A stretch of DNA of 49,315 nucleotides, taken from contig JAJXWJ010000021.1 of assembly GCA_021781655.1 (NCBI GenBank), positions 1 through 49,315 of the forward strand. The letters run 5' to 3'. The translations under genes and the position numbers were made by a program. Positions 1 through 49,315 of this stretch are shown here, one piece after another. The notes under the pieces were generated by a model. That model worked only from the letters and a program-made list of their open reading frames with translations, did not search any database and was not told the origin of the DNA. The number at the start of each line of letters is the position of its first letter. Position 1 is the first letter of the stretch. The stretch is from Bacillota bacterium (GTDB lineage Bacteria; Bacillota; Clostridia; Clostridiales; Clostridiaceae).

Positions 1-191
1 TTAAAAAATTTTTTTAAAAAGGTCTTTTTGTCATGCACATTTCTATAATTAGTTGATTCAAATGGTTTTGAAACCCTAATAGCTGCTATTGCAGCTCTAT
101 GAGAATCATTATTAATCGACTATACTATAAAATTTATATCCCCATTTTTATTAATATTTATAGCAATTATTATGCCACGGTACTGTATCAT
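1..191 (-). pseudogene. Possible broken or partial reading frame at the left edge
   Basis: On the minus strand an ATG at 191 is preceded at short distance by AGGG and opens a 23-codon frame that ends at an in-frame TAG (120-122). The same frame then stays open to the window edge and continues to look protein-like, with Ala/Ile-rich stretches followed by a Lys/Phe-rich tail. This could be a gene interrupted by a nonsense codon, a short peptide gene, or chance in AT-rich DNA. I recognise no family. The gene continues, if at all, beyond position 1, so neither length nor function can be judged. Confidence 0.25.
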
Positions 192-261
192 ACTTTTTAC
201 CCTATATTTAATACTGTTCTTTTAATAAATCAAACAAAATAATACACTTATTAATATTTAT

Positions 262-290
262 GATACACTCATCTCATTTTTTCGATACAC
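262..290. promoter_or_regulatory. Paired GATACAC motifs upstream of levR
   Basis: GATACAC occurs at 262-268 and again at 284-290, a spacing of 22 bp or about two helical turns. A related TGTATCA lies at 184-190. The inverted form TGTATCA occurs twice between levR and the PTS operon (3214-3220, 3233-3239). Sharing of this motif between the two promoter regions suggests binding sites for the LevR-type activator. This is inferred from the repeats alone. Confidence 0.4.
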
Positions 291-369
291 TTTGTTTGTT
301 TTTGACTGATTTTTTTTGATTAAGTGTCCATTTTTTTCACTTATGCGTATTTATTATCGAATTATTATT

Positions 370-378
370 TGCTATAAT
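370..378 (+). promoter_or_regulatory. Candidate extended -10 promoter of levR
   Basis: TGCTATAAT at 370-378 is a perfect extended -10 element (TGnTATAAT). No good -35 hexamer lies 17 bp upstream, which is normal for extended -10 promoters. Transcription would start near 385, leaving a leader of roughly 27 nt before the TTG start of levR. Confidence 0.4.
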
Positions 379-411
379 AATTATTACATTAAGGTAAAGG
401 GGGTAGTTATT

Positions 412-3189
412 TTGAAAAGAATAGACAAAATCTATAATTATATTTTTGAAAATTCACAAAAAATTACTAAAAACGATTTAAATACTAACGTCGGCTTCAC
501 CTCTTCTGAAATATCTGAAAAATTAAATATTTTAAGAAACAATGTAAGTATGGAACTAAATGAATTACTTCGTCAAGGTAAAATAATCAAAATCAAAGTA
601 AGACCAGTTCTATATTTAGATAGAGCTACTATGGAAACTATTATCAATAGAAAACTATCAAATGATAGTTTAGAATTTAGAGATATATCTGAAATTACTG
701 GCACTAATGCTTTAAATATAACCAATCCTTTTAATGACTTAATTGGCTTTGAAACTAGTTTAAGATACCAGGTTGAACAAGCTAAAGCTGCCCTATTATA
801 TCCACCTAATGGACTACATACATTAATAATTGGTCAAACTGGGGTCGGGAAAACACTCTTTGCTAAAATGATGTTTAACTATGCAAAGTATTCAAAGCGA
901 TTAACTGAAACCGCACCTTTTGTTACCTTCAACTGCGCTGATTATTATAATAACCCCCAACTTTTAATTTCACATATTTTTGGGCATACTAAAGGCTCTT
1001 TTACTGGTGCTGATATAGAAAAAGATGGTATAGTTCAAAAAGCTAATGGAGGAATATTATTTTTAGATGAAATTCACAGATTGCCTCCTGAAGGTCAAGA
1101 AATGTTATTTTATTTTATGGACACAGGCACCTTTAACAAACTGGGTGATACAGAGCGTTTTAGAAAATCCAATATGTTAATAATTTGTGCTACTACAGAA
1201 GATCCTAGCTCAGCATTGCTAAAAACCTTTGTAAGAAGAATACCAATAGTAATCAATATACCAAGTTTTGACAAACGCTCAGCAAAAGATAAATTGGATA
1301 TAATTAAGTTTTTATTATCAAATGAAGCTCATAGAGTTAATAAAAAAATAAAAATCGAGCCTGATGCTGTAAAAGCACTAATTGGAAGCACCTCTTATGG
1401 AAATATAGGTCAAATGAAATCAAATATACAACTGGTATGTGCCAAAGGATTTTTAAACAGCCTAAACGATAAGGATGAAATTAAAATAGATTTTAAAAAT
1501 CTTCCTACTGAAATCAAAAATGGCTTGTTTTATTTAAGTGGTAAGCGTAAAGAGCTTGAAGAAATTTCATTATATTTAGATTGTCCTCTTATCATAACTC
1601 CAGAAGGACACAAGATACTTTCCGATGAAGATGCCTATGAAATGCCTTTTAATCTGTATAAGCTTATTGAAAATAAGACTGCTATACTGAAAGATGGTGG
1701 AGCTGATGAAGAGTATATAAATAAATTTATTTCTACAGATATTAATATCCATATTAAATCTTTTTATGATAAATTTAAGAACGATGATCAAGATAGAAAC
1801 AATCTTTTAAAAATAGTAAATCCAGATATTATAGAATTTGTTGAAGAAATAAAGCTTATGGTTCAAAACACTCTTAATAAAAACTTAAATGAAAGATTTA
1901 TATATGCTTTAAGTCTTCATCTAAGCTCATTTTTAAACAGAGTAGAAAACAAAAAAGAACTTAAATATTCTGGAAATATATCTAGTATTATAGAAGAAAA
2001 GCGGTTTGAATTCAATATAGCCTTGGAAATAAAAGATAGGTTAGAAAAAAAATACAATATAGCAGTTCCTGAAATCGAGGTGACATATCTCACATTATTA
2101 TTGAGTTCTATTCAATATGAACAAAATAACGAACATGTTGCTATAATTGTTGCTGCTCATGGAAACAATACAGCAAATAGTATGGTAAGTGTTGCTAAGC
2201 AGCTTTTAGGCGAATGTGTTATTGCTGCAATTGATATGCCTTTAGATATAAGCCCTACTGAAACTTTAGAAGAAATATCCTTAAAAGCTAAAGAATTAGA
2301 TATGGGAAAAGGTGTACTTTTACTTGTTGATATGGGTTCCTTGGCAAACTTTGATACGATAATTACTGAAAAAACAGATATTAAAGTTAAAACTATCGAT
2401 ATGGTTTCTACTCCCCTAGTATTAGAAGCAATACGTAAAGCAAATATATTAGACATGGAATTAGAAGACATTTACACTTCTTTAAAAGACTTTAGAGGCT
2501 ATACCCATAAAGAAGAAAACAATTATACTGTATCGGACAAAATAAATGCAATTGTTACTATTTGCTCTACTGGAGAAGGTACCGCTGAAAAACTTAAAGA
2601 ATTAGCTCAAAAAATTATTTTAAGCTTAACTGAAGAAGAAATATTAGTAATTCCAATAGGCTTAAAGGATATAAATGAAAGGTTAAACTCCATTAGCAAT
2701 AACTATAACATTTTATTGACTATAGGAATTACCAATCCAAAAATAAATAAACCTCACATATCTTTAGAATCTTTAATTTCTGGAAATGGTGAGAAAATTT
2801 TATCCAATATAATAAAAAACAATTATGCCCATATTGAAGAAAAGAATGAAAGCATAGTTGTAAAAAAACTTTGTGAGGATAGTTTAAATCAATTCCTTAC
2901 ATATTTAAATCCAAACAAAATAATAAGTGTATTATTAAATTTTACTAATGTATTAGAAAATGATTTAAACAAAAAATTTAGTAATTCCATAAGAATACGG
3001 TTAATAATACATGTTGGCTGTGCCTTAGAGAGAATGATTGTAAATGACGGCTTAATTTACAAAGATAAAAAAGACAATCTTAATCCATTTTATATTAATT
3101 GCATAAAATCCGCAGCTAAAACTTTTAAAACATCACTTAATATTAATCTTTCAGAGGATGAAATATGTTTTATATCAGAAATGCTTTAA
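412..3189 (+). CDS. levR: LevR-like sigma-54-dependent transcriptional activator with PRD and EIIA domains
   Basis: This is an enhancer-binding activator of a PTS operon, 925 aa from a TTG start at 412. A longer frame from 316 exists, but AAAGGGGG sits correctly before the TTG. An N-terminal helix-turn-helix (about 1-65) precedes an AAA+ domain with Walker A GQTGVGKT near 141-148, the sigma-54 contact loop GSFTGA near 195, and a Walker B ending in FLDE near 216-220. After it come a PTS regulation domain (His near 503), an EIIA-Man-like domain with an AAHG motif (His near 583), and a second PRD (His near 867). This order and length match Bacillus LevR. PTS-dependent phosphorylation of the histidines is expected to tune activity. 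The gene is followed by its own terminator and then by the sigma-54 promoter of the PTS genes, the likely target. The exact inducer sugar cannot be read from sequence. Confidence 0.93.
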   Translation: MKRIDKIYNYIFENSQKITKNDLNTNVGFTSSEISEKLNILRNNVSMELNELLRQGKIIKIKVRPVLYLDRATMETIINRKLSNDSLEFRDISEITGTNALNITNPFNDLIGFETSLRYQVEQAKAALLYPPNGLHTLIIGQTGVGKTLFAKMMFNYAKYSKRLTETAPFVTFNCADYYNNPQLLISHIFGHTKGSFTGADIEKDGIVQKANGGILFLDEIHRLPPEGQEMLFYFMDTGTFNKLGDTERFRKSNMLIICATTEDPSSALLKTFVRRIPIVINIPSFDKRSAKDKLDIIKFLLSNEAHRVNKKIKIEPDAVKALIGSTSYGNIGQMKSNIQLVCAKGFLNSLNDKDEIKIDFKNLPTEIKNGLFYLSGKRKELEEISLYLDCPLIITPEGHKILSDEDAYEMPFNLYKLIENKTAILKDGGADEEYINKFISTDINIHIKSFYDKFKNDDQDRNNLLKIVNPDIIEFVEEIKLMVQNTLNKNLNERFIYALSLHLSSFLNRVENKKELKYSGNISSIIEEKRFEFNIALEIKDRLEKKYNIAVPEIEVTYLTLLLSSIQYEQNNEHVAIIVAAHGNNTANSMVSVAKQLLGECVIAAIDMPLDISPTETLEEISLKAKELDMGKGVLLLVDMGSLANFDTIITEKTDIKVKTIDMVSTPLVLEAIRKANILDMELEDIYTSLKDFRGYTHKEENNYTVSDKINAIVTICSTGEGTAEKLKELAQKIILSLTEEEILVIPIGLKDINERLNSISNNYNILLTIGITNPKINKPHISLESLISGNGEKILSNIIKNNYAHIEEKNESIVVKKLCEDSLNQFLTYLNPNKIISVLLNFTNVLENDLNKKFSNSIRIRLIIHVGCALERMIVNDGLIYKDKKDNLNPFYINCIKSAAKTFKTSLNINLSEDEICFISEML

Positions 3190-3213
3190 TAGACTATTAT
3201 TTTATCATGTTTA

Positions 3214-3239
3214 TGTATCAAAAATATAGTTGTGTATCA
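3214..3239 (+). promoter_or_regulatory. Candidate LevR upstream activating sequence
   Basis: Two direct TGTATCA motifs lie at 3214-3220 and 3233-3239, 19 bp apart, and an inverted TGATACA follows at 3290-3296. They lie about 65-90 bp upstream of the -24/-12 promoter, a usual position for an enhancer of a sigma-54 activator. The assignment to LevR rests on position and on recurrence of the motif upstream of levR. Confidence 0.45.
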
Positions 3240-3260
3240 ATTATGAATATCATTTTAAGT

Positions 3261-3290
3261 AAATAAAGGGTTTTTACCCTTTATTTTTTT
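3261..3290 (+). terminator. Intrinsic terminator of levR
   Basis: The arms AAATAAAGGG and CCCTTTATTT pair perfectly over 10 bp around a 6-nt loop and run directly into a T tract. The hairpin lies between the proposed activator sites and the sigma-54 promoter, so it separates levR transcription from that of the PTS operon. Confidence 0.8.
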
Positions 3291-3301
3291 GATACAAACT
3301 T

Positions 3302-3318
3302 TTGGCATGAAAATTGCT
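3302..3318 (+). promoter_or_regulatory. Sigma-54 (-24/-12) promoter of the PTS operon
   Basis: TTGGCATGAAAATTGCT matches the sigma-54 consensus: GG at 3304-3305 and GC at 3316-3317 are separated by exactly 10 bp. Transcription should start about 12 bp downstream, near 3329, giving a short leader before the EIIA start at 3367. A sigma-54 activator gene immediately upstream makes this assignment strong. Confidence 0.88.
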
Positions 3319-3366
3319 ATTATATTAACAGACAACAAAATATGGACTAAAAGGAGGTGTAAGAAG

Positions 3367-3786
3367 ATGATAGCTTTAATTATTGGCACTCACGGAAAAT
3401 TTTCCGAAGAAATTGTTAGATCTTCTGAAATGATATTTGGAAAACAAGATAATATTGCAACTGCAATATTTGAGCCAGGAGAAAGCCCTGATGATCTTGT
3501 TCGTAAATATAACGCGGCAATGGACAATCTTAATTGCGAAAACGGAGTATTATTCCTAGTGGATATTTTCGGCGGGAGTCCATATAATGCAGCAAGCAGA
3601 ATAGTTTCTGAAAAAGAAAATATGGATATACTTACGGGGGTAAACTTACCTATGCTACTAGAAATATATGGCTCAAGAAGCTTTTCTACAATAAAACAAC
3701 TAGTAGAAATAGGTAAAAATTCAGCTTATGAAGGTATAAAGACCTTTACTGAAATTTTTTTTGAGCAAACTGATGATGATCTTTAA
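3367..3786 (+). CDS. PTS mannose/fructose/sorbose-family EIIA component
   Basis: This is a cytoplasmic phosphocarrier of a mannose-family sugar PTS, 139 aa. It accepts phosphate from HPr and passes it to EIIB. The start at 3367 has a strong AAGGAGGTG 7 nt upstream. A 165-aa frame from 3289 would begin inside the sigma-54 promoter and is excluded. The N-terminus carries the active-site motif GTHG, with His9 as the phosphorylated residue, and the family pattern VDIFGGSPYN occurs mid-protein. EIIA and EIIB are separate polypeptides, as in LevD/LevE and sorbose systems, unlike the fused ManX. It is first in the operon. The substrate could be fructose, mannose, glucose or sorbose. Confidence 0.93.
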   Translation: MIALIIGTHGKFSEEIVRSSEMIFGKQDNIATAIFEPGESPDDLVRKYNAAMDNLNCENGVLFLVDIFGGSPYNAASRIVSEKENMDILTGVNLPMLLEIYGSRSFSTIKQLVEIGKNSAYEGIKTFTEIFFEQTDDDL

Positions 3787-3793
3787 CTTTCAG

Positions 3794-3821
3794 TGATGAT
3801 ATGAAAAAGGTCATATCATCA
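3794..3821 (+). other. Intercistronic hairpin between EIIA and EIIB
   Basis: TGATGATATGA (3794-3804) and TCATATCATCA (3811-3821) form a perfect 11-bp stem with a 6-nt loop. No T tract follows, so it is not a standard terminator. The likely role is RNA processing or protection that sets unequal EIIA and EIIB levels; this is inference. Confidence 0.5.
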
Positions 3822-3871
3822 AAGCCTTATTAAATGAATACGTTTTAAAACAATGAATTGGAGGAAAAAAT

Positions 3872-4354
3872 ATGCAAATAAATTTTGTAAGAATAGATGA
3901 CAGACTAATACATGGACAAGTTGCTACCGTTTGGACTAAAGAATCCAAATGTAACAAAATTATAGCAGTCAGCGATGAGGTTGCAAACGATGCCTTAAGA
4001 AAAACCTTAGTTCTTCAGGTTGCACCACCAGGAATCAAAGCATATGTCTTACCTGTAGACAAGGCAGTAGCTGCTTATAAAAATCCAAAATATAACGATT
4101 TCAAAGTTCTTTTCTTATTCATAAATCCTACTGATGTTCTTAGAGCTGTGGAAGGAGGTATAGATATTAAATCGGTAAATGTAGGCGGAATGTGTTTCAA
4201 GGAAGGAAAAACTCAAATAACAAGTGCTGTATGCGTTGGAAAAGAAGATATTGAAGCTTTCAAAAAATTACATAAAAAAGGAATTGAACTTGAAATAAGA
4301 AAATTAGCTAGCGATTCAAAGGTTGATTTAATGAGTAAAATTCAAAATTTATAA
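3872..4354 (+). CDS. PTS mannose/fructose/sorbose-family EIIB component
   Basis: This cytoplasmic EIIB, 160 aa, carries phosphate from EIIA to the sugar during transport. The family signature RIDDRLIHGQV lies at the N-terminus, with His14 as the phosphorylation site. The length agrees with stand-alone EIIB proteins of this family (about 160 aa). GGAGG lies just before the start. It is the second gene of the operon, 85 bp after EIIA with a stable hairpin in between, and is followed 23 bp later by EIIC. Confidence 0.93.
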   Translation: MQINFVRIDDRLIHGQVATVWTKESKCNKIIAVSDEVANDALRKTLVLQVAPPGIKAYVLPVDKAVAAYKNPKYNDFKVLFLFINPTDVLRAVEGGIDIKSVNVGGMCFKEGKTQITSAVCVGKEDIEAFKKLHKKGIELEIRKLASDSKVDLMSKIQNL

Positions 4355-4377
4355 TTAAATGAAAAGGGGAATTATTT

Positions 4378-5145
4378 ATGAATAGTATACAATTTATATT
4401 TGTACTGTTGGTTGCCATGATTACTGGAATGGGCAGTGTTCTGGATGCATTTGAAACTCATAGACCAATAGTTGCTTGTACATTAATAGGGCTTGCTTTA
4501 GGGGATATTAAAACTGGTATTATTCTAGGAGGAGAATTAGAGCTTTTAGCTTTAGGCTGGATGAATGTAGGTGCTGCTATGGCTCCAGATTCAGCTCTTG
4601 CTAGTGTTGTTTCAGCAATCTTAGTAATCGTTGGACATCAATCCATAGCTGCTGGTATAGCTATTGCCATACCAATAGCCGCTGCTGGACAAGTTTTAAC
4701 TATATTTGTAAGAACAATCACTGTATTTTTTCAACACCTTGCAGACAAATATGCCGAAGAGTCAAACTTTTTAGCTATAGAAGCTTGCCATGTTGTAGCA
4801 TTATTTTTACAAGGTCTTCGTGTTGCCATACCTGCTGCATTAGTAGCTGCAGTTGCTGGAACAAGTGGCGTTGAAGCAATGCTTCATGCAATTCCTGTTC
4901 CTGTAACAAGAGGTCTACAAATTGCCGGCGGTATGATAGTAGTAGTTGGTTATGCAATGGTAATAAATATGATGGAAGTAAAATATTTAATGCCTTTCTT
5001 CTTCGTAGGTTTTGTTCTAGCTGCCTTCACAACATTCTCACTTGTTGGTTTTGGTATTCTAGGCGTATGTGCAGCAATATTTTACATACAACTACATCCA
5101 AAATATAGTCAGCCAAAGCTTGTTGATGAATTAGACGAATTATAG
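4378..5145 (+). CDS. PTS mannose/fructose/sorbose-family EIIC permease
   Basis: This is an integral membrane subunit, 255 aa, that forms the sugar channel together with EIID. The protein is almost wholly hydrophobic with multiple membrane spans. It contains the family pattern GGELELLALGWMNVGAA near residues 50-70, and Ala/Gly-rich helices follow. AAGGGG precedes the ATG. The next gene starts 11 bp downstream with its own GGAGG, so the two membrane subunits are made together. Confidence 0.93.
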   Translation: MNSIQFIFVLLVAMITGMGSVLDAFETHRPIVACTLIGLALGDIKTGIILGGELELLALGWMNVGAAMAPDSALASVVSAILVIVGHQSIAAGIAIAIPIAAAGQVLTIFVRTITVFFQHLADKYAEESNFLAIEACHVVALFLQGLRVAIPAALVAAVAGTSGVEAMLHAIPVPVTRGLQIAGGMIVVVGYAMVINMMEVKYLMPFFFVGFVLAAFTTFSLVGFGILGVCAAIFYIQLHPKYSQPKLVDELDEL

Positions 5146-5156
5146 GAGGAAATAAA

Positions 5157-5981
5157 ATGAGTGAACATAAATTAACTAAAGGCGATTTAAGATCTATGTT
5201 TTTCCGTTCATGGTTTCTACTAGGCTCCTTTAACTTTGAAAGAATGCAAAGTATAGGCTTTTGTGTTACCATGATGCCAGCAATAAAGAGATTATATACA
5301 ACTAAAGAAGAGCAAAGAGCTGCTTTAAAAAGGCATTTAGAATTTTTTAATACTCATCCATATATGGCTGCACCTATTATGGGAATTACAGCTGCTATGG
5401 AAGAAGAAAGAGCTAACGGCGTTCCCATAGATGATACTGCAATAAGCGGTGTTAAGGTTGGTCTTATAGGACCTCTAGCTGGTGTAGGGGATCCATTGTT
5501 TTGGGGTACTTTAAGACCTGTATTTGCTGCCTTAGGTGCTTCTTTATCAACGACAGGAAGCCTCATTGGACCATTAATGTTTTTTCTTCCTTTCAATATA
5601 ATAAGATTATTAACACTTTGGTTTGGTATCCATTATGGATATGAAAAAGGAACTTCTGTTGTAGCTGATGCTTCTGGAAATACGCTTCAGAAAATAACTG
5701 AAGGTGCATCTATATTAGGATTGTTTATTATGGGTGCTCTAGTATGTAAATGGACAAGCATTAACATTCCACTAGTAGTTTCAACCGTTAAAGGTGCCGA
5801 TGGTAAAACAACTATAACAACCGTTCAAAATATACTTGATTCATTGGTTCCGGGACTTATTCCATTATTACTTACATTCTTATGCATGAAATTGTTAAAA
5901 AAGAAAATCAGCCCTATTGCTATAATTTTTGCAATGTTTGCCGTTGGAATTATAGGATACATCTTTGGATTCTTGAAATAA
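5157..5981 (+). CDS. PTS mannose/fructose/sorbose-family EIID component
   Basis: This is the second membrane subunit, 274 aa, found only in mannose-family PTS. The N-terminal cytoplasmic part has the family hallmark RSWFLLGSFNFERMQ, followed by PYMAAPIMGITAAMEEE and a GPLAGVGDPLFWGT segment typical of EIID. Hydrophobic segments cluster in the C-terminal half. The start has AGGAGG 7 nt upstream. Order A-B-C-D equals the B. subtilis levDEFG operon, which fits the LevR-type regulator upstream. Confidence 0.93.
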   Translation: MSEHKLTKGDLRSMFFRSWFLLGSFNFERMQSIGFCVTMMPAIKRLYTTKEEQRAALKRHLEFFNTHPYMAAPIMGITAAMEEERANGVPIDDTAISGVKVGLIGPLAGVGDPLFWGTLRPVFAALGASLSTTGSLIGPLMFFLPFNIIRLLTLWFGIHYGYEKGTSVVADASGNTLQKITEGASILGLFIMGALVCKWTSINIPLVVSTVKGADGKTTITTVQNILDSLVPGLIPLLLTFLCMKLLKKKISPIAIIFAMFAVGIIGYIFGFLK

Positions 5982-5986
5982 GGTTA

Positions 5987-6004
5987 AAGGAGGAATTCCT
6001 CCTT
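5987..6004. repeat. 18-bp perfect palindrome carrying a ribosome-binding-site-like core
   Basis: AAGGAGGAATTCCTCCTT is a perfect palindrome six bases after the EIID stop codon. In RNA it would put a Shine-Dalgarno-like AAGGAGG against its own complement. No start codon follows at working distance and no T tract is present. It could be a transcript-stabilising or attenuating stem before the HAD gene. Confidence 0.5.
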
Positions 6005-6042
6005 AGCCCATTATTTCTTTTATAAGGTCAGGAGGTTATTTT

Positions 6043-6858
6043 ATGGATAAATTTAAAATGATATGTTTAGATATAGATGGAACACTTTTAAATTCTAAAC
6101 ATAAAATTACTAGCAAAACTAAAGAAATAATACATTACGTTTCAAAAATCAAAAATATTCCTGTAATTTTAGTTTCTGCAAGGATGCCAAAGGGAATTTT
6201 ATTTTTGCAAAAGGAGTTAGAAATAATAGAACCAATAATATGCTATAGTGGCTCTCTAATATTGGACAAGGCTCAAAATGTAATTCATTGCAATAATATA
6301 GATTTCTTGAGCACAGAAGTTTTATATAATGTAATACAAAAAGATAAAGAAATACATATGAGCCTTTATAAAAATGATGATTGGTACATTGAAAGTCACG
6401 ATTGCTGGTCTGAAAATGAAAGTAAAATAACAAATATAACTCCTACAATTGTTGATTTTAGTAATTTGTTTCATTGTTTTAGAAACTCAGAATCAGGCCC
6501 AAATAAAATTTTATGCATGTCAAAGGATGAGAATATTTCGAAGCTAAATGATAAATTAAAAAATAAAAATTATAGCTGCTTAAATATTTATCGCTCTAAA
6601 CCAACTTATTTGGAAATAATGCCTAATAATTGTTCTAAACCAAATGCGATAAACTTACTTTCAAAACAACTTAAAATAGGACAATCTGAAATAATAGCTT
6701 TTGGGGATAATTTTAATGATATAGATATGCTTAAATTCGCTGGAGTTGGAATTGCTATGGGAAATGCACCTGAAGAGGTTAAAGCTGCTGCTAATGCAGT
6801 TACCGCCTCTAATGATGAAGATGGAATTTATTATGCACTTAAAAAATTAATAGTTTAA
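6043..6858 (+). CDS. HAD superfamily (Cof-type) phosphatase
   Basis: This is a cytoplasmic Mg2+-dependent phosphatase, 271 aa, the usual size for the Cof/YidA group. Motif I DIDGTLL lies at residues 8-14 with the nucleophile Asp8. The C-terminal motif GDNFNDIDML and the following GVGIAMGNAPEEVK are characteristic of the family. It sits 61 bp after EIID in the same direction and before a strong terminator, so it probably belongs to the PTS operon. It may dephosphorylate the imported sugar phosphate or relieve sugar-phosphate stress. Cof phosphatases are promiscuous, so the substrate is unknown. AGGAGG precedes the ATG. Confidence 0.88.
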   Translation: MDKFKMICLDIDGTLLNSKHKITSKTKEIIHYVSKIKNIPVILVSARMPKGILFLQKELEIIEPIICYSGSLILDKAQNVIHCNNIDFLSTEVLYNVIQKDKEIHMSLYKNDDWYIESHDCWSENESKITNITPTIVDFSNLFHCFRNSESGPNKILCMSKDENISKLNDKLKNKNYSCLNIYRSKPTYLEIMPNNCSKPNAINLLSKQLKIGQSEIIAFGDNFNDIDMLKFAGVGIAMGNAPEEVKAAANAVTASNDEDGIYYALKKLIV

Positions 6859-6894
6859 ATATTAAAAAGTGGATTTAACTCCACTTTTTAATAT
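6859..6894. terminator. Bidirectional terminator between convergent genes
   Basis: A 15-bp perfect stem (6859-6873 with 6880-6894) carries A and T runs on its outer flanks, so it can end transcription from both the HAD gene and the convergent GNAT gene. The stop codon of the GNAT gene (6888-6890) is inside the stem. Confidence 0.8.
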
Positions 6895-7580
6895 ACCCAA
6901 ATCAAAGTATCTCTAGAAACTTGTAGTCCAAGTTTCTTTTGCAGTGCTATTGATTTAATATTATCTTCTAAAATTTGTACAAATGGAGTAAAGCCTTCTT
7001 TAAGGTTATTATTTATCATAAAACTTTCAAGAGCTGAGCCATAACCAAGTTTTCTATACTTAGGAAATACTTCTAAAAGCCCAATGCTTCCTTCAAAATG
7101 ATTTCCAACGAAGCCTACAAGGTTTCCAGCTTTATATCCACCATACAATTTGCCTTCCTTCAAAAGCTTCTCTACATCATTTTTAGCTAGCATTTTATAA
7201 TGCTCTGAAATAACTTCAAGCTGATTTACTTCCAATTTCTTAATATGTAAATTTTGTTCAATTTCTATGCTATCCTTACTTGTATACACAGCTTGAAAAC
7301 AGTATTGCGTTCTATTTAAATCGAATTTATTTTTTGCATAATCCACCATATATTTTTGATGTAAAACAAGTAATTTGCACTCTGTTAAGCTATCTATTAA
7401 TTGTACTCCTTTTTCATAATTTTCCACTGCAAGCATATATGCTCCACTGTCTTGTTCCTTTAAAAGCACTCCATCTGTACTAGCATAAAGTACCTTTGCT
7501 GTATTTCTATTAATTGGCTCTATCATTCCCATGTAAAGCAGTGGATCTTTGTTTAAGTATTCAATTGCTCTACTTTTCAT
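6888..7580 (-). CDS. GNAT family N-acetyltransferase
   Basis: This probable acetyl-CoA-dependent N-acetyltransferase has 230 aa from the ATG at 7580, which has GGAGGT just upstream. An ATG at 7607 would add nine residues but has a poorer binding site. The N-terminal half shows no recognised motif. The C-terminal GNAT fold has the acetyl-CoA loop RKLGYGSA followed by a helix, and a final beta strand. The layout resembles the FR47-like group. It is the last gene of a three-gene minus-strand unit with the LUD and aldo/keto reductase genes, and its start lies 27 bp after the reductase stop. The substrate is unknown. Confidence 0.75.
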   Translation of the reverse strand: MKSRAIEYLNKDPLLYMGMIEPINRNTAKVLYASTDGVLLKEQDSGAYMLAVENYEKGVQLIDSLTECKLLVLHQKYMVDYAKNKFDLNRTQYCFQAVYTSKDSIEIEQNLHIKKLEVNQLEVISEHYKMLAKNDVEKLLKEGKLYGGYKAGNLVGFVGNHFEGSIGLLEVFPKYRKLGYGSALESFMINNNLKEGFTPFVQILEDNIKSIALQKKLGLQVSRDTLIWVY

Positions 7581-7607
7581 GTAAACCTCCATTTTAAACT
7601 TTTTCAT

Positions 7608-8618
7608 TTACCTTCCAAACGTAACTTTTGCCTTTTCCATCATCTTTATAATTGGCAAATTATACGGACATCTTTTTTCACAAGCTCCACATTTTATACA
7701 ATCCTTTGCAGTAGCTTTTAAAGTATTATACCTATCCTCAGCCCAGCCTTCAAGATTATATCTTTCTTTGTATCCAGCAAAAAGAAATACACTAGGTATA
7801 TCAATTCCTTTAGTGCATGGTGCACAATAACCGCATCTTCTGCAAAATTCACTACCTAATTGTTTTTTTATACCATTTATCTTATTTATTTCTTCATCAT
7901 TTAAAGGCTTAATATCATTACCTGCTGTAGCATTTTCTTCAACTTCCTTTAAATCTGCCATTCCGGGAATAACTGTAGAAACATTTTCATTATTTAATAT
8001 ATATTTTAGAGCTAGGGCTCCATCCGTAATTGCACCACCTGCTAATGGCTTCATAACTATTACACCTATATCTAACTCCTTAGCTCTTTTAAATAAGTCT
8101 TCTGCCTGATTTTCAACTATGTTATAAGGATACATTACAGTTTCAAATTTTCCGCTTTCAATAGCAACCTTTAAAACTTCCAAGCTATGGAAGGTTGCGC
8201 CAATATGCCCGATTTTTCCTTCCTCTTTAGCCTTCAAAAGTGCTTTGTAAGCTCCATTTTCACTAAAAATAGCTTCATATTGCTGCATATCTTTAATATT
8301 ATGAACTTGGTATAGATCTATGTAATCTGTCCTTAAATTGTTAAGACTAATTTGAATATCCTTTTCCATACTGTCAAAATCTCTACACATAGATTTTGTT
8401 GCAATTATCCAATTTTTCCTTCTACCTTCAAGAGCATAACCAATAAACTCTTCTGATACAGTATAGCCTCTTGCCGTATCTATGTAGTTTATCCCTAACT
8501 GTTCTGATTTTATTATTGCTTCCTTTGCTCCATCTTTATCCGTTCTTTGAACCGGTATTCCTCCAAAACCTACTACTGAAACCTTTAACCCTGTTTTCCC
8601 TAATTGCTTATATATCAT
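7608..8618 (-). CDS. Aldo/keto reductase with C-terminal 4Fe-4S ferredoxin domain
   Basis: This predicted oxidoreductase has 336 aa from the ATG at 8618. An in-frame GTG nine bases upstream is part of the AGGTG ribosome binding site, so the ATG is preferred. The AKR barrel contains GFGGIPVQR, the Asp/Tyr pair in YIDTARGYTVSEE, Lys in ATKS and His in LYQVHN. The C-terminal part has two Cys clusters, CRRCGYCAPC and CIKCGACEKRC, that fit iron-sulfur binding. Such fused reductases are common in anaerobes and may couple to ferredoxin. It starts 18 bp after the LUD gene stop. The physiological substrate is unknown. Confidence 0.88.
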   Translation of the reverse strand: MIYKQLGKTGLKVSVVGFGGIPVQRTDKDGAKEAIIKSEQLGINYIDTARGYTVSEEFIGYALEGRRKNWIIATKSMCRDFDSMEKDIQISLNNLRTDYIDLYQVHNIKDMQQYEAIFSENGAYKALLKAKEEGKIGHIGATFHSLEVLKVAIESGKFETVMYPYNIVENQAEDLFKRAKELDIGVIVMKPLAGGAITDGALALKYILNNENVSTVIPGMADLKEVEENATAGNDIKPLNDEEINKINGIKKQLGSEFCRRCGYCAPCTKGIDIPSVFLFAGYKERYNLEGWAEDRYNTLKATAKDCIKCGACEKRCPYNLPIIKMMEKAKVTFGR

Positions 8619-8636
8619 TTTTTTCACCTACTTTTA

Positions 8637-9278
8637 TTAATATCCAAGTTCTTTTCCTACTATTATAACTTTTATTCTTCCCTTTCTACCCTGCCTTCTA
8701 ATTAATACGTATTCATTGCAAATTCTTTCTTCACTACTGCAATCCATACAATAACCTACTTTTGCACAAGGTGTTTTTCTGTTTAGTCTTTTCGCATTTC
8801 CTGGTGCTGAGATAGCCTTATTTCTTTCTATAGCTTCTTCTTCATCCCTTACTATTTTATTTGTTCCAACTATAACGATTACCTTGTCCGGTCCATAAAG
8901 CATAGCTGCTACCCTGTTACCATTACCATCAACATTATAAAGTTCACCGTCTTCTGTAATAGCATTACTGCTCACTAAATAACTATCTGCAAAAAAACTT
9001 TTCCTATATATTTCTTTAAGTTCATCACTTGTTATACTATCTTTATATCTATCTAAAAATTTGTAATTGCCATCTCTTAATAAATCTATAATTCCAGTTT
9101 CAAAAAGTGTCATAGAACCGCCAACTGCAACTATTTCACCTTCTTTTATTATTTCTTTTACTTTGTCCAAAGCCTCTAATTCATCTTTTACATAAAAAGC
9201 TTCCATGTTGTTTTTCTCTAAATTTGCCATAGTCCTTTTTACTTTTTGTTCTACTATCCAAGAGCTGATATTATCCAT
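8637..9278 (-). CDS. LUD domain protein (LutC/YkgG-like)
   Basis: This 213-aa cytoplasmic protein belongs to the lactate-utilisation (LUD, formerly DUF162) family. It shows GGSMTLFETGI near residues 53-63, a central DGELYNVDGNGNRVA segment and VIVIVGTNKIV, all typical of the fold. A Cys-rich stretch, CAKVGYCMDCSSEERIC, near the C-terminus could bind a metal or cluster. The start has AAGGAGG. LUD proteins with LutA/LutB take part in lactate oxidation. Neither partner is present here, so a direct lactate role is not supported. It heads an operon with the aldo/keto reductase. Confidence 0.8.
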   Translation of the reverse strand: MDNISSWIVEQKVKRTMANLEKNNMEAFYVKDELEALDKVKEIIKEGEIVAVGGSMTLFETGIIDLLRDGNYKFLDRYKDSITSDELKEIYRKSFFADSYLVSSNAITEDGELYNVDGNGNRVAAMLYGPDKVIVIVGTNKIVRDEEEAIERNKAISAPGNAKRLNRKTPCAKVGYCMDCSSEERICNEYVLIRRQGRKGRIKVIIVGKELGY

Positions 9279-9358
9279 TATTGTTCCTCCTTCTATTTGA
9301 CTTAATATTATAATTATATCACAAAAATATCAGCTTATTGTAGCCTGAAAATACTAAA

Positions 9359-9398
9359 AAGAGGCTGTCACAGAGTATTTTCATATGCGATAGCCTCT
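9359..9398 (-). terminator. metA terminator; member of the GGCTGT-type hairpin repeat family
   Basis: AAGAGGCT and AGCCTCTT pair across about 24 nt. On the minus strand the hairpin is followed by a T run, so it ends metA transcription. The left arm, GAGGCTGTCACAGAGTA, resembles hairpins at 17617, 18018 and 41191. Confidence 0.7.
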
Positions 9399-9402
9399 TC
9401 CT

Positions 9403-10329
9403 TTATTTTATTTTATTTAATTGTGTAAGATCGTACGGAGTTTTTTGATATACATAATAATTTAGCCAATTAGAATATAATAAATTGGCATGCCCTCTCC
9501 AAGTAACCAAAGGCTCATTTTGTGGATCATCATTAGGAAAATAATTTTGTGGAACCTTTATATTTAAACCTTTTTCAATATCTCTATCATATTCCCACTT
9601 TAAGGTTGTAGAATCGTATTCTGCATGTCCCATAACAAATATCTGTCTACCCTCCATACCTTGAACAATGTATATACCAGCTTCGTCTGAATATGCTAAA
9701 ATTTCAAGTTCTGGAGTTTCTTCAACATCTTCCTTTTTAATTCCCGTATGTCTAGAATGAGGTGCCATAAATATGTCATCAAAACCTCTTAATAACTGTG
9801 TATTTTTTTTAGTTATATTATGAGAATAAACTCCAAATATCTTTTCTATAAGCATATGTTTTTTTATTTTATAGTGATAATATAAGCCTGCTTGTGCACC
9901 CCAACAAATATGAAAGGTTGAAAAAACATTTGTCTTGCTCCACTCAAATATTTCCTTTAGTTCTTCCCAATAGTTTACTTCTTCAAATTCCATCTGTTCT
10001 ACTGGTGCACCAGTTACTATAAGTCCATCATATTTTTCATTTTTTATTTCATCAAAGGTGTTATAAAATTTAACTAAATGTTCCTCGGAAATATTTTTTG
10101 ATATATGACTTTTAGGATGCAGCAAAGTTATATCAACCTGTAAAGGTGAATTACTTAATAGTCGCATAATTTGTGTTTCCGTTTCAATTTTTGTAGGCAT
10201 TAAATTTAAAATTGCAATTTTTAGTTGCCTGATATCTTGCTGAAAAGCTGAACTTTCCTTCATTACAAATATATTTTCATTATTTAATGTTTCAATAGCA
10301 GGCAAATCATCCTGTATTCTTATAGGCAT
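9403..10329 (-). CDS. metA: Homoserine O-acetyltransferase (MetA family)
   Basis: The enzyme acylates homoserine in methionine biosynthesis and has 308 aa, the normal family length. The catalytic Cys is Cys142 in FHICWGAQA, and the His/Glu pair lies in VMGHAEYD. Residue 111 is Glu (GAPVE), the residue known to confer acetyl-CoA preference. E. coli-type succinyltransferases have Gly there. I therefore call acetyltransferase, although databases often label the family as succinyltransferase. GGGAGGG lies 10 nt before the ATG. It is transcribed alone, with a terminator immediately downstream. No SAM riboswitch is visible in the 206-bp upstream gap. Confidence 0.92.
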
Positions 10330-10476
10330 GCTAAATCAACCCTCCCAATAACTTTATGTAAAATACATTATAACATAGTTTCCGAATAAAATTTATTTAT
10401 TTCTATAATAATGTAAATTTTGATAACAATATTACTATATTAAATTATGAGATTATTTATTATTTGATAATTGTTA

Positions 10477-10505
10477 TTGATTGTAATAATTAAAAGTGTT
10501 ATGCT
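10477..10505 (+). promoter_or_regulatory. Candidate ldh promoter
   Basis: TTGATT at 10477-10482 and TATGCT at 10500-10505 are separated by 17 bp, a good vegetative sigma factor arrangement. The leader to the ATG at 10536 is short and contains AAGGAG. A clean Rex operator was looked for and not found. Confidence 0.4.
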
Positions 10506-10535
10506 AATAATATAAATATAAAGGAGTTGGTAAAT

Positions 10536-11483
10536 ATGAAAAATACGAATGTTAAAATATCTATAATTGGCGCTGGCTTTGTTGGTTCCACTACTGCTTT
10601 TGCTTTAATGATGAGCGGTCTTGCATCTAACATAGTAATAGTTGACATAAATAAAAATAAAGCAGAGGGAGAAGCTATGGATTTATCTCATGGAGTTCCT
10701 TTTGTAAGTCCAATAGATATTACAGCTGGAGATTATTGTGATACTAAAGATTCTGATATAGTGATAATAACTGCTGGTATAGGTCAAAAACCCGGTGAAT
10801 CAAGACTTGACGTTATTGATAAAAATCTTGCCGTATTTAAAACTATAGTTCCTGAAATAGTAAAGTATAGTCCTAATAGTATATTGCTTGTAGTGTCAAA
10901 TCCTGTAGATATTTTATCATATATTACTTATAAACTTTCTGGTTTTCCTAAAGAAAGAGTTATCGGCTCTGGAACAGTTTTAGATACTGCAAGGTTTAGA
11001 TACTTATTAAGTGAACATTTTGATATTGATGCTAGAAACATTCACACCTATATATTAGGTGAGCATGGTGATTCTGAAATTGCAGCTTGGAGTCTTACAA
11101 ATATTGCCGGTATGAATGCAGATGAATATTGTGACACTATATGCAAGGAATGTGATGGAAATATTAAACTTGATATATATAATAACGTCAAAAATGCTGC
11201 ATATAATATTATAGAAAAAAAGGGAGCAACCTACTATGCCGTGGCTTTAGCAATTAAAAAAATAGTAGAAGCCATATTAAGAAATGAAAAATCTATATTA
11301 ACTGTCTCAACCTACCTTGAAGGTCAATATGGAATTAATGATCTTTATCTAGGCCTCCCAAGTGTAGTTGGAGATACTGGAGTTTCAAAAATCGTCGATG
11401 TTCCTTTAAACAATGAAGAGCTTGAAAGTCTTAAAGCTTCTGCTAAAACTTTAAGAGAAGTGCTAAATAAAGCAAATATATGA
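10536..11483 (+). CDS. ldh: L-lactate dehydrogenase
   Basis: The enzyme reduces pyruvate to L-lactate with NADH, has 315 aa and is cytoplasmic. The Rossmann motif GAGFVGS is at the N-terminus, and the substrate loop, [10 protein letters not shown], contains the binding Arg. The catalytic His is in GEHGDSE, and [11 protein letters not shown] is typical of LDH rather than malate dehydrogenase. AAGGAG at 10521-10526 lies nine bases before the ATG, so the upstream in-frame TTG is not used. In a fermentative Clostridium it regenerates NAD+. It appears to be monocistronic, ending at a terminator that overlaps the leader of the next gene. Confidence 0.94.
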
Positions 11484-11519
11484 AAAAAATAATTTTTAAT
11501 CATCATTGAAATAATTATT

Positions 11520-11570
11520 AAAACCCTCGATAATATATTATATAATATATTAAGAAAAGGGGTTTTTTTT
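11520..11570 (+). terminator. ldh terminator that abuts the next start codon
   Basis: AAAACCC (11520-11526) pairs with GGGTTTT (11560-11566), followed by more T. Between the arms lies a 22-bp perfect AT palindrome at 11531-11552. The GTG start of the next gene directly follows the T run, and its only Shine-Dalgarno-like sequence (AAGGGG) is in the 3' arm. Folding would hide that site. Confidence 0.55.
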
Positions 11571-13943
11571 GTGCCTGATTTATCAAATATTTCTAATTTA
11601 ATGAAAAATACCAATATAGAAACCAGTGGAAAAACCTCATTGCAAGTAGGTGACGTCTTTTCTGCTAAGGTTGTTCAAAATAGTAAAGACAGTTCTGAAA
11701 TTGTATTAAAACTAAGTGATGGAAGTCAAATAATAGCAAAAGTAGATGGAAATCCACTTGTCAATGTTAATGGAATGCAAAAATTTCAAGTTGAAGGTTC
11801 TCATAATGGAGAACTTATAATAAAGCTTCTTCCTCAAAATCAAGAAACTTCTGTAGGCTTAGATACCGCTATGCTTAATATTTTGAAATCAGCTTTAGGA
11901 AATAACTTAACCTCAAAAGACATAACTCTTGCAAAAACCTTATTAAAATTCAATATTCCATTTACAAAAGAAAACATTGCAAATTTAAAATCTATATTAG
12001 ACTTTAAGAGCACTGTAACAGCTAGCCCAACTAAAGTCAGCCAATTTATAGATAAATTTTTAAATAGCCGAGGAATAACTACTACTGGCACTGAATTTAG
12101 CTCTAAAAAAGCTATTCTTCAAAATTTTTTTGAACAATTAAAAAATTCAAGTGAGGATGACATTGCAACACTTATTGAAAATAAGCTAGATTTATCTCCA
12201 GAAAACTTAAAGAGTTTAAATACTATATTTAAAAAAGAAGGTACTATTTACAATAAGCTTAATGCTATAAATGAAAATTTAAATTCTTCTTCTAATTCCA
12301 CTGACTTTAAACTTTCTACAAAAACCATTGAATTTATTGATAATATAATAAAAACAAATAACCCAAGTTTTCCAGAAGACATTGTTAAAAATGAAAGTTC
12401 TACAATTAAAAATGGTCCTCAGTTAAAAAATCCAATTCCAATTCCAATTTCATCAAAAAATGATGAGATATACAATAATAGTTCTGATACCTTAAAAAGC
12501 AATGAAATACAACTAAAAAGTCTTTCGCTTGATATCAATATTACGGAAAAAAGTACAATTGCTTCAAACAAAAATATCAATCCTAAATTTGACTTTACTG
12601 CTAAAAACACCAATATTTCAGAAAATAATAAAGAACTATCTTTTGAGCTTAAAAATGAAAATATACCTGAAAATTTCTCTAATGCTAAGCTTATAGATTA
12701 TGACCAAAATAAAAACATCGCTAGTTTTTCTCTTAAGGATGTCACTATTTTGACAGGTAATCTTGAAACTAATACTATTTTAAAAATAGATATTAACAAT
12801 TTTAATATTAAAGACCTTGTTGAAAACAAAATATCATTAACCAATACAACGATAAAAGTACCAAAAACAAATGAAAACTATCAAAATGAACCAATAGAAA
12901 ATGAAATAAAACAATATATAAATAGCAATCCTAAAAACTTAGATGTTTTGATAAAAAATTATTTTATCAGCAAAAATATACCAATAAATAGTAAATTGTG
13001 GATAACTTCATCGAACATTTTAAGAACCCACTTTAAGGAATTAATAGATCCTACTACTACAAAACCAGAAACAGAGCTTGCTCCTTCAACTGAAACTAAG
13101 ACTTTAAATTCTAGTAAGTCTCTAGCTTTAACTGAAACTTTAGATTCAAATAAAACTTTAGATTCAAATAAAACTTTAACTACTTCTAAGAATTTAAGTC
13201 CAACTAAAACTTTAACTAGTAGTCAAACTTTAACTACTAGTCAAACTTTAAGCAATACTAAAATTTCAAATCAATCTAAAAATGACTTAATTGATGATTT
13301 TGCAAAAATTATTAATGATATGATGCCTAAGGCTGAAAATAAGCTTGAAGAAAAGCCATTAACTTTTAATCTATTTAATACTGCTGAAAAAATAAACCTT
13401 TCAGATAGTAAAACAATCATTCATGAAATAAATGCTAAAATCGATGAAATGAAAGACACTATTACTAAGCTTTCAAATATAAGTAGCACTGATATTAATA
13501 AAGTAGTAGAAACTATAAAAAATAATATCAATGATTTTAAAGTATTCAATACAATAAGTGAAAACTATTATTATGTTGATGTTCCTATAAAATATCAAGA
13601 TAATGATTATAACTGCAAGCTTATAGTAAAAGATGATAGGCAAAATGGAAAAGCTATAGACTCTAAAAATATTAAACTTGCTACATCCATTAGCACCTTA
13701 AATATGGGGGTAATCGATGCGTATATAAATGTAAATAACAAAAATATAAACATCGATATAAAAGCTGAAGAAAAATGGACAGGTGTAATTTCCTTTTCAA
13801 AAGATAACTTAAAAAATTTGCTCGACGAAAAAGGTTTTTACACAAAAATAAATGTTGAAAAGAAAGATGAAGACTTAAACATAGTAAACTGCAGACAATT
13901 TTTCAATAGCGATTCTAGCTTCAATTTTGATACTATAGCTTAA
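11571..13943 (+). CDS. Large FliK-like protein with C-terminal hook-length-control-like domain
   Basis: The predicted protein has 790 aa with a GTG start at 11571, AAGGGG 8 nt upstream. The first 85 residues look folded. Then follows a long Asn/Ser/Lys-rich, low-complexity middle. Residues 511-564 form nine hexapeptide repeats of the type TLxSxK. The last 125 residues (about 663-785) alternate strands and helices, include STLNMGVIDAYI, and resemble the C-terminal domain of flagellar hook-length control protein FliK and Bacillus YlqG. Variable linkers and a conserved C-terminus are usual in that family. No flagellar or FlhB-like gene is nearby, so a hook-ruler role is not established. No signal peptide or membrane span is seen. 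Confidence 0.55.
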   Translation: MPDLSNISNLMKNTNIETSGKTSLQVGDVFSAKVVQNSKDSSEIVLKLSDGSQIIAKVDGNPLVNVNGMQKFQVEGSHNGELIIKLLPQNQETSVGLDTAMLNILKSALGNNLTSKDITLAKTLLKFNIPFTKENIANLKSILDFKSTVTASPTKVSQFIDKFLNSRGITTTGTEFSSKKAILQNFFEQLKNSSEDDIATLIENKLDLSPENLKSLNTIFKKEGTIYNKLNAINENLNSSSNSTDFKLSTKTIEFIDNIIKTNNPSFPEDIVKNESSTIKNGPQLKNPIPIPISSKNDEIYNNSSDTLKSNEIQLKSLSLDINITEKSTIASNKNINPKFDFTAKNTNISENNKELSFELKNENIPENFSNAKLIDYDQNKNIASFSLKDVTILTGNLETNTILKIDINNFNIKDLVENKISLTNTTIKVPKTNENYQNEPIENEIKQYINSNPKNLDVLIKNYFISKNIPINSKLWITSSNILRTHFKELIDPTTTKPETELAPSTETKTLNSSKSLALTETLDSNKTLDSNKTLTTSKNLSPTKTLTSSQTLTTSQTLSNTKISNQSKNDLIDDFAKIINDMMPKAENKLEEKPLTFNLFNTAEKINLSDSKTIIHEINAKIDEMKDTITKLSNISSTDINKVVETIKNNINDFKVFNTISENYYYVDVPIKYQDNDYNCKLIVKDDRQNGKAIDSKNIKLATSISTLNMGVIDAYINVNNKNINIDIKAEEKWTGVISFSKDNLKNLLDEKGFYTKINVEKKDEDLNIVNCRQFFNSDSSFNFDTIA
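13101..13262 (+). repeat. 18-bp coding tandem repeat (nine TLxSxK-type hexapeptides)
   Basis: Nine 18-bp units encode, in order, variants of TLNSSK, including two identical TLDSNK units and the near-identical TLTSSQ and TLTTSQ. All are in frame within the FliK-like gene. Gain or loss of a unit would keep the frame, so this tract may vary in length between strains. Confidence 0.8.
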
Positions 13944-13945
13944 AT

Positions 13946-13999
13946 AGTACCTCTGGCACCTTTGGGGTCAGGTACCTTGGGGTCAGGTACCTATTTTTT
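13946..13999 (+). repeat. REP-like repeat cluster with tandem TTGGGGTCAGGTACC, also a terminator
   Basis: TTGGGGTCAGGTACC occurs twice in exact tandem (13962-13976, 13977-13991), preceded by the related AGTACCTCTGGCACC. AGGTACC (13970-13976) pairs with GGTACCT (13986-13992), and a T tract follows, so the cluster can end transcription of the FliK-like gene. GGTACC/GGCACC-bearing motifs of this kind resemble REP elements mobilised by single-stranded-DNA tyrosine transposases. None is encoded in the window. Confidence 0.6.
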
Positions 14000-15438
14000 T
14001 AATCTGAATACTTTTCTAGAAGGTTTTCTTTGATTTGCCACAATTGTTTTGACAAATCCACATAATATTTATGAGGACATTCAAATCTTAGTACTTCCTC
14101 CCATAAGGTATTAATTTGTTCTTGGCAGTATGCCTTGATTTCTATTAATTTTTTGGGAGTGTACACGCATTGGCCTTTATCAAATATTTGTGTTAATAAT
14201 TTTTTTGCAGTGAAATTTTTTACCTTTTTCTTTTTCCAGGTATGTTCTGGATCAAACATTATATATGGCTTTGTTTCATCTATTACTTCATCCTTTGTTG
14301 TTATTACATCGCCTATAGCTTTGCCAGTGGCTTTATCGAAAAATCTCCATAGTTCTTTATATCCTGGATTAGTTATTTTACTAACATTTTCACTAAGTTT
14401 AATTTTAGGAATTACTTTTCCTGCTTCTTCAATAGCAACAAGCTTGTATACACCTCCAAAAACAGGCTCTGATTTGGAGGTTATTAATCTTTCTCCTACT
14501 CCAAATAAGTCAACCTTTGCACCTTGAACAATTAAATCTCTTATTATATATTCATCTAAAGAATTTGAAGCAACTATTTTACAATCTTGAAAACCTGCTT
14601 CATCCAGCATTTTTCTGGCTACTTTTGATAAGTATGTTATATCTCCACTATCTATCCTAATTCCTTTAGGTCTAAAACCTTTAGTTATTACTTCTTCATT
14701 AAATATTTTTATTGCATTTGGAATACCAGACTTGATTACATTATATGTATCAACCAACAACGTACAATTGTCTGGATAAATTTTAGCATAAGCTCTAAAG
14801 GCTTCAATTTCAGAATCAAATAATTGAACCCAGCTATGTGCCATTGTTCCTAAAGCTGGTATTCCAAAATCTCTATCTGAAATAGTACAAGCTGTTCCTA
14901 TGCAGCCTCCTATATAAGCTGCCCTTGCACCAAGCATTGCTCCATCATATCCTTGAGCTCTTCTTGAACCAAATTCCATTACTCCCCTTCCCATAGCTGC
15001 TCTTACTATTCTATTAGTTTTTGTAGCTATAAGACTTTGATGATTTATACTTAACAAAACCATAGTTTCTACAAATTGAGCTTCAATTACAGGTCCTCTT
15101 ACCGTAACAATAGGTTCATTTGGAAAAACTGGAGTTCCTTCATCTACTGCAAAAACATCGCAACTAAATTTGAAGTCAGCTAAATACTTAAGAAATTGTT
15201 CACAAAACATATTTTTACTTCTTAAATAATCTATATCTTCTTTTTCGAATTTTAAATTTTTTATATAATCTACAAGCTGTTCAACACCAGCCATTATGGC
15301 AAAGCCACCGTCATCTGGAACCTTTCTAAAATACATATCAAAACAGGCAATCTTATCTTTAAAACCATATTCAAAATATCCATTTGCCATTGTTATTTCA
15401 TAAAAGTCTGTAAGCATTGTTAAATTTAAATTTTTCAT
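13999..15438 (-). CDS. pncB: Nicotinate phosphoribosyltransferase
   Basis: The enzyme converts nicotinate and PRPP to nicotinate mononucleotide in NAD salvage. It has 479 aa, as usual for the Gram-positive type. The N-terminus LTDFYEITMANGY is diagnostic. Further conserved elements are GSRRAQGYDGAML (active-site region), MAHSWVQ, and RIDSGDITYLS, the phosphate-binding segment. GAGGGTG precedes the ATG. It starts 12 bp after the pncA stop and is the last gene of the nrtR-pncA-pncB operon, so nicotinamide is deamidated and the nicotinate used by products of one transcript. Confidence 0.94.
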   Translation of the reverse strand: MKNLNLTMLTDFYEITMANGYFEYGFKDKIACFDMYFRKVPDDGGFAIMAGVEQLVDYIKNLKFEKEDIDYLRSKNMFCEQFLKYLADFKFSCDVFAVDEGTPVFPNEPIVTVRGPVIEAQFVETMVLLSINHQSLIATKTNRIVRAAMGRGVMEFGSRRAQGYDGAMLGARAAYIGGCIGTACTISDRDFGIPALGTMAHSWVQLFDSEIEAFRAYAKIYPDNCTLLVDTYNVIKSGIPNAIKIFNEEVITKGFRPKGIRIDSGDITYLSKVARKMLDEAGFQDCKIVASNSLDEYIIRDLIVQGAKVDLFGVGERLITSKSEPVFGGVYKLVAIEEAGKVIPKIKLSENVSKITNPGYKELWRFFDKATGKAIGDVITTKDEVIDETKPYIMFDPEHTWKKKKVKNFTAKKLLTQIFDKGQCVYTPKKLIEIKAYCQEQINTLWEEVLRFECPHKYYVDLSKQLWQIKENLLEKYSD

Positions 15439-15450
15439 TAGAATTCACCC

Positions 15451-16122
15451 TCAAATTTCTATATTTTTTACTACTTCTATTCCGTTAATCATCATGTTAT
15501 ATAGAGAAAACAAATTCATGATATCTCCATTGTGGACTTCTAAGTCGTAAGTTTCTACTGTATTTATCGGAACAATTATTCTAGATTTTATATTTTTCTT
15601 ATTAAACCAAGTTTTTAAAGTAAGCGCAAACTGCTGTACACAAATATCTGTGCAATCTCCAGTTACTATAAAATTATTAATACTTTTATTTTCTAACAAC
15701 CAATTCGTAAATGCATCTTCTAAAAATCCATTGGTGCTATTTTTCTCAATAAGAGTATATCCCCCTATATTTTTTATTTCATTTACAATTTCACTTTCAT
15801 TAGTCCCTTTTTTGCAGTGAACTGGGTATACTTCAAATTCTGGTGAAGCATCTGTATGACAATCTGCAAAAGCTATTTTTTTTATTTTTAATTCATCACA
15901 AGCATTGCTTAATTTAACAATTTCGGGGATTACCCTTTCTACCCTTATACTATGAAGTGGACCTTCATTAACAAAACCGTTTATTATATCTACTATTATT
16001 AAAGATGTTTTTTCACTTTCTAAATCTGATAATTTAACTGTGTTTACCTTATTTAACATGTCTGAAATTTGTATAATAATTTTTGTGCCATTTTCAATCA
16101 ATTTATCATTATTATTTACCAT
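15451..16122 (-). CDS. pncA: Isochorismatase-family cysteine hydrolase, probable nicotinamidase
   Basis: The predicted 223-aa cytoplasmic amidase converts nicotinamide to nicotinate. The isochorismatase-fold catalytic residues are present: Asp in LIIVDIINGF, Lys in IEKNSTNGF, and the nucleophile Cys in GDCTDICVQQF. A metal-site-like ADCHTDASPE segment replaces the DWHxxxH form of classical PncA, so metal binding may differ. Substrate assignment rests mainly on the gene being between nrtR and pncB, 18 and 12 bp from them. AGAGGTG lies before the ATG. The C-terminal region is longer than in E. coli PncA. Confidence 0.8.
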   Translation of the reverse strand: MVNNNDKLIENGTKIIIQISDMLNKVNTVKLSDLESEKTSLIIVDIINGFVNEGPLHSIRVERVIPEIVKLSNACDELKIKKIAFADCHTDASPEFEVYPVHCKKGTNESEIVNEIKNIGGYTLIEKNSTNGFLEDAFTNWLLENKSINNFIVTGDCTDICVQQFALTLKTWFNKKNIKSRIIVPINTVETYDLEVHNGDIMNLFSLYNMMINGIEVVKNIEI

Positions 16123-16140
16123 ACTTTCTTCACCTCTTAG

Positions 16141-17037
16141 CTAATAATTGGGGTTGTACTTAAATAATTTTGAAGGCCTATGACCTGCATCTTTTTTGTA
16201 TTCATTAGTTTCAACAACCAAATCCGCAATTTTTCTTCTAAAATTTGCCTTGAGAAGCTCCTTGTCTAAAATAATTTCATAAACTTGCTGAAGTTCAGTC
16301 ATTGTAAAAAATTGTGGCATAAGGTTGAATACTATACCAGTATATTCGATTTTATTTCTCAGCCTTTCGATTGCATAATCGATGATCTTACCATGGTCAA
16401 AAGCTATACCTTTTGATTCTATTAGTTCCCTTTCTGTTTTAAAGGTCTTTCCATTATAAGTTATAGTCTTTTTTACCATCGCACTTAAATTCTCATTATC
16501 TGCTGTTAAACTCAATTTAAAATACTTATGTACGATATAACCACCTTGTATTAATATTTTTTGCTCTTCTATTAATTTTGAAGAAACTGTAAACCATTTA
16601 GCCTCTTCTGCATCATCATTTGCCTTAACACTTAGAGTTGTGCTATCTACTAAAGCCATATAAGAAGTACTTATAATTCTTGTTCTAGGATCCCTATGTA
16701 CATCCCCCCAGCTGTAAAGCTGCTCCATATAAATTCCATCTATGCTTGTCTCTTCCTTAAGTTCTCTAAGTGCAGCTTCTTCTAAACTTTCTTCAATTCC
16801 TACAAATCCACCTGGCAAAGCCCATTCTCCAATAAATGGATGATCTGCTCTTTTAATCATTAACAACTTTAATACTTTTTCCGATAGTTTTCTATAATTT
16901 TTCTTTTTTTCTTCCATTACAGTGAAGACGAGCATGTCTACCGTAACAGAAGGCTTTTCATACTTTTCTGAATTATAGTTTTTTAAGAATTGTTCTTCTG
17001 TTATTCCTTTTTTATTAATTTTATTTGAGCCATCCAT
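16141..17037 (-). CDS. nrtR: NrtR-type Nudix-domain transcriptional regulator of NAD metabolism
   Basis: This 298-aa protein has an N-terminal Nudix domain (about 30-190) and a C-terminal winged helix-turn-helix (about 215-298, from the GIVFNLMPQFFTMTELQ segment). That is the architecture of NrtR, which represses NAD synthesis genes and is released by ADP-ribose-type ligands. The Nudix box lies in GFVGIEESLEEAALRELKEE. The catalytic RELKEE is intact, while the final box Gly is Ser. It may therefore retain ADP-ribose pyrophosphatase activity, which is not true of all NrtR. It heads the pncA-pncB operon, which supports autoregulation. AGAGGT precedes the ATG at 17037. Confidence 0.85.
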   Translation of the reverse strand: MDGSNKINKKGITEEQFLKNYNSEKYEKPSVTVDMLVFTVMEEKKKNYRKLSEKVLKLLMIKRADHPFIGEWALPGGFVGIEESLEEAALRELKEETSIDGIYMEQLYSWGDVHRDPRTRIISTSYMALVDSTTLSVKANDDAEEAKWFTVSSKLIEEQKILIQGGYIVHKYFKLSLTADNENLSAMVKKTITYNGKTFKTERELIESKGIAFDHGKIIDYAIERLRNKIEYTGIVFNLMPQFFTMTELQQVYEIILDKELLKANFRRKIADLVVETNEYKKDAGHRPSKLFKYNPNY

Positions 17038-17038
17038 A

Positions 17039-17074
17039 GTTATTACCTCTTTGTTATTATCAATTTGTTAATAT
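17039..17074 (-). promoter_or_regulatory. Candidate NrtR operator: three GTTATTA-like repeats at 14-bp spacing
   Basis: GTTATTA occurs at 17039 and 17053, and GTTAATA at 17067, each 14 bp apart, directly upstream of nrtR. TATTA/TAATA also form a weak inverted repeat there. NrtR sites are usually palindromes of about 21 bp, so the direct-repeat form is only suggestive in AT-rich DNA. Confidence 0.25.
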
Positions 17075-17214
17075 CATTATATTACTATGACTTTGTTCTG
17101 TCAATTGATTTTTTTGTTACAAATATATTATTTGAAGAAACATTACGTAATATCTTTATAAATATATAATATTTATAAAATATAATCATATTATTGAAAA
17201 GAGAGAAAGCAAAA

Positions 17215-17613
17215 ATGATTTCAAGACTACTGTTTGCAATTATTTCAATTACTTTAGCTTTAATTTTTTATACCCTTGGGGTATTTTCAGAGCGAAAAGC
17301 TGGCATATTGAATGAAAACCATGTTATTACATTTTGGCTTGGTTTTTTATTTGATTGTTTAGGAACCATTACAATGGGCACTATTGCTGATGGAATAAAA
17401 CTTCATGAAAATGAAGCCTTAATTAGGACAATACATAGCTTTACTGGTACTATTGCTATTGTATTAATGCTACTTCATGCTTCTTTTGCAACATTTGTAC
17501 TCCTTAAAGATGATTTAAAAACTAAGAAGGTTTTCCATAAATTCAGCATTTTTATTTGGCTTATTTGGCTTGCCCCATACTTTGTTGGAATGATACTAGG
17601 AAATACTAGATAA
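17215..17613 (+). CDS. Small four-span membrane protein of the HsmA/TIGR03987 type
   Basis: The predicted inner-membrane protein has 132 aa from the ATG at 17215 and is preceded by a weak GAGAGAAAG site. It has four hydrophobic segments (about 5-22, 38-58, 70-95, 108-128). Conserved-looking polar residues occur within or near the spans, including FDCLGT and the His in IHSFTGTIA and LLHASFA. Family resemblance is to conserved hypothetical TIGR03987/HsmA proteins, whose function is not known to me. It stands alone between the divergent nrtR operon and a hairpin. Confidence 0.6.
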   Translation: MISRLLFAIISITLALIFYTLGVFSERKAGILNENHVITFWLGFLFDCLGTITMGTIADGIKLHENEALIRTIHSFTGTIAIVLMLLHASFATFVLLKDDLKTKKVFHKFSIFIWLIWLAPYFVGMILGNTR

Positions 17614-17616
17614 TTA

Positions 17617-17653
17617 GGGCTGTTGCAGAGTTAAAAATACTTTGCAACAGCAC
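17617..17653 (+). terminator. Hairpin after the HsmA-type gene; GGCTGT-type repeat
   Basis: GCTGTTGCA (17619-17627) pairs perfectly with TGCAACAGC (17643-17651). The outer context GGGCTGTTGCAGAGT links it to the hairpins at 9359, 18018 and 41191. It lacks a good T tract, so termination may be partial. Confidence 0.55.
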
Positions 17654-17668
17654 TTATAAGCCAATACT

Positions 17669-17875
17669 TTAATAGGATCTTCTTCTCCCACCTATACAGA
17701 AAAAGAAAACAATAATTATTAATATCCATAACCAGCTTCCGCCGCCAGCTCCATAGCCACAGCCAACACCGCAATTTGAAAGCAAACCAAAATTGCATCC
17801 ATTATCACAGCAAGGCTGCTCTATGCATCTGCATTTACAGCAAGTAGTAGTACAGCAGTGTCTATGATGCCCCAT
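17669..17875 (-). CDS. Tiny Cys/His-rich protein with C-terminal membrane anchor
   Basis: This is a 68-aa protein. The ATG at 17875 has GGGAGG 7 nt upstream, whereas a longer frame to 17932 has none. The first half contains HHRHCC followed by CCKC, CIEQPCC and spaced Cys residues, 12 Cys in all, and fits metal binding or disulfide cross-linking. A Gly-rich hinge (GYGAGGGS) leads into one hydrophobic helix (about 46-61) ending in Arg residues. The hinge-helix layout resembles small sporulation-associated proteins of the YjcZ type, so a spore envelope location is possible but unproven. It is transcribed alone. Confidence 0.6.
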   Translation of the reverse strand: MGHHRHCCTTTCCKCRCIEQPCCDNGCNFGLLSNCGVGCGYGAGGGSWLWILIIIVFFFCIGGRRRSY

Positions 17876-18017
17876 AAATATTCCTCCCTTTGTTAACTTA
17901 AGTTTACTGCTTTTTAAAATGTATCTTGTCACTAATTATATTATTCATCTTTTGAATATTTGTTAATAATAAGTAAACCAGATTATACTTAAGCATATAA
18001 TTATAAATTATCAATAA

Positions 18018-18063
18018 AAATAAGGGACTGTCGCACATTTTCAAAACGACAGCCCCTTATTTT
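18018..18063. terminator. Terminator downstream of hppA; GGCTGT-type repeat
   Basis: AATAAGGG-aCTGTCG and CGACAGc-CCCTTATT form a stem of about 15 bp with one mismatch. T runs occur on both strands. On the minus strand it lies 64 bp after the hppA stop. It shares CTGTCGCACATTTT with the element at 41191. Confidence 0.7.
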
Positions 18064-18126
18064 TTTATTGTTCACAAGCTATAAATTTTACGGTTGAAAT
18101 ATAAAATATGGCACACTGCTAATAAA

Positions 18127-20247
18127 TTACCTATATAAAGCTACAAATACTAGTGTTAAGGTGGTTACTAGTTTTATTAATACATGTAGTGATGGGCCTG
18201 CTGTATCTTTAAAGGGATCTCCTATTGTGTCTCCTACTACGCTGGCTTTATGTGCTTCTGAGCCTTTTCCACCTAATTGTCCTAGTTCAATAGATTTTTT
18301 AGCATTATCAAAAGCGCCTCCGCTATTATTTAAAAATAATGCCATTATAACTCCAGAAATAGTAGTTACGATCAAAAAACCTCCTGCAGCTTCTTTTCCA
18401 AGAAGTACTCCTACTATTATAGGTACAGAAACTACTAATATTCCAGGCAATATCATTTCTTTTAAAGCCCCTTTAGTTACTATATCCACACATTTAGCAT
18501 AATCAGGTTTTGCTTTCCCTTCCATTATTCCAGGAATCTCTTTAAATTGAGTTCTTACTTCTAAAATTACATATTGAGCTGCTTTTCCAACAGCTCTCAT
18601 TGCAGCTGAGCTAAATAAGAAAACTAACATAACTCCTAAAAATGCTGCTATAAATACTTCTGGTTTTCCTATATCAATAGATATCCATGCAGATGCAGGT
18701 TTATTTAAAAGCTTTTTCACTTGATCTAAATAGGCTGAGAAAAGTAAGAAGGTTGCAAGTGCTGCTGAACCTACTGCATAGCCTTTTGTTAACGCTTTTG
18801 TTGTATTTCCACAAGCATCAAGCCTATCAGTAACTACTCTAAGCTCTTCTGGTGCACCAGACATTTCTGTAATTCCACCAGCATTATCTGTTATTGGTCC
18901 AAAAGTATCCATTGCTAGTATATAAGCACATCCAGATAACATTCCCATTGTAGCTATTGCTGTTCCATAAAATCCAGCATTGCTAACTCCAGGAAGTGCT
19001 GCTTCTCCTAGCTTGTACGTAACAAAAATTGCTAGGGTAATCGCTATTATTGGCAATGCAGTTGATTCCATTCCCATTGATAATCCCATTATTACATTTG
19101 TTCCTGGTCCAGTTTTGGAAGCATTACAAATTTCTTTTACTGGTCTTTTATTAATTGAGGTATAGTAATCAGTAATTAATACAAAAGCATAACTTAGTAA
19201 TACACCTATCACTGCTGCGATATATAAGTAAGTAGTATTTATTCCCTTGCTGCTAAGCATGTTGTTAACTATAAAAAATAAAAATACAAGATTGATTGCG
19301 GAAGTTATAACGTAACCATTTTTTAAAGCTGCCATCGGATCAGCTGAGTCATCCTTTACTTTAACCATTAAAACACCAATAATTGATGCTAATATGCCGA
19401 ATACATTTGCTACTAGCGGAAATAGTATTCCCTTAATTCCAAATACAGAATAAAGCCCTACACCTAATATCATAGCACCAATATTTTCTGCAGATATAGA
19501 TTCAAATAAATCTGCTCCTCTTCCAGCACAATCGCCTACGTTATCACCTACTAAGTCTGCTATAACTGCTGGATTTCTAGGATCATCTTCAGGTATTCCA
19601 GACTCAACCTTTCCCACTAAATCTGCTCCAACATCAGCAGCCTTAGTATATATTCCTCCTCCTAATTGAGCAAATAATGCTACAAATGATGCTCCAAAAC
19701 CGAAACCAACAATAAGTGAAGGTGCATCTTTTATAACATTAGCATCACCAGAAATTCCTCCATAAATTAAAAATAGTGAAGTTACACCTAAAAGCGATAA
19801 GCTTGTTACAGATAAACCAGTAACTGCTCCACCTTTAAGAGCGATTTGAAGTGCGGTATTAAGACCTTTCTTTGCACCAGCAGCAACTCGAATATTAGAA
19901 TTTACAGCCATATACATTCCTATATACCCAGATACAGCAGAGCAAATTGCACCAATAATAAAAGCTATTCCAATTCTAGATGCGATATAAAGAGCTTCAT
20001 TTGATCCCTTGGAAAGGTTACCAAAATAATTCGAGAAAACGATTACAACAAGTACTAAAATTGAGAGCATTCCAATTGTTCTATATTGCCTTTTTATAAA
20101 AGCCATTGCACCGGCTTTAATAGCTTCAGAAATCTCAATCATTTCTTTAGTACCTTTTTCTTCAGAAAAGACGTATTTGATGAAATATGCAATAGCCAAA
20201 ACTGAAATAGCGACAATAATGTAAATGACCATTAAATAAACACTCAT
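18127..20247 (-). CDS. hppA: Membrane-bound ion-translocating pyrophosphatase
   Basis: This integral membrane pump has 706 aa and about 16 spans. It couples pyrophosphate hydrolysis to H+ (or Na+) export. Catalytic acidic motifs are present in DVGADLVGKVE, DDPRNPAVIADLVGDNVGD and the C-terminal VVGDTIGDPFKD. The segment GNTTKALTKGYAVGS has Lys and Thr at the positions that distinguish K+-independent enzymes (K+-dependent ones have Ala there), so a K+-independent proton pump is most likely. The ATG at 20247 has GGGG 9 nt upstream. In-frame ATGs further upstream are badly spaced. The pump would let an anaerobe recover energy from biosynthetic pyrophosphate. Confidence 0.94.
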   Translation of the reverse strand: MSVYLMVIYIIVAISVLAIAYFIKYVFSEEKGTKEMIEISEAIKAGAMAFIKRQYRTIGMLSILVLVVIVFSNYFGNLSKGSNEALYIASRIGIAFIIGAICSAVSGYIGMYMAVNSNIRVAAGAKKGLNTALQIALKGGAVTGLSVTSLSLLGVTSLFLIYGGISGDANVIKDAPSLIVGFGFGASFVALFAQLGGGIYTKAADVGADLVGKVESGIPEDDPRNPAVIADLVGDNVGDCAGRGADLFESISAENIGAMILGVGLYSVFGIKGILFPLVANVFGILASIIGVLMVKVKDDSADPMAALKNGYVITSAINLVFLFFIVNNMLSSKGINTTYLYIAAVIGVLLSYAFVLITDYYTSINKRPVKEICNASKTGPGTNVIMGLSMGMESTALPIIAITLAIFVTYKLGEAALPGVSNAGFYGTAIATMGMLSGCAYILAMDTFGPITDNAGGITEMSGAPEELRVVTDRLDACGNTTKALTKGYAVGSAALATFLLFSAYLDQVKKLLNKPASAWISIDIGKPEVFIAAFLGVMLVFLFSSAAMRAVGKAAQYVILEVRTQFKEIPGIMEGKAKPDYAKCVDIVTKGALKEMILPGILVVSVPIIVGVLLGKEAAGGFLIVTTISGVIMALFLNNSGGAFDNAKKSIELGQLGGKGSEAHKASVVGDTIGDPFKDTAGPSLHVLIKLVTTLTLVFVALYR

Positions 20248-20317
20248 GTACAACATCCCCTTTTCAATTTCCATAATATTGCGACAACTTTTTGATACCC
20301 ATATTATACTACAAAAA

Positions 20318-20349
20318 CAAAAAAATAGCGACCTTTTTACAGCCGCTAT
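20318..20349 (-). terminator. Terminator of the decayed TipA-type locus
   Basis: Read on the minus strand, ATAGCG (20349-20344) pairs with CGCTAT (20330-20325), and seven T follow. It lies 12-43 bp beyond the stop codon of the TipAS-like remnant, so the small transcription unit is still complete. Confidence 0.6.
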
Positions 20350-20360
20350 AAAAATATTTT

Positions 20361-20501
20361 TTATTCTTTTGTTCCTGTATAAATTAATACAGAATCTCTT
20401 AGAAATTGTGCAAGACCAGGTTGATTTTTGTCATAATATGCTTTAAATCTTTCATCACAAACATACATTTTGGCTAAATTTGCATGTGCCCCCTTTAACA
20501 A
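20361..20501 (-). pseudogene. Remnant of a MerR-family TipAS-domain regulator (C-terminal end only)
   Basis: The minus strand between 20501 and the TAA at 20361 encodes about 46 residues containing NLAKMYVCDERFKAYYDK and GLAQFLRDS. This matches the extreme C-terminus of TipAS drug-binding domains (pattern MYxxDxRFxxYYDK...GLAxFLRDA). The usual N-terminal MerR helix-turn-helix, the coiled coil and most of the TipAS domain, about 200 residues, are missing. Upstream the frame runs into a stop in the operator. There is no good ribosome binding site. A MerR-type promoter and a terminator bracket the remnant, which suggests an internal deletion. This stretch accounts for most of the 20248-20761 gap. 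Confidence 0.65.
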
Positions 20502-20505
20502 CCTT

Positions 20506-20536
20506 AATATACACCTTTACGTAGCGTTAAGGTCAA
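20506..20536 (-). promoter_or_regulatory. MerR-type promoter with 19-bp spacer and inverted-repeat operator
   Basis: On the minus strand TTGACC (20536-20531) and TATATT (20511-20506) are exactly 19 bp apart, the long spacer typical of MerR-activated promoters. In the spacer lies an inverted repeat with arms ACCTTTACG (20513-20521) and CGTTAAGGT (20525-20533), one mismatch. This is the operator shape expected for TipA/Mta-type regulators, and it points into the TipAS remnant. Confidence 0.6.
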
Positions 20537-20761
20537 GAACTTTTTTTATTAAAATTCATTTTATAAGTGAAAAGTATTCTGCTTTAAAATTTAATCAACA
20601 ATATACATTAACCATAATGCATTTTTATAACTTTTATAGTAAAATTAAAATTAATTAAGTATATCTTATAACAAACTTTAATCAATATTATTTATAAATT
20701 AAAATTAGAAAACAAGGTTACACTACTGATGAAAACTATACTTTTAAATACTAAGGAAAAT

Positions 20762-22324
20762 ATGTATCGAAAGGGACCCATTATGATTACTTCTAAATTG
20801 CATATTCAAAATTTTTCAAATAAATTCATACACATATTCGGAATAATTTTTTTATTCTTTACATTTGTTTATACATATAGAAATTTTAACAACCTAATTG
20901 TAATTACTTTTGGTTCAATTGTGATGGTAGTTACCTTAATAGTGTTGTTTATACGTTTTAAGACACAAATTGACAATTTAACGAACAGACAAATGTACTT
21001 ATTTCTATTACTTTTTAGTATATTTATGATTATTTCAATGACTTATACCTCATACATAATGTTATCAAAACCGCTAAACGATTTAGGAACAGTATATTAT
21101 AGCGTGGGGGAAATTATCAAATATGGTCACATAAGTACTGTAATAAACCAATATACGACTTGTGCTTGGTCTACACATACATCTAATAATGATTATTTTG
21201 TAATTTATCCCAACAATCAATTTATACTATTTTTTCTTTTATGCTATTATAAACTTTTATCTTTTGCTGGAATTTTTGTCGGAAGTAATTTGAGCAATTT
21301 TATGGGCAGTCTTCTAAACGTGGTTATGATATTTTTAACCATTTTATTCGGCTTTCTTTCTTGCAAAAAAGTATGGAAAAATTCAGGTGCTCTTATGTAT
21401 CTAATTCTTTCCTCCTTTTTTCTTCCTTACTACATTAATGCATATAGATATTATACTGATACACTTTCTATGCCTTTTACGTCCTGTTCAATTTTTTTAC
21501 TCCTTCAACTTCAAGAAGCTAAAGATAGAAAGAATAAAATCATTTATAGCTCTTTGACAGGCATAATTTTGGCACTTGGAATATTATTAAAAGGTAGCCT
21601 TTATGTCCTTTTGGTTGCAGTAGTTATATATTTCATATTGACGATAAAAAATTTCAGACAAATTAGTTTACTATTAGTAATGATTTTTTCTCTCAGCAGC
21701 ATTAACTTTATTTGGTCTCAGTATATAAATCATTGTAGTTGGATTGATACATCCCATAAAAATGAGCTTCAAGTCCCGGTAACCCATTGGATTATGATGG
21801 CTTCCATTGGTAATGGTGGCTTTAGGCAACAAGACTTAGATTATACCTTAAGCTTTAAAACTGAAGCTGCAAAAACAAATGCTACAATAAATATGGCTAT
21901 AAAGCGAATAAAAAGTTATAATAGTTTACCCAATTACTTAAACTTTGAATTCGATAAAGTAGGTCTTTCCTTGGCCGATGGAAAGTTTGCAGAAAGTGAA
22001 CAATTGTCATGGTATGAGAAAAAAACATGGATTTATGACTATATTTTAGAAGACGGAAAACATTACAACTTGTTTTATACATATATAACAATTTTTATTG
22101 GTGGAATGTATATTCTTATATTTATTTCCTTTATATGTGAAGTTTTTAAGAAAAAAATAACTAAAGGACTGCTTGTGAATTTATGTTTTATGGGCATGGT
22201 ATTATTTTTTATGCTATGGGAAGTTAAATCTAGATATTTTATGAACTTTACACCTATTTACTTTATGTGTGCTGTTAATGCTTTAGATGGAATCGGAAAA
22301 TTTAAAAATTTTAGTAAGAAGTGA
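20762..22324 (+). CDS. GT-C family glycosyltransferase-like membrane protein
   Basis: This is a large polytopic membrane protein of about 520 aa with 10-12 hydrophobic spans. A first external loop contains KPLNDLGTVYYSVGEI, with an Asp in the place of the GT-C catalytic acidic motif. NAYRYYTDTLSMPF, GILLKGSLYVLL and a late EVKSRYFMNFTPIYF resemble dolichyl/undecaprenyl-phosphate-sugar glycosyltransferases of the GT39/ArnT type. It would transfer a lipid-linked sugar on the outer face of the membrane. Starts are uncertain. The ATG at 20762 (AAGGA four bases before) and the ATG at 20783 (AAAGGGA six bases before) are both plausible, and 20729 is less so. No glycan operon surrounds it. A terminator follows. 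Confidence 0.6.
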   Translation: MYRKGPIMITSKLHIQNFSNKFIHIFGIIFLFFTFVYTYRNFNNLIVITFGSIVMVVTLIVLFIRFKTQIDNLTNRQMYLFLLLFSIFMIISMTYTSYIMLSKPLNDLGTVYYSVGEIIKYGHISTVINQYTTCAWSTHTSNNDYFVIYPNNQFILFFLLCYYKLLSFAGIFVGSNLSNFMGSLLNVVMIFLTILFGFLSCKKVWKNSGALMYLILSSFFLPYYINAYRYYTDTLSMPFTSCSIFLLLQLQEAKDRKNKIIYSSLTGIILALGILLKGSLYVLLVAVVIYFILTIKNFRQISLLLVMIFSLSSINFIWSQYINHCSWIDTSHKNELQVPVTHWIMMASIGNGGFRQQDLDYTLSFKTEAAKTNATINMAIKRIKSYNSLPNYLNFEFDKVGLSLADGKFAESEQLSWYEKKTWIYDYILEDGKHYNLFYTYITIFIGGMYILIFISFICEVFKKKITKGLLVNLCFMGMVLFFMLWEVKSRYFMNFTPIYFMCAVNALDGIGKFKNFSKK

Positions 22325-22342
22325 GGTTGTTAACAAAGTAAA

Positions 22343-22385
22343 AGTGGAATCTATACTTTTTCATATAGATTCCACTGATTTTTTT
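22343..22385. terminator. Terminator between convergent genes
   Basis: AGTGGAATCTATA (22343-22355) and TATAGATTCCACT (22364-22376) form a perfect 13-bp stem followed by a T run on the plus strand. On the minus strand a shorter T run is present, so it probably also ends the rubredoxin-like gene, whose stop lies at 22384. Confidence 0.8.
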
Positions 22386-22719
22386 ACCATTTTCCTTTTC
22401 CAACATGACCTGCAATCTCTGCTTTTGATCTTTGCTTTATAACCCAAACTTCATTCTTAGCTTTATTAAATGCTCCTAAACAATTTGGGTCAAGATTAAT
22501 TTCTATTCCTTCCTTACAAAGAGCTTCTATCTTGCTTGCTAGTGCAATTATTTCCATATGTATATCATTTGTTCGATCTGCTGAATAAATTTTTTCAGCG
22601 TCTTCACCACTTAATTCTACAAATTTATCTGCACCAACATTGCATTTAGGACATTTTTCTGGTGCTACTTCCCCTTCAGCTATATACCCACAAACTGTAC
22701 ATTTAAATAATTTTTTCAT
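22384..22719 (-). CDS. Rubredoxin-like (rubrerythrin C-terminal type) protein
   Basis: This 111-aa protein starts at the ATG at 22719 with AGGAGG upstream. The longer frame to 22866 lacks a start signal. Residues 6-30 hold CTVCGY and CPKC, the two CxxC knuckles of the minimal rubredoxin-like domain at the end of rubrerythrins, which bind one iron. The C-terminal 70 residues are helical, with a conserved-looking IHMEIIALASKIEAL stretch, but no di-iron ferritin-like domain precedes the iron site. A role in electron transfer or oxidative stress is plausible, with partners unknown. Confidence 0.78.
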   Translation of the reverse strand: MKKLFKCTVCGYIAEGEVAPEKCPKCNVGADKFVELSGEDAEKIYSADRTNDIHMEIIALASKIEALCKEGIEINLDPNCLGAFNKAKNEVWVIKQRSKAEIAGHVGKGKW

Positions 22720-22919
22720 GTTTGTTTCCTCCTTATAATTTAGAAATATTGTTGCTATAATATTATGATAGTTTATATATTTTTTAATGTCAATAAAATC
22801 ATTAAAAATATTCTGATAATTCAGTATTTCTAATAAATTCTTCCTTAAACTATTTTCTATCGACAAATTTTGATGTTATAATTAATCAATATCATACATT
22901 TTATATAAGGAGTACCACT

Positions 22920-23564
22920 ATGAAAAAATCATCACTTTTTAGCAAACTAAAAGATATGCCTTCTAATCAAAGACTATCGTATATTTGGGATTATTATAAA
23001 ATTCATATTTTTTCTATAATAATATTAATTTTATTTATAAGCTCATTCATCTATACACAAATTACAAAGAAAAATGAATTTTTCCAAATAACGTATATCG
23101 GAAACTATATTAGCTCTAATACTCTATCTGCTGTATCAAATAATCTAAATAAAGAAATATTAAGTAACGACCCTAAAAATATAATTAATTTAGATACAAT
23201 ATTTATAACTAACGATAATATAAAAGGCAATTCAAATGTTGCAAACAAGTTGAGCACAGAAATAGCAACTGGAGAAATAGATATGGCTATTGTAAGTAAA
23301 AAGTTTTTTGATGCTAATTTTTCTACAGGCATATTTTCAAACTTAGATTCTATAAATGGATTTTCTTCTCTTCCACTATCAAAATATAACCTTTTAACTA
23401 AAACTAATTCAAAAGGTAAAACAGCTGTTTATGGGATATACATCAAAAACCTCAATATAATAAATAACCTTGACCTTAAAAATGATAATGACGTATTAGT
23501 GGCTATACCTAATTCATTAAACTCCAGTCATACCTTAAAAATGCTTAAAATATTTTTAAAATAA
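22920..23564 (+). CDS. Membrane-anchored protein of unknown function
   Basis: This 214-aa protein starts with MKKSSLFSKLKDMP, and SYIWDYYKIHI then leads into one transmembrane helix (about 29-48). The remaining 165 residues are predicted outside the cell, Asn/Ser-rich, with a mixed alpha/beta look. The short cytoplasmic tail and YIWDYYK before the helix recur in many unannotated clostridial proteins. The extracellular part ends with a segment like a small alpha/beta domain (DVLVAIPNS). AAGGAG precedes the ATG. It stands convergent to the nitroreductase gene with only 3 bp between stops. I cannot assign a function. Confidence 0.55.
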   Translation: MKKSSLFSKLKDMPSNQRLSYIWDYYKIHIFSIIILILFISSFIYTQITKKNEFFQITYIGNYISSNTLSAVSNNLNKEILSNDPKNIINLDTIFITNDNIKGNSNVANKLSTEIATGEIDMAIVSKKFFDANFSTGIFSNLDSINGFSSLPLSKYNLLTKTNSKGKTAVYGIYIKNLNIINNLDLKNDNDVLVAIPNSLNSSHTLKMLKIFLK

Positions 23565-23567
23565 CAA

Positions 23568-24122
23568 TTATCTAATATAATTAACTACATTCATATTTCT
23601 CTTTGGTGCAGCTTGCTCTTTTTCGCTGGCATTATAACCTAAAGCAACGGCATAAAATGGTTTATAACCTTCTGGTATTCCAATTTTTTCTGCTGCACCT
23701 TCATGCTCATAAAAGAAACTTACTAATCCAAGCCATACAGAACCTATATTTAAGCTTTCTGCTGATAATAGTATGTTTTGTATTGCTGCAGCACAATCTG
23801 TTTGCCAAGCCATACCTTCTTCTTTACCAGATACTATAATTAAAGTTGGTGCATGATATGACACATGGAAATTTGGATTTTTACCCATCTTATTAACCCA
23901 TTCAATATCTGATTTTGACATACCTTCTTTTGCTGTTTCGTTAATGTAATCAAGCATTTCAGAATTTTGAATTACAGTAAAATGCCAAGGTTGGTCATTA
24001 TGAGCTGTAGGTGCGTAAATTCCTGCTTCAATTATCAAATCTAAATCTTCCTTACTAATTTGATCTGCTTTATAATTTCTAACACTTCTTCTGCTTTTTA
24101 TTGCTTTTAAAACTTCATTCAT
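23568..24122 (-). CDS. Nitroreductase-family FMN oxidoreductase
   Basis: This probable NAD(P)H-dependent flavoprotein has 184 aa and is cytoplasmic. The FMN-binding signature SRRSVRNYK is at residues 10-18, YAPTAHNDQPWHF at about 37-49, and the C-terminal phosphate-binding pattern GSVWLG and ALGY follow. The size fits the small NfsA/YdjA-like members. It is divergent from an ArsR-family gene with a long inverted-repeat operator between them, which suggests ArsR represses it. Natural substrates may be quinones or other electrophiles; this cannot be fixed from sequence. Confidence 0.88.
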   Translation of the reverse strand: MNEVLKAIKSRRSVRNYKADQISKEDLDLIIEAGIYAPTAHNDQPWHFTVIQNSEMLDYINETAKEGMSKSDIEWVNKMGKNPNFHVSYHAPTLIIVSGKEEGMAWQTDCAAAIQNILLSAESLNIGSVWLGLVSFFYEHEGAAEKIGIPEGYKPFYAVALGYNASEKEQAAPKRNMNVVNYIR

Positions 24123-24146
24123 TTTATGTTTCCCCCTCGTTTTAAG

Positions 24147-24178
24147 TTAAATAGTTCAAATATAATTGAACTATTTAA
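24147..24178. promoter_or_regulatory. ArsR-type operator, 13-bp perfect inverted repeat
   Basis: The arms at 24147-24159 (ending ATAGTTCAA) and 24166-24178 (starting TTGAACTAT) are perfectly complementary around six bases. The site lies between the nitroreductase and ArsR genes and is placed to control both. A further half-site, ATTCAACTATA, follows near 24201-24212. Winged-helix dimers of this family bind such 12-2-12-like repeats. Confidence 0.65.
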
Positions 24179-24257
24179 ATGTATCATATTTTATGATATA
24201 ATTCAACTATAAATTTATTATATCCATAAAGAAAATAAATTATAGGAGGAAGCCACC

Positions 24258-24572
24258 TTGAGAGATATACTCCATCCAAACATTGAGCAACTTAATTTAC
24301 CAACAATTTTAAATGCCTTAGGCGATCCAGTTAGGCTTGAAATAATAAAAAGCTTATCAAAAGAATGTGAGATTACTTGCTCTTGTTGCAACGTAAACTT
24401 GCAAAAATCCGCACTATCTCACCACTTTAAAGTATTAAGAGAAGCAGGAATTATAAATGTAAGAATAGAAGGGAAACAAAGATTCCTATCTCTTCGCAAA
24501 GAAGAATTAGAAAAGCGTTTCCCTGGAATTTTAGATTCTGTAATTAAAAATATAAACTTAATTGATAATTGA
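24258..24572 (+). CDS. ArsR-family winged-helix regulator
   Basis: This 104-aa DNA-binding regulator starts at a TTG with GGAGG 8 nt upstream. Motifs include LNALGDPVRLEIIKSL (first helix) and SALSHHFKVLREAGIINVR (recognition helix and wing entry). Between them CEITCSCCNV contains four Cys in the region where classical ArsR/SmtB proteins hold the metal-binding ELCVCDL. This variant could respond to metals, thiol stress or electrophiles. The neighbouring divergent nitroreductase and the shared inverted repeat suggest that it regulates that gene and itself. Confidence 0.85.
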   Translation: MRDILHPNIEQLNLPTILNALGDPVRLEIIKSLSKECEITCSCCNVNLQKSALSHHFKVLREAGIINVRIEGKQRFLSLRKEELEKRFPGILDSVIKNINLIDN

Positions 24573-24584
24573 CAATGAAGGAGG

Positions 24585-27500
24585 TTATTCTTCCTTCCAA
24601 TTAAGTATGCTATACATAACTGGAACAATAATTAGCGTCAATATTGTTGAAAAAACAAGTCCTCCCATAACCGCTATGCCAAGCCCCTGTGAAATTAGGT
24701 TACCATGTGAAAACCCAAGCACTAAAGGTATAAGAGCCATAACCGTTGATAATGCTGTCATAAGTATAGGTCTTAATCTTACTGCTCCTGCCTCAAGAAG
24801 AGCCTCTCTAACTCCCATTCCAACTTTTCTATAAGTCTTAACCCTATCAAGGAGAACTATAGCATTAGTTACAACTATTCCAATAAGCATTAACATACCA
24901 ATCATTCCTGAAACTGTTAATGGCTCATTTGCTATAAACAATGCTGAAATTGCTCCTACTCCTGCAAAAGGCAAAGAAAATAAAATTGCAAAAGGTGTTT
25001 TTGGTTCTCCAAAGGTAATAACCATTATAATATATACAAGCATTATAGCTACAGCCATAGCCATTTCCATTTGAGAAAAGCCATCACTTATACTTTTGTT
25101 GCTTCCTTGAAGTTCATAAGTTACCCCTGCTGGAAGCTTCTTACTTATGCTGTCTATTTCACTTTGGGCATCCTTCGTAACTTTACTTGTATCATTTATA
25201 TTAATATCAGCATCTACTTCAGCATATTGTTTTTGATCAAGCTCAGAAATAGTGGCTGGGCCTGTTTGTTCTTCTACATTTGCAATATCCGAAACCTTTA
25301 CGTCACCACTGGAGCCTTGTATTATAAGGTTTTTAATCTTATCTACACTATTTATATCCTGAGAATCAAAACCAAGCATTACATTAATTGTATTAGAATT
25401 ACTACCACTACCATTATCTATTGTAGCAACCTGATTATAACCTAAATAGCTAGTTAAAAGCTGTGCTGCAGTAGCTGGTGTCAAGCCATTTTGTGCTGCT
25501 TTATTTGGGTCAACCGTTATAGATATTTGTTCTCTTGTTTCAGAGATATTATTAGTAACATTGCTTAATGTACTCATCGTCTTTAGTTTATCGGTAATTA
25601 ACCCAGCCGCCTTTGTAATATCACTAGTATTATTTCCATTTATAATAACTTGAACATTGTCTGCCTGGGTTCCTGTTGTACTTTGTGGTGTTACTGTCAT
25701 ACTTTCACCATTACTGCTAAAAGACTTCGCTTCCTTTTGAAGTTCACTTACTGCTTTATTTATATCTTCATTTTGATTTAAAACTATAGTAAAGGCTCCT
25801 ATGTTTGAACCTTGATTTGATAAAACTCCACCTCCACTACTGCTTGTATCTCCTACGATACTCGCTACATCCACAACATCCTTTCTACTTTTCAAATAAT
25901 TTTCATATCTTAAAGCTTCTGCATTTGTTTTATCTGCTGCTGTTCCTACTGGCATTGTAAGCTTAACATTTATAATGTTACTGTCGGAAGATGGCAAAAA
26001 CTGAACTCCAATCCTTTTTAATAATCCTAAAGATACAATTAGTAGTACTAAACAAGCAGCTAAAACTATAATTCTATGATTTAAAACTGAATTCAATAAT
26101 TTTTTATAGCCTTTTGCCATTATCCCTTCTTTATCATCATGCTTAAATTTACCTTTAGCTAACATCAATCTGCTCATTACTGGAACTACAGTTAATGCAA
26201 CAAGAAGCGATGCTAAAATGCATACAACGACAGTGTAAGCAAAAGGAATAAACACTTTTCCTATTAAACCTGAAACAAAAGCTAAAGGCAAAAATACTCC
26301 TACAGTTGTAATGGTAGATGCTGCAACTGCCGAACCAACTTCACCAGTAGCATCCTCGATAAGCATATCTTTATCTTCACCTGTATCTTTGGAAATACTA
26401 AGTCTTCGATATATATTTTCAATAACCACAATAGAATCGTCAACTATTCTTCCAACGGCTACAGCAATTCCACCTAGAGACATTGTATTTAATGTTATTC
26501 CAAATCTAGGTATTATTATTAAAGTAATTAAAACTGACAGTGGAATTGATACTATTGCAATTAAAGTTGACCTTAAATTTCTAAGGAAAAGAGCAATAAC
26601 AATCATTGCAAAAATCGCTCCAGCTATCCCTTCATCCATCATTCCACTAACTGAATCTTTAACTGTTTGTGATGAATCATATATTTTATTAAAGTGGACA
26701 TCTTTGTTGCTTTTTGATATATCTGAAAGTTTTTGATCAACATCTGTAGCCATCTGAACAGTATTAGCACCATCAGTTTTATATATATTTAGTATCATTC
26801 CTTGGTTATAGTTAGATCTTGCAAAATACTTTAATGCATCTGAACCATTAGTAATATTTGCAATATCCTTTAAAAATACAACCTTTATACTTGTATCTGC
26901 GGAAGAATTTGTATTACTTGTAGATACATTAGTACTTGCTGTACTATTATTAGTTTTGATACTTGCTCCATTAGTAGATGAAGAAGCTGTAGTTAACTGC
27001 TGACCTTGCTGCTCCACATTGTTTAAAGTACTTTGAAGTGACTTTGTAAGGCTTTGTATTTCTATATTAGCTTGTGAAATAGCAGTGCCAGCTTGCTTCT
27101 TTTCTGCCAAGGTAGCTTTAGCATCATTTAGTACAGCTTGCTCACTTATAATAGTTGCTTCCTGCTGCTGAATTTGACCTAGCAGGGCAATACTTTGAGT
27201 ATTGCTTCCAATCATACTCCCCATAGTCTTTGTTGTATTACCAAAACCTTGAGTGACTTGTCCCATTGTTTGACCCATCTGTCCAACTGCTTGGCCTAAA
27301 TTTCCTATGGCTTTTCCCATCTGATTCATTCCTTGCTGAACTTGCCCAAAACTATCGGATATGATTTGTGATGTATTTGGTGGTACTATTATAGGAATTG
27401 CTTCTATATCATTTATATTATTAAGCTTATTATTTATAGTTATAGCAAGATCCTTTTGATTTATTTCTGTATCTCCTATAGGAAAAGAAACATTATTTGC

Positions 27501-28118
27501 AGCAATAGCATTTTGAACCTGCTGAAGGGTTATATTATTATTTTTCATTTCTTGACTATTTAATTTAATATAAATATCGTTATTATTTAACCCTTCTACC
27601 GTTGCACTAGCAACACCAGAAACAGAACTCAAATCTGGTTTTAGCGTTGAATTTACAAATTGAGTTAAATCGTTTATGTTTTTGCTACTTTGTATTGAAT
27701 AGGTCATAGCCGGAAAGCTTCCCATTGTTATTTTTTGAATATTAGGTTTTTCAGCATTTGAAGGCAAAGTTACTGCATTTACTGCATCTTGAATATTTTT
27801 CAAACCTGTATCGATATTTGCTGAATAATCAAAATCTGCTTCTACAATAGAAACATTTTCATTGGAAATGCCTTTAATATCCGTTATTCCTTGAATACCG
27901 GTAATTGCTGTCTGAATTGGATTTGTAATATTGTTAGCTACATCATTAGGCGCTGCACCAGGATAAACAGTGTAAATCGTAACAATAGGAATACTTATAT
28001 CAGGCATTGCTTCTTCTTGTATTCCTGATGCTGAATACACACCTCCTACTGCAATAAGAATAACTGCTAAAAATACTACAAATGCGTTTTTCATCGAAAA
28101 CTTTGTGAAAATCTTCAT
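24585..28118 (-). CDS. RND-family efflux transporter (AcrB/SwrC type) with an unusual insertion
   Basis: This large inner-membrane RND permease has 1177 aa. The ATG at 28118 has GGGGGG just upstream. The first 30 residues form the first span, and family motifs such as PGAAPNDV, GRIVDDSIVVIENI (charged helix) and GIVVTNAIVLLDR are present. The porter domain is interrupted at about residues 250-405 by a Gln/Gly/Met-rich stretch (many MGQ and GQ repeats), a helical heptad-like part, then a Ser/Thr/Asn-rich linker. No membrane-fusion partner is encoded nearby, as expected for SwrC-like single-gene systems in Gram-positives. The gene is controlled from a promoter overlapping a probable TetR site. 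Substrate unknown. Confidence 0.9.
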   Translation of the reverse strand: MKIFTKFSMKNAFVVFLAVILIAVGGVYSASGIQEEAMPDISIPIVTIYTVYPGAAPNDVANNITNPIQTAITGIQGITDIKGISNENVSIVEADFDYSANIDTGLKNIQDAVNAVTLPSNAEKPNIQKITMGSFPAMTYSIQSSKNINDLTQFVNSTLKPDLSSVSGVASATVEGLNNNDIYIKLNSQEMKNNNITLQQVQNAIAANNVSFPIGDTEINQKDLAITINNKLNNINDIEAIPIIVPPNTSQIISDSFGQVQQGMNQMGKAIGNLGQAVGQMGQTMGQVTQGFGNTTKTMGSMIGSNTQSIALLGQIQQQEATIISEQAVLNDAKATLAEKKQAGTAISQANIEIQSLTKSLQSTLNNVEQQGQQLTTASSSTNGASIKTNNSTASTNVSTSNTNSSADTSIKVVFLKDIANITNGSDALKYFARSNYNQGMILNIYKTDGANTVQMATDVDQKLSDISKSNKDVHFNKIYDSSQTVKDSVSGMMDEGIAGAIFAMIVIALFLRNLRSTLIAIVSIPLSVLITLIIIPRFGITLNTMSLGGIAVAVGRIVDDSIVVIENIYRRLSISKDTGEDKDMLIEDATGEVGSAVAASTITTVGVFLPLAFVSGLIGKVFIPFAYTVVVCILASLLVALTVVPVMSRLMLAKGKFKHDDKEGIMAKGYKKLLNSVLNHRIIVLAACLVLLIVSLGLLKRIGVQFLPSSDSNIINVKLTMPVGTAADKTNAEALRYENYLKSRKDVVDVASIVGDTSSSGGGVLSNQGSNIGAFTIVLNQNEDINKAVSELQKEAKSFSSNGESMTVTPQSTTGTQADNVQVIINGNNTSDITKAAGLITDKLKTMSTLSNVTNNISETREQISITVDPNKAAQNGLTPATAAQLLTSYLGYNQVATIDNGSGSNSNTINVMLGFDSQDINSVDKIKNLIIQGSSGDVKVSDIANVEEQTGPATISELDQKQYAEVDADININDTSKVTKDAQSEIDSISKKLPAGVTYELQGSNKSISDGFSQMEMAMAVAIMLVYIIMVITFGEPKTPFAILFSLPFAGVGAISALFIANEPLTVSGMIGMLMLIGIVVTNAIVLLDRVKTYRKVGMGVREALLEAGAVRLRPILMTALSTVMALIPLVLGFSHGNLISQGLGIAVMGGLVFSTILTLIIVPVMYSILNWKEE

Positions 28119-28173
28119 TATATCCCCCCTGTTGATAAAATACTTACGATACATTTGACTCTTATTTTGTTTA

Positions 28174-28202
28174 AATATATAATTAATTTTGAAATTAGTC
28201 AA
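28174..28202 (-). promoter_or_regulatory. Promoter of the RND transporter gene
   Basis: On the minus strand TTGACT (28202-28197) and TATATT (28179-28174) are 17 bp apart, a near-ideal vegetative promoter. Transcription would start about 50 bp upstream of the ATG at 28118. Confidence 0.6.
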
Positions 28203-28212
28203 TACATTTGAC
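28198..28212. promoter_or_regulatory. Candidate TetR-family operator overlapping the RND -35
   Basis: GTCAATACATTTGAC is an inverted repeat (GTCAA-N5-TTGAC) and covers the RND -35. ATACATTTGAC, which includes the right arm, recurs exactly at 28149-28159. The divergent gene next to it encodes a TetR-family repressor, so autoregulation together with control of the RND gene is likely. Confidence 0.5.
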
Positions 28213-28236
28213 AAATACGAAACAGGAGGTATTAAA

Positions 28237-28818
28237 TTGTATCATATAAAACAAGATAAAAGATCCATTCAATCCAGCAATTGGATTTATCATGCACTTA
28301 TTAATTTACTAGAAGAAAAAGAGTATACTGAAATAACTATAAAAGAATTAGTAAACACAGCAAAGCTAGGAAGGGCAACCTTCTATAGAAATTTTGATTC
28401 GATAGATGATGTTTTAAGATTAAAATGTAATGAAGCCTTTAAAGACTTGTATGAATATATCATTAATTGCCATAAACAATTAATGATATATGATCCAAAT
28501 TCCAAATTCATATTATTAAAACCTTTTTTCACATATTGGTATGATGATTCTTCGATTATCGAACAATTGATTAAAGCAAATAAAATAGATATATTAAATA
28601 ACTCTTTTATTAATATGTTAGCATCATTTTCTACTAATTTAGATATAGAAAGCAAGGGCATTTTAAAATACAAAGATTATTTTGTAGTTTCAATTACCGC
28701 GTTATCAATAAGCATTTTAGTTCAGTGGATAAAGGACAAAAAAAATATTGAGCCTGATGCTTTATATGATATTGTTACAAAACAAATTTTTAATTTAAGA
28801 GACTTACTTGTAATTTAG
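28237..28818 (+). CDS. TetR-family transcriptional regulator
   Basis: This 193-aa regulator starts at a TTG at 28237 with AGGAGGT six bases upstream; the in-frame TTG at 28189 has no such site. The N-terminal helix-turn-helix has LLEEKEYTEITIKELVNTA followed by LGRATFYRNFDSIDD, the canonical recognition helix. The C-terminal ligand-binding part is all-helical and not assignable to a ligand. Divergent orientation to the RND transporter and the intergenic inverted repeat indicate that it represses the efflux gene. Confidence 0.88.
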   Translation: MYHIKQDKRSIQSSNWIYHALINLLEEKEYTEITIKELVNTAKLGRATFYRNFDSIDDVLRLKCNEAFKDLYEYIINCHKQLMIYDPNSKFILLKPFFTYWYDDSSIIEQLIKANKIDILNNSFINMLASFSTNLDIESKGILKYKDYFVVSITALSISILVQWIKDKKNIEPDALYDIVTKQIFNLRDLLVI

Positions 28819-28827
28819 ATTTTCATT

Positions 28828-29697
28828 TCAGAAGTATCCAAATAATGAATCAGATTTTAACGTATTCTTTTCCACAAAAATGAATATGGCTATGAACATG
28901 TCGTAGATAAGCAAGGTATATATAAAATTCCAATTACCGCCTATAACCATAATATTAGTTTTATAAAATATACTTTGTGAAATAATTGAAATTAGAAACG
29001 GAATTAACGCCCAATACCATTTTTTTAGGACACAGGTGCATATTACAGCAATTAGAGCCTCAATACTGTGATAGAAAAAAATGATTATAATACTCGATAA
29101 ATATGGATCTTTAAATAAATTAGTTACAAACTGCAACTTATAATACTGTTTATTTAAAAGCATTAGAATAGGAGCTGGTGTATGTATGATTAAAATTGCT
29201 ACAAAATAAAAGGTTATTGTCCTTATAAGTTTTGAGCGATTTTCTTGTATCTTTTTAAACCAATAATCCTCAAAAAGTAGTACAACAACTACAGTAACAG
29301 CTGTCATATAATATCTCCACCAGTGATGCTCATAAATGTTTAACCTTACACATAAATAATCTATTAACGTAAAAAGTATTGCTACAAAGGATATCCATCT
29401 ATATTTTAATGAATAAGCTACCATAATTAGTGCTGTTGCTGGATATAATGAAGTATTGAGTATTAAATGTCCAAGTAAATTTTGCTCCCACATATCTTTA
29501 AAAATTCCAGTTCTATAAGTGTATGAATCAAATAAACCAAGAACTAAAAACTCACATATCCAGGTCAAACCAGCAACGGCCATATAAAATACTATAAGAG
29601 TTGAAATTTTAAATGTATCTCTTTTCTTATAAATTGTATAAACTGAACTAACTAATCCAATAAATCCTAAAATTATATACAAAAATATATTAGGCAT
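28828..29697 (-). CDS. Polytopic membrane protein of unknown function
   Basis: This 289-aa protein starts at the ATG at 29697 with GAGGTG upstream. It has about eight hydrophobic segments and aromatic-rich loops, including YEHHWWRYY and a central ILNTSLYPATALIM. Its layout resembles the CBO0543-type clostridial membrane proteins, but I am not sure of the family. No enzymatic motif is visible. It is convergent with the TetR gene (9 bp between stops), and the metallo-beta-lactamase-fold gene lies upstream in the same direction, 73 bp away. Confidence 0.45.
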   Translation of the reverse strand: MPNIFLYIILGFIGLVSSVYTIYKKRDTFKISTLIVFYMAVAGLTWICEFLVLGLFDSYTYRTGIFKDMWEQNLLGHLILNTSLYPATALIMVAYSLKYRWISFVAILFTLIDYLCVRLNIYEHHWWRYYMTAVTVVVVLLFEDYWFKKIQENRSKLIRTITFYFVAILIIHTPAPILMLLNKQYYKLQFVTNLFKDPYLSSIIIIFFYHSIEALIAVICTCVLKKWYWALIPFLISIISQSIFYKTNIMVIGGNWNFIYTLLIYDMFIAIFIFVEKNTLKSDSLFGYF

Positions 29698-29770
29698 AAT
29701 GCACCTCAAAATCTTTTATTATATAATTATTATTTACCAAGTAATTAATAATATTCAGCCTTACTAAAAT

Positions 29771-31123
29771 TTAAATTATATCCACACTTTTATCTTTAAA
29801 AGCATATGCTTTTCCTTCTTCTGGCAGAAATCTTATACCTGAATCTACATGTAAATTTTCAGGATAAAAGCCATGAATAGGAATAAACCAATCAGCCTTT
29901 ATTTTTTCAGCAATAAACTTTAAGTCACATGGAGTAGCATGTCCAGAAGCTCCAATATACTTATATTCTATACATAGTCTGTTTAAAAAATCTCTCATGC
30001 CATTATAATTTGAATCATAATCACCTAAAGGCATACCATTAGAATGAATATAAATAGCCTTCTCATATTTTATATCTAGTAAGCTTAAGATATTACTAAA
30101 ACTATTTTCAATAATATACTGACAGCCTCCTTCACTAAGCTCATCTAGTGAAAGCTTATTTGAATTATTATATACTTCAATTACTTCGTTATTTGTATTA
30201 AGTTCTTTTTCTTCAATAACATAAAAATCTTTTATTCCTAGCAGCTTGCTTGCTATATAAGCTGTTGGAAGCTCCAATACTAATTTTCTTCCAAGCTTTT
30301 TTGCCACCTCATAAAATGCTATAATTCTGTCTATATTTCTATTGTAAATATTAAAAAACACAGTTGCTTTTTCATCTTTAATTTCCTCTATTATTTTAGG
30401 AATCAAAGCTTTCTCAGCATTTTGCAATTCTTTATCCTTGTTGCAACTTATATCCTTTATAATACTTCCCACATTAGTAGATTCTAAAAATAAAACATTT
30501 ACTTTAAATTTCGACACTTTTTCTAGCATATTAAAAGTCCATTCTGAATGATTGCCATTTAGTCTCAAATCACCTGAATAAACAGCAGTCAAATCTGGAG
30601 TTTTAACAAGATATGATACAGCTCCAAAAATATCATGATCAACTTTAAACGCAGTTATATTTATATCTCCAAATTTAATTGTCTCATCATAAGAAATAGT
30701 ACTATATCCCCTATCTCCTATTACTTTATCACCAATATTATTTAGTAAGTTGTATAACTCCAAACTTTCTTTTGACATATAAACGTCAATGCTCTTATCA
30801 ACTAACCCTATATGATGCATATGATCTAAATGAATATGGGATATAAAAACCTTCGTCTTTTTTCTTGACTTTTCTAAAGGTTTAATATTAACTTTATCAC
30901 TTATATCCTTCTCAGAATAAAATCCATCTATCTTTGGAAGTATGCCCAAATCAAGATATTTTCTTACATAATCACTTTTAATATCCTTCATTATATTACC
31001 TATAGCCGTAACTGTTAAACCAAAATCAAGTATTATTCTTTCATCTCTATATTCTATACTTATAACTGTTCCACCTATAGTTCTTGTACCTGAATAAAAT
31101 TTTATTTTTGTTCTTTCCTCCAT
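29771..31123 (-). CDS. Metallo-beta-lactamase-fold hydrolase, RNase J/MBL-type
   Basis: This 450-aa cytoplasmic protein starts at the ATG at 31123 with GAGGGG upstream. The N-terminal MBL fold has SHIHLDHMHHIG (the HxHxDH metal site), a further His in KVDHDIFGA and YSGDLRLNG, the metal-binding Asp. The C-terminal part has ASGHATPCDLKFIAE and PIHGFYPENLHV, as in RNase J-like and beta-CASP enzymes, where a C-terminal His completes the site. A nuclease role is possible but the protein is shorter than RNase J and no beta-CASP motifs are certain. It lies downstream of the Ugp operon but beyond its terminator. Confidence 0.75.
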   Translation of the reverse strand: MEERTKIKFYSGTRTIGGTVISIEYRDERIILDFGLTVTAIGNIMKDIKSDYVRKYLDLGILPKIDGFYSEKDISDKVNIKPLEKSRKKTKVFISHIHLDHMHHIGLVDKSIDVYMSKESLELYNLLNNIGDKVIGDRGYSTISYDETIKFGDINITAFKVDHDIFGAVSYLVKTPDLTAVYSGDLRLNGNHSEWTFNMLEKVSKFKVNVLFLESTNVGSIIKDISCNKDKELQNAEKALIPKIIEEIKDEKATVFFNIYNRNIDRIIAFYEVAKKLGRKLVLELPTAYIASKLLGIKDFYVIEEKELNTNNEVIEVYNNSNKLSLDELSEGGCQYIIENSFSNILSLLDIKYEKAIYIHSNGMPLGDYDSNYNGMRDFLNRLCIEYKYIGASGHATPCDLKFIAEKIKADWFIPIHGFYPENLHVDSGIRFLPEEGKAYAFKDKSVDII

Positions 31124-31157
31124 AAAAATCCCCTCAAAATTTATTATTTGTTTTAAT

Positions 31158-31195
31158 AAAAAAGACCGATGGCAAAATGCCATTAAGTCTTTTTG
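31158..31195 (-). terminator. Terminator of the ugp operon
   Basis: On the minus strand AAAAAGAC and GTCTTTTT with the inner ATGGC/GCCAT form a bulged hairpin followed by a T run. It lies 10 bp after the ugpB stop. Confidence 0.7.
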
Positions 31196-31204
31196 GTGAA
31201 TTAT

Positions 31205-32521
31205 CTAATTTTTCAAATCATTTTTTGCAGCAGTTTCCGCAGCATTTAACCCATCTGTTACTGTCCTTTTACCTATTAATACATCATTAAATATAGCTGA
31301 CACATCTGTACGAACCTTTGTGTATCCATTCATATGAAGGTCGTTAAAGCCACTACTAAATTGTTCTTCTGCTGCTGCTTGAGCAGGATTTTTTTGTATA
31401 TAGCTTTTCCATGCAGTAGAAGTTAGTACTGATTTTCTTACAGGTACATACCCTGTCTTTTCAGCCCATTCAGTCGTAACAGCATCAGAAGATAAAAATT
31501 TTGCAAAATCCCAAGCTGCAAGCTTCTCCTCTGGAGTAGCACTCTTAAATATTACTAGGTTTGTTCCTTGGAAAGGTGAAGCTGCCTTTACATCCTTTGG
31601 CAATACTGCTGTAGACCATTTAAATTTATCTTTTACAGCAGCTGAAATATATGATACTCCAGCAGATGAACCTATATACATTGCCACATCTCCTCGTCCA
31701 AATGGAGTTGACATATAGCTATCTTCTCCTGCTAGCCTAGCTGTTTTATTTTTAACTAGCATATCTGTTAAAAAATTTAATGCCTTTTTTCCAGCTGCAG
31801 AATTAAACTCAACTTTTCCATCGTTTGTAATGTAATTTCCACCTGCTTGCTTAATATATGTTGCCATATCACCAGAAACTGAATTTTCAAAACCTAAACC
31901 TATTACTTTTTTTCCATTTATAGTAGTTGTAGTCTTCTTTGCAACATCTTCTAGTTCATCCCAAGTAGTAGGCACTTTAGCACCAACTGAATCTAAATAA
32001 TCCTTATTGTAAACTAAAACCTCTGTACTCTTATTGAAAGGAACGCCATATAGCTTGCCATCAAAGGTAATATCATCTAAGAAAGTTTTTACAATATCAT
32101 TTTTATTTTGCATTCCTACTTTGCTGTCATCATAATATGGTGTTAAATCTTCAATTAAATCATTATTAATATAGTCTGTCATCCAATTTGAATACGCCTG
32201 AGCCATTACTGGTGAAGTTTTAGCTTTTGCTGCAGCCATAAGCTTTTGTGAAAGTGTAGTATAGTCTCCTTGTCCTACTAGTTTTACTGTTATATTAGGA
32301 TTTTTCTTATGAAAATCGTCTGCTAATTTTTGAAGTTCTTTTTCTGCAGGTCCTGTCATAGCATGCCAAAATTCAATAGTTACTGGTTTGTCGATTTTCA
32401 CATTAGCTAAAGCACTGCTTGAAGTATTGTTATTGCTCGTTTGATTGCTGGCTCCGCATCCAGCTAATGACATTGCTATTACTGTCGATAATAAAAATGT
32501 AATAATTTTTTTCCTTTTCAT
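31205..32521 (-). CDS. ugpB: Solute-binding lipoprotein of a UgpB-like ABC importer
   Basis: This 438-aa extracellular binding lipoprotein has a basic N-terminus, a hydrophobic stretch and the lipobox LAGC with Cys22 as the lipid anchor. A short Ser/Asn-rich linker follows. The mature part has the bacterial type 1 fold, beginning EFWHAMTGPAEKELQKLA, which resembles UgpB rather than maltose-binding proteins. The aromatic and charged context agrees with glycerol-3-phosphate or glycerophosphodiester binding, but this cannot be proved. It is last in the ugpCAEB operon. GAGGAG precedes the ATG. Confidence 0.78.
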   Translation of the reverse strand: MKRKKIITFLLSTVIAMSLAGCGASNQTSNNNTSSSALANVKIDKPVTIEFWHAMTGPAEKELQKLADDFHKKNPNITVKLVGQGDYTTLSQKLMAAAKAKTSPVMAQAYSNWMTDYINNDLIEDLTPYYDDSKVGMQNKNDIVKTFLDDITFDGKLYGVPFNKSTEVLVYNKDYLDSVGAKVPTTWDELEDVAKKTTTTINGKKVIGLGFENSVSGDMATYIKQAGGNYITNDGKVEFNSAAGKKALNFLTDMLVKNKTARLAGEDSYMSTPFGRGDVAMYIGSSAGVSYISAAVKDKFKWSTAVLPKDVKAASPFQGTNLVIFKSATPEEKLAAWDFAKFLSSDAVTTEWAEKTGYVPVRKSVLTSTAWKSYIQKNPAQAAAEEQFSSGFNDLHMNGYTKVRTDVSAIFNDVLIGKRTVTDGLNAAETAAKNDLKN

Positions 32522-32548
32522 TTTTACATCTCCTCGATTTTTTGTTTA

Positions 32549-33370
32549 TTATCCTTTTATACCCGCGTGAGAAACTCCCTCAATTATGTATTTTTGCATA
32601 AATAGAAATACGATTATCATTGGAAGAATAATGAAGGTAGAGGCTGCCATAAGCAGCTGATAATTTGTTCCTGTATCTGTTACAAAAGCTGTTAGACCTA
32701 CAGGAAGAGTTCTCATCCCCTCTGAATTGGTTACTATAAGAGGCCACATAAAAGAATTCCAACTTCCGATTGCCTTTACAATTGCTATAGTTATTATCAT
32801 AGGTTTAGACATAGGAATTATTATGTTTATTAAATATCCAAAATCCTTACTTCCATCTATTCTTGCTGCATAGTACATTTCATCACCTATACTTTTAAAA
32901 TATTGACTAAACATAAATATTGAAAATGCACTAGCCGTCCATGGAATAATCAAAGCCTTGTATGTGTTTATCCAACCAAGTTGTGTTAACGTAACAAAGT
33001 TTGACAATAAAAGTATTTCTCCTGGAATCATCATAGTTCCTAATACTATAGCAAAGATAACCTTCTTACCAAAGAATTCCAATCTATAAAATGCATATGC
33101 TGCGAGTATACTTGTTACAAGTTCACCAACCGTACTTAAAACAGTTACTATAACGCTATTAATAAAATACCTAGGAAAAGGTGCTGAATTCCATGCCTCT
33201 ATAAAATTGCTCCACTTCCAGCTTGTAGGTATCCACATTGGTGGCATCTTTATTACTTGTGCTGAAGTTTTTAAAGATGTAGTAATCATCCAATAAAATG
33301 GTATTATCATTATGATGCTACCGATTATTAAAATAATATATAAAATAATTTCCTTTATTTTTATTTTCAT
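32549..33370 (-). CDS. ugpE: UgpE-like ABC permease subunit
   Basis: This 273-aa membrane subunit has six hydrophobic spans. The ATG at 33370 has AAGGAGG upstream; an extra 35-residue extension is not needed. The EAA-loop motif lies in EMYYAARIDGSKDFGYLINIIIP, the site where the ATPase docks. The start codon overlaps the ugpA stop by four bases (ATGA), which couples translation and fixes the stoichiometry of the two permeases. Confidence 0.85.
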   Translation of the reverse strand: MKIKIKEIILYIILIIGSIIMIIPFYWMITTSLKTSAQVIKMPPMWIPTSWKWSNFIEAWNSAPFPRYFINSVIVTVLSTVGELVTSILAAYAFYRLEFFGKKVIFAIVLGTMMIPGEILLLSNFVTLTQLGWINTYKALIIPWTASAFSIFMFSQYFKSIGDEMYYAARIDGSKDFGYLINIIIPMSKPMIITIAIVKAIGSWNSFMWPLIVTNSEGMRTLPVGLTAFVTDTGTNYQLLMAASTFIILPMIIVFLFMQKYIIEGVSHAGIKG

Positions 33371-34269
33371 ATATACCGATTCCTCCTTTTGGAATACCAA
33401 AATTGAAGTGCAGTAAAAATCATGATTACTAAAAATAATATAAATGAAGCCGCCGCCGCCATTCCAAAATTCCATTCACCATAAAATTTTCTAAATATAT
33501 AAAACACTACTGTCAATGCACTATCCGAAGGTCCTGCAACATTTCCTCCATAACTAAATAGTGCATAAACTTCATCAAAAACTTTAAAGGAACCAATTAA
33601 CGAAACTATTGTTACAAATAAAGTTGTTGGTGCTAAAAGCGGGATTATTATATGCCATACTCTTTTAAAATAACCTGCTCCATCGATTTGTGCTGATATT
33701 TCATATTGTTTGTCGATAGTTTGTAGACCTGCTAAAAATATGATTACGTTGTAGCCAATATTTTTCCAAATAGCTAGTATTATTAATGCAAGCATTGCAA
33801 AATTAGGGTCATCAAGCCATGCAATATGATGTATTCCAAATATACTCAAAATATAATTAAGTAATCCATAATCTTTATGATATATCCATCTCCAAACGAT
33901 AGATACTGCTACTAAAGATGTTACATAAGGCATAAAAAAACATGTCCTAAAAATGCCTCTGAATCTAATTTTACTATTTAACATAAGTGCTATTAATATG
34001 GATAATACAATAGAAATAGGCACAACTCCCAAAACAAATATCAAAGTGTTTCCCATAGCCTTCCAAAAGGTCGGATCTTGTAATACTTCTTTATAATTAT
34101 CCAAGCTATATGAATACACTATATCTTTAAAATAATTATATTTGCCATAAAAACTCATAATAAAAGACTTTATTAGAGGATAAATTGTAAATAATGTCAT
34201 AACACTTAAAGCAGGCAACAAGTATAAATATGCTTTTAATGATGATTTAATTGTAGGATTTCTATTCAT
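33367..34269 (-). CDS. ugpA: UgpA-like ABC permease subunit
   Basis: This 300-aa membrane subunit has an N-terminal span ending in YPLIKSF and the EAA-loop motif YEISAQIDGAGYFKRVWHIIIP. It pairs with UgpE to form the transport channel. The start is 1 bp from the ugpC stop with GGTGA in the ugpC coding end as its ribosome binding site, so it is likely translated by coupling. The sequence TCFFMPYVTSLVAVSIVWRW is typical of UgpA/MalF-like sugar permeases. Confidence 0.85.
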   Translation of the reverse strand: MNRNPTIKSSLKAYLYLLPALSVMTLFTIYPLIKSFIMSFYGKYNYFKDIVYSYSLDNYKEVLQDPTFWKAMGNTLIFVLGVVPISIVLSILIALMLNSKIRFRGIFRTCFFMPYVTSLVAVSIVWRWIYHKDYGLLNYILSIFGIHHIAWLDDPNFAMLALIILAIWKNIGYNVIIFLAGLQTIDKQYEISAQIDGAGYFKRVWHIIIPLLAPTTLFVTIVSLIGSFKVFDEVYALFSYGGNVAGPSDSALTVVFYIFRKFYGEWNFGMAAAASFILFLVIMIFTALQFWYSKRRNRYI

Positions 34270-34270
34270 T

Positions 34271-35314
34271 TTAATTCACCTTCAATTTATTTATTAATGC
34301 CTTTAAAACATTTTCTTTAAGGTCTATTCTTTTACCAGATTCCTTTTCAAAACAATGTAAATCTTTTTCATTAATTCCAATTTCCACTTCATCATTCACA
34401 TTTAATTGTGATTCCTTTGAAGCAAAAAAGGTAATTGTATTATTATTGCAGCTAACCTTAACAAGAATTTCCCTTCCAATTCTTTCAATGTACTCAATTG
34501 TTCCCCTTGCAATAGGATTTTCTGCATCAATTTTTATATCTTCAGGCCTAATACCAATATTAAGCTTTTCAGCTCCAACTTCACAATCTTCTATTATATT
34601 AATCTTAGGATTACCAATAAACTTTGCAGTAAAAATATTATGTGGATGATTATAAATTTGCTCTGGAACGCCATACTGCTGTATTTTACCTTCATCCATT
34701 ACTATAATGCTATCAGATATGCTCATTGCCTCCTCTTGATCGTGAGTTACAAATATAGTGGTAACTTCAGTTTTTTTCTGTATCCTTCTTATTTCTTCAC
34801 GCATCTCAATCCGTAGTCTTGCATCAAGATTCGACAAGGGTTCATCTAAAAGAAGAACTTTTGGTTTTTTAACTAAAGCTCTAGCTATGGCCACCCTTTG
34901 CTGCTGCCCTCCTGAAAGTTGTTTTGGCTTTCTATCTAAAAAATCTTCTACCTTAACTATTTCCGCTATTTCTCTTATTCTATTTTTGGCTTCTTCCTTT
35001 GATACTTTATTCATTTTTAAAGGAAAACCTATATTTTGAAATACTGTCATATGAGGATACAGTGCATAATTTTGAAATACCATACCTATTCCACGCTCTT
35101 CAGGTGCCTTTTCTGTAATACAATCTTCACCAAAAAATACATTACCTTCTGTTGGTTTGTTAATTCCAGCTATTATGGACAGCGTTGTAGATTTACCACA
35201 TCCACTTGGTCCAAGAAAAGAAACCAATTTTCCCGAACTTATAGTTAAATTCATATTTTGTAATACTAATGTTTTTCCAAACCTCATAGAAATTTGTTCT
35301 AATTTAATATCCAA
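34271..35314 (-). CDS. ugpC: UgpC-like ABC transporter ATP-binding protein
   Basis: This 347-aa cytoplasmic ATPase energises the importer. I choose the TTG at 35314, as GGAGGT lies seven bases upstream (35322-35327), while a longer frame to 35371 has no such signal. Walker A is GPSGCGKST, the signature is LSGGQQQR, Walker B is VLLLDEP and the switch His is in THDQEEA. A C-terminal regulatory domain of about 100 residues (GIRPEDIKI) is as in MalK/UgpC/MsmX. It is the first gene of the operon, directly after the Pho-box-like repeats. Confidence 0.9.
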   Translation of the reverse strand: MDIKLEQISMRFGKTLVLQNMNLTISSGKLVSFLGPSGCGKSTTLSIIAGINKPTEGNVFFGEDCITEKAPEERGIGMVFQNYALYPHMTVFQNIGFPLKMNKVSKEEAKNRIREIAEIVKVEDFLDRKPKQLSGGQQQRVAIARALVKKPKVLLLDEPLSNLDARLRIEMREEIRRIQKKTEVTTIFVTHDQEEAMSISDSIIVMDEGKIQQYGVPEQIYNHPHNIFTAKFIGNPKINIIEDCEVGAEKLNIGIRPEDIKIDAENPIARGTIEYIERIGREILVKVSCNNNTITFFASKESQLNVNDEVEIGINEKDLHCFEKESGKRIDLKENVLKALINKLKVN

Positions 35315-35400
35315 ATTTGCTACCTCCAATAATGAAAAATTAATTTGACCAAAACACCATTTTTTTTGCAATTATCTACAAATTATGCTCTATATGATTC

Positions 35401-35406
35401 ATTATA
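35401..35406 (-). promoter_or_regulatory. Candidate -10 element of the ugp operon
   Basis: On the minus strand TATAAT lies 20 bp downstream of the last Pho-box-like hexamer, consistent with a PhoP-activated promoter in which the bound regulator replaces a good -35. Confidence 0.4.
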
Positions 35407-35426
35407 TTTAAGGAAAGTAATTTTGA

Positions 35427-35454
35427 GGTTAACATACTTTTAAGTTCTTGTTAA
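35427..35454 (-). promoter_or_regulatory. Three Pho-box-like hexamers at 11-bp period
   Basis: On the minus strand TTAACA, TTAAAA and TTAACC follow each other with exactly five bases between them (35454-35449, 35443-35438, 35432-35427). This is the layout of PhoP/PhoB-binding sites in Firmicutes: TTAACA-type hexamers repeated every 11 bp. It supports control of the transporter by phosphate limitation and a role in phosphorylated-glycerol uptake. The rest of the 35315-35703 gap is AT-rich, with a terminator at its far end. Confidence 0.5.
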
Positions 35455-35668
35455 TTATTTAAATTTATTTATTTATTTTGAATTTAATGAATAATATACA
35501 TTTTTTTACTTTTATTTCTATATTGAGATTTTTTTAATTTTACTATTGAAATGAATTACTTACAATTGAAATTGAGAATTATACATAAGAATTAAAAGAC
35601 TGTAGCATTACAGAATACCACTATTTTCTACCTTTGTCTATATTTTTTTATATTTATTTTCAATAACA

Positions 35669-35697
35669 AAAAAAGACACTTTTTCAAATGTCTTTTC
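35669..35697 (-). terminator. Terminator of the YdbC-SNF2-SWIM-AAA operon
   Basis: On the minus strand AAAAGACA and TGTCTTTT pair perfectly over 8 bp around a 10-nt loop, and a T run follows. It lies seven bases beyond the last gene of the operon. Confidence 0.75.
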
Positions 35698-35703
35698 CTA
35701 ACT

Positions 35704-37377
35704 TCACCCTTTTTTTATTAGGCAATCCTTCCTGTAAAAGGCTATGCCATATTTGGTTATATTCTCATACCCTTCTGTTTCAAGCTCTAAATTATATTCT
35801 TTGTCTTCTATTTGCTTTAAAGCCTCATCACATTTTTCATCTAATTCTTTTACATTTTCCGCTACCTTAAATTCAATTATTACAGCTGGTTCAAAAACAG
35901 ATGGTGATTTTATGAATACATCACTTCTTCCACTGCCACCTTCTCTGTTGGATTTAACAATATAATCACTCATATTCATTAAAACTCCTACCACAAATCC
36001 GTGATAGAAATTTTCATATGCATCATTAAAACTTATACTTTCTCTTAATAGTTTTCTAAGTTCTCTTTGAAAAATCTCAGAATCTCCGTCTATAATAGCA
36101 TTATACATAACACTTAAATCTTTAACCTTTATTTTTTCCTTAAACCAATCTAATATTTTAGTTCTAAAAATATATTTAACCTCTCTATTTGGTATCATTA
36201 ATCCTAAAATAATATCGTCATTACTGTTCATTCTTTCGCTTACTTTTTTTAAATAACCTGTAAAAAACATAAAATTCCATAAGTTATCCATGTTTTTATA
36301 AACTTCATCATAGGTTATATCTTCGTGTATAATTTTTTCTATACTTTCTCCTGCTATAAGCGCTTCTATTTCCTGTCTAGTAGATAAATCCGCCTTTTCA
36401 ATTAAACTTCTAACTATACTGTTTGAGCTGGTATTTGCCCAATACCATACTTGAAATGCATTCTTATCTTTGTAAAGATCCTTCACTATCCTTACTACGC
36501 TCCAAGGATTATATATATTTGAATCACCAAAAACATAGCCATTATACCACTGATCTACTAATTCTTTCTTTATGCTCAGTCCAAAGTAATCTAACATTTC
36601 TGTTACTTCTCTACAGGAAAACCCAAAATGTTCACTATAATACTCATTTAATATTGATATTATTTCTAAATTATTTAGCCCTGTAAATATTGACTCTTTA
36701 GAAATTCTAAGACATCCTGTTATAACAGCAAATTCTAGTGAGTCATTTGTTTTTAAACTAGATTCAAATAAAGATCTAATAAAATCAATCATTTTATCAT
36801 AGAAACCTCTAAAATATGCATTTTCAAGAGGTACATCATATTCATCTATTAGTATTATTACCTTTTTATCATGATATTTTTCAAGACAATTACTTAAAAA
36901 TTTTAAGGAAGTGGCATATAATTTTCTATCTCCATCAGCTCTTACTATTTTTAAATATTTTTCTTTTTCATTTTTTAACTTTTCGCTTTCTAATATATAT
37001 TCATGTCTTCTAAATTCATATACTATTTCTTCTTTTAAACAAGCATAAGCTAATTCAAAATCTCCTTGTTTTGCAGATTTTAACGAAAGATTTATTACTG
37101 GATACTGACCCATATGTTTTGTGTAATTTTCACCTTGCTCCATTATTTTAAGCCCATTAAAAAGATACGTATTATCCTTATACCTTTTTTCAAAAAAGTA
37201 TTGAAGCATGCTCATATTTAAAGTTTTCCCGAATCTTCTTGGTCTTGTAAACAAATTAACACTTGCCTTATTTTCTAATAATTCCTTGATAAATAAAGTT
37301 TTATCCACATAGTAATATCCATCATCAATTATTCTTTGAAAGTTATCTACTCCTATTGGTAGTGGTTTAAAATTCAT
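35704..37377 (-). CDS. AAA-ATPase-like protein with C-terminal PD-(D/E)XK nuclease-type domain
   Basis: This 557-aa protein starts at the ATG at 37377 with GGAAGTG upstream. The N-terminus has the ATPase-like KPLPIGVDNFQRIIDDGYYYVDKT-type beginning, a P-loop variant, RPRRFGKT, near residues 40-47, and a Walker-B-like VIILIDEYDVPL. The C-terminal 100 residues have GRSDVFIKSPS followed by VIIEFKVAE, which matches the D...ExK core of PD-(D/E)XK nucleases (DUF1703 group). Such proteins occur in many copies in clostridia and Bacteroidetes; function is not established. It is the last gene of the operon with SNF2 and SWIM genes, 16 bp from the SWIM stop. Confidence 0.7.
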   Translation of the reverse strand: MNFKPLPIGVDNFQRIIDDGYYYVDKTLFIKELLENKASVNLFTRPRRFGKTLNMSMLQYFFEKRYKDNTYLFNGLKIMEQGENYTKHMGQYPVINLSLKSAKQGDFELAYACLKEEIVYEFRRHEYILESEKLKNEKEKYLKIVRADGDRKLYATSLKFLSNCLEKYHDKKVIILIDEYDVPLENAYFRGFYDKMIDFIRSLFESSLKTNDSLEFAVITGCLRISKESIFTGLNNLEIISILNEYYSEHFGFSCREVTEMLDYFGLSIKKELVDQWYNGYVFGDSNIYNPWSVVRIVKDLYKDKNAFQVWYWANTSSNSIVRSLIEKADLSTRQEIEALIAGESIEKIIHEDITYDEVYKNMDNLWNFMFFTGYLKKVSERMNSNDDIILGLMIPNREVKYIFRTKILDWFKEKIKVKDLSVMYNAIIDGDSEIFQRELRKLLRESISFNDAYENFYHGFVVGVLMNMSDYIVKSNREGGSGRSDVFIKSPSVFEPAVIIEFKVAENVKELDEKCDEALKQIEDKEYNLELETEGYENITKYGIAFYRKDCLIKKG

Positions 37378-37393
37378 TTTATCACTTCCTTTT

Positions 37394-38110
37394 TTAAACG
37401 CCAAATAAATCAAACACATCTCCATCATCAATAACACGATTACTCTTCTTATCTGAATTTTTAAGCATACTTTGCATTTTTTCTTCCATAGACTTTTTAA
37501 GCAACTCTTCAAAATCAATATTTCTAAGTTTAAAAAATAGGCTTGGCTCTGAATCTAATCTTGCACCAATTCCATACAAAGTAGCTGCTACATGCTTACA
37601 CATCCTTGCCGAATCTGGACAACTGCAGTTAAAATGAATTTCCTTTGGGCTCGGAAACAATCCATATTTAGAATCGCTAAAAAACTCATCAAATTCTCTA
37701 GGAAATTTCCCTAAAAGCAACGTTTCCATTGTATCTATTCTATGCTTACAAGCCTCTGTTATACTTTTCCACTTATCAACTTTTAACTCATCTATTTTAA
37801 TTTCAACCGAATATGGCTTTGAACCGCTTCCATTTACAATTGCTTCTGCCATTCCCTCTTTAATTTTCAAATCTAACACTGCACCATTTTTAACATAGGA
37901 TCTGCCACGCCCTATTCTATTGCTATAATCAGCATAACTTTCGAGATTTTTATTCCAAGCTTTACCCCACCATTTACTAGCTATAGTTTTTCCTTCAATA
38001 ATTATTGGCTCAATATCTGGTCTTTTCTTTTTTAATTTTTCAAGAGCTTTTTTGGCTCTTTCTCGTTTTTCAGAAACAGAAACATATTCATAAAAACCGT
38101 AATAGCCCAT
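37394..38110 (-). CDS. SWIM zinc-finger protein (YwqB-like)
   Basis: This 238-aa cytoplasmic protein contains the SWIM zinc-binding signature CxCx(n)CxH as FNCSCPDSARMCKHVA near residues 158-173. The N-terminal half has WWGKAWNKNLESYADYSNR with aromatic and basic residues, a known feature of SWIM proteins paired with SNF2 ATPases. The stop TAG of the SNF2 gene is directly followed by the ATG of this gene, so the two are translated as a pair. This mirrors ywqA-ywqB of B. subtilis. A zinc-dependent nucleic acid contact is likely; direct targets are unknown. Confidence 0.85.
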   Translation of the reverse strand: MGYYGFYEYVSVSEKRERAKKALEKLKKKRPDIEPIIIEGKTIASKWWGKAWNKNLESYADYSNRIGRGRSYVKNGAVLDLKIKEGMAEAIVNGSGSKPYSVEIKIDELKVDKWKSITEACKHRIDTMETLLLGKFPREFDEFFSDSKYGLFPSPKEIHFNCSCPDSARMCKHVAATLYGIGARLDSEPSLFFKLRNIDFEELLKKSMEEKMQSMLKNSDKKSNRVIDDGDVFDLFGV

Positions 38111-40762
38111 CTACTTTTCACCACCTAACCTAAATAACTCCATAAGCTCTTTATTATCAAGCTCTGTTATCCAATTTTCTCCTGCTGAACCGATAATATC
38201 TCCTGCTAGTTTTTGTTTTTCTTCTATCATTAAATCTATTTTTTCTTCTATAGTTCCTGATGTTATAAATTTATGTACCATTACATTTTTAGTTTGTCCT
38301 ATACGAAAGGCTCTATCTGTTGCCTGATTTTCAACTGCAGGATTCCACCATCTATCGAAATGAATAACATGGTTAGCAGCTGTAAGATTAAGACCAACAC
38401 CACCTGCTTTTAGAGAAAGTACCATAAATGGAATGTACTCTTCCCCATTAAAGCTTTCAACCATTTTGCTTCGATTTTTAACAGAAGTACCTCCATGAAG
38501 CACCAAGCCCTTCCTGCCAAATATAGTCTCCAAAAACTGTGCTATAGGCTCTGTCATTTCTTTAAATTGAGTAAATACAAGTACCCTTTCTCTCTTTTCA
38601 TATATGTTTTCACAAATATCTCTAATATGTTCAAACTTACCGCTATATTCTACTTTATATTCAGAATTTCCAAGATACTGATCTGGATGATTGCATATTT
38701 GCTTAAATTTTATTATACTCCCAAGCACAAGACCTTTTCTTTCTATTCCATCTGAAGCGTGTAGCTTTTGCTCAAGTTCCTTTACTAATTTATTGTACAG
38801 TACAATTTGTTTCTTACATAAAGATGCATACTCTTTAATTTCAACTTTCTCTGGCAAGTCCGATATAACACTTTTATCGGTTTTCAATCTTCTTAGTATA
38901 AAAGGACTTACTATATTTCTAAGCTTTGCAAAATCGGTTTTGCTCTCCTTAATACCTTTTGTAAAATTTGTGAACTCTTTGGCACTTCCAAGAAGTCCTG
39001 GATCTAAAAAATCAAATAAAGACCAAAGGTCTGAAAGCCTATTTTCTATTGGTGTTCCTGTCATTGCTATTCTTGTTTTTGCTTTGATTTGTTTTATAGT
39101 TTTAGTCTGCTTTGTTCCTGGGTTTTTAATCGCTTGTGCTTCATCAAGTATGATAATATCCCAATACATGTTTTTTATATCATCTAAACGAGTTGCCATA
39201 CCATAAGTCGTAATATATAAAAATGCATTTTCTTTTATAATTTCAGAAGCTTCTTTTCCATGAAGAATAGCTATGGGCATTTGGGGTGCAAATTTTTCAA
39301 TTTCTTTTTGCCAATTTCCGATAAGCGATGCAGGAATTATTAAAAGTGCCTTACCGCCTTTTTCTTCTCTTAATTTCTCAAGAAAAGCTATAATCTGAAC
39401 AGTTTTACCAAGACCCATATCATCTGCAAGACAAGCACCAAAACCAAGCTTCTGCATATAAGAAAGCCAAGAATAGCCAGTATTTTGATATGGTCTCAAA
39501 TTAGCCTTAAAACTTTTAGAAGGCTTTGCAGCTTTTATAATTTCTGGGCTAGTCATAGCTTCTCTTATCTTCTTTAGCCATTCTCCATTTGATACTTCTA
39601 GTTCAACATAATCTTCATTTATTCCAAGCCTTTCACCTGCGTTTAATTCTAGACGCATTGCTTCAGCTATTGTTAGGCCTTCTTTTTTAGCTAAACTGCT
39701 AGCTTTTTCATAAGCTTCTAAAACTTGTTCTAATTTATCTTTATCTATTTCTACCCATTTTCCTTTTATTAAAGTTAAACCTTCTGATTCCGAAAGCAGT
39801 CTTTTTAAATCTTCTTTAGAAATCTTATCTTCACCAAGAAGTATTTCTGGATTAAAATTTAATAAAGCATCCATTCCAACCTTTGAAGGCTCCTTCTCGC
39901 CAATTGAAACAGAAAGCCTCAAAGCATTACTCCTCTTTTTCCACCAGTTTGGAATTCTGCACATTATTCCCGCTTCCTCATAGATAGGAATTTCCTTCAA
40001 AACTGTATATGCTTCCTTTCTTGAAAACTTTAACGGAGAAAATAGCTCTCCACTTTCCATAAGCTCTGATATAAAATCACTTTTATCAGCTGCTTTGCTT
40101 ATAGTTGCCATCAACTGAAGAAGCTTTTCTTTATCGTCTTTATATTCTAAAAGAGCATTTTTAAGCGGCATATGTTTTGCCTTATGCATACCTTTTACTT
40201 TATCATCTGTTGAATAAGTTGCCAGAAATGCAAAAGGATAGTTTTCTTCTTTATTTTCTACAAGATGAAAAAATACTCTTCCAACTACATTTATGTTAGT
40301 ATTTTTGTCCATTAAAAAACTGTTAACAGTCCCTTTATAGGAAGCTATCTCTTTTCTATATATATCTGCTATTTTTTCGAAGTTAGAAGCTATCCACTCT
40401 TCAGTTATAAATTCCGAGCCCAAAGAAAAAGGAACTCTGTTTTTAATTTCCAATAATTCTTCATAGTCTAAGGATAAATCAGCATCTTCCCTAGTAAACT
40501 CAATATCCGGTTGTCTTGAAATTTTACGTATCAATTTGTTTGCCATAAAATTCAAAAAAGCCACTGACTGAGACATCCAATTATCTTCACTCGAAAATCC
40601 AAGTTCCCATTGTGCCTTATATTTGTCTTCTAAAAATTTTATGTACCAAGCTTCTTGGCTATTTTGACTTTCTTCTGATAAATTCTTTTTTGAAACAATA
40701 TCATAATCTACAGTAAAATCCGATTGCGTAAATATAACTATTAACTCTTTATTACTTCCCAA
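38111..40762 (-). CDS. SNF2-family DNA-dependent ATPase/helicase (YwqA-like)
   Basis: This 883-aa protein has a C-terminal SNF2 motor. Walker A, DDMGLGKT, lies near residues 446-453, DEAQ near 539-542, and the second RecA lobe has VLVFTQFKE, GGTSVKNR and DRAFRIGQ, the SNF2 motif VI. The first 400 residues are unlike the motor and include YKAQWELGFSS and a helical segment; they probably form a bacterial-type accessory domain (SNF2-N). The TTG at 40762 has AAGGAG 13 bases upstream, a rather long spacing. It forms an operon with the preceding YdbC (20 bp) and the following SWIM gene. Confidence 0.88.
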   Translation of the reverse strand: MGSNKELIVIFTQSDFTVDYDIVSKKNLSEESQNSQEAWYIKFLEDKYKAQWELGFSSEDNWMSQSVAFLNFMANKLIRKISRQPDIEFTREDADLSLDYEELLEIKNRVPFSLGSEFITEEWIASNFEKIADIYRKEIASYKGTVNSFLMDKNTNINVVGRVFFHLVENKEENYPFAFLATYSTDDKVKGMHKAKHMPLKNALLEYKDDKEKLLQLMATISKAADKSDFISELMESGELFSPLKFSRKEAYTVLKEIPIYEEAGIMCRIPNWWKKRSNALRLSVSIGEKEPSKVGMDALLNFNPEILLGEDKISKEDLKRLLSESEGLTLIKGKWVEIDKDKLEQVLEAYEKASSLAKKEGLTIAEAMRLELNAGERLGINEDYVELEVSNGEWLKKIREAMTSPEIIKAAKPSKSFKANLRPYQNTGYSWLSYMQKLGFGACLADDMGLGKTVQIIAFLEKLREEKGGKALLIIPASLIGNWQKEIEKFAPQMPIAILHGKEASEIIKENAFLYITTYGMATRLDDIKNMYWDIIILDEAQAIKNPGTKQTKTIKQIKAKTRIAMTGTPIENRLSDLWSLFDFLDPGLLGSAKEFTNFTKGIKESKTDFAKLRNIVSPFILRRLKTDKSVISDLPEKVEIKEYASLCKKQIVLYNKLVKELEQKLHASDGIERKGLVLGSIIKFKQICNHPDQYLGNSEYKVEYSGKFEHIRDICENIYEKRERVLVFTQFKEMTEPIAQFLETIFGRKGLVLHGGTSVKNRSKMVESFNGEEYIPFMVLSLKAGGVGLNLTAANHVIHFDRWWNPAVENQATDRAFRIGQTKNVMVHKFITSGTIEEKIDLMIEEKQKLAGDIIGSAGENWITELDNKELMELFRLGGEK

Positions 40763-40782
40763 ATTTATAAGTCACACTCCTT

Positions 40783-41007
40783 TTAATTACAATTCCATTT
40801 CATTAAGAATTTGTTTAAGTTTTTCAATTCTTCAATAGACAAAGTAATACCTTTTCCCATTTTCTTATGCTCCATGTCCCAATCTCTCAAATCGTATTTT
40901 GCTTCTTTATCATTCCATGAAATTAAATTCAATTCTTTTTTCCAACCTTTTGATGATTCCGAAATTATACCTATACTTCCTTTTATTTTATATTTTATAT
41001 CCGACAT
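40783..41007 (-). CDS. YdbC-like PC4/p15 single-strand DNA-binding protein
   Basis: This 74-aa protein starts at the ATG at 41007 with GGAGA upstream. Sequence: basic and aromatic residues in KGWKKELNLISWNDKE and YDLRDWDMEHKKMGKGITLS match the bacterial PC4-like family (Lactococcus YdbC), which binds single-stranded DNA as a dimer. It is the first gene of the SNF2-SWIM-AAA operon, 20 bp before SNF2. This placement suggests a role with ssDNA generated at the same step where the motor works. Confidence 0.82.
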   Translation of the reverse strand: MSDIKYKIKGSIGIISESSKGWKKELNLISWNDKEAKYDLRDWDMEHKKMGKGITLSIEELKNLNKFLMKWNCN

Positions 41008-41190
41008 AATTATCTCCAATCATTTACATTATATTTATCCAATAATTTTAAACCTTATTCCGTAATTACAACGAACATATCAAACCTACGAATACAAAAT
41101 TTTTAAATGCATAATACTATTTAATTATATCTTAATTTTAGACTAATTAACCATATTATATTCATAATTTTACGGAAAGACAACAAATTT

Positions 41191-41385
41191 GGGGCTGTTC
41201 CAGAGTAGGAAAAAACTAAGAACTGAAAGGAAGAAAAACCTCCTTCATTGTCCATTAAACCTTCCGCGGTTCACTTTGTAATATTTTCAAGTTTGAGACT
41301 GCAAAAAGTTTTTTCAAAAATCACATTGGCACGCCCAACCCCCAAAGGTGCGTATTCTTAAAAATGTGCAACAACCCCTTTTTTT
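41191..41385. repeat. 188-bp non-coding element with imperfect inverted ends, MITE-like
   Basis: The left end GGGGCTGTTCCAGAGTA and the inverted right end GGGGTTGTTGCACATTTT resemble each other and the hairpin arms at 9359, 17617 and 18018. A T run follows the right end. The interior (about 150 bp) includes CCGCGG and GGGGGTTGGGCGTGCC on the minus strand, GC-richer than the surroundings, and codes for no protein of useful length. It may be a non-autonomous insertion or a decayed IS end pair. The rest of the 41008-41383 gap holds only AT-rich sequence. Confidence 0.5.
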
Positions 41386-43294
41386 AATTAAGCTTAAGAA
41401 CCACCGAAAAATAAAAGGTAGTGCCTACTCCAATTTCACTTTCACACCAAATCTCACCTTGCATCAATTCAACGATTTTTTTTGATATAGCAAGTCCTAG
41501 ACCTGTGCCTTGATACTTTTTAGTATAGGAGCTGTCTAACTGAGTAAATCTATCAAAGATGAGTGATTTTTGATCTTCATTAATTCCAATACCAGTATCT
41601 TTTACTGAAAATAATAGCTTTATGTTTTCAGAATTACTGTTATATTTCTTTACCTTCACTTCAATACTTCCACTTGGTGTAAATTTAATTGCATTTCCTA
41701 CAATGTTTGATATAACTTGTCTTAATCTAACAATATCTCCTTCTAAAAATTCAGGAATATCTTCATCAATTTGACAAAAAAGCGATAAACTTTTTTGATT
41801 TGCAGTAACATTAAACAGTGTAATTATTTCATTTATTTCAGCTCTAATATTAAAAGGTTTTATATCTAAAGCCATCTTACCTTCTTCAATTTTTGTATAA
41901 TCGAGAATATCGTTTATTATTGTAACCAAAGAATTTGTAGAATTTAAAACAAGATTGAGAAATAATCTTTGTTCCTCTTTTGATTCTGTAATAAGTGCAA
42001 GATTCGTCATTCCAATGATTCCATTCATAGGTGTTCTAATTTCATGACTCATATTTGCTAAGAAATTACTTTTAGCAGCATTTGCACTTTCCGCTTCTAT
42101 TTTAGCTCTTTTTAGTTCCACTTCAATTCTATTATGCTCTTCAATTTCTTCTTCTAATATGCAGTTTGTTTCCTCTAGATTTCTATTAAGGTCTAATAAC
42201 TGTGAAGTACGTTTGTCGACTATCTCCTCCAGTGTACTATTCATGAAAAGAAGTTCTTCATTTGTATCAATTAATTTTTCATAATTTCTTGAATTAAAAA
42301 GCATTATTCCTAAAATTACGATTATTGTTTTACATAAATCTAAATAACTTCCTATGTAATTTGGAAACAAAATATTTTCTATTTCCATATAGCCCATTAA
42401 TTCATTATCAAAAGTTATCTTAAAAATAAATCCTCTTCCTGATGTGGTAAGTATGTGGCTTTCAGTAAATTCTAAATTACAAGCATTATATAGCTGGCTA
42501 TTATAGGGCTTATCTTGGTAAAAAACAATTTTGCCTTCTTCATTCCCTTCTGCAGGAAGAAACGCAAGCGACTTAGCACCTATAAGCATTTCAAATAAAT
42601 TAAAAATATTTTTAATCAAATCTTCTTGCTTTAAAAGTGTAGCTTTTTTTTCAAGAAAATCAAACACAAGTGCATAATCTGTTACCTGCCTATTTTTAAA
42701 ATTTAAAGTATTCTCTAATTTCTTAATTTTAAAGCTTTTATATAAATCATTTATTGTATTTGAAAAATAATCTAATCCTACATCTATAATTTCATATTGC
42801 ATTCCTATATAGTTAGAAAACTCTTTTAAATCAGACAATATATCACTATATATGTTGCTGTTAATTAAAACTATTTTTTTACAACATTCCGAAAAAAATT
42901 CATGTGCATTTTCTTTATTAAATCCATATATATCTATAATAATATGCTTCCATCTTTTTAGCCAACCAGGTGTTGTTAAATAATAACCGATGGAAGAAAA
43001 ATATTTTAATAGAGCATCGCCAGACAGTATTGATAAACATGATTCAAAAACATTTTCATCATCAAGATTTTCGTCCATTTTAAACTCTTTATGAATCGGA
43101 AGCAAAATTACTGCATCTTTTTTGTAACCTGCTTCAATAAGCTTATTATATAATTTTTCCCTTTGATGCCTGCAATTTATACAATCCAACGGATAGTATT
43201 TAAATTCTATATTTACATTTTTTAAGTTTCTTAAAATAATTTCTGCTTCACCTTTGAAACTTTCACAAATCAAAATACATAGTTTATCATCCAT
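41384..43294 (-). CDS. DUF1638-histidine kinase fusion
   Basis: This 636-aa sensor kinase has no transmembrane segment and is therefore cytosolic. Residues about 1-190 resemble DUF1638: [11 protein letters not shown] at the start, Cys-rich DCINCRHQ, and the hallmark [12 protein letters not shown] near 104-115. A GAF-like region (about 195-335) and a coiled coil (about 340-405) follow. The kinase core has the H box [11 protein letters not shown] with His417, the N box [11 protein letters not shown], and G boxes DTGIGI and GTGLGLAI. No receiver domain and no response regulator gene is present. The start is 4 bp after the stop of the MtaA-like gene, with GGAGA upstream. DUF1638 is found, as far as I know, near corrinoid methyltransferases, so the domain may sense the state of the two preceding gene products. 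Confidence 0.85.
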
Positions 43295-43298
43295 AGTG

Positions 43299-44342
43299 TC
43301 ATCTCCAATTTAAAGGATATCTACCCCACTTATTTACACTCTCTGAAATCTCAAAAAGAATATCTTCACTAACTTGATAAGGAATATCTCCTAAACTATC
43401 ACATAAAATAAAGCCACCGCCTGCTCCAGCTTTTCTTATTGCATCCTTTACATTACTTTCAGCTTCCGCGCCATTCCACTTGCACATTTCAATTCCATTT
43501 AGATTTCCAAGTAATGTAGCTCTTTTATTAACTTTCTTCTTTACTGAAGCTAAATCGTCAGTATGACTTACGAGAACAGCTTTAATACCAGCTTCAAGTA
43601 TTTCCTCCAATATTGAAACTGAACTTGCCGAAGAAGTAGCAATAGCAACATCACTTTTAATAGTCGGTATAGTTCTCTTTGCAGAAGGAAATCCAGTCTT
43701 TAAATAAATACTTTTAGGAATAATTGAAGATACACTTGTAGAATCTACAAATGTTATAAAGGTTGCCCCTGCCTTCAATTGCAAATTAGCCCATTCAGTG
43801 CAAAACATTTCATTAATTTTTATAAGATGTTCCAATAATTCTGGCTTTTCGTAAATAAGTTCAATGTATTTACTAAAGCCTAATTGAAGAATAGGAAGTG
43901 AAAATGGTGATAAAACACTACCAGTAATCGGTACTTGTGTTCCTACTTCACTCCTTAATATTGATATTGTTTCAAGACAATCTCCAAGAACTTTACAATT
44001 TTTAACATCCGGTAGCTGTAACTTTAAAATATCATCAAAATTTTTTATTATTGGTTCCCCAGCATTAGGAGGACCTTCTTCACTGTATATAACTTCACTT
44101 CCAAAAGCTGCATACTCATGAGCAGCAGAATACAATGGATTTAAACAATCATTATTGAGTTTTTTTAAAAGGGCTAATTGTCCTCTTGCTACATTAATTG
44201 GTTTACTAAAATATTCTTTAACAGACATATCTAAAAATTTTGCACAATAATGAGTACACATGAGGAATAAAGGAACTTTATCTGGTTCACCCATATTCAT
44301 AGTTGTTAATACTCTTTCCATAGAAGTATATTTTTTTTCCAT
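43299..44342 (-). CDS. MtaA/uroporphyrinogen-decarboxylase-family methyltransferase-like protein
   Basis: This 347-aa cytoplasmic TIM-barrel protein resembles corrinoid:coenzyme M methyltransferases (MtaA/CmuA) and uroporphyrinogen decarboxylases. The N-terminus [15 protein letters not shown] and the [10 protein letters not shown] segment are family features. The zinc motif HxC...C is altered: His260 is followed by Thr-Asp (HTD), while the late Cys314 in FILCDSLGD is present. Loss of the middle Cys may weaken thiol activation. AAGGAGG precedes the ATG at 44342, which overlaps the corrinoid gene stop (TAATG). Being coupled to a corrinoid protein, it should methylate or demethylate that protein, or sense its state. 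Confidence 0.8.
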
Positions 44343-44971
44343 TAGGCTTCCTCCTTCAACCACCTGTCTATTATAACAATATTATCAGCTGCACTTCTAC
44401 CCATTTCATCCGCTCCCACTTGTTTCCAAAGCATGTTGTCCATTAAAAAAGGTGCCCCTCCAACTAATATTTTAACTTTAGCTTTCTTTTCATGAAACAT
44501 TTGAGATATTTTCTTAATTTTCAAAGCAGAAGGATACATCAATACCGATATAATAATTATTTTTATTCCATCTTTCGTGACTTTATTTATTATTTCCTCT
44601 GGATCGTTTATAGAGCCGTAATCGATAAGGTTAAATCCACTAGACCTTAAAACAGCACTAACAATTTTCTTTCCAAGAGTGTGATAAGACTCAAGAGACA
44701 TAATTGCAATTGGACAAGTATTTTTAATGGGTAATTTTTTTTCAATCAAAATAGAATTAACAATTTCCTCACAAAGTCTACTGCTCATATATACTTGTGA
44801 CAGAGCTACTTCTCCCTTTTCCCACTTATCTCCAATAGATGTTAAAGACTTAACTATATACTCATCAATAAAATCCATTCCATTTTTCTCTTTTAAAAAA
44901 TGCCCCACAATTTTATTAACTTCTAATTTATTATAATTAAGCAAAGCTTCTTCAAATGCTTCCCAGTTCAT
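44342..44971 (-). CDS. Corrinoid (B12-binding) protein, MtaC/MtbC-like
   Basis: This 209-aa cytoplasmic protein has an N-terminal helical cap domain (about 1-85, including DKWEKGEVALSQVYMSSR) and a Rossmann-like B12-binding domain. The cobalt ligand His97 lies in SYHTLGKK, matching DxHxxG except that the Asp is Ser. The second B12 motif is about ILVGGAPF near the C-terminus. The ATG at 44971 has GGGGAGGG upstream; a 33-residue extension lacks support. It overlaps the next gene by one base. It is first in the operon and would carry a methyl group on cobalt. Confidence 0.85.
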   Translation of the reverse strand: MNWEAFEEALLNYNKLEVNKIVGHFLKEKNGMDFIDEYIVKSLTSIGDKWEKGEVALSQVYMSSRLCEEIVNSILIEKKLPIKNTCPIAIMSLESYHTLGKKIVSAVLRSSGFNLIDYGSINDPEEIINKVTKDGIKIIIISVLMYPSALKIKKISQMFHEKKAKVKILVGGAPFLMDNMLWKQVGADEMGRSAADNIVIIDRWLKEEA

Positions 44972-45194
44972 AATCTTGCCCTCCCCTTTAACATTAACTC
45001 CCTTAAAAACCAATACAATAATATTCAAATCATTACAATTATTATACTCCTTATTATTATATTTTCCCATATTTTTTTAAGTTCATTTTTATTATATGTT
45101 TAATTTAATTAAAAAAGCAAAACAAAATGATAAATAAGATCAATTTATGATATAATAAAATCATTTAAATTATGCAAAAGGAGTTGCTTTATAA

Positions 45195-46145
45195 ATGATG
45201 AACGAACCTACTGAATATTCAATTTCTAGAGCAGCTGATATCGCTTCTGGAACTCTTGAAGATGAAACATCGAAGCTAAGACGTATCCTATACAATCAAA
45301 CCCCACAGGATGGTACCTTTAGTCAGCGTATTCCAGGTTTACATATAAATCGCTATTCAAATAGGGAAATGAACATAATGAAAACCTTCTTCTTGCCCTC
45401 ATTATTAATTGTTGCACAAGGAAAAAAGACTGTTACTTTAGGTAAAGAAAGCTATGAAGTAGGCAGTTCACAAATGCTTATGTTCCCAGTTTCATTACCA
45501 ATTGCACTCCAAACCACACAAGCTAGCATTTCTAAACCCTTCCTAAGTGTAGGCTTGGAGCTATCACCTCAAAAAATATCGGAGCTGGTCCTAAAAGTGT
45601 ATCCTAATGGTCTCCCTACTATTCGTCAGAGAAGTGCTGTTTACTTAAGTTATGCAGACTCTGGCATTATTAATGCAGTAATTAGGCTTGTGGAATGTCT
45701 TAAAAGTCCTAGCGATACTAATTTATTAGCACCACTTGTGTTAGAAGAAATTTTGATACGAATACTACGCAGCAAAATCGGTGTAATGGTTGCTGAAATG
45801 GGCTTTGCAGATTCTAGCATTCAAAGAGTTGGTAAGGCAATTTCCTGGCTTCGTGATAACTTCAAAGAACAGATAAAGATTACAGATTTAGCTCAGTTGG
45901 TGCACATGAGTGAATCATCTTTTCACGAACATTTTAAATCAGTTACTTCTATGAGCCCTTTGCAATACCAAAAAGCACTACGTCTTCATGAAGCTAAAAA
46001 TCTAATGATCTCTCAATCAATGGATGCTGGCACTGCAGGTCAGCTAGTTGGATATTCCAGTGATTCTCAATTCAGTAGAGATTACAATCGTTTTTTTGGA
46101 AAACCTCCCAAAAAAGATATAGCGAGTTTACGTCAACAAACGTAA
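45195..46145 (+). CDS. AraC-family transcriptional regulator
   Basis: This 316-aa regulator starts at ATGATG with AAGGAG upstream. Its N-terminal half resembles the AraC_N (YqhC-like) cupin region with FFLPSLLIVAQGKK. The C-terminal domain (about 215-310) has two helix-turn-helix motifs, ITDLAQLVHMSESSFHEHFK and the AGQLVGYSSDSQFSRDYNRFFG segment typical of AraC. It is followed 147 bp later by an SDR gene on the same strand. Both use CGT/CGC codons more than their neighbours, suggesting that they arrived together. Regulation of the SDR gene is likely. Confidence 0.85.
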   Translation: MMNEPTEYSISRAADIASGTLEDETSKLRRILYNQTPQDGTFSQRIPGLHINRYSNREMNIMKTFFLPSLLIVAQGKKTVTLGKESYEVGSSQMLMFPVSLPIALQTTQASISKPFLSVGLELSPQKISELVLKVYPNGLPTIRQRSAVYLSYADSGIINAVIRLVECLKSPSDTNLLAPLVLEEILIRILRSKIGVMVAEMGFADSSIQRVGKAISWLRDNFKEQIKITDLAQLVHMSESSFHEHFKSVTSMSPLQYQKALRLHEAKNLMISQSMDAGTAGQLVGYSSDSQFSRDYNRFFGKPPKKDIASLRQQT

Positions 46146-46292
46146 AATTAAATCTATCAAATTTAATGATATTTAAAAAGACATTTTCGGAGGATTAGGC
46201 AAGAATCAAAGGAAAATATGCAAATTTTTTTATAAAATTCACGATAAAATGAAATCATAGATAAATAATATCATTGTTAGGAGGAATTTATT

Positions 46293-47183
46293 ATGCGTAT
46301 TTTTGTTACTGGTGCAACAGGATTTATTGGTTCTGCTGTGGTTCATCAGCTAATCGAAGCAGGACACGATGTTCTTGGGCTTGCACGCTCAGAGGAATCG
46401 GCAAAAGCACTATCCTTAGCTGGAGCTACAGCTCATCGTGGTTCTTTGGAGGATATTGTAAGCCTTCGTCGAGGAGCCGCTATGTGCGATGGTGTTATAC
46501 ACACAGCCTTTATGCCTATCGCGGCTGTTTCTTCCAATCCTGCTATTGCTTGTGAAACAGATCTTCGTGTTATCGAAGCACTTGGAGAAGAGCTTGAAAA
46601 TTCTGGGCGTCCTTTAGTTATTACTTCTGCTATAGCAGTGCTCAAACAAGGTATAATTGGCACAGAAAAAGATATGGGTGACTCCACTGCACTTGGTGCT
46701 TTACGTATCCCATCTGAAAAAATAGCTCTTTCATTAGCTTCCAAAGGCGTAAGAACATCGATAGTTCGCCTTCCTCCATCAGTACATGGAGATGACAAGC
46801 ATGGCTTTATCCCTACTCTTATTAATATTGCCAGTACTAAAGGAATCTCAGCCTATATTAATGACGGCACTAATTGCTATTCTGCAGTTCATCGTGAAGA
46901 TGCTGCAAAGCTTTTTAGGTTGGCAGTAGAAAAAGCACCAGCTGGGTCAATCCTTCACGGTGTAGCAGAAGAAGGTGTTCTATTTAAAGATATAGCTGCA
47001 GCAATCGGTCATCGCTTAAATTTGCCTGTAACATCATTATCTAGAGAGGCTGCAGAAAAACACTTCAGTTGGTTTGCACCTTTTGCTGCCATTGACAGTC
47101 CCGCTTCTAGCGATTTAACAAGGAAGCTTCTTGGATGGGAACCTATAAAAACAGGCCTAGTTTCAAGTATAAATATAAAATAA
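46293..47183 (+). CDS. Atypical NAD(P)-dependent short-chain dehydrogenase/epimerase-like protein
   Basis: This 296-aa protein has the extended-SDR dinucleotide motif TGATGFIGSAVV at its N-terminus, and DGVIHTAFM follows. In place of the catalytic YxxxK the sequence reads RIPSEKIALSL, with the Lys kept and the Tyr missing, so it belongs to the atypical group and may be a non-classical enzyme. LVITSAIAV and VRLPPSVHGDD are typical of NmrA/SDR-a-like proteins. GTTAGGAGG precedes the ATG. Base composition and Arg codons (CGT, CGC, CGA) deviate from the rest of the window. It ends before a hairpin terminator. Confidence 0.8.
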   Translation: MRIFVTGATGFIGSAVVHQLIEAGHDVLGLARSEESAKALSLAGATAHRGSLEDIVSLRRGAAMCDGVIHTAFMPIAAVSSNPAIACETDLRVIEALGEELENSGRPLVITSAIAVLKQGIIGTEKDMGDSTALGALRIPSEKIALSLASKGVRTSIVRLPPSVHGDDKHGFIPTLINIASTKGISAYINDGTNCYSAVHREDAAKLFRLAVEKAPAGSILHGVAEEGVLFKDIAAAIGHRLNLPVTSLSREAAEKHFSWFAPFAAIDSPASSDLTRKLLGWEPIKTGLVSSINIK

Positions 47184-47187
47184 AAAT

Positions 47188-47230
47188 AAGGCAGGCTACT
47201 TATTTAATTAATAAGTAACTGCCTTGTTTT
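47188..47230. terminator. Bidirectional terminator between the SDR and MATE genes
   Basis: AAGGCAG (47188-47194) pairs with CTGCCTT (47219-47225), with an inner TACTTATT/AATAAGTA stem and T run on the plus strand. The MATE stop (47208-47210) is inside the loop. A T run on the minus side is also present. Confidence 0.7.
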
Positions 47231-48590
47231 TCCAGCTACCCCTCTTCCACCTAATTAATAATAATATACCTCTAACTACCTCATCTAGTGCCATACCTAT
47301 CCAAACTCCAACAAGACCTAAATGAAAATTTATACCTAGAATATATCCTATTCCAACGGAAAATCCCCATTGAGATAATATCCCAAGCACCGTTGGAAAT
47401 TTAACATCTCCTGCAGCTTGCATCGCATTAATGATTACTAGATTGCAGCTTCTACCAAACTCTAGCAATATAGTGATAAGCATAATTTTTTCTCCTAAAT
47501 TAATAATTTCCTTGTTACTTGTAAATAACTTAAAAGTAAAGCTGCTAATTAGGAAATTAATAGTTGCTATTAAAATGGCTACAATAATTGCTATCTGTAA
47601 AGTTTTCATAACTCTTTTATAAGCAAATGGTTCATCTTTATCACCAATTGCGTGTCCAACAATTATAGAAGTTGCAATTCCAACTGATAATGAAAATAAA
47701 TATGAAAAATTACTTAATAAATTGCTATATATTTTTGTAGTAATTGCTACTATTCCTAAAGTATTTACAAACATAGTAACTACAATTTGAGAAATATTAT
47801 ATGATATATTTTGTCCTGCCGTTGGTATTCCTAACCTTATCAATTTTATAACTATATCTTTTGGAAATGGCCTCATATATTTAATAGAAATTTTACCGTC
47901 AATAAACTTATTAAAAATCACTAATGCAATAACTAATCCCACTATCTTACTGCAGGTTGTGGATATTGCTACCCCTTCAACACCTAGTTTTAAATATTTC
48001 AAAGGTCCATATAAAACAAAATAATCACCAATTATGTTAAGTACATTCATTCCAAAAGAAATAACCATTCCAATCATAGTTTTACCATTACTTCTGAATA
48101 TTTGTGTAAAGGAGTTAAAAATTGCATCAATAAATATAAAGCCTCCTAGTATCTCAATAAATTTATTTGCATCATTAAACATTTCTGCTGGTACCCTCAT
48201 AAAGTGTAATAATGCTCCACTTCCAAAAAATATTATGATGCTTATAAATGCACTTAATAATAAATTAAAGGTGACAGAAACCGTATAGATTATATTTATT
48301 TGTTCTTTCAACTTAGCTCCTAGATACTGCGAGATAATGACCCCTGTAGCACTAGAAATAATTGAAAAAGCTAAAGTTAAGAAACCTAAAAGTTGATTAG
48401 CATTTCCAACTGCACCTACTGCTGTATCTGAATAATTGCTAAGCATTATTGAATCAATATATCCTAATGACATAACAAGAAAGGTTTGAACAAAAATTGG
48501 CCAAGTTAATTTAAACAAGGAAGAATTTTTTATATCACTAATTTCTTCAGTCTTCCTTATATTTTTATTTTTCCATAAATAATTTAACAT
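47208..48590 (-). CDS. MATE-family multidrug/sodium antiporter
   Basis: This 460-aa inner-membrane exporter has twelve spans in two homologous halves. The ATG at 48590 has GGAGA upstream; the longer frame lacks a site. MATE features include LTWPIFVQTFLVMSLGYIDSIMLSNYSD at the N-terminus (Asp and Asn for cation coupling) and the matching second half, beginning with RLGIPTAGQNISYNISQIVV. It probably exports cationic drugs or metabolites in exchange for Na+ or H+. It is divergent from an AraC-family gene, which may control it. Confidence 0.9.
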   Translation of the reverse strand: MLNYLWKNKNIRKTEEISDIKNSSLFKLTWPIFVQTFLVMSLGYIDSIMLSNYSDTAVGAVGNANQLLGFLTLAFSIISSATGVIISQYLGAKLKEQINIIYTVSVTFNLLLSAFISIIIFFGSGALLHFMRVPAEMFNDANKFIEILGGFIFIDAIFNSFTQIFRSNGKTMIGMVISFGMNVLNIIGDYFVLYGPLKYLKLGVEGVAISTTCSKIVGLVIALVIFNKFIDGKISIKYMRPFPKDIVIKLIRLGIPTAGQNISYNISQIVVTMFVNTLGIVAITTKIYSNLLSNFSYLFSLSVGIATSIIVGHAIGDKDEPFAYKRVMKTLQIAIIVAILIATINFLISSFTFKLFTSNKEIINLGEKIMLITILLEFGRSCNLVIINAMQAAGDVKFPTVLGILSQWGFSVGIGYILGINFHLGLVGVWIGMALDEVVRGILLLIRWKRGSWKNKAVTY

Positions 48591-48710
48591 TGTGTTATCT
48601 CCTATCAATTTGACTATATATTTTAATGATATTATAATTAAAATAATGTTAAAATTCTTGCAGTATTGACACAATTATTAACACTATCTTGCTAAAAAGG
48701 AGTTTGATTT

Positions 48711-49315
48711 ATGGATTATTATGAATTCCAAAGACACGAAGAAAAGAAGGAACATGGTAATATTATGTTTCCATTTGTTAAATACCACACAGATATTCCT
48801 AATTGCATTTCATGTTTTCCCATTCATTGGCATGGAGATATTGAAATCATTTTTGTTAATTATGGAAACTGTTATTACATAGTCAACTCTAAAAAACTTC
48901 TTTTAGAAGAAGGAGACATTCTTGTTATTACCCCTTCCGTATTACATTCTTTTTATCAAAATGGAAATAATACATTTTTAGGAGATACCTATGTTTTTAA
49001 TTTAAATATTATTAATAACAACATGGACATATGTAATAGTAAATATTTTAGGCCTTTATTAAAAGGCGAATGTAGTCCATATTTATTGATAAAAAAAAAT
49101 CACATAGCCTACTCAAAATGCATGAAAATTATGAATGAACTTAGTTCCACTTTCAAAGAAAAAAATGAATTCTATGAAATAAAAATCAAGGCTTTTTTAT
49201 TAGAACTTTTCTATATATTTTTTACTGAAAAAATTATAACCTTATCCTCCAAACCAAAGGAAGATAAGGTTACAAAAATAGCAAAAGAAATTCTTACATT
49301 TATAGAAGAAAATTA
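48711..49315 (+). CDS. AraC-family regulator, N-terminal part, cut by window end
   Basis: An open frame starts at the ATG at 48711 with AAAAGGAG 8 nt upstream and runs 201 codons to the window end without a stop. The cupin N-terminal sensor domain has HWHGDIEIIFV and LLLEEGDILVITPSVLHSF, the pattern of AraC-type sugar-sensing regulators. The visible portion ends in the linker (KVTKIAKEILTFIEEN), so the DNA-binding helices lie outside. It is divergent from the MATE gene with a 120-bp gap. Confidence 0.8.
   Translation, partial: MDYYEFQRHEEKKEHGNIMFPFVKYHTDIPNCISCFPIHWHGDIEIIFVNYGNCYYIVNSKKLLLEEGDILVITPSVLHSFYQNGNNTFLGDTYVFNLNIINNNMDICNSKYFRPLLKGECSPYLLIKKNHIAYSKCMKIMNELSSTFKEKNEFYEIKIKAFLLELFYIFFTEKIITLSSKPKEDKVTKIAKEILTFIEEN

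Follow-up and report, generated by a model that had tools for sequence, protein, structure and literature searches.

The minus strand of the window, a stretch of 49,315 nt from a draft genome of 168 contigs, contains at positions 20318-20536 a locus that we regard, with a probability of roughly 0.87, as a lineage-specific pseudogene of a TipA-class regulator. An autoregulated gene encoding a MerR-TipAS protein would here have been shortened by about 642 nt, from its ribosome-binding site to the codons for the residues KEAH, and operator, promoter, last codons and terminator would remain because they are located outside of the deletion. The assignment is founded on the anatomy of the locus, its homology to full-length genes, the size of the loss and the similar decay observed in relatives and once more within the same genome.

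Results

Organization of the locus

At its upstream end, the locus carries a MerR-type promoter (20506-20536), whose -35 element TTGACC (20536-20531) and -10 element TATATT (20511-20506), as read from the sequence, are separated by a spacer of 19 bp. The inverted-repeat operator CCTTAACGCTACGTAAAGG (20514-20532), of which this is the sole exact copy in the genome, is placed inside the spacer region, and both operator and promoter are undamaged, so that the regulatory region characteristic of TipA-class regulators is present. It is followed by a frame (20361-20501) that contains the last ~40 codons of a TipAS domain and a stop, and that is open across 46 codons with no internal stop. In its translation, 39 residues match the Pfam TipAS profile (4e-13, 50.3 bits, cut-off 23.8), and since these correspond to positions 79-117 of 117, only the extreme end rather than a complete TipAS domain is left. 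No MerR winged-helix DNA-binding domain was found between promoter and TipAS tail. The first-pass annotation had described the promoter layout and the TipAS codons following on the same strand, and it had made the latter contingent on TipAS similarity in a profile search of the frame; the layout is confirmed in the sequence and the profile match was obtained.

The boundary between both parts (20482-20496) joins the Shine-Dalgarno (SD)-like sequence AAAGGGGG (20496-20489) to the A-H-A codons of the TipAS domain. The remnant frame has no good start codon, with a TTG at 20501 residing just 4 bases beyond the -10 element and the first in-frame ATG located at 20468, from where it would encode 35 residues. 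The first ATG after an SD-like GGGGG, found 3 bases downstream of this motif at 20485, instead opens a frame of three codons (ATG CAA ATT TAG, 20474-20485, read from the sequence) encoding MQI, and 5 bases after its TAG the ATG at 20468 follows. This arrangement, in combination with the open frame, would be suitable for the synthesis of a free TipAS tail of 35 residues by reinitiation after the MQI frame. We nevertheless consider such a translated mini-peptide most improbable, since neither the lid helices nor the greater part of the antibiotic-cleft domain described for TipA-class proteins (PMC7762955) would be present, and since the decayed copies in relatives described below would give rise to different peptides.

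Directly 3' of the stop, in a position that fits the end of a gene, we find a terminator-like hairpin with a tail of seven T (20319-20349), whose stem (20349-20325) contains nine pairs, four of them G-C. The T-tailed hairpin noticed in the first-pass annotation is thus present, and it is the only such element found between 19500 and 21500, but with an average of 0.8 in shuffled sequences it is by itself within the range of chance. A promoter directed towards the GT-C gene at 20729 (+) was considered and rejected, as inspection by eye revealed no -35/-10 pair at MerR spacing on the plus strand around the operator.

A TipA-class operator signature in the family

We have searched the promoter-operator pattern TTGACNTTNACGNNRCGTNANNNTNTA in 206 genomes of the same family with the reversed pattern as control. 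The 85 sites identified in 77 of the genomes, compared to a single site for the control, demonstrate that the pattern is not due to chance; in the genome of the window it is found once, at the locus described here, and the control not at all. Counting two identical sites of genome G184 once, 84 distinct sites were analyzed up to 1.5 kb downstream. Full-length MerR-TipAS genes are preceded by 63 of them, with the match beginning at an offset of 54 in 37 cases. At six sites, the reference matches only by its MerR end and the C-terminus is different, and nine precede genes without a match to the reference (six DUF2268, one DUF5946, one GNAT-like and one Schlafen-like, the latter two labeled by eye and the last beginning 190 nt from the -35 element). 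Among the remaining sites, one runs into a stretch of N, one is ambiguous and four, in the window and in the genomes G006, G028 and G086, are decayed. At L182 and L226, the same operator class is found in front of proteins of ~400 residues combining a MerR domain with a methyltransferase-like domain (by eye), and the DUF5946 protein behind a TipA-type operator is encoded at L228 (G191:C8).

Extent and nature of the deletion

The 63 full-length homologues, which share the operator class and a near-constant spacing, define the parental organization from which the locus is derived and thus argue for a pseudogene. The end of homology is located at a median distance of 815 nt from the -35 element in these genes and at 170 nt in the window. 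Compared to five full-length relatives (L188, L216, L240, L219 and L196), which were used to place the junction, the window lacks 642-644 nt, with the parts to the left and right both in register. The loss of ~642 nt corresponds to ~210 residues and includes the start; its left end coincides with the ribosome-binding site and its right end with the K-E-A-H codons. It therefore agrees with the first-pass annotation, which had proposed an internal deletion of about 200 residues in a TipA-class gene. An internal deletion is further supported by the absence of the missing MerR half elsewhere in the genome, where the best MerR domain, encoded on contig C85, is 50% identical. The same observation bears on an assembly artefact, in which the 642 nt would have been dropped during assembly: although the draft consists of many contigs and the junction coincides with short similar stretches, the missing half is contained on no contig and comparable deletions are found in other assemblies, which makes this explanation exceedingly unlikely.

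The deletion has probably proceeded by way of short stretches similar to each other (AAGGRGG-like on either side). A deletion hot spot was considered and rejected, since direct repeats shared by the ribosome-binding site and the KEAH codons are not enriched (mean longest match 4.63 compared to 4.42 in control windows); among the 63 full-length genes, 7-nt repeats are found in four and 8-nt repeats in two.

The remnant departs from the family consensus at ten residues. Eight of these are seen elsewhere in the family, and the two exceptions include one at the junction. Its pN/pS of 0.337 over 37 comparable codons (median 0.248, rank 53 in a set of 63 sequences that includes the window and the copies of G006 and G161, with three homologues without the motif left out) is shifted slightly towards relaxed values and is within the range of the family. 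That the TipAS tail has hardly decayed points either to a recent deletion or to ongoing selection on some feature. A recent deletion would account for this preservation without invoking selection, and 37 codons constitute a small sample.

At the DNA level, 17 of 58 genomes match, including that of the window, and none except the latter spans the junction. No MerR-TipAS match was found in the flanks of 80 hppA loci (the best 80 of 559), of which only the first ten are at least 71% identical and none shares any of eight other genes of the window, whose genus is represented by one genome. A literature search covering titles and the openings of abstracts retrieved no report of TipA-class relics consisting of operator and tail.

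Decayed copies in relatives and in the same genome

No two of the four decayed loci are alike in endpoint or product. In G006 (L203, G006:C12, operator at locus position 1301), a loss of 304 nt compared to G152 disrupts the reading frame, so that a free TipAS frame of 97 residues covering profile positions 25-117 remains. Directly after this frame, we observe an MFS-transporter-like gene (by eye). In G028 (L246, G028:C169, operator at locus position 1512), an intact operator is followed by an in-frame loss of 603 nt compared to G162, through which the first 24 residues of the helix-turn-helix (HTH) region and the TipAS tail are fused at a GATGAAA common to both. The product is an open frame of 54 residues, both pieces of which are recognized by Pfam; G163 was tested as alternative parent and rejected because it yields no clean junction. 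In G086, only the operator and the first codons are recognizable (by eye). TipAS is found in at least 160 of the 206 genomes, as counted from the best matches listed, where short TipAS relics may be absent; among these matches, the broken copy is the sole one of its genome in G006 and G028.

Since this census starts from operator sites without mismatch, it misses relics with damaged or different operators, including one in the genome of the window itself. This second partial MerR-TipAS copy on contig C85 (L132, ~635-1263) has kept its operator, and its promoter is near-identical to that of an intact neighbor (TTGACTCTAACACATTGTCATAGTGTATTAT compared to TTGACTCTAACACAATGTCATAGTGTATTAT). As judged by eye, its HTH region ends after 43 codons, the short frames that follow resemble more distal segments of the neighbor, and the first break has removed ~68 residues. 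The intact gene (L003, ~7622-8794) contains a frame of 421 codons with one MerR domain and two TipAS matches. Judged by its sequence, the genome thus contains two TipA-class copies that have been disrupted differently. Both the independent decay in G006, G028 and G086 with other endpoints and the second decayed copy in the same genome favor the interpretation as pseudogene. Because each copy is broken differently, no shared product is being kept, and the distinct endpoints and products fit a neutral loss of a dispensable regulator rather than a retained mini-gene.

Potential control of the operator in trans

The first-pass annotation had suggested that another MerR protein may act at the retained operator and that the locus may produce a small regulatory RNA or a drug-induced decoy. 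In such a case, a different TipA-class protein would bind the orphan operator and drive expression of an RNA of ~170-185 nt. Candidates are the MerR-TipAS proteins encoded on C85 (the frame of 421 codons) and on C3 (279 codons), both with TipAS matches. The intact operator and 19-bp promoter and the terminator-like hairpin are compatible with this proposal, as is the sequence upstream of both candidates, where 31-mers are identical to the window promoter at 21 of 31 positions compared to 14-20 for other MerR matches, and no MerR domain of the genome is closer to the lost one than that on C85. However, the best operator matches of both candidates show six differences at the 16 fixed positions, compared to five for two other MerR genes. 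Across all 18 MerR_1 matches in the genome, the best 19-mers within 300 nt upstream differ at 5-8 of these positions, and a search of the genome for the operator with up to three mismatches retrieved seven hits, two of which represent the window site on both strands, compared to 13 for the reversed pattern. The claim of another MerR protein acting at this site has thus found no support, and control of the orphan operator in trans would be possible, unsupported as it is. A similar picture holds for the RNA: the predicted fold of a 184-nt transcript (-33.4) is ordinary when compared to shuffled sequences (-29.8, z -1.01, 31 of 200 shuffles as good), the window shows no Rfam match at gathering score and no searched relative has the same junction. 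Neither a small regulatory RNA nor a decoy is therefore borne out, and we consider a drug-inducible function of this kind unlikely. Conversely, the ordinary fold and the fact that neither the lost MerR half nor a second copy of the operator was found in the genome strengthen the case for a pseudogene.

DUF2268 genes behind TipA-type operators

We examined the 25 strongest DUF2268 loci of the family (L254-L278), 23 of which carry an upstream TipA-type operator with at most two mismatches in 17 positions. One of the other two contains three mismatches and L270 has no operator (seven mismatches); the best match of the reversed pattern at these loci contains five. A full-length MerR-TipAS gene is found directly downstream on the same strand in 11 of the 25, including L270, and a partial one in one more, and on the opposite strand there is one full and one partial match nearby. 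Five weaker DUF2268 loci were also examined; the operator is missing from four, with 6-7 mismatches, and the fifth shows three mismatches. The genome of the window contains no match to DUF2268, and our literature search found no paper linking this domain with MerR or TipA. A subfamily of DUF2268 proteins, which are predicted zinc proteases, is thus likely encoded by target genes of clostridial TipA-class regulators, and this association constitutes a stronger result than the window locus itself.

Discussion

The features of the locus are best appreciated in comparison to known TipA-class systems. TipAS is the ligand-binding half of Streptomyces TipA and is translated separately. A peptide from the locus would share its reading frame, but only the last ~40 residues remain, and the frame of 97 residues in G006 is the closer analogue. 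TipAL, Mta, SkgA and Lmo0526, which are autoregulated multidrug regulators of the TipA class, resemble the locus in the C-terminal segment of TipAS and in the MerR-type promoter with 19-bp spacing and inverted-repeat operator directly upstream. In contrast to these, the locus lacks a start codon, the DNA-binding domain, the lid helices and two thirds of the TipAS profile. The unliganded TipAS domain of TipA-class proteins blocks DNA binding, and the drug moves the α6-α7 region, thereby releasing the block (PMC7762955). Since this region and the DNA-binding part are both absent in the remnant, it cannot sense or regulate by the TipA-class route.

MerR-type promoters with long spacers require their activator. 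With its own regulator lost, the orphan promoter should thus be weak, uninduced and nearly silent, and any transcript would be an RNA of ~170-185 nt without a normal start codon. The intact operator and promoter, the stop-free frame of 46 codons and the little decay of the remnant speak against a pseudogene. In a more far-reaching scenario, which we consider very unlikely, TipA-class loci of the family, twice in this genome, would be repeatedly pruned to an operator and a fragment and kept because their orphan promoters, recognized by a remaining TipA-class protein, either give rise to a drug-induced RNA or titrate this protein.

As a pseudogene, for which a function is presumably absent, the locus matters mainly for annotation, in that a TipAS match at this place does not justify the label of drug sensor. 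Should its promoter still respond to a protein supplied in trans, the locus would naturally report on a regulator that acts on an orphan operator. Beyond the locus, the census yields an operator signature that can be used for TipA-class regulators of clostridia and, with the DUF2268 proteases as their likely targets, a directly testable pointer.
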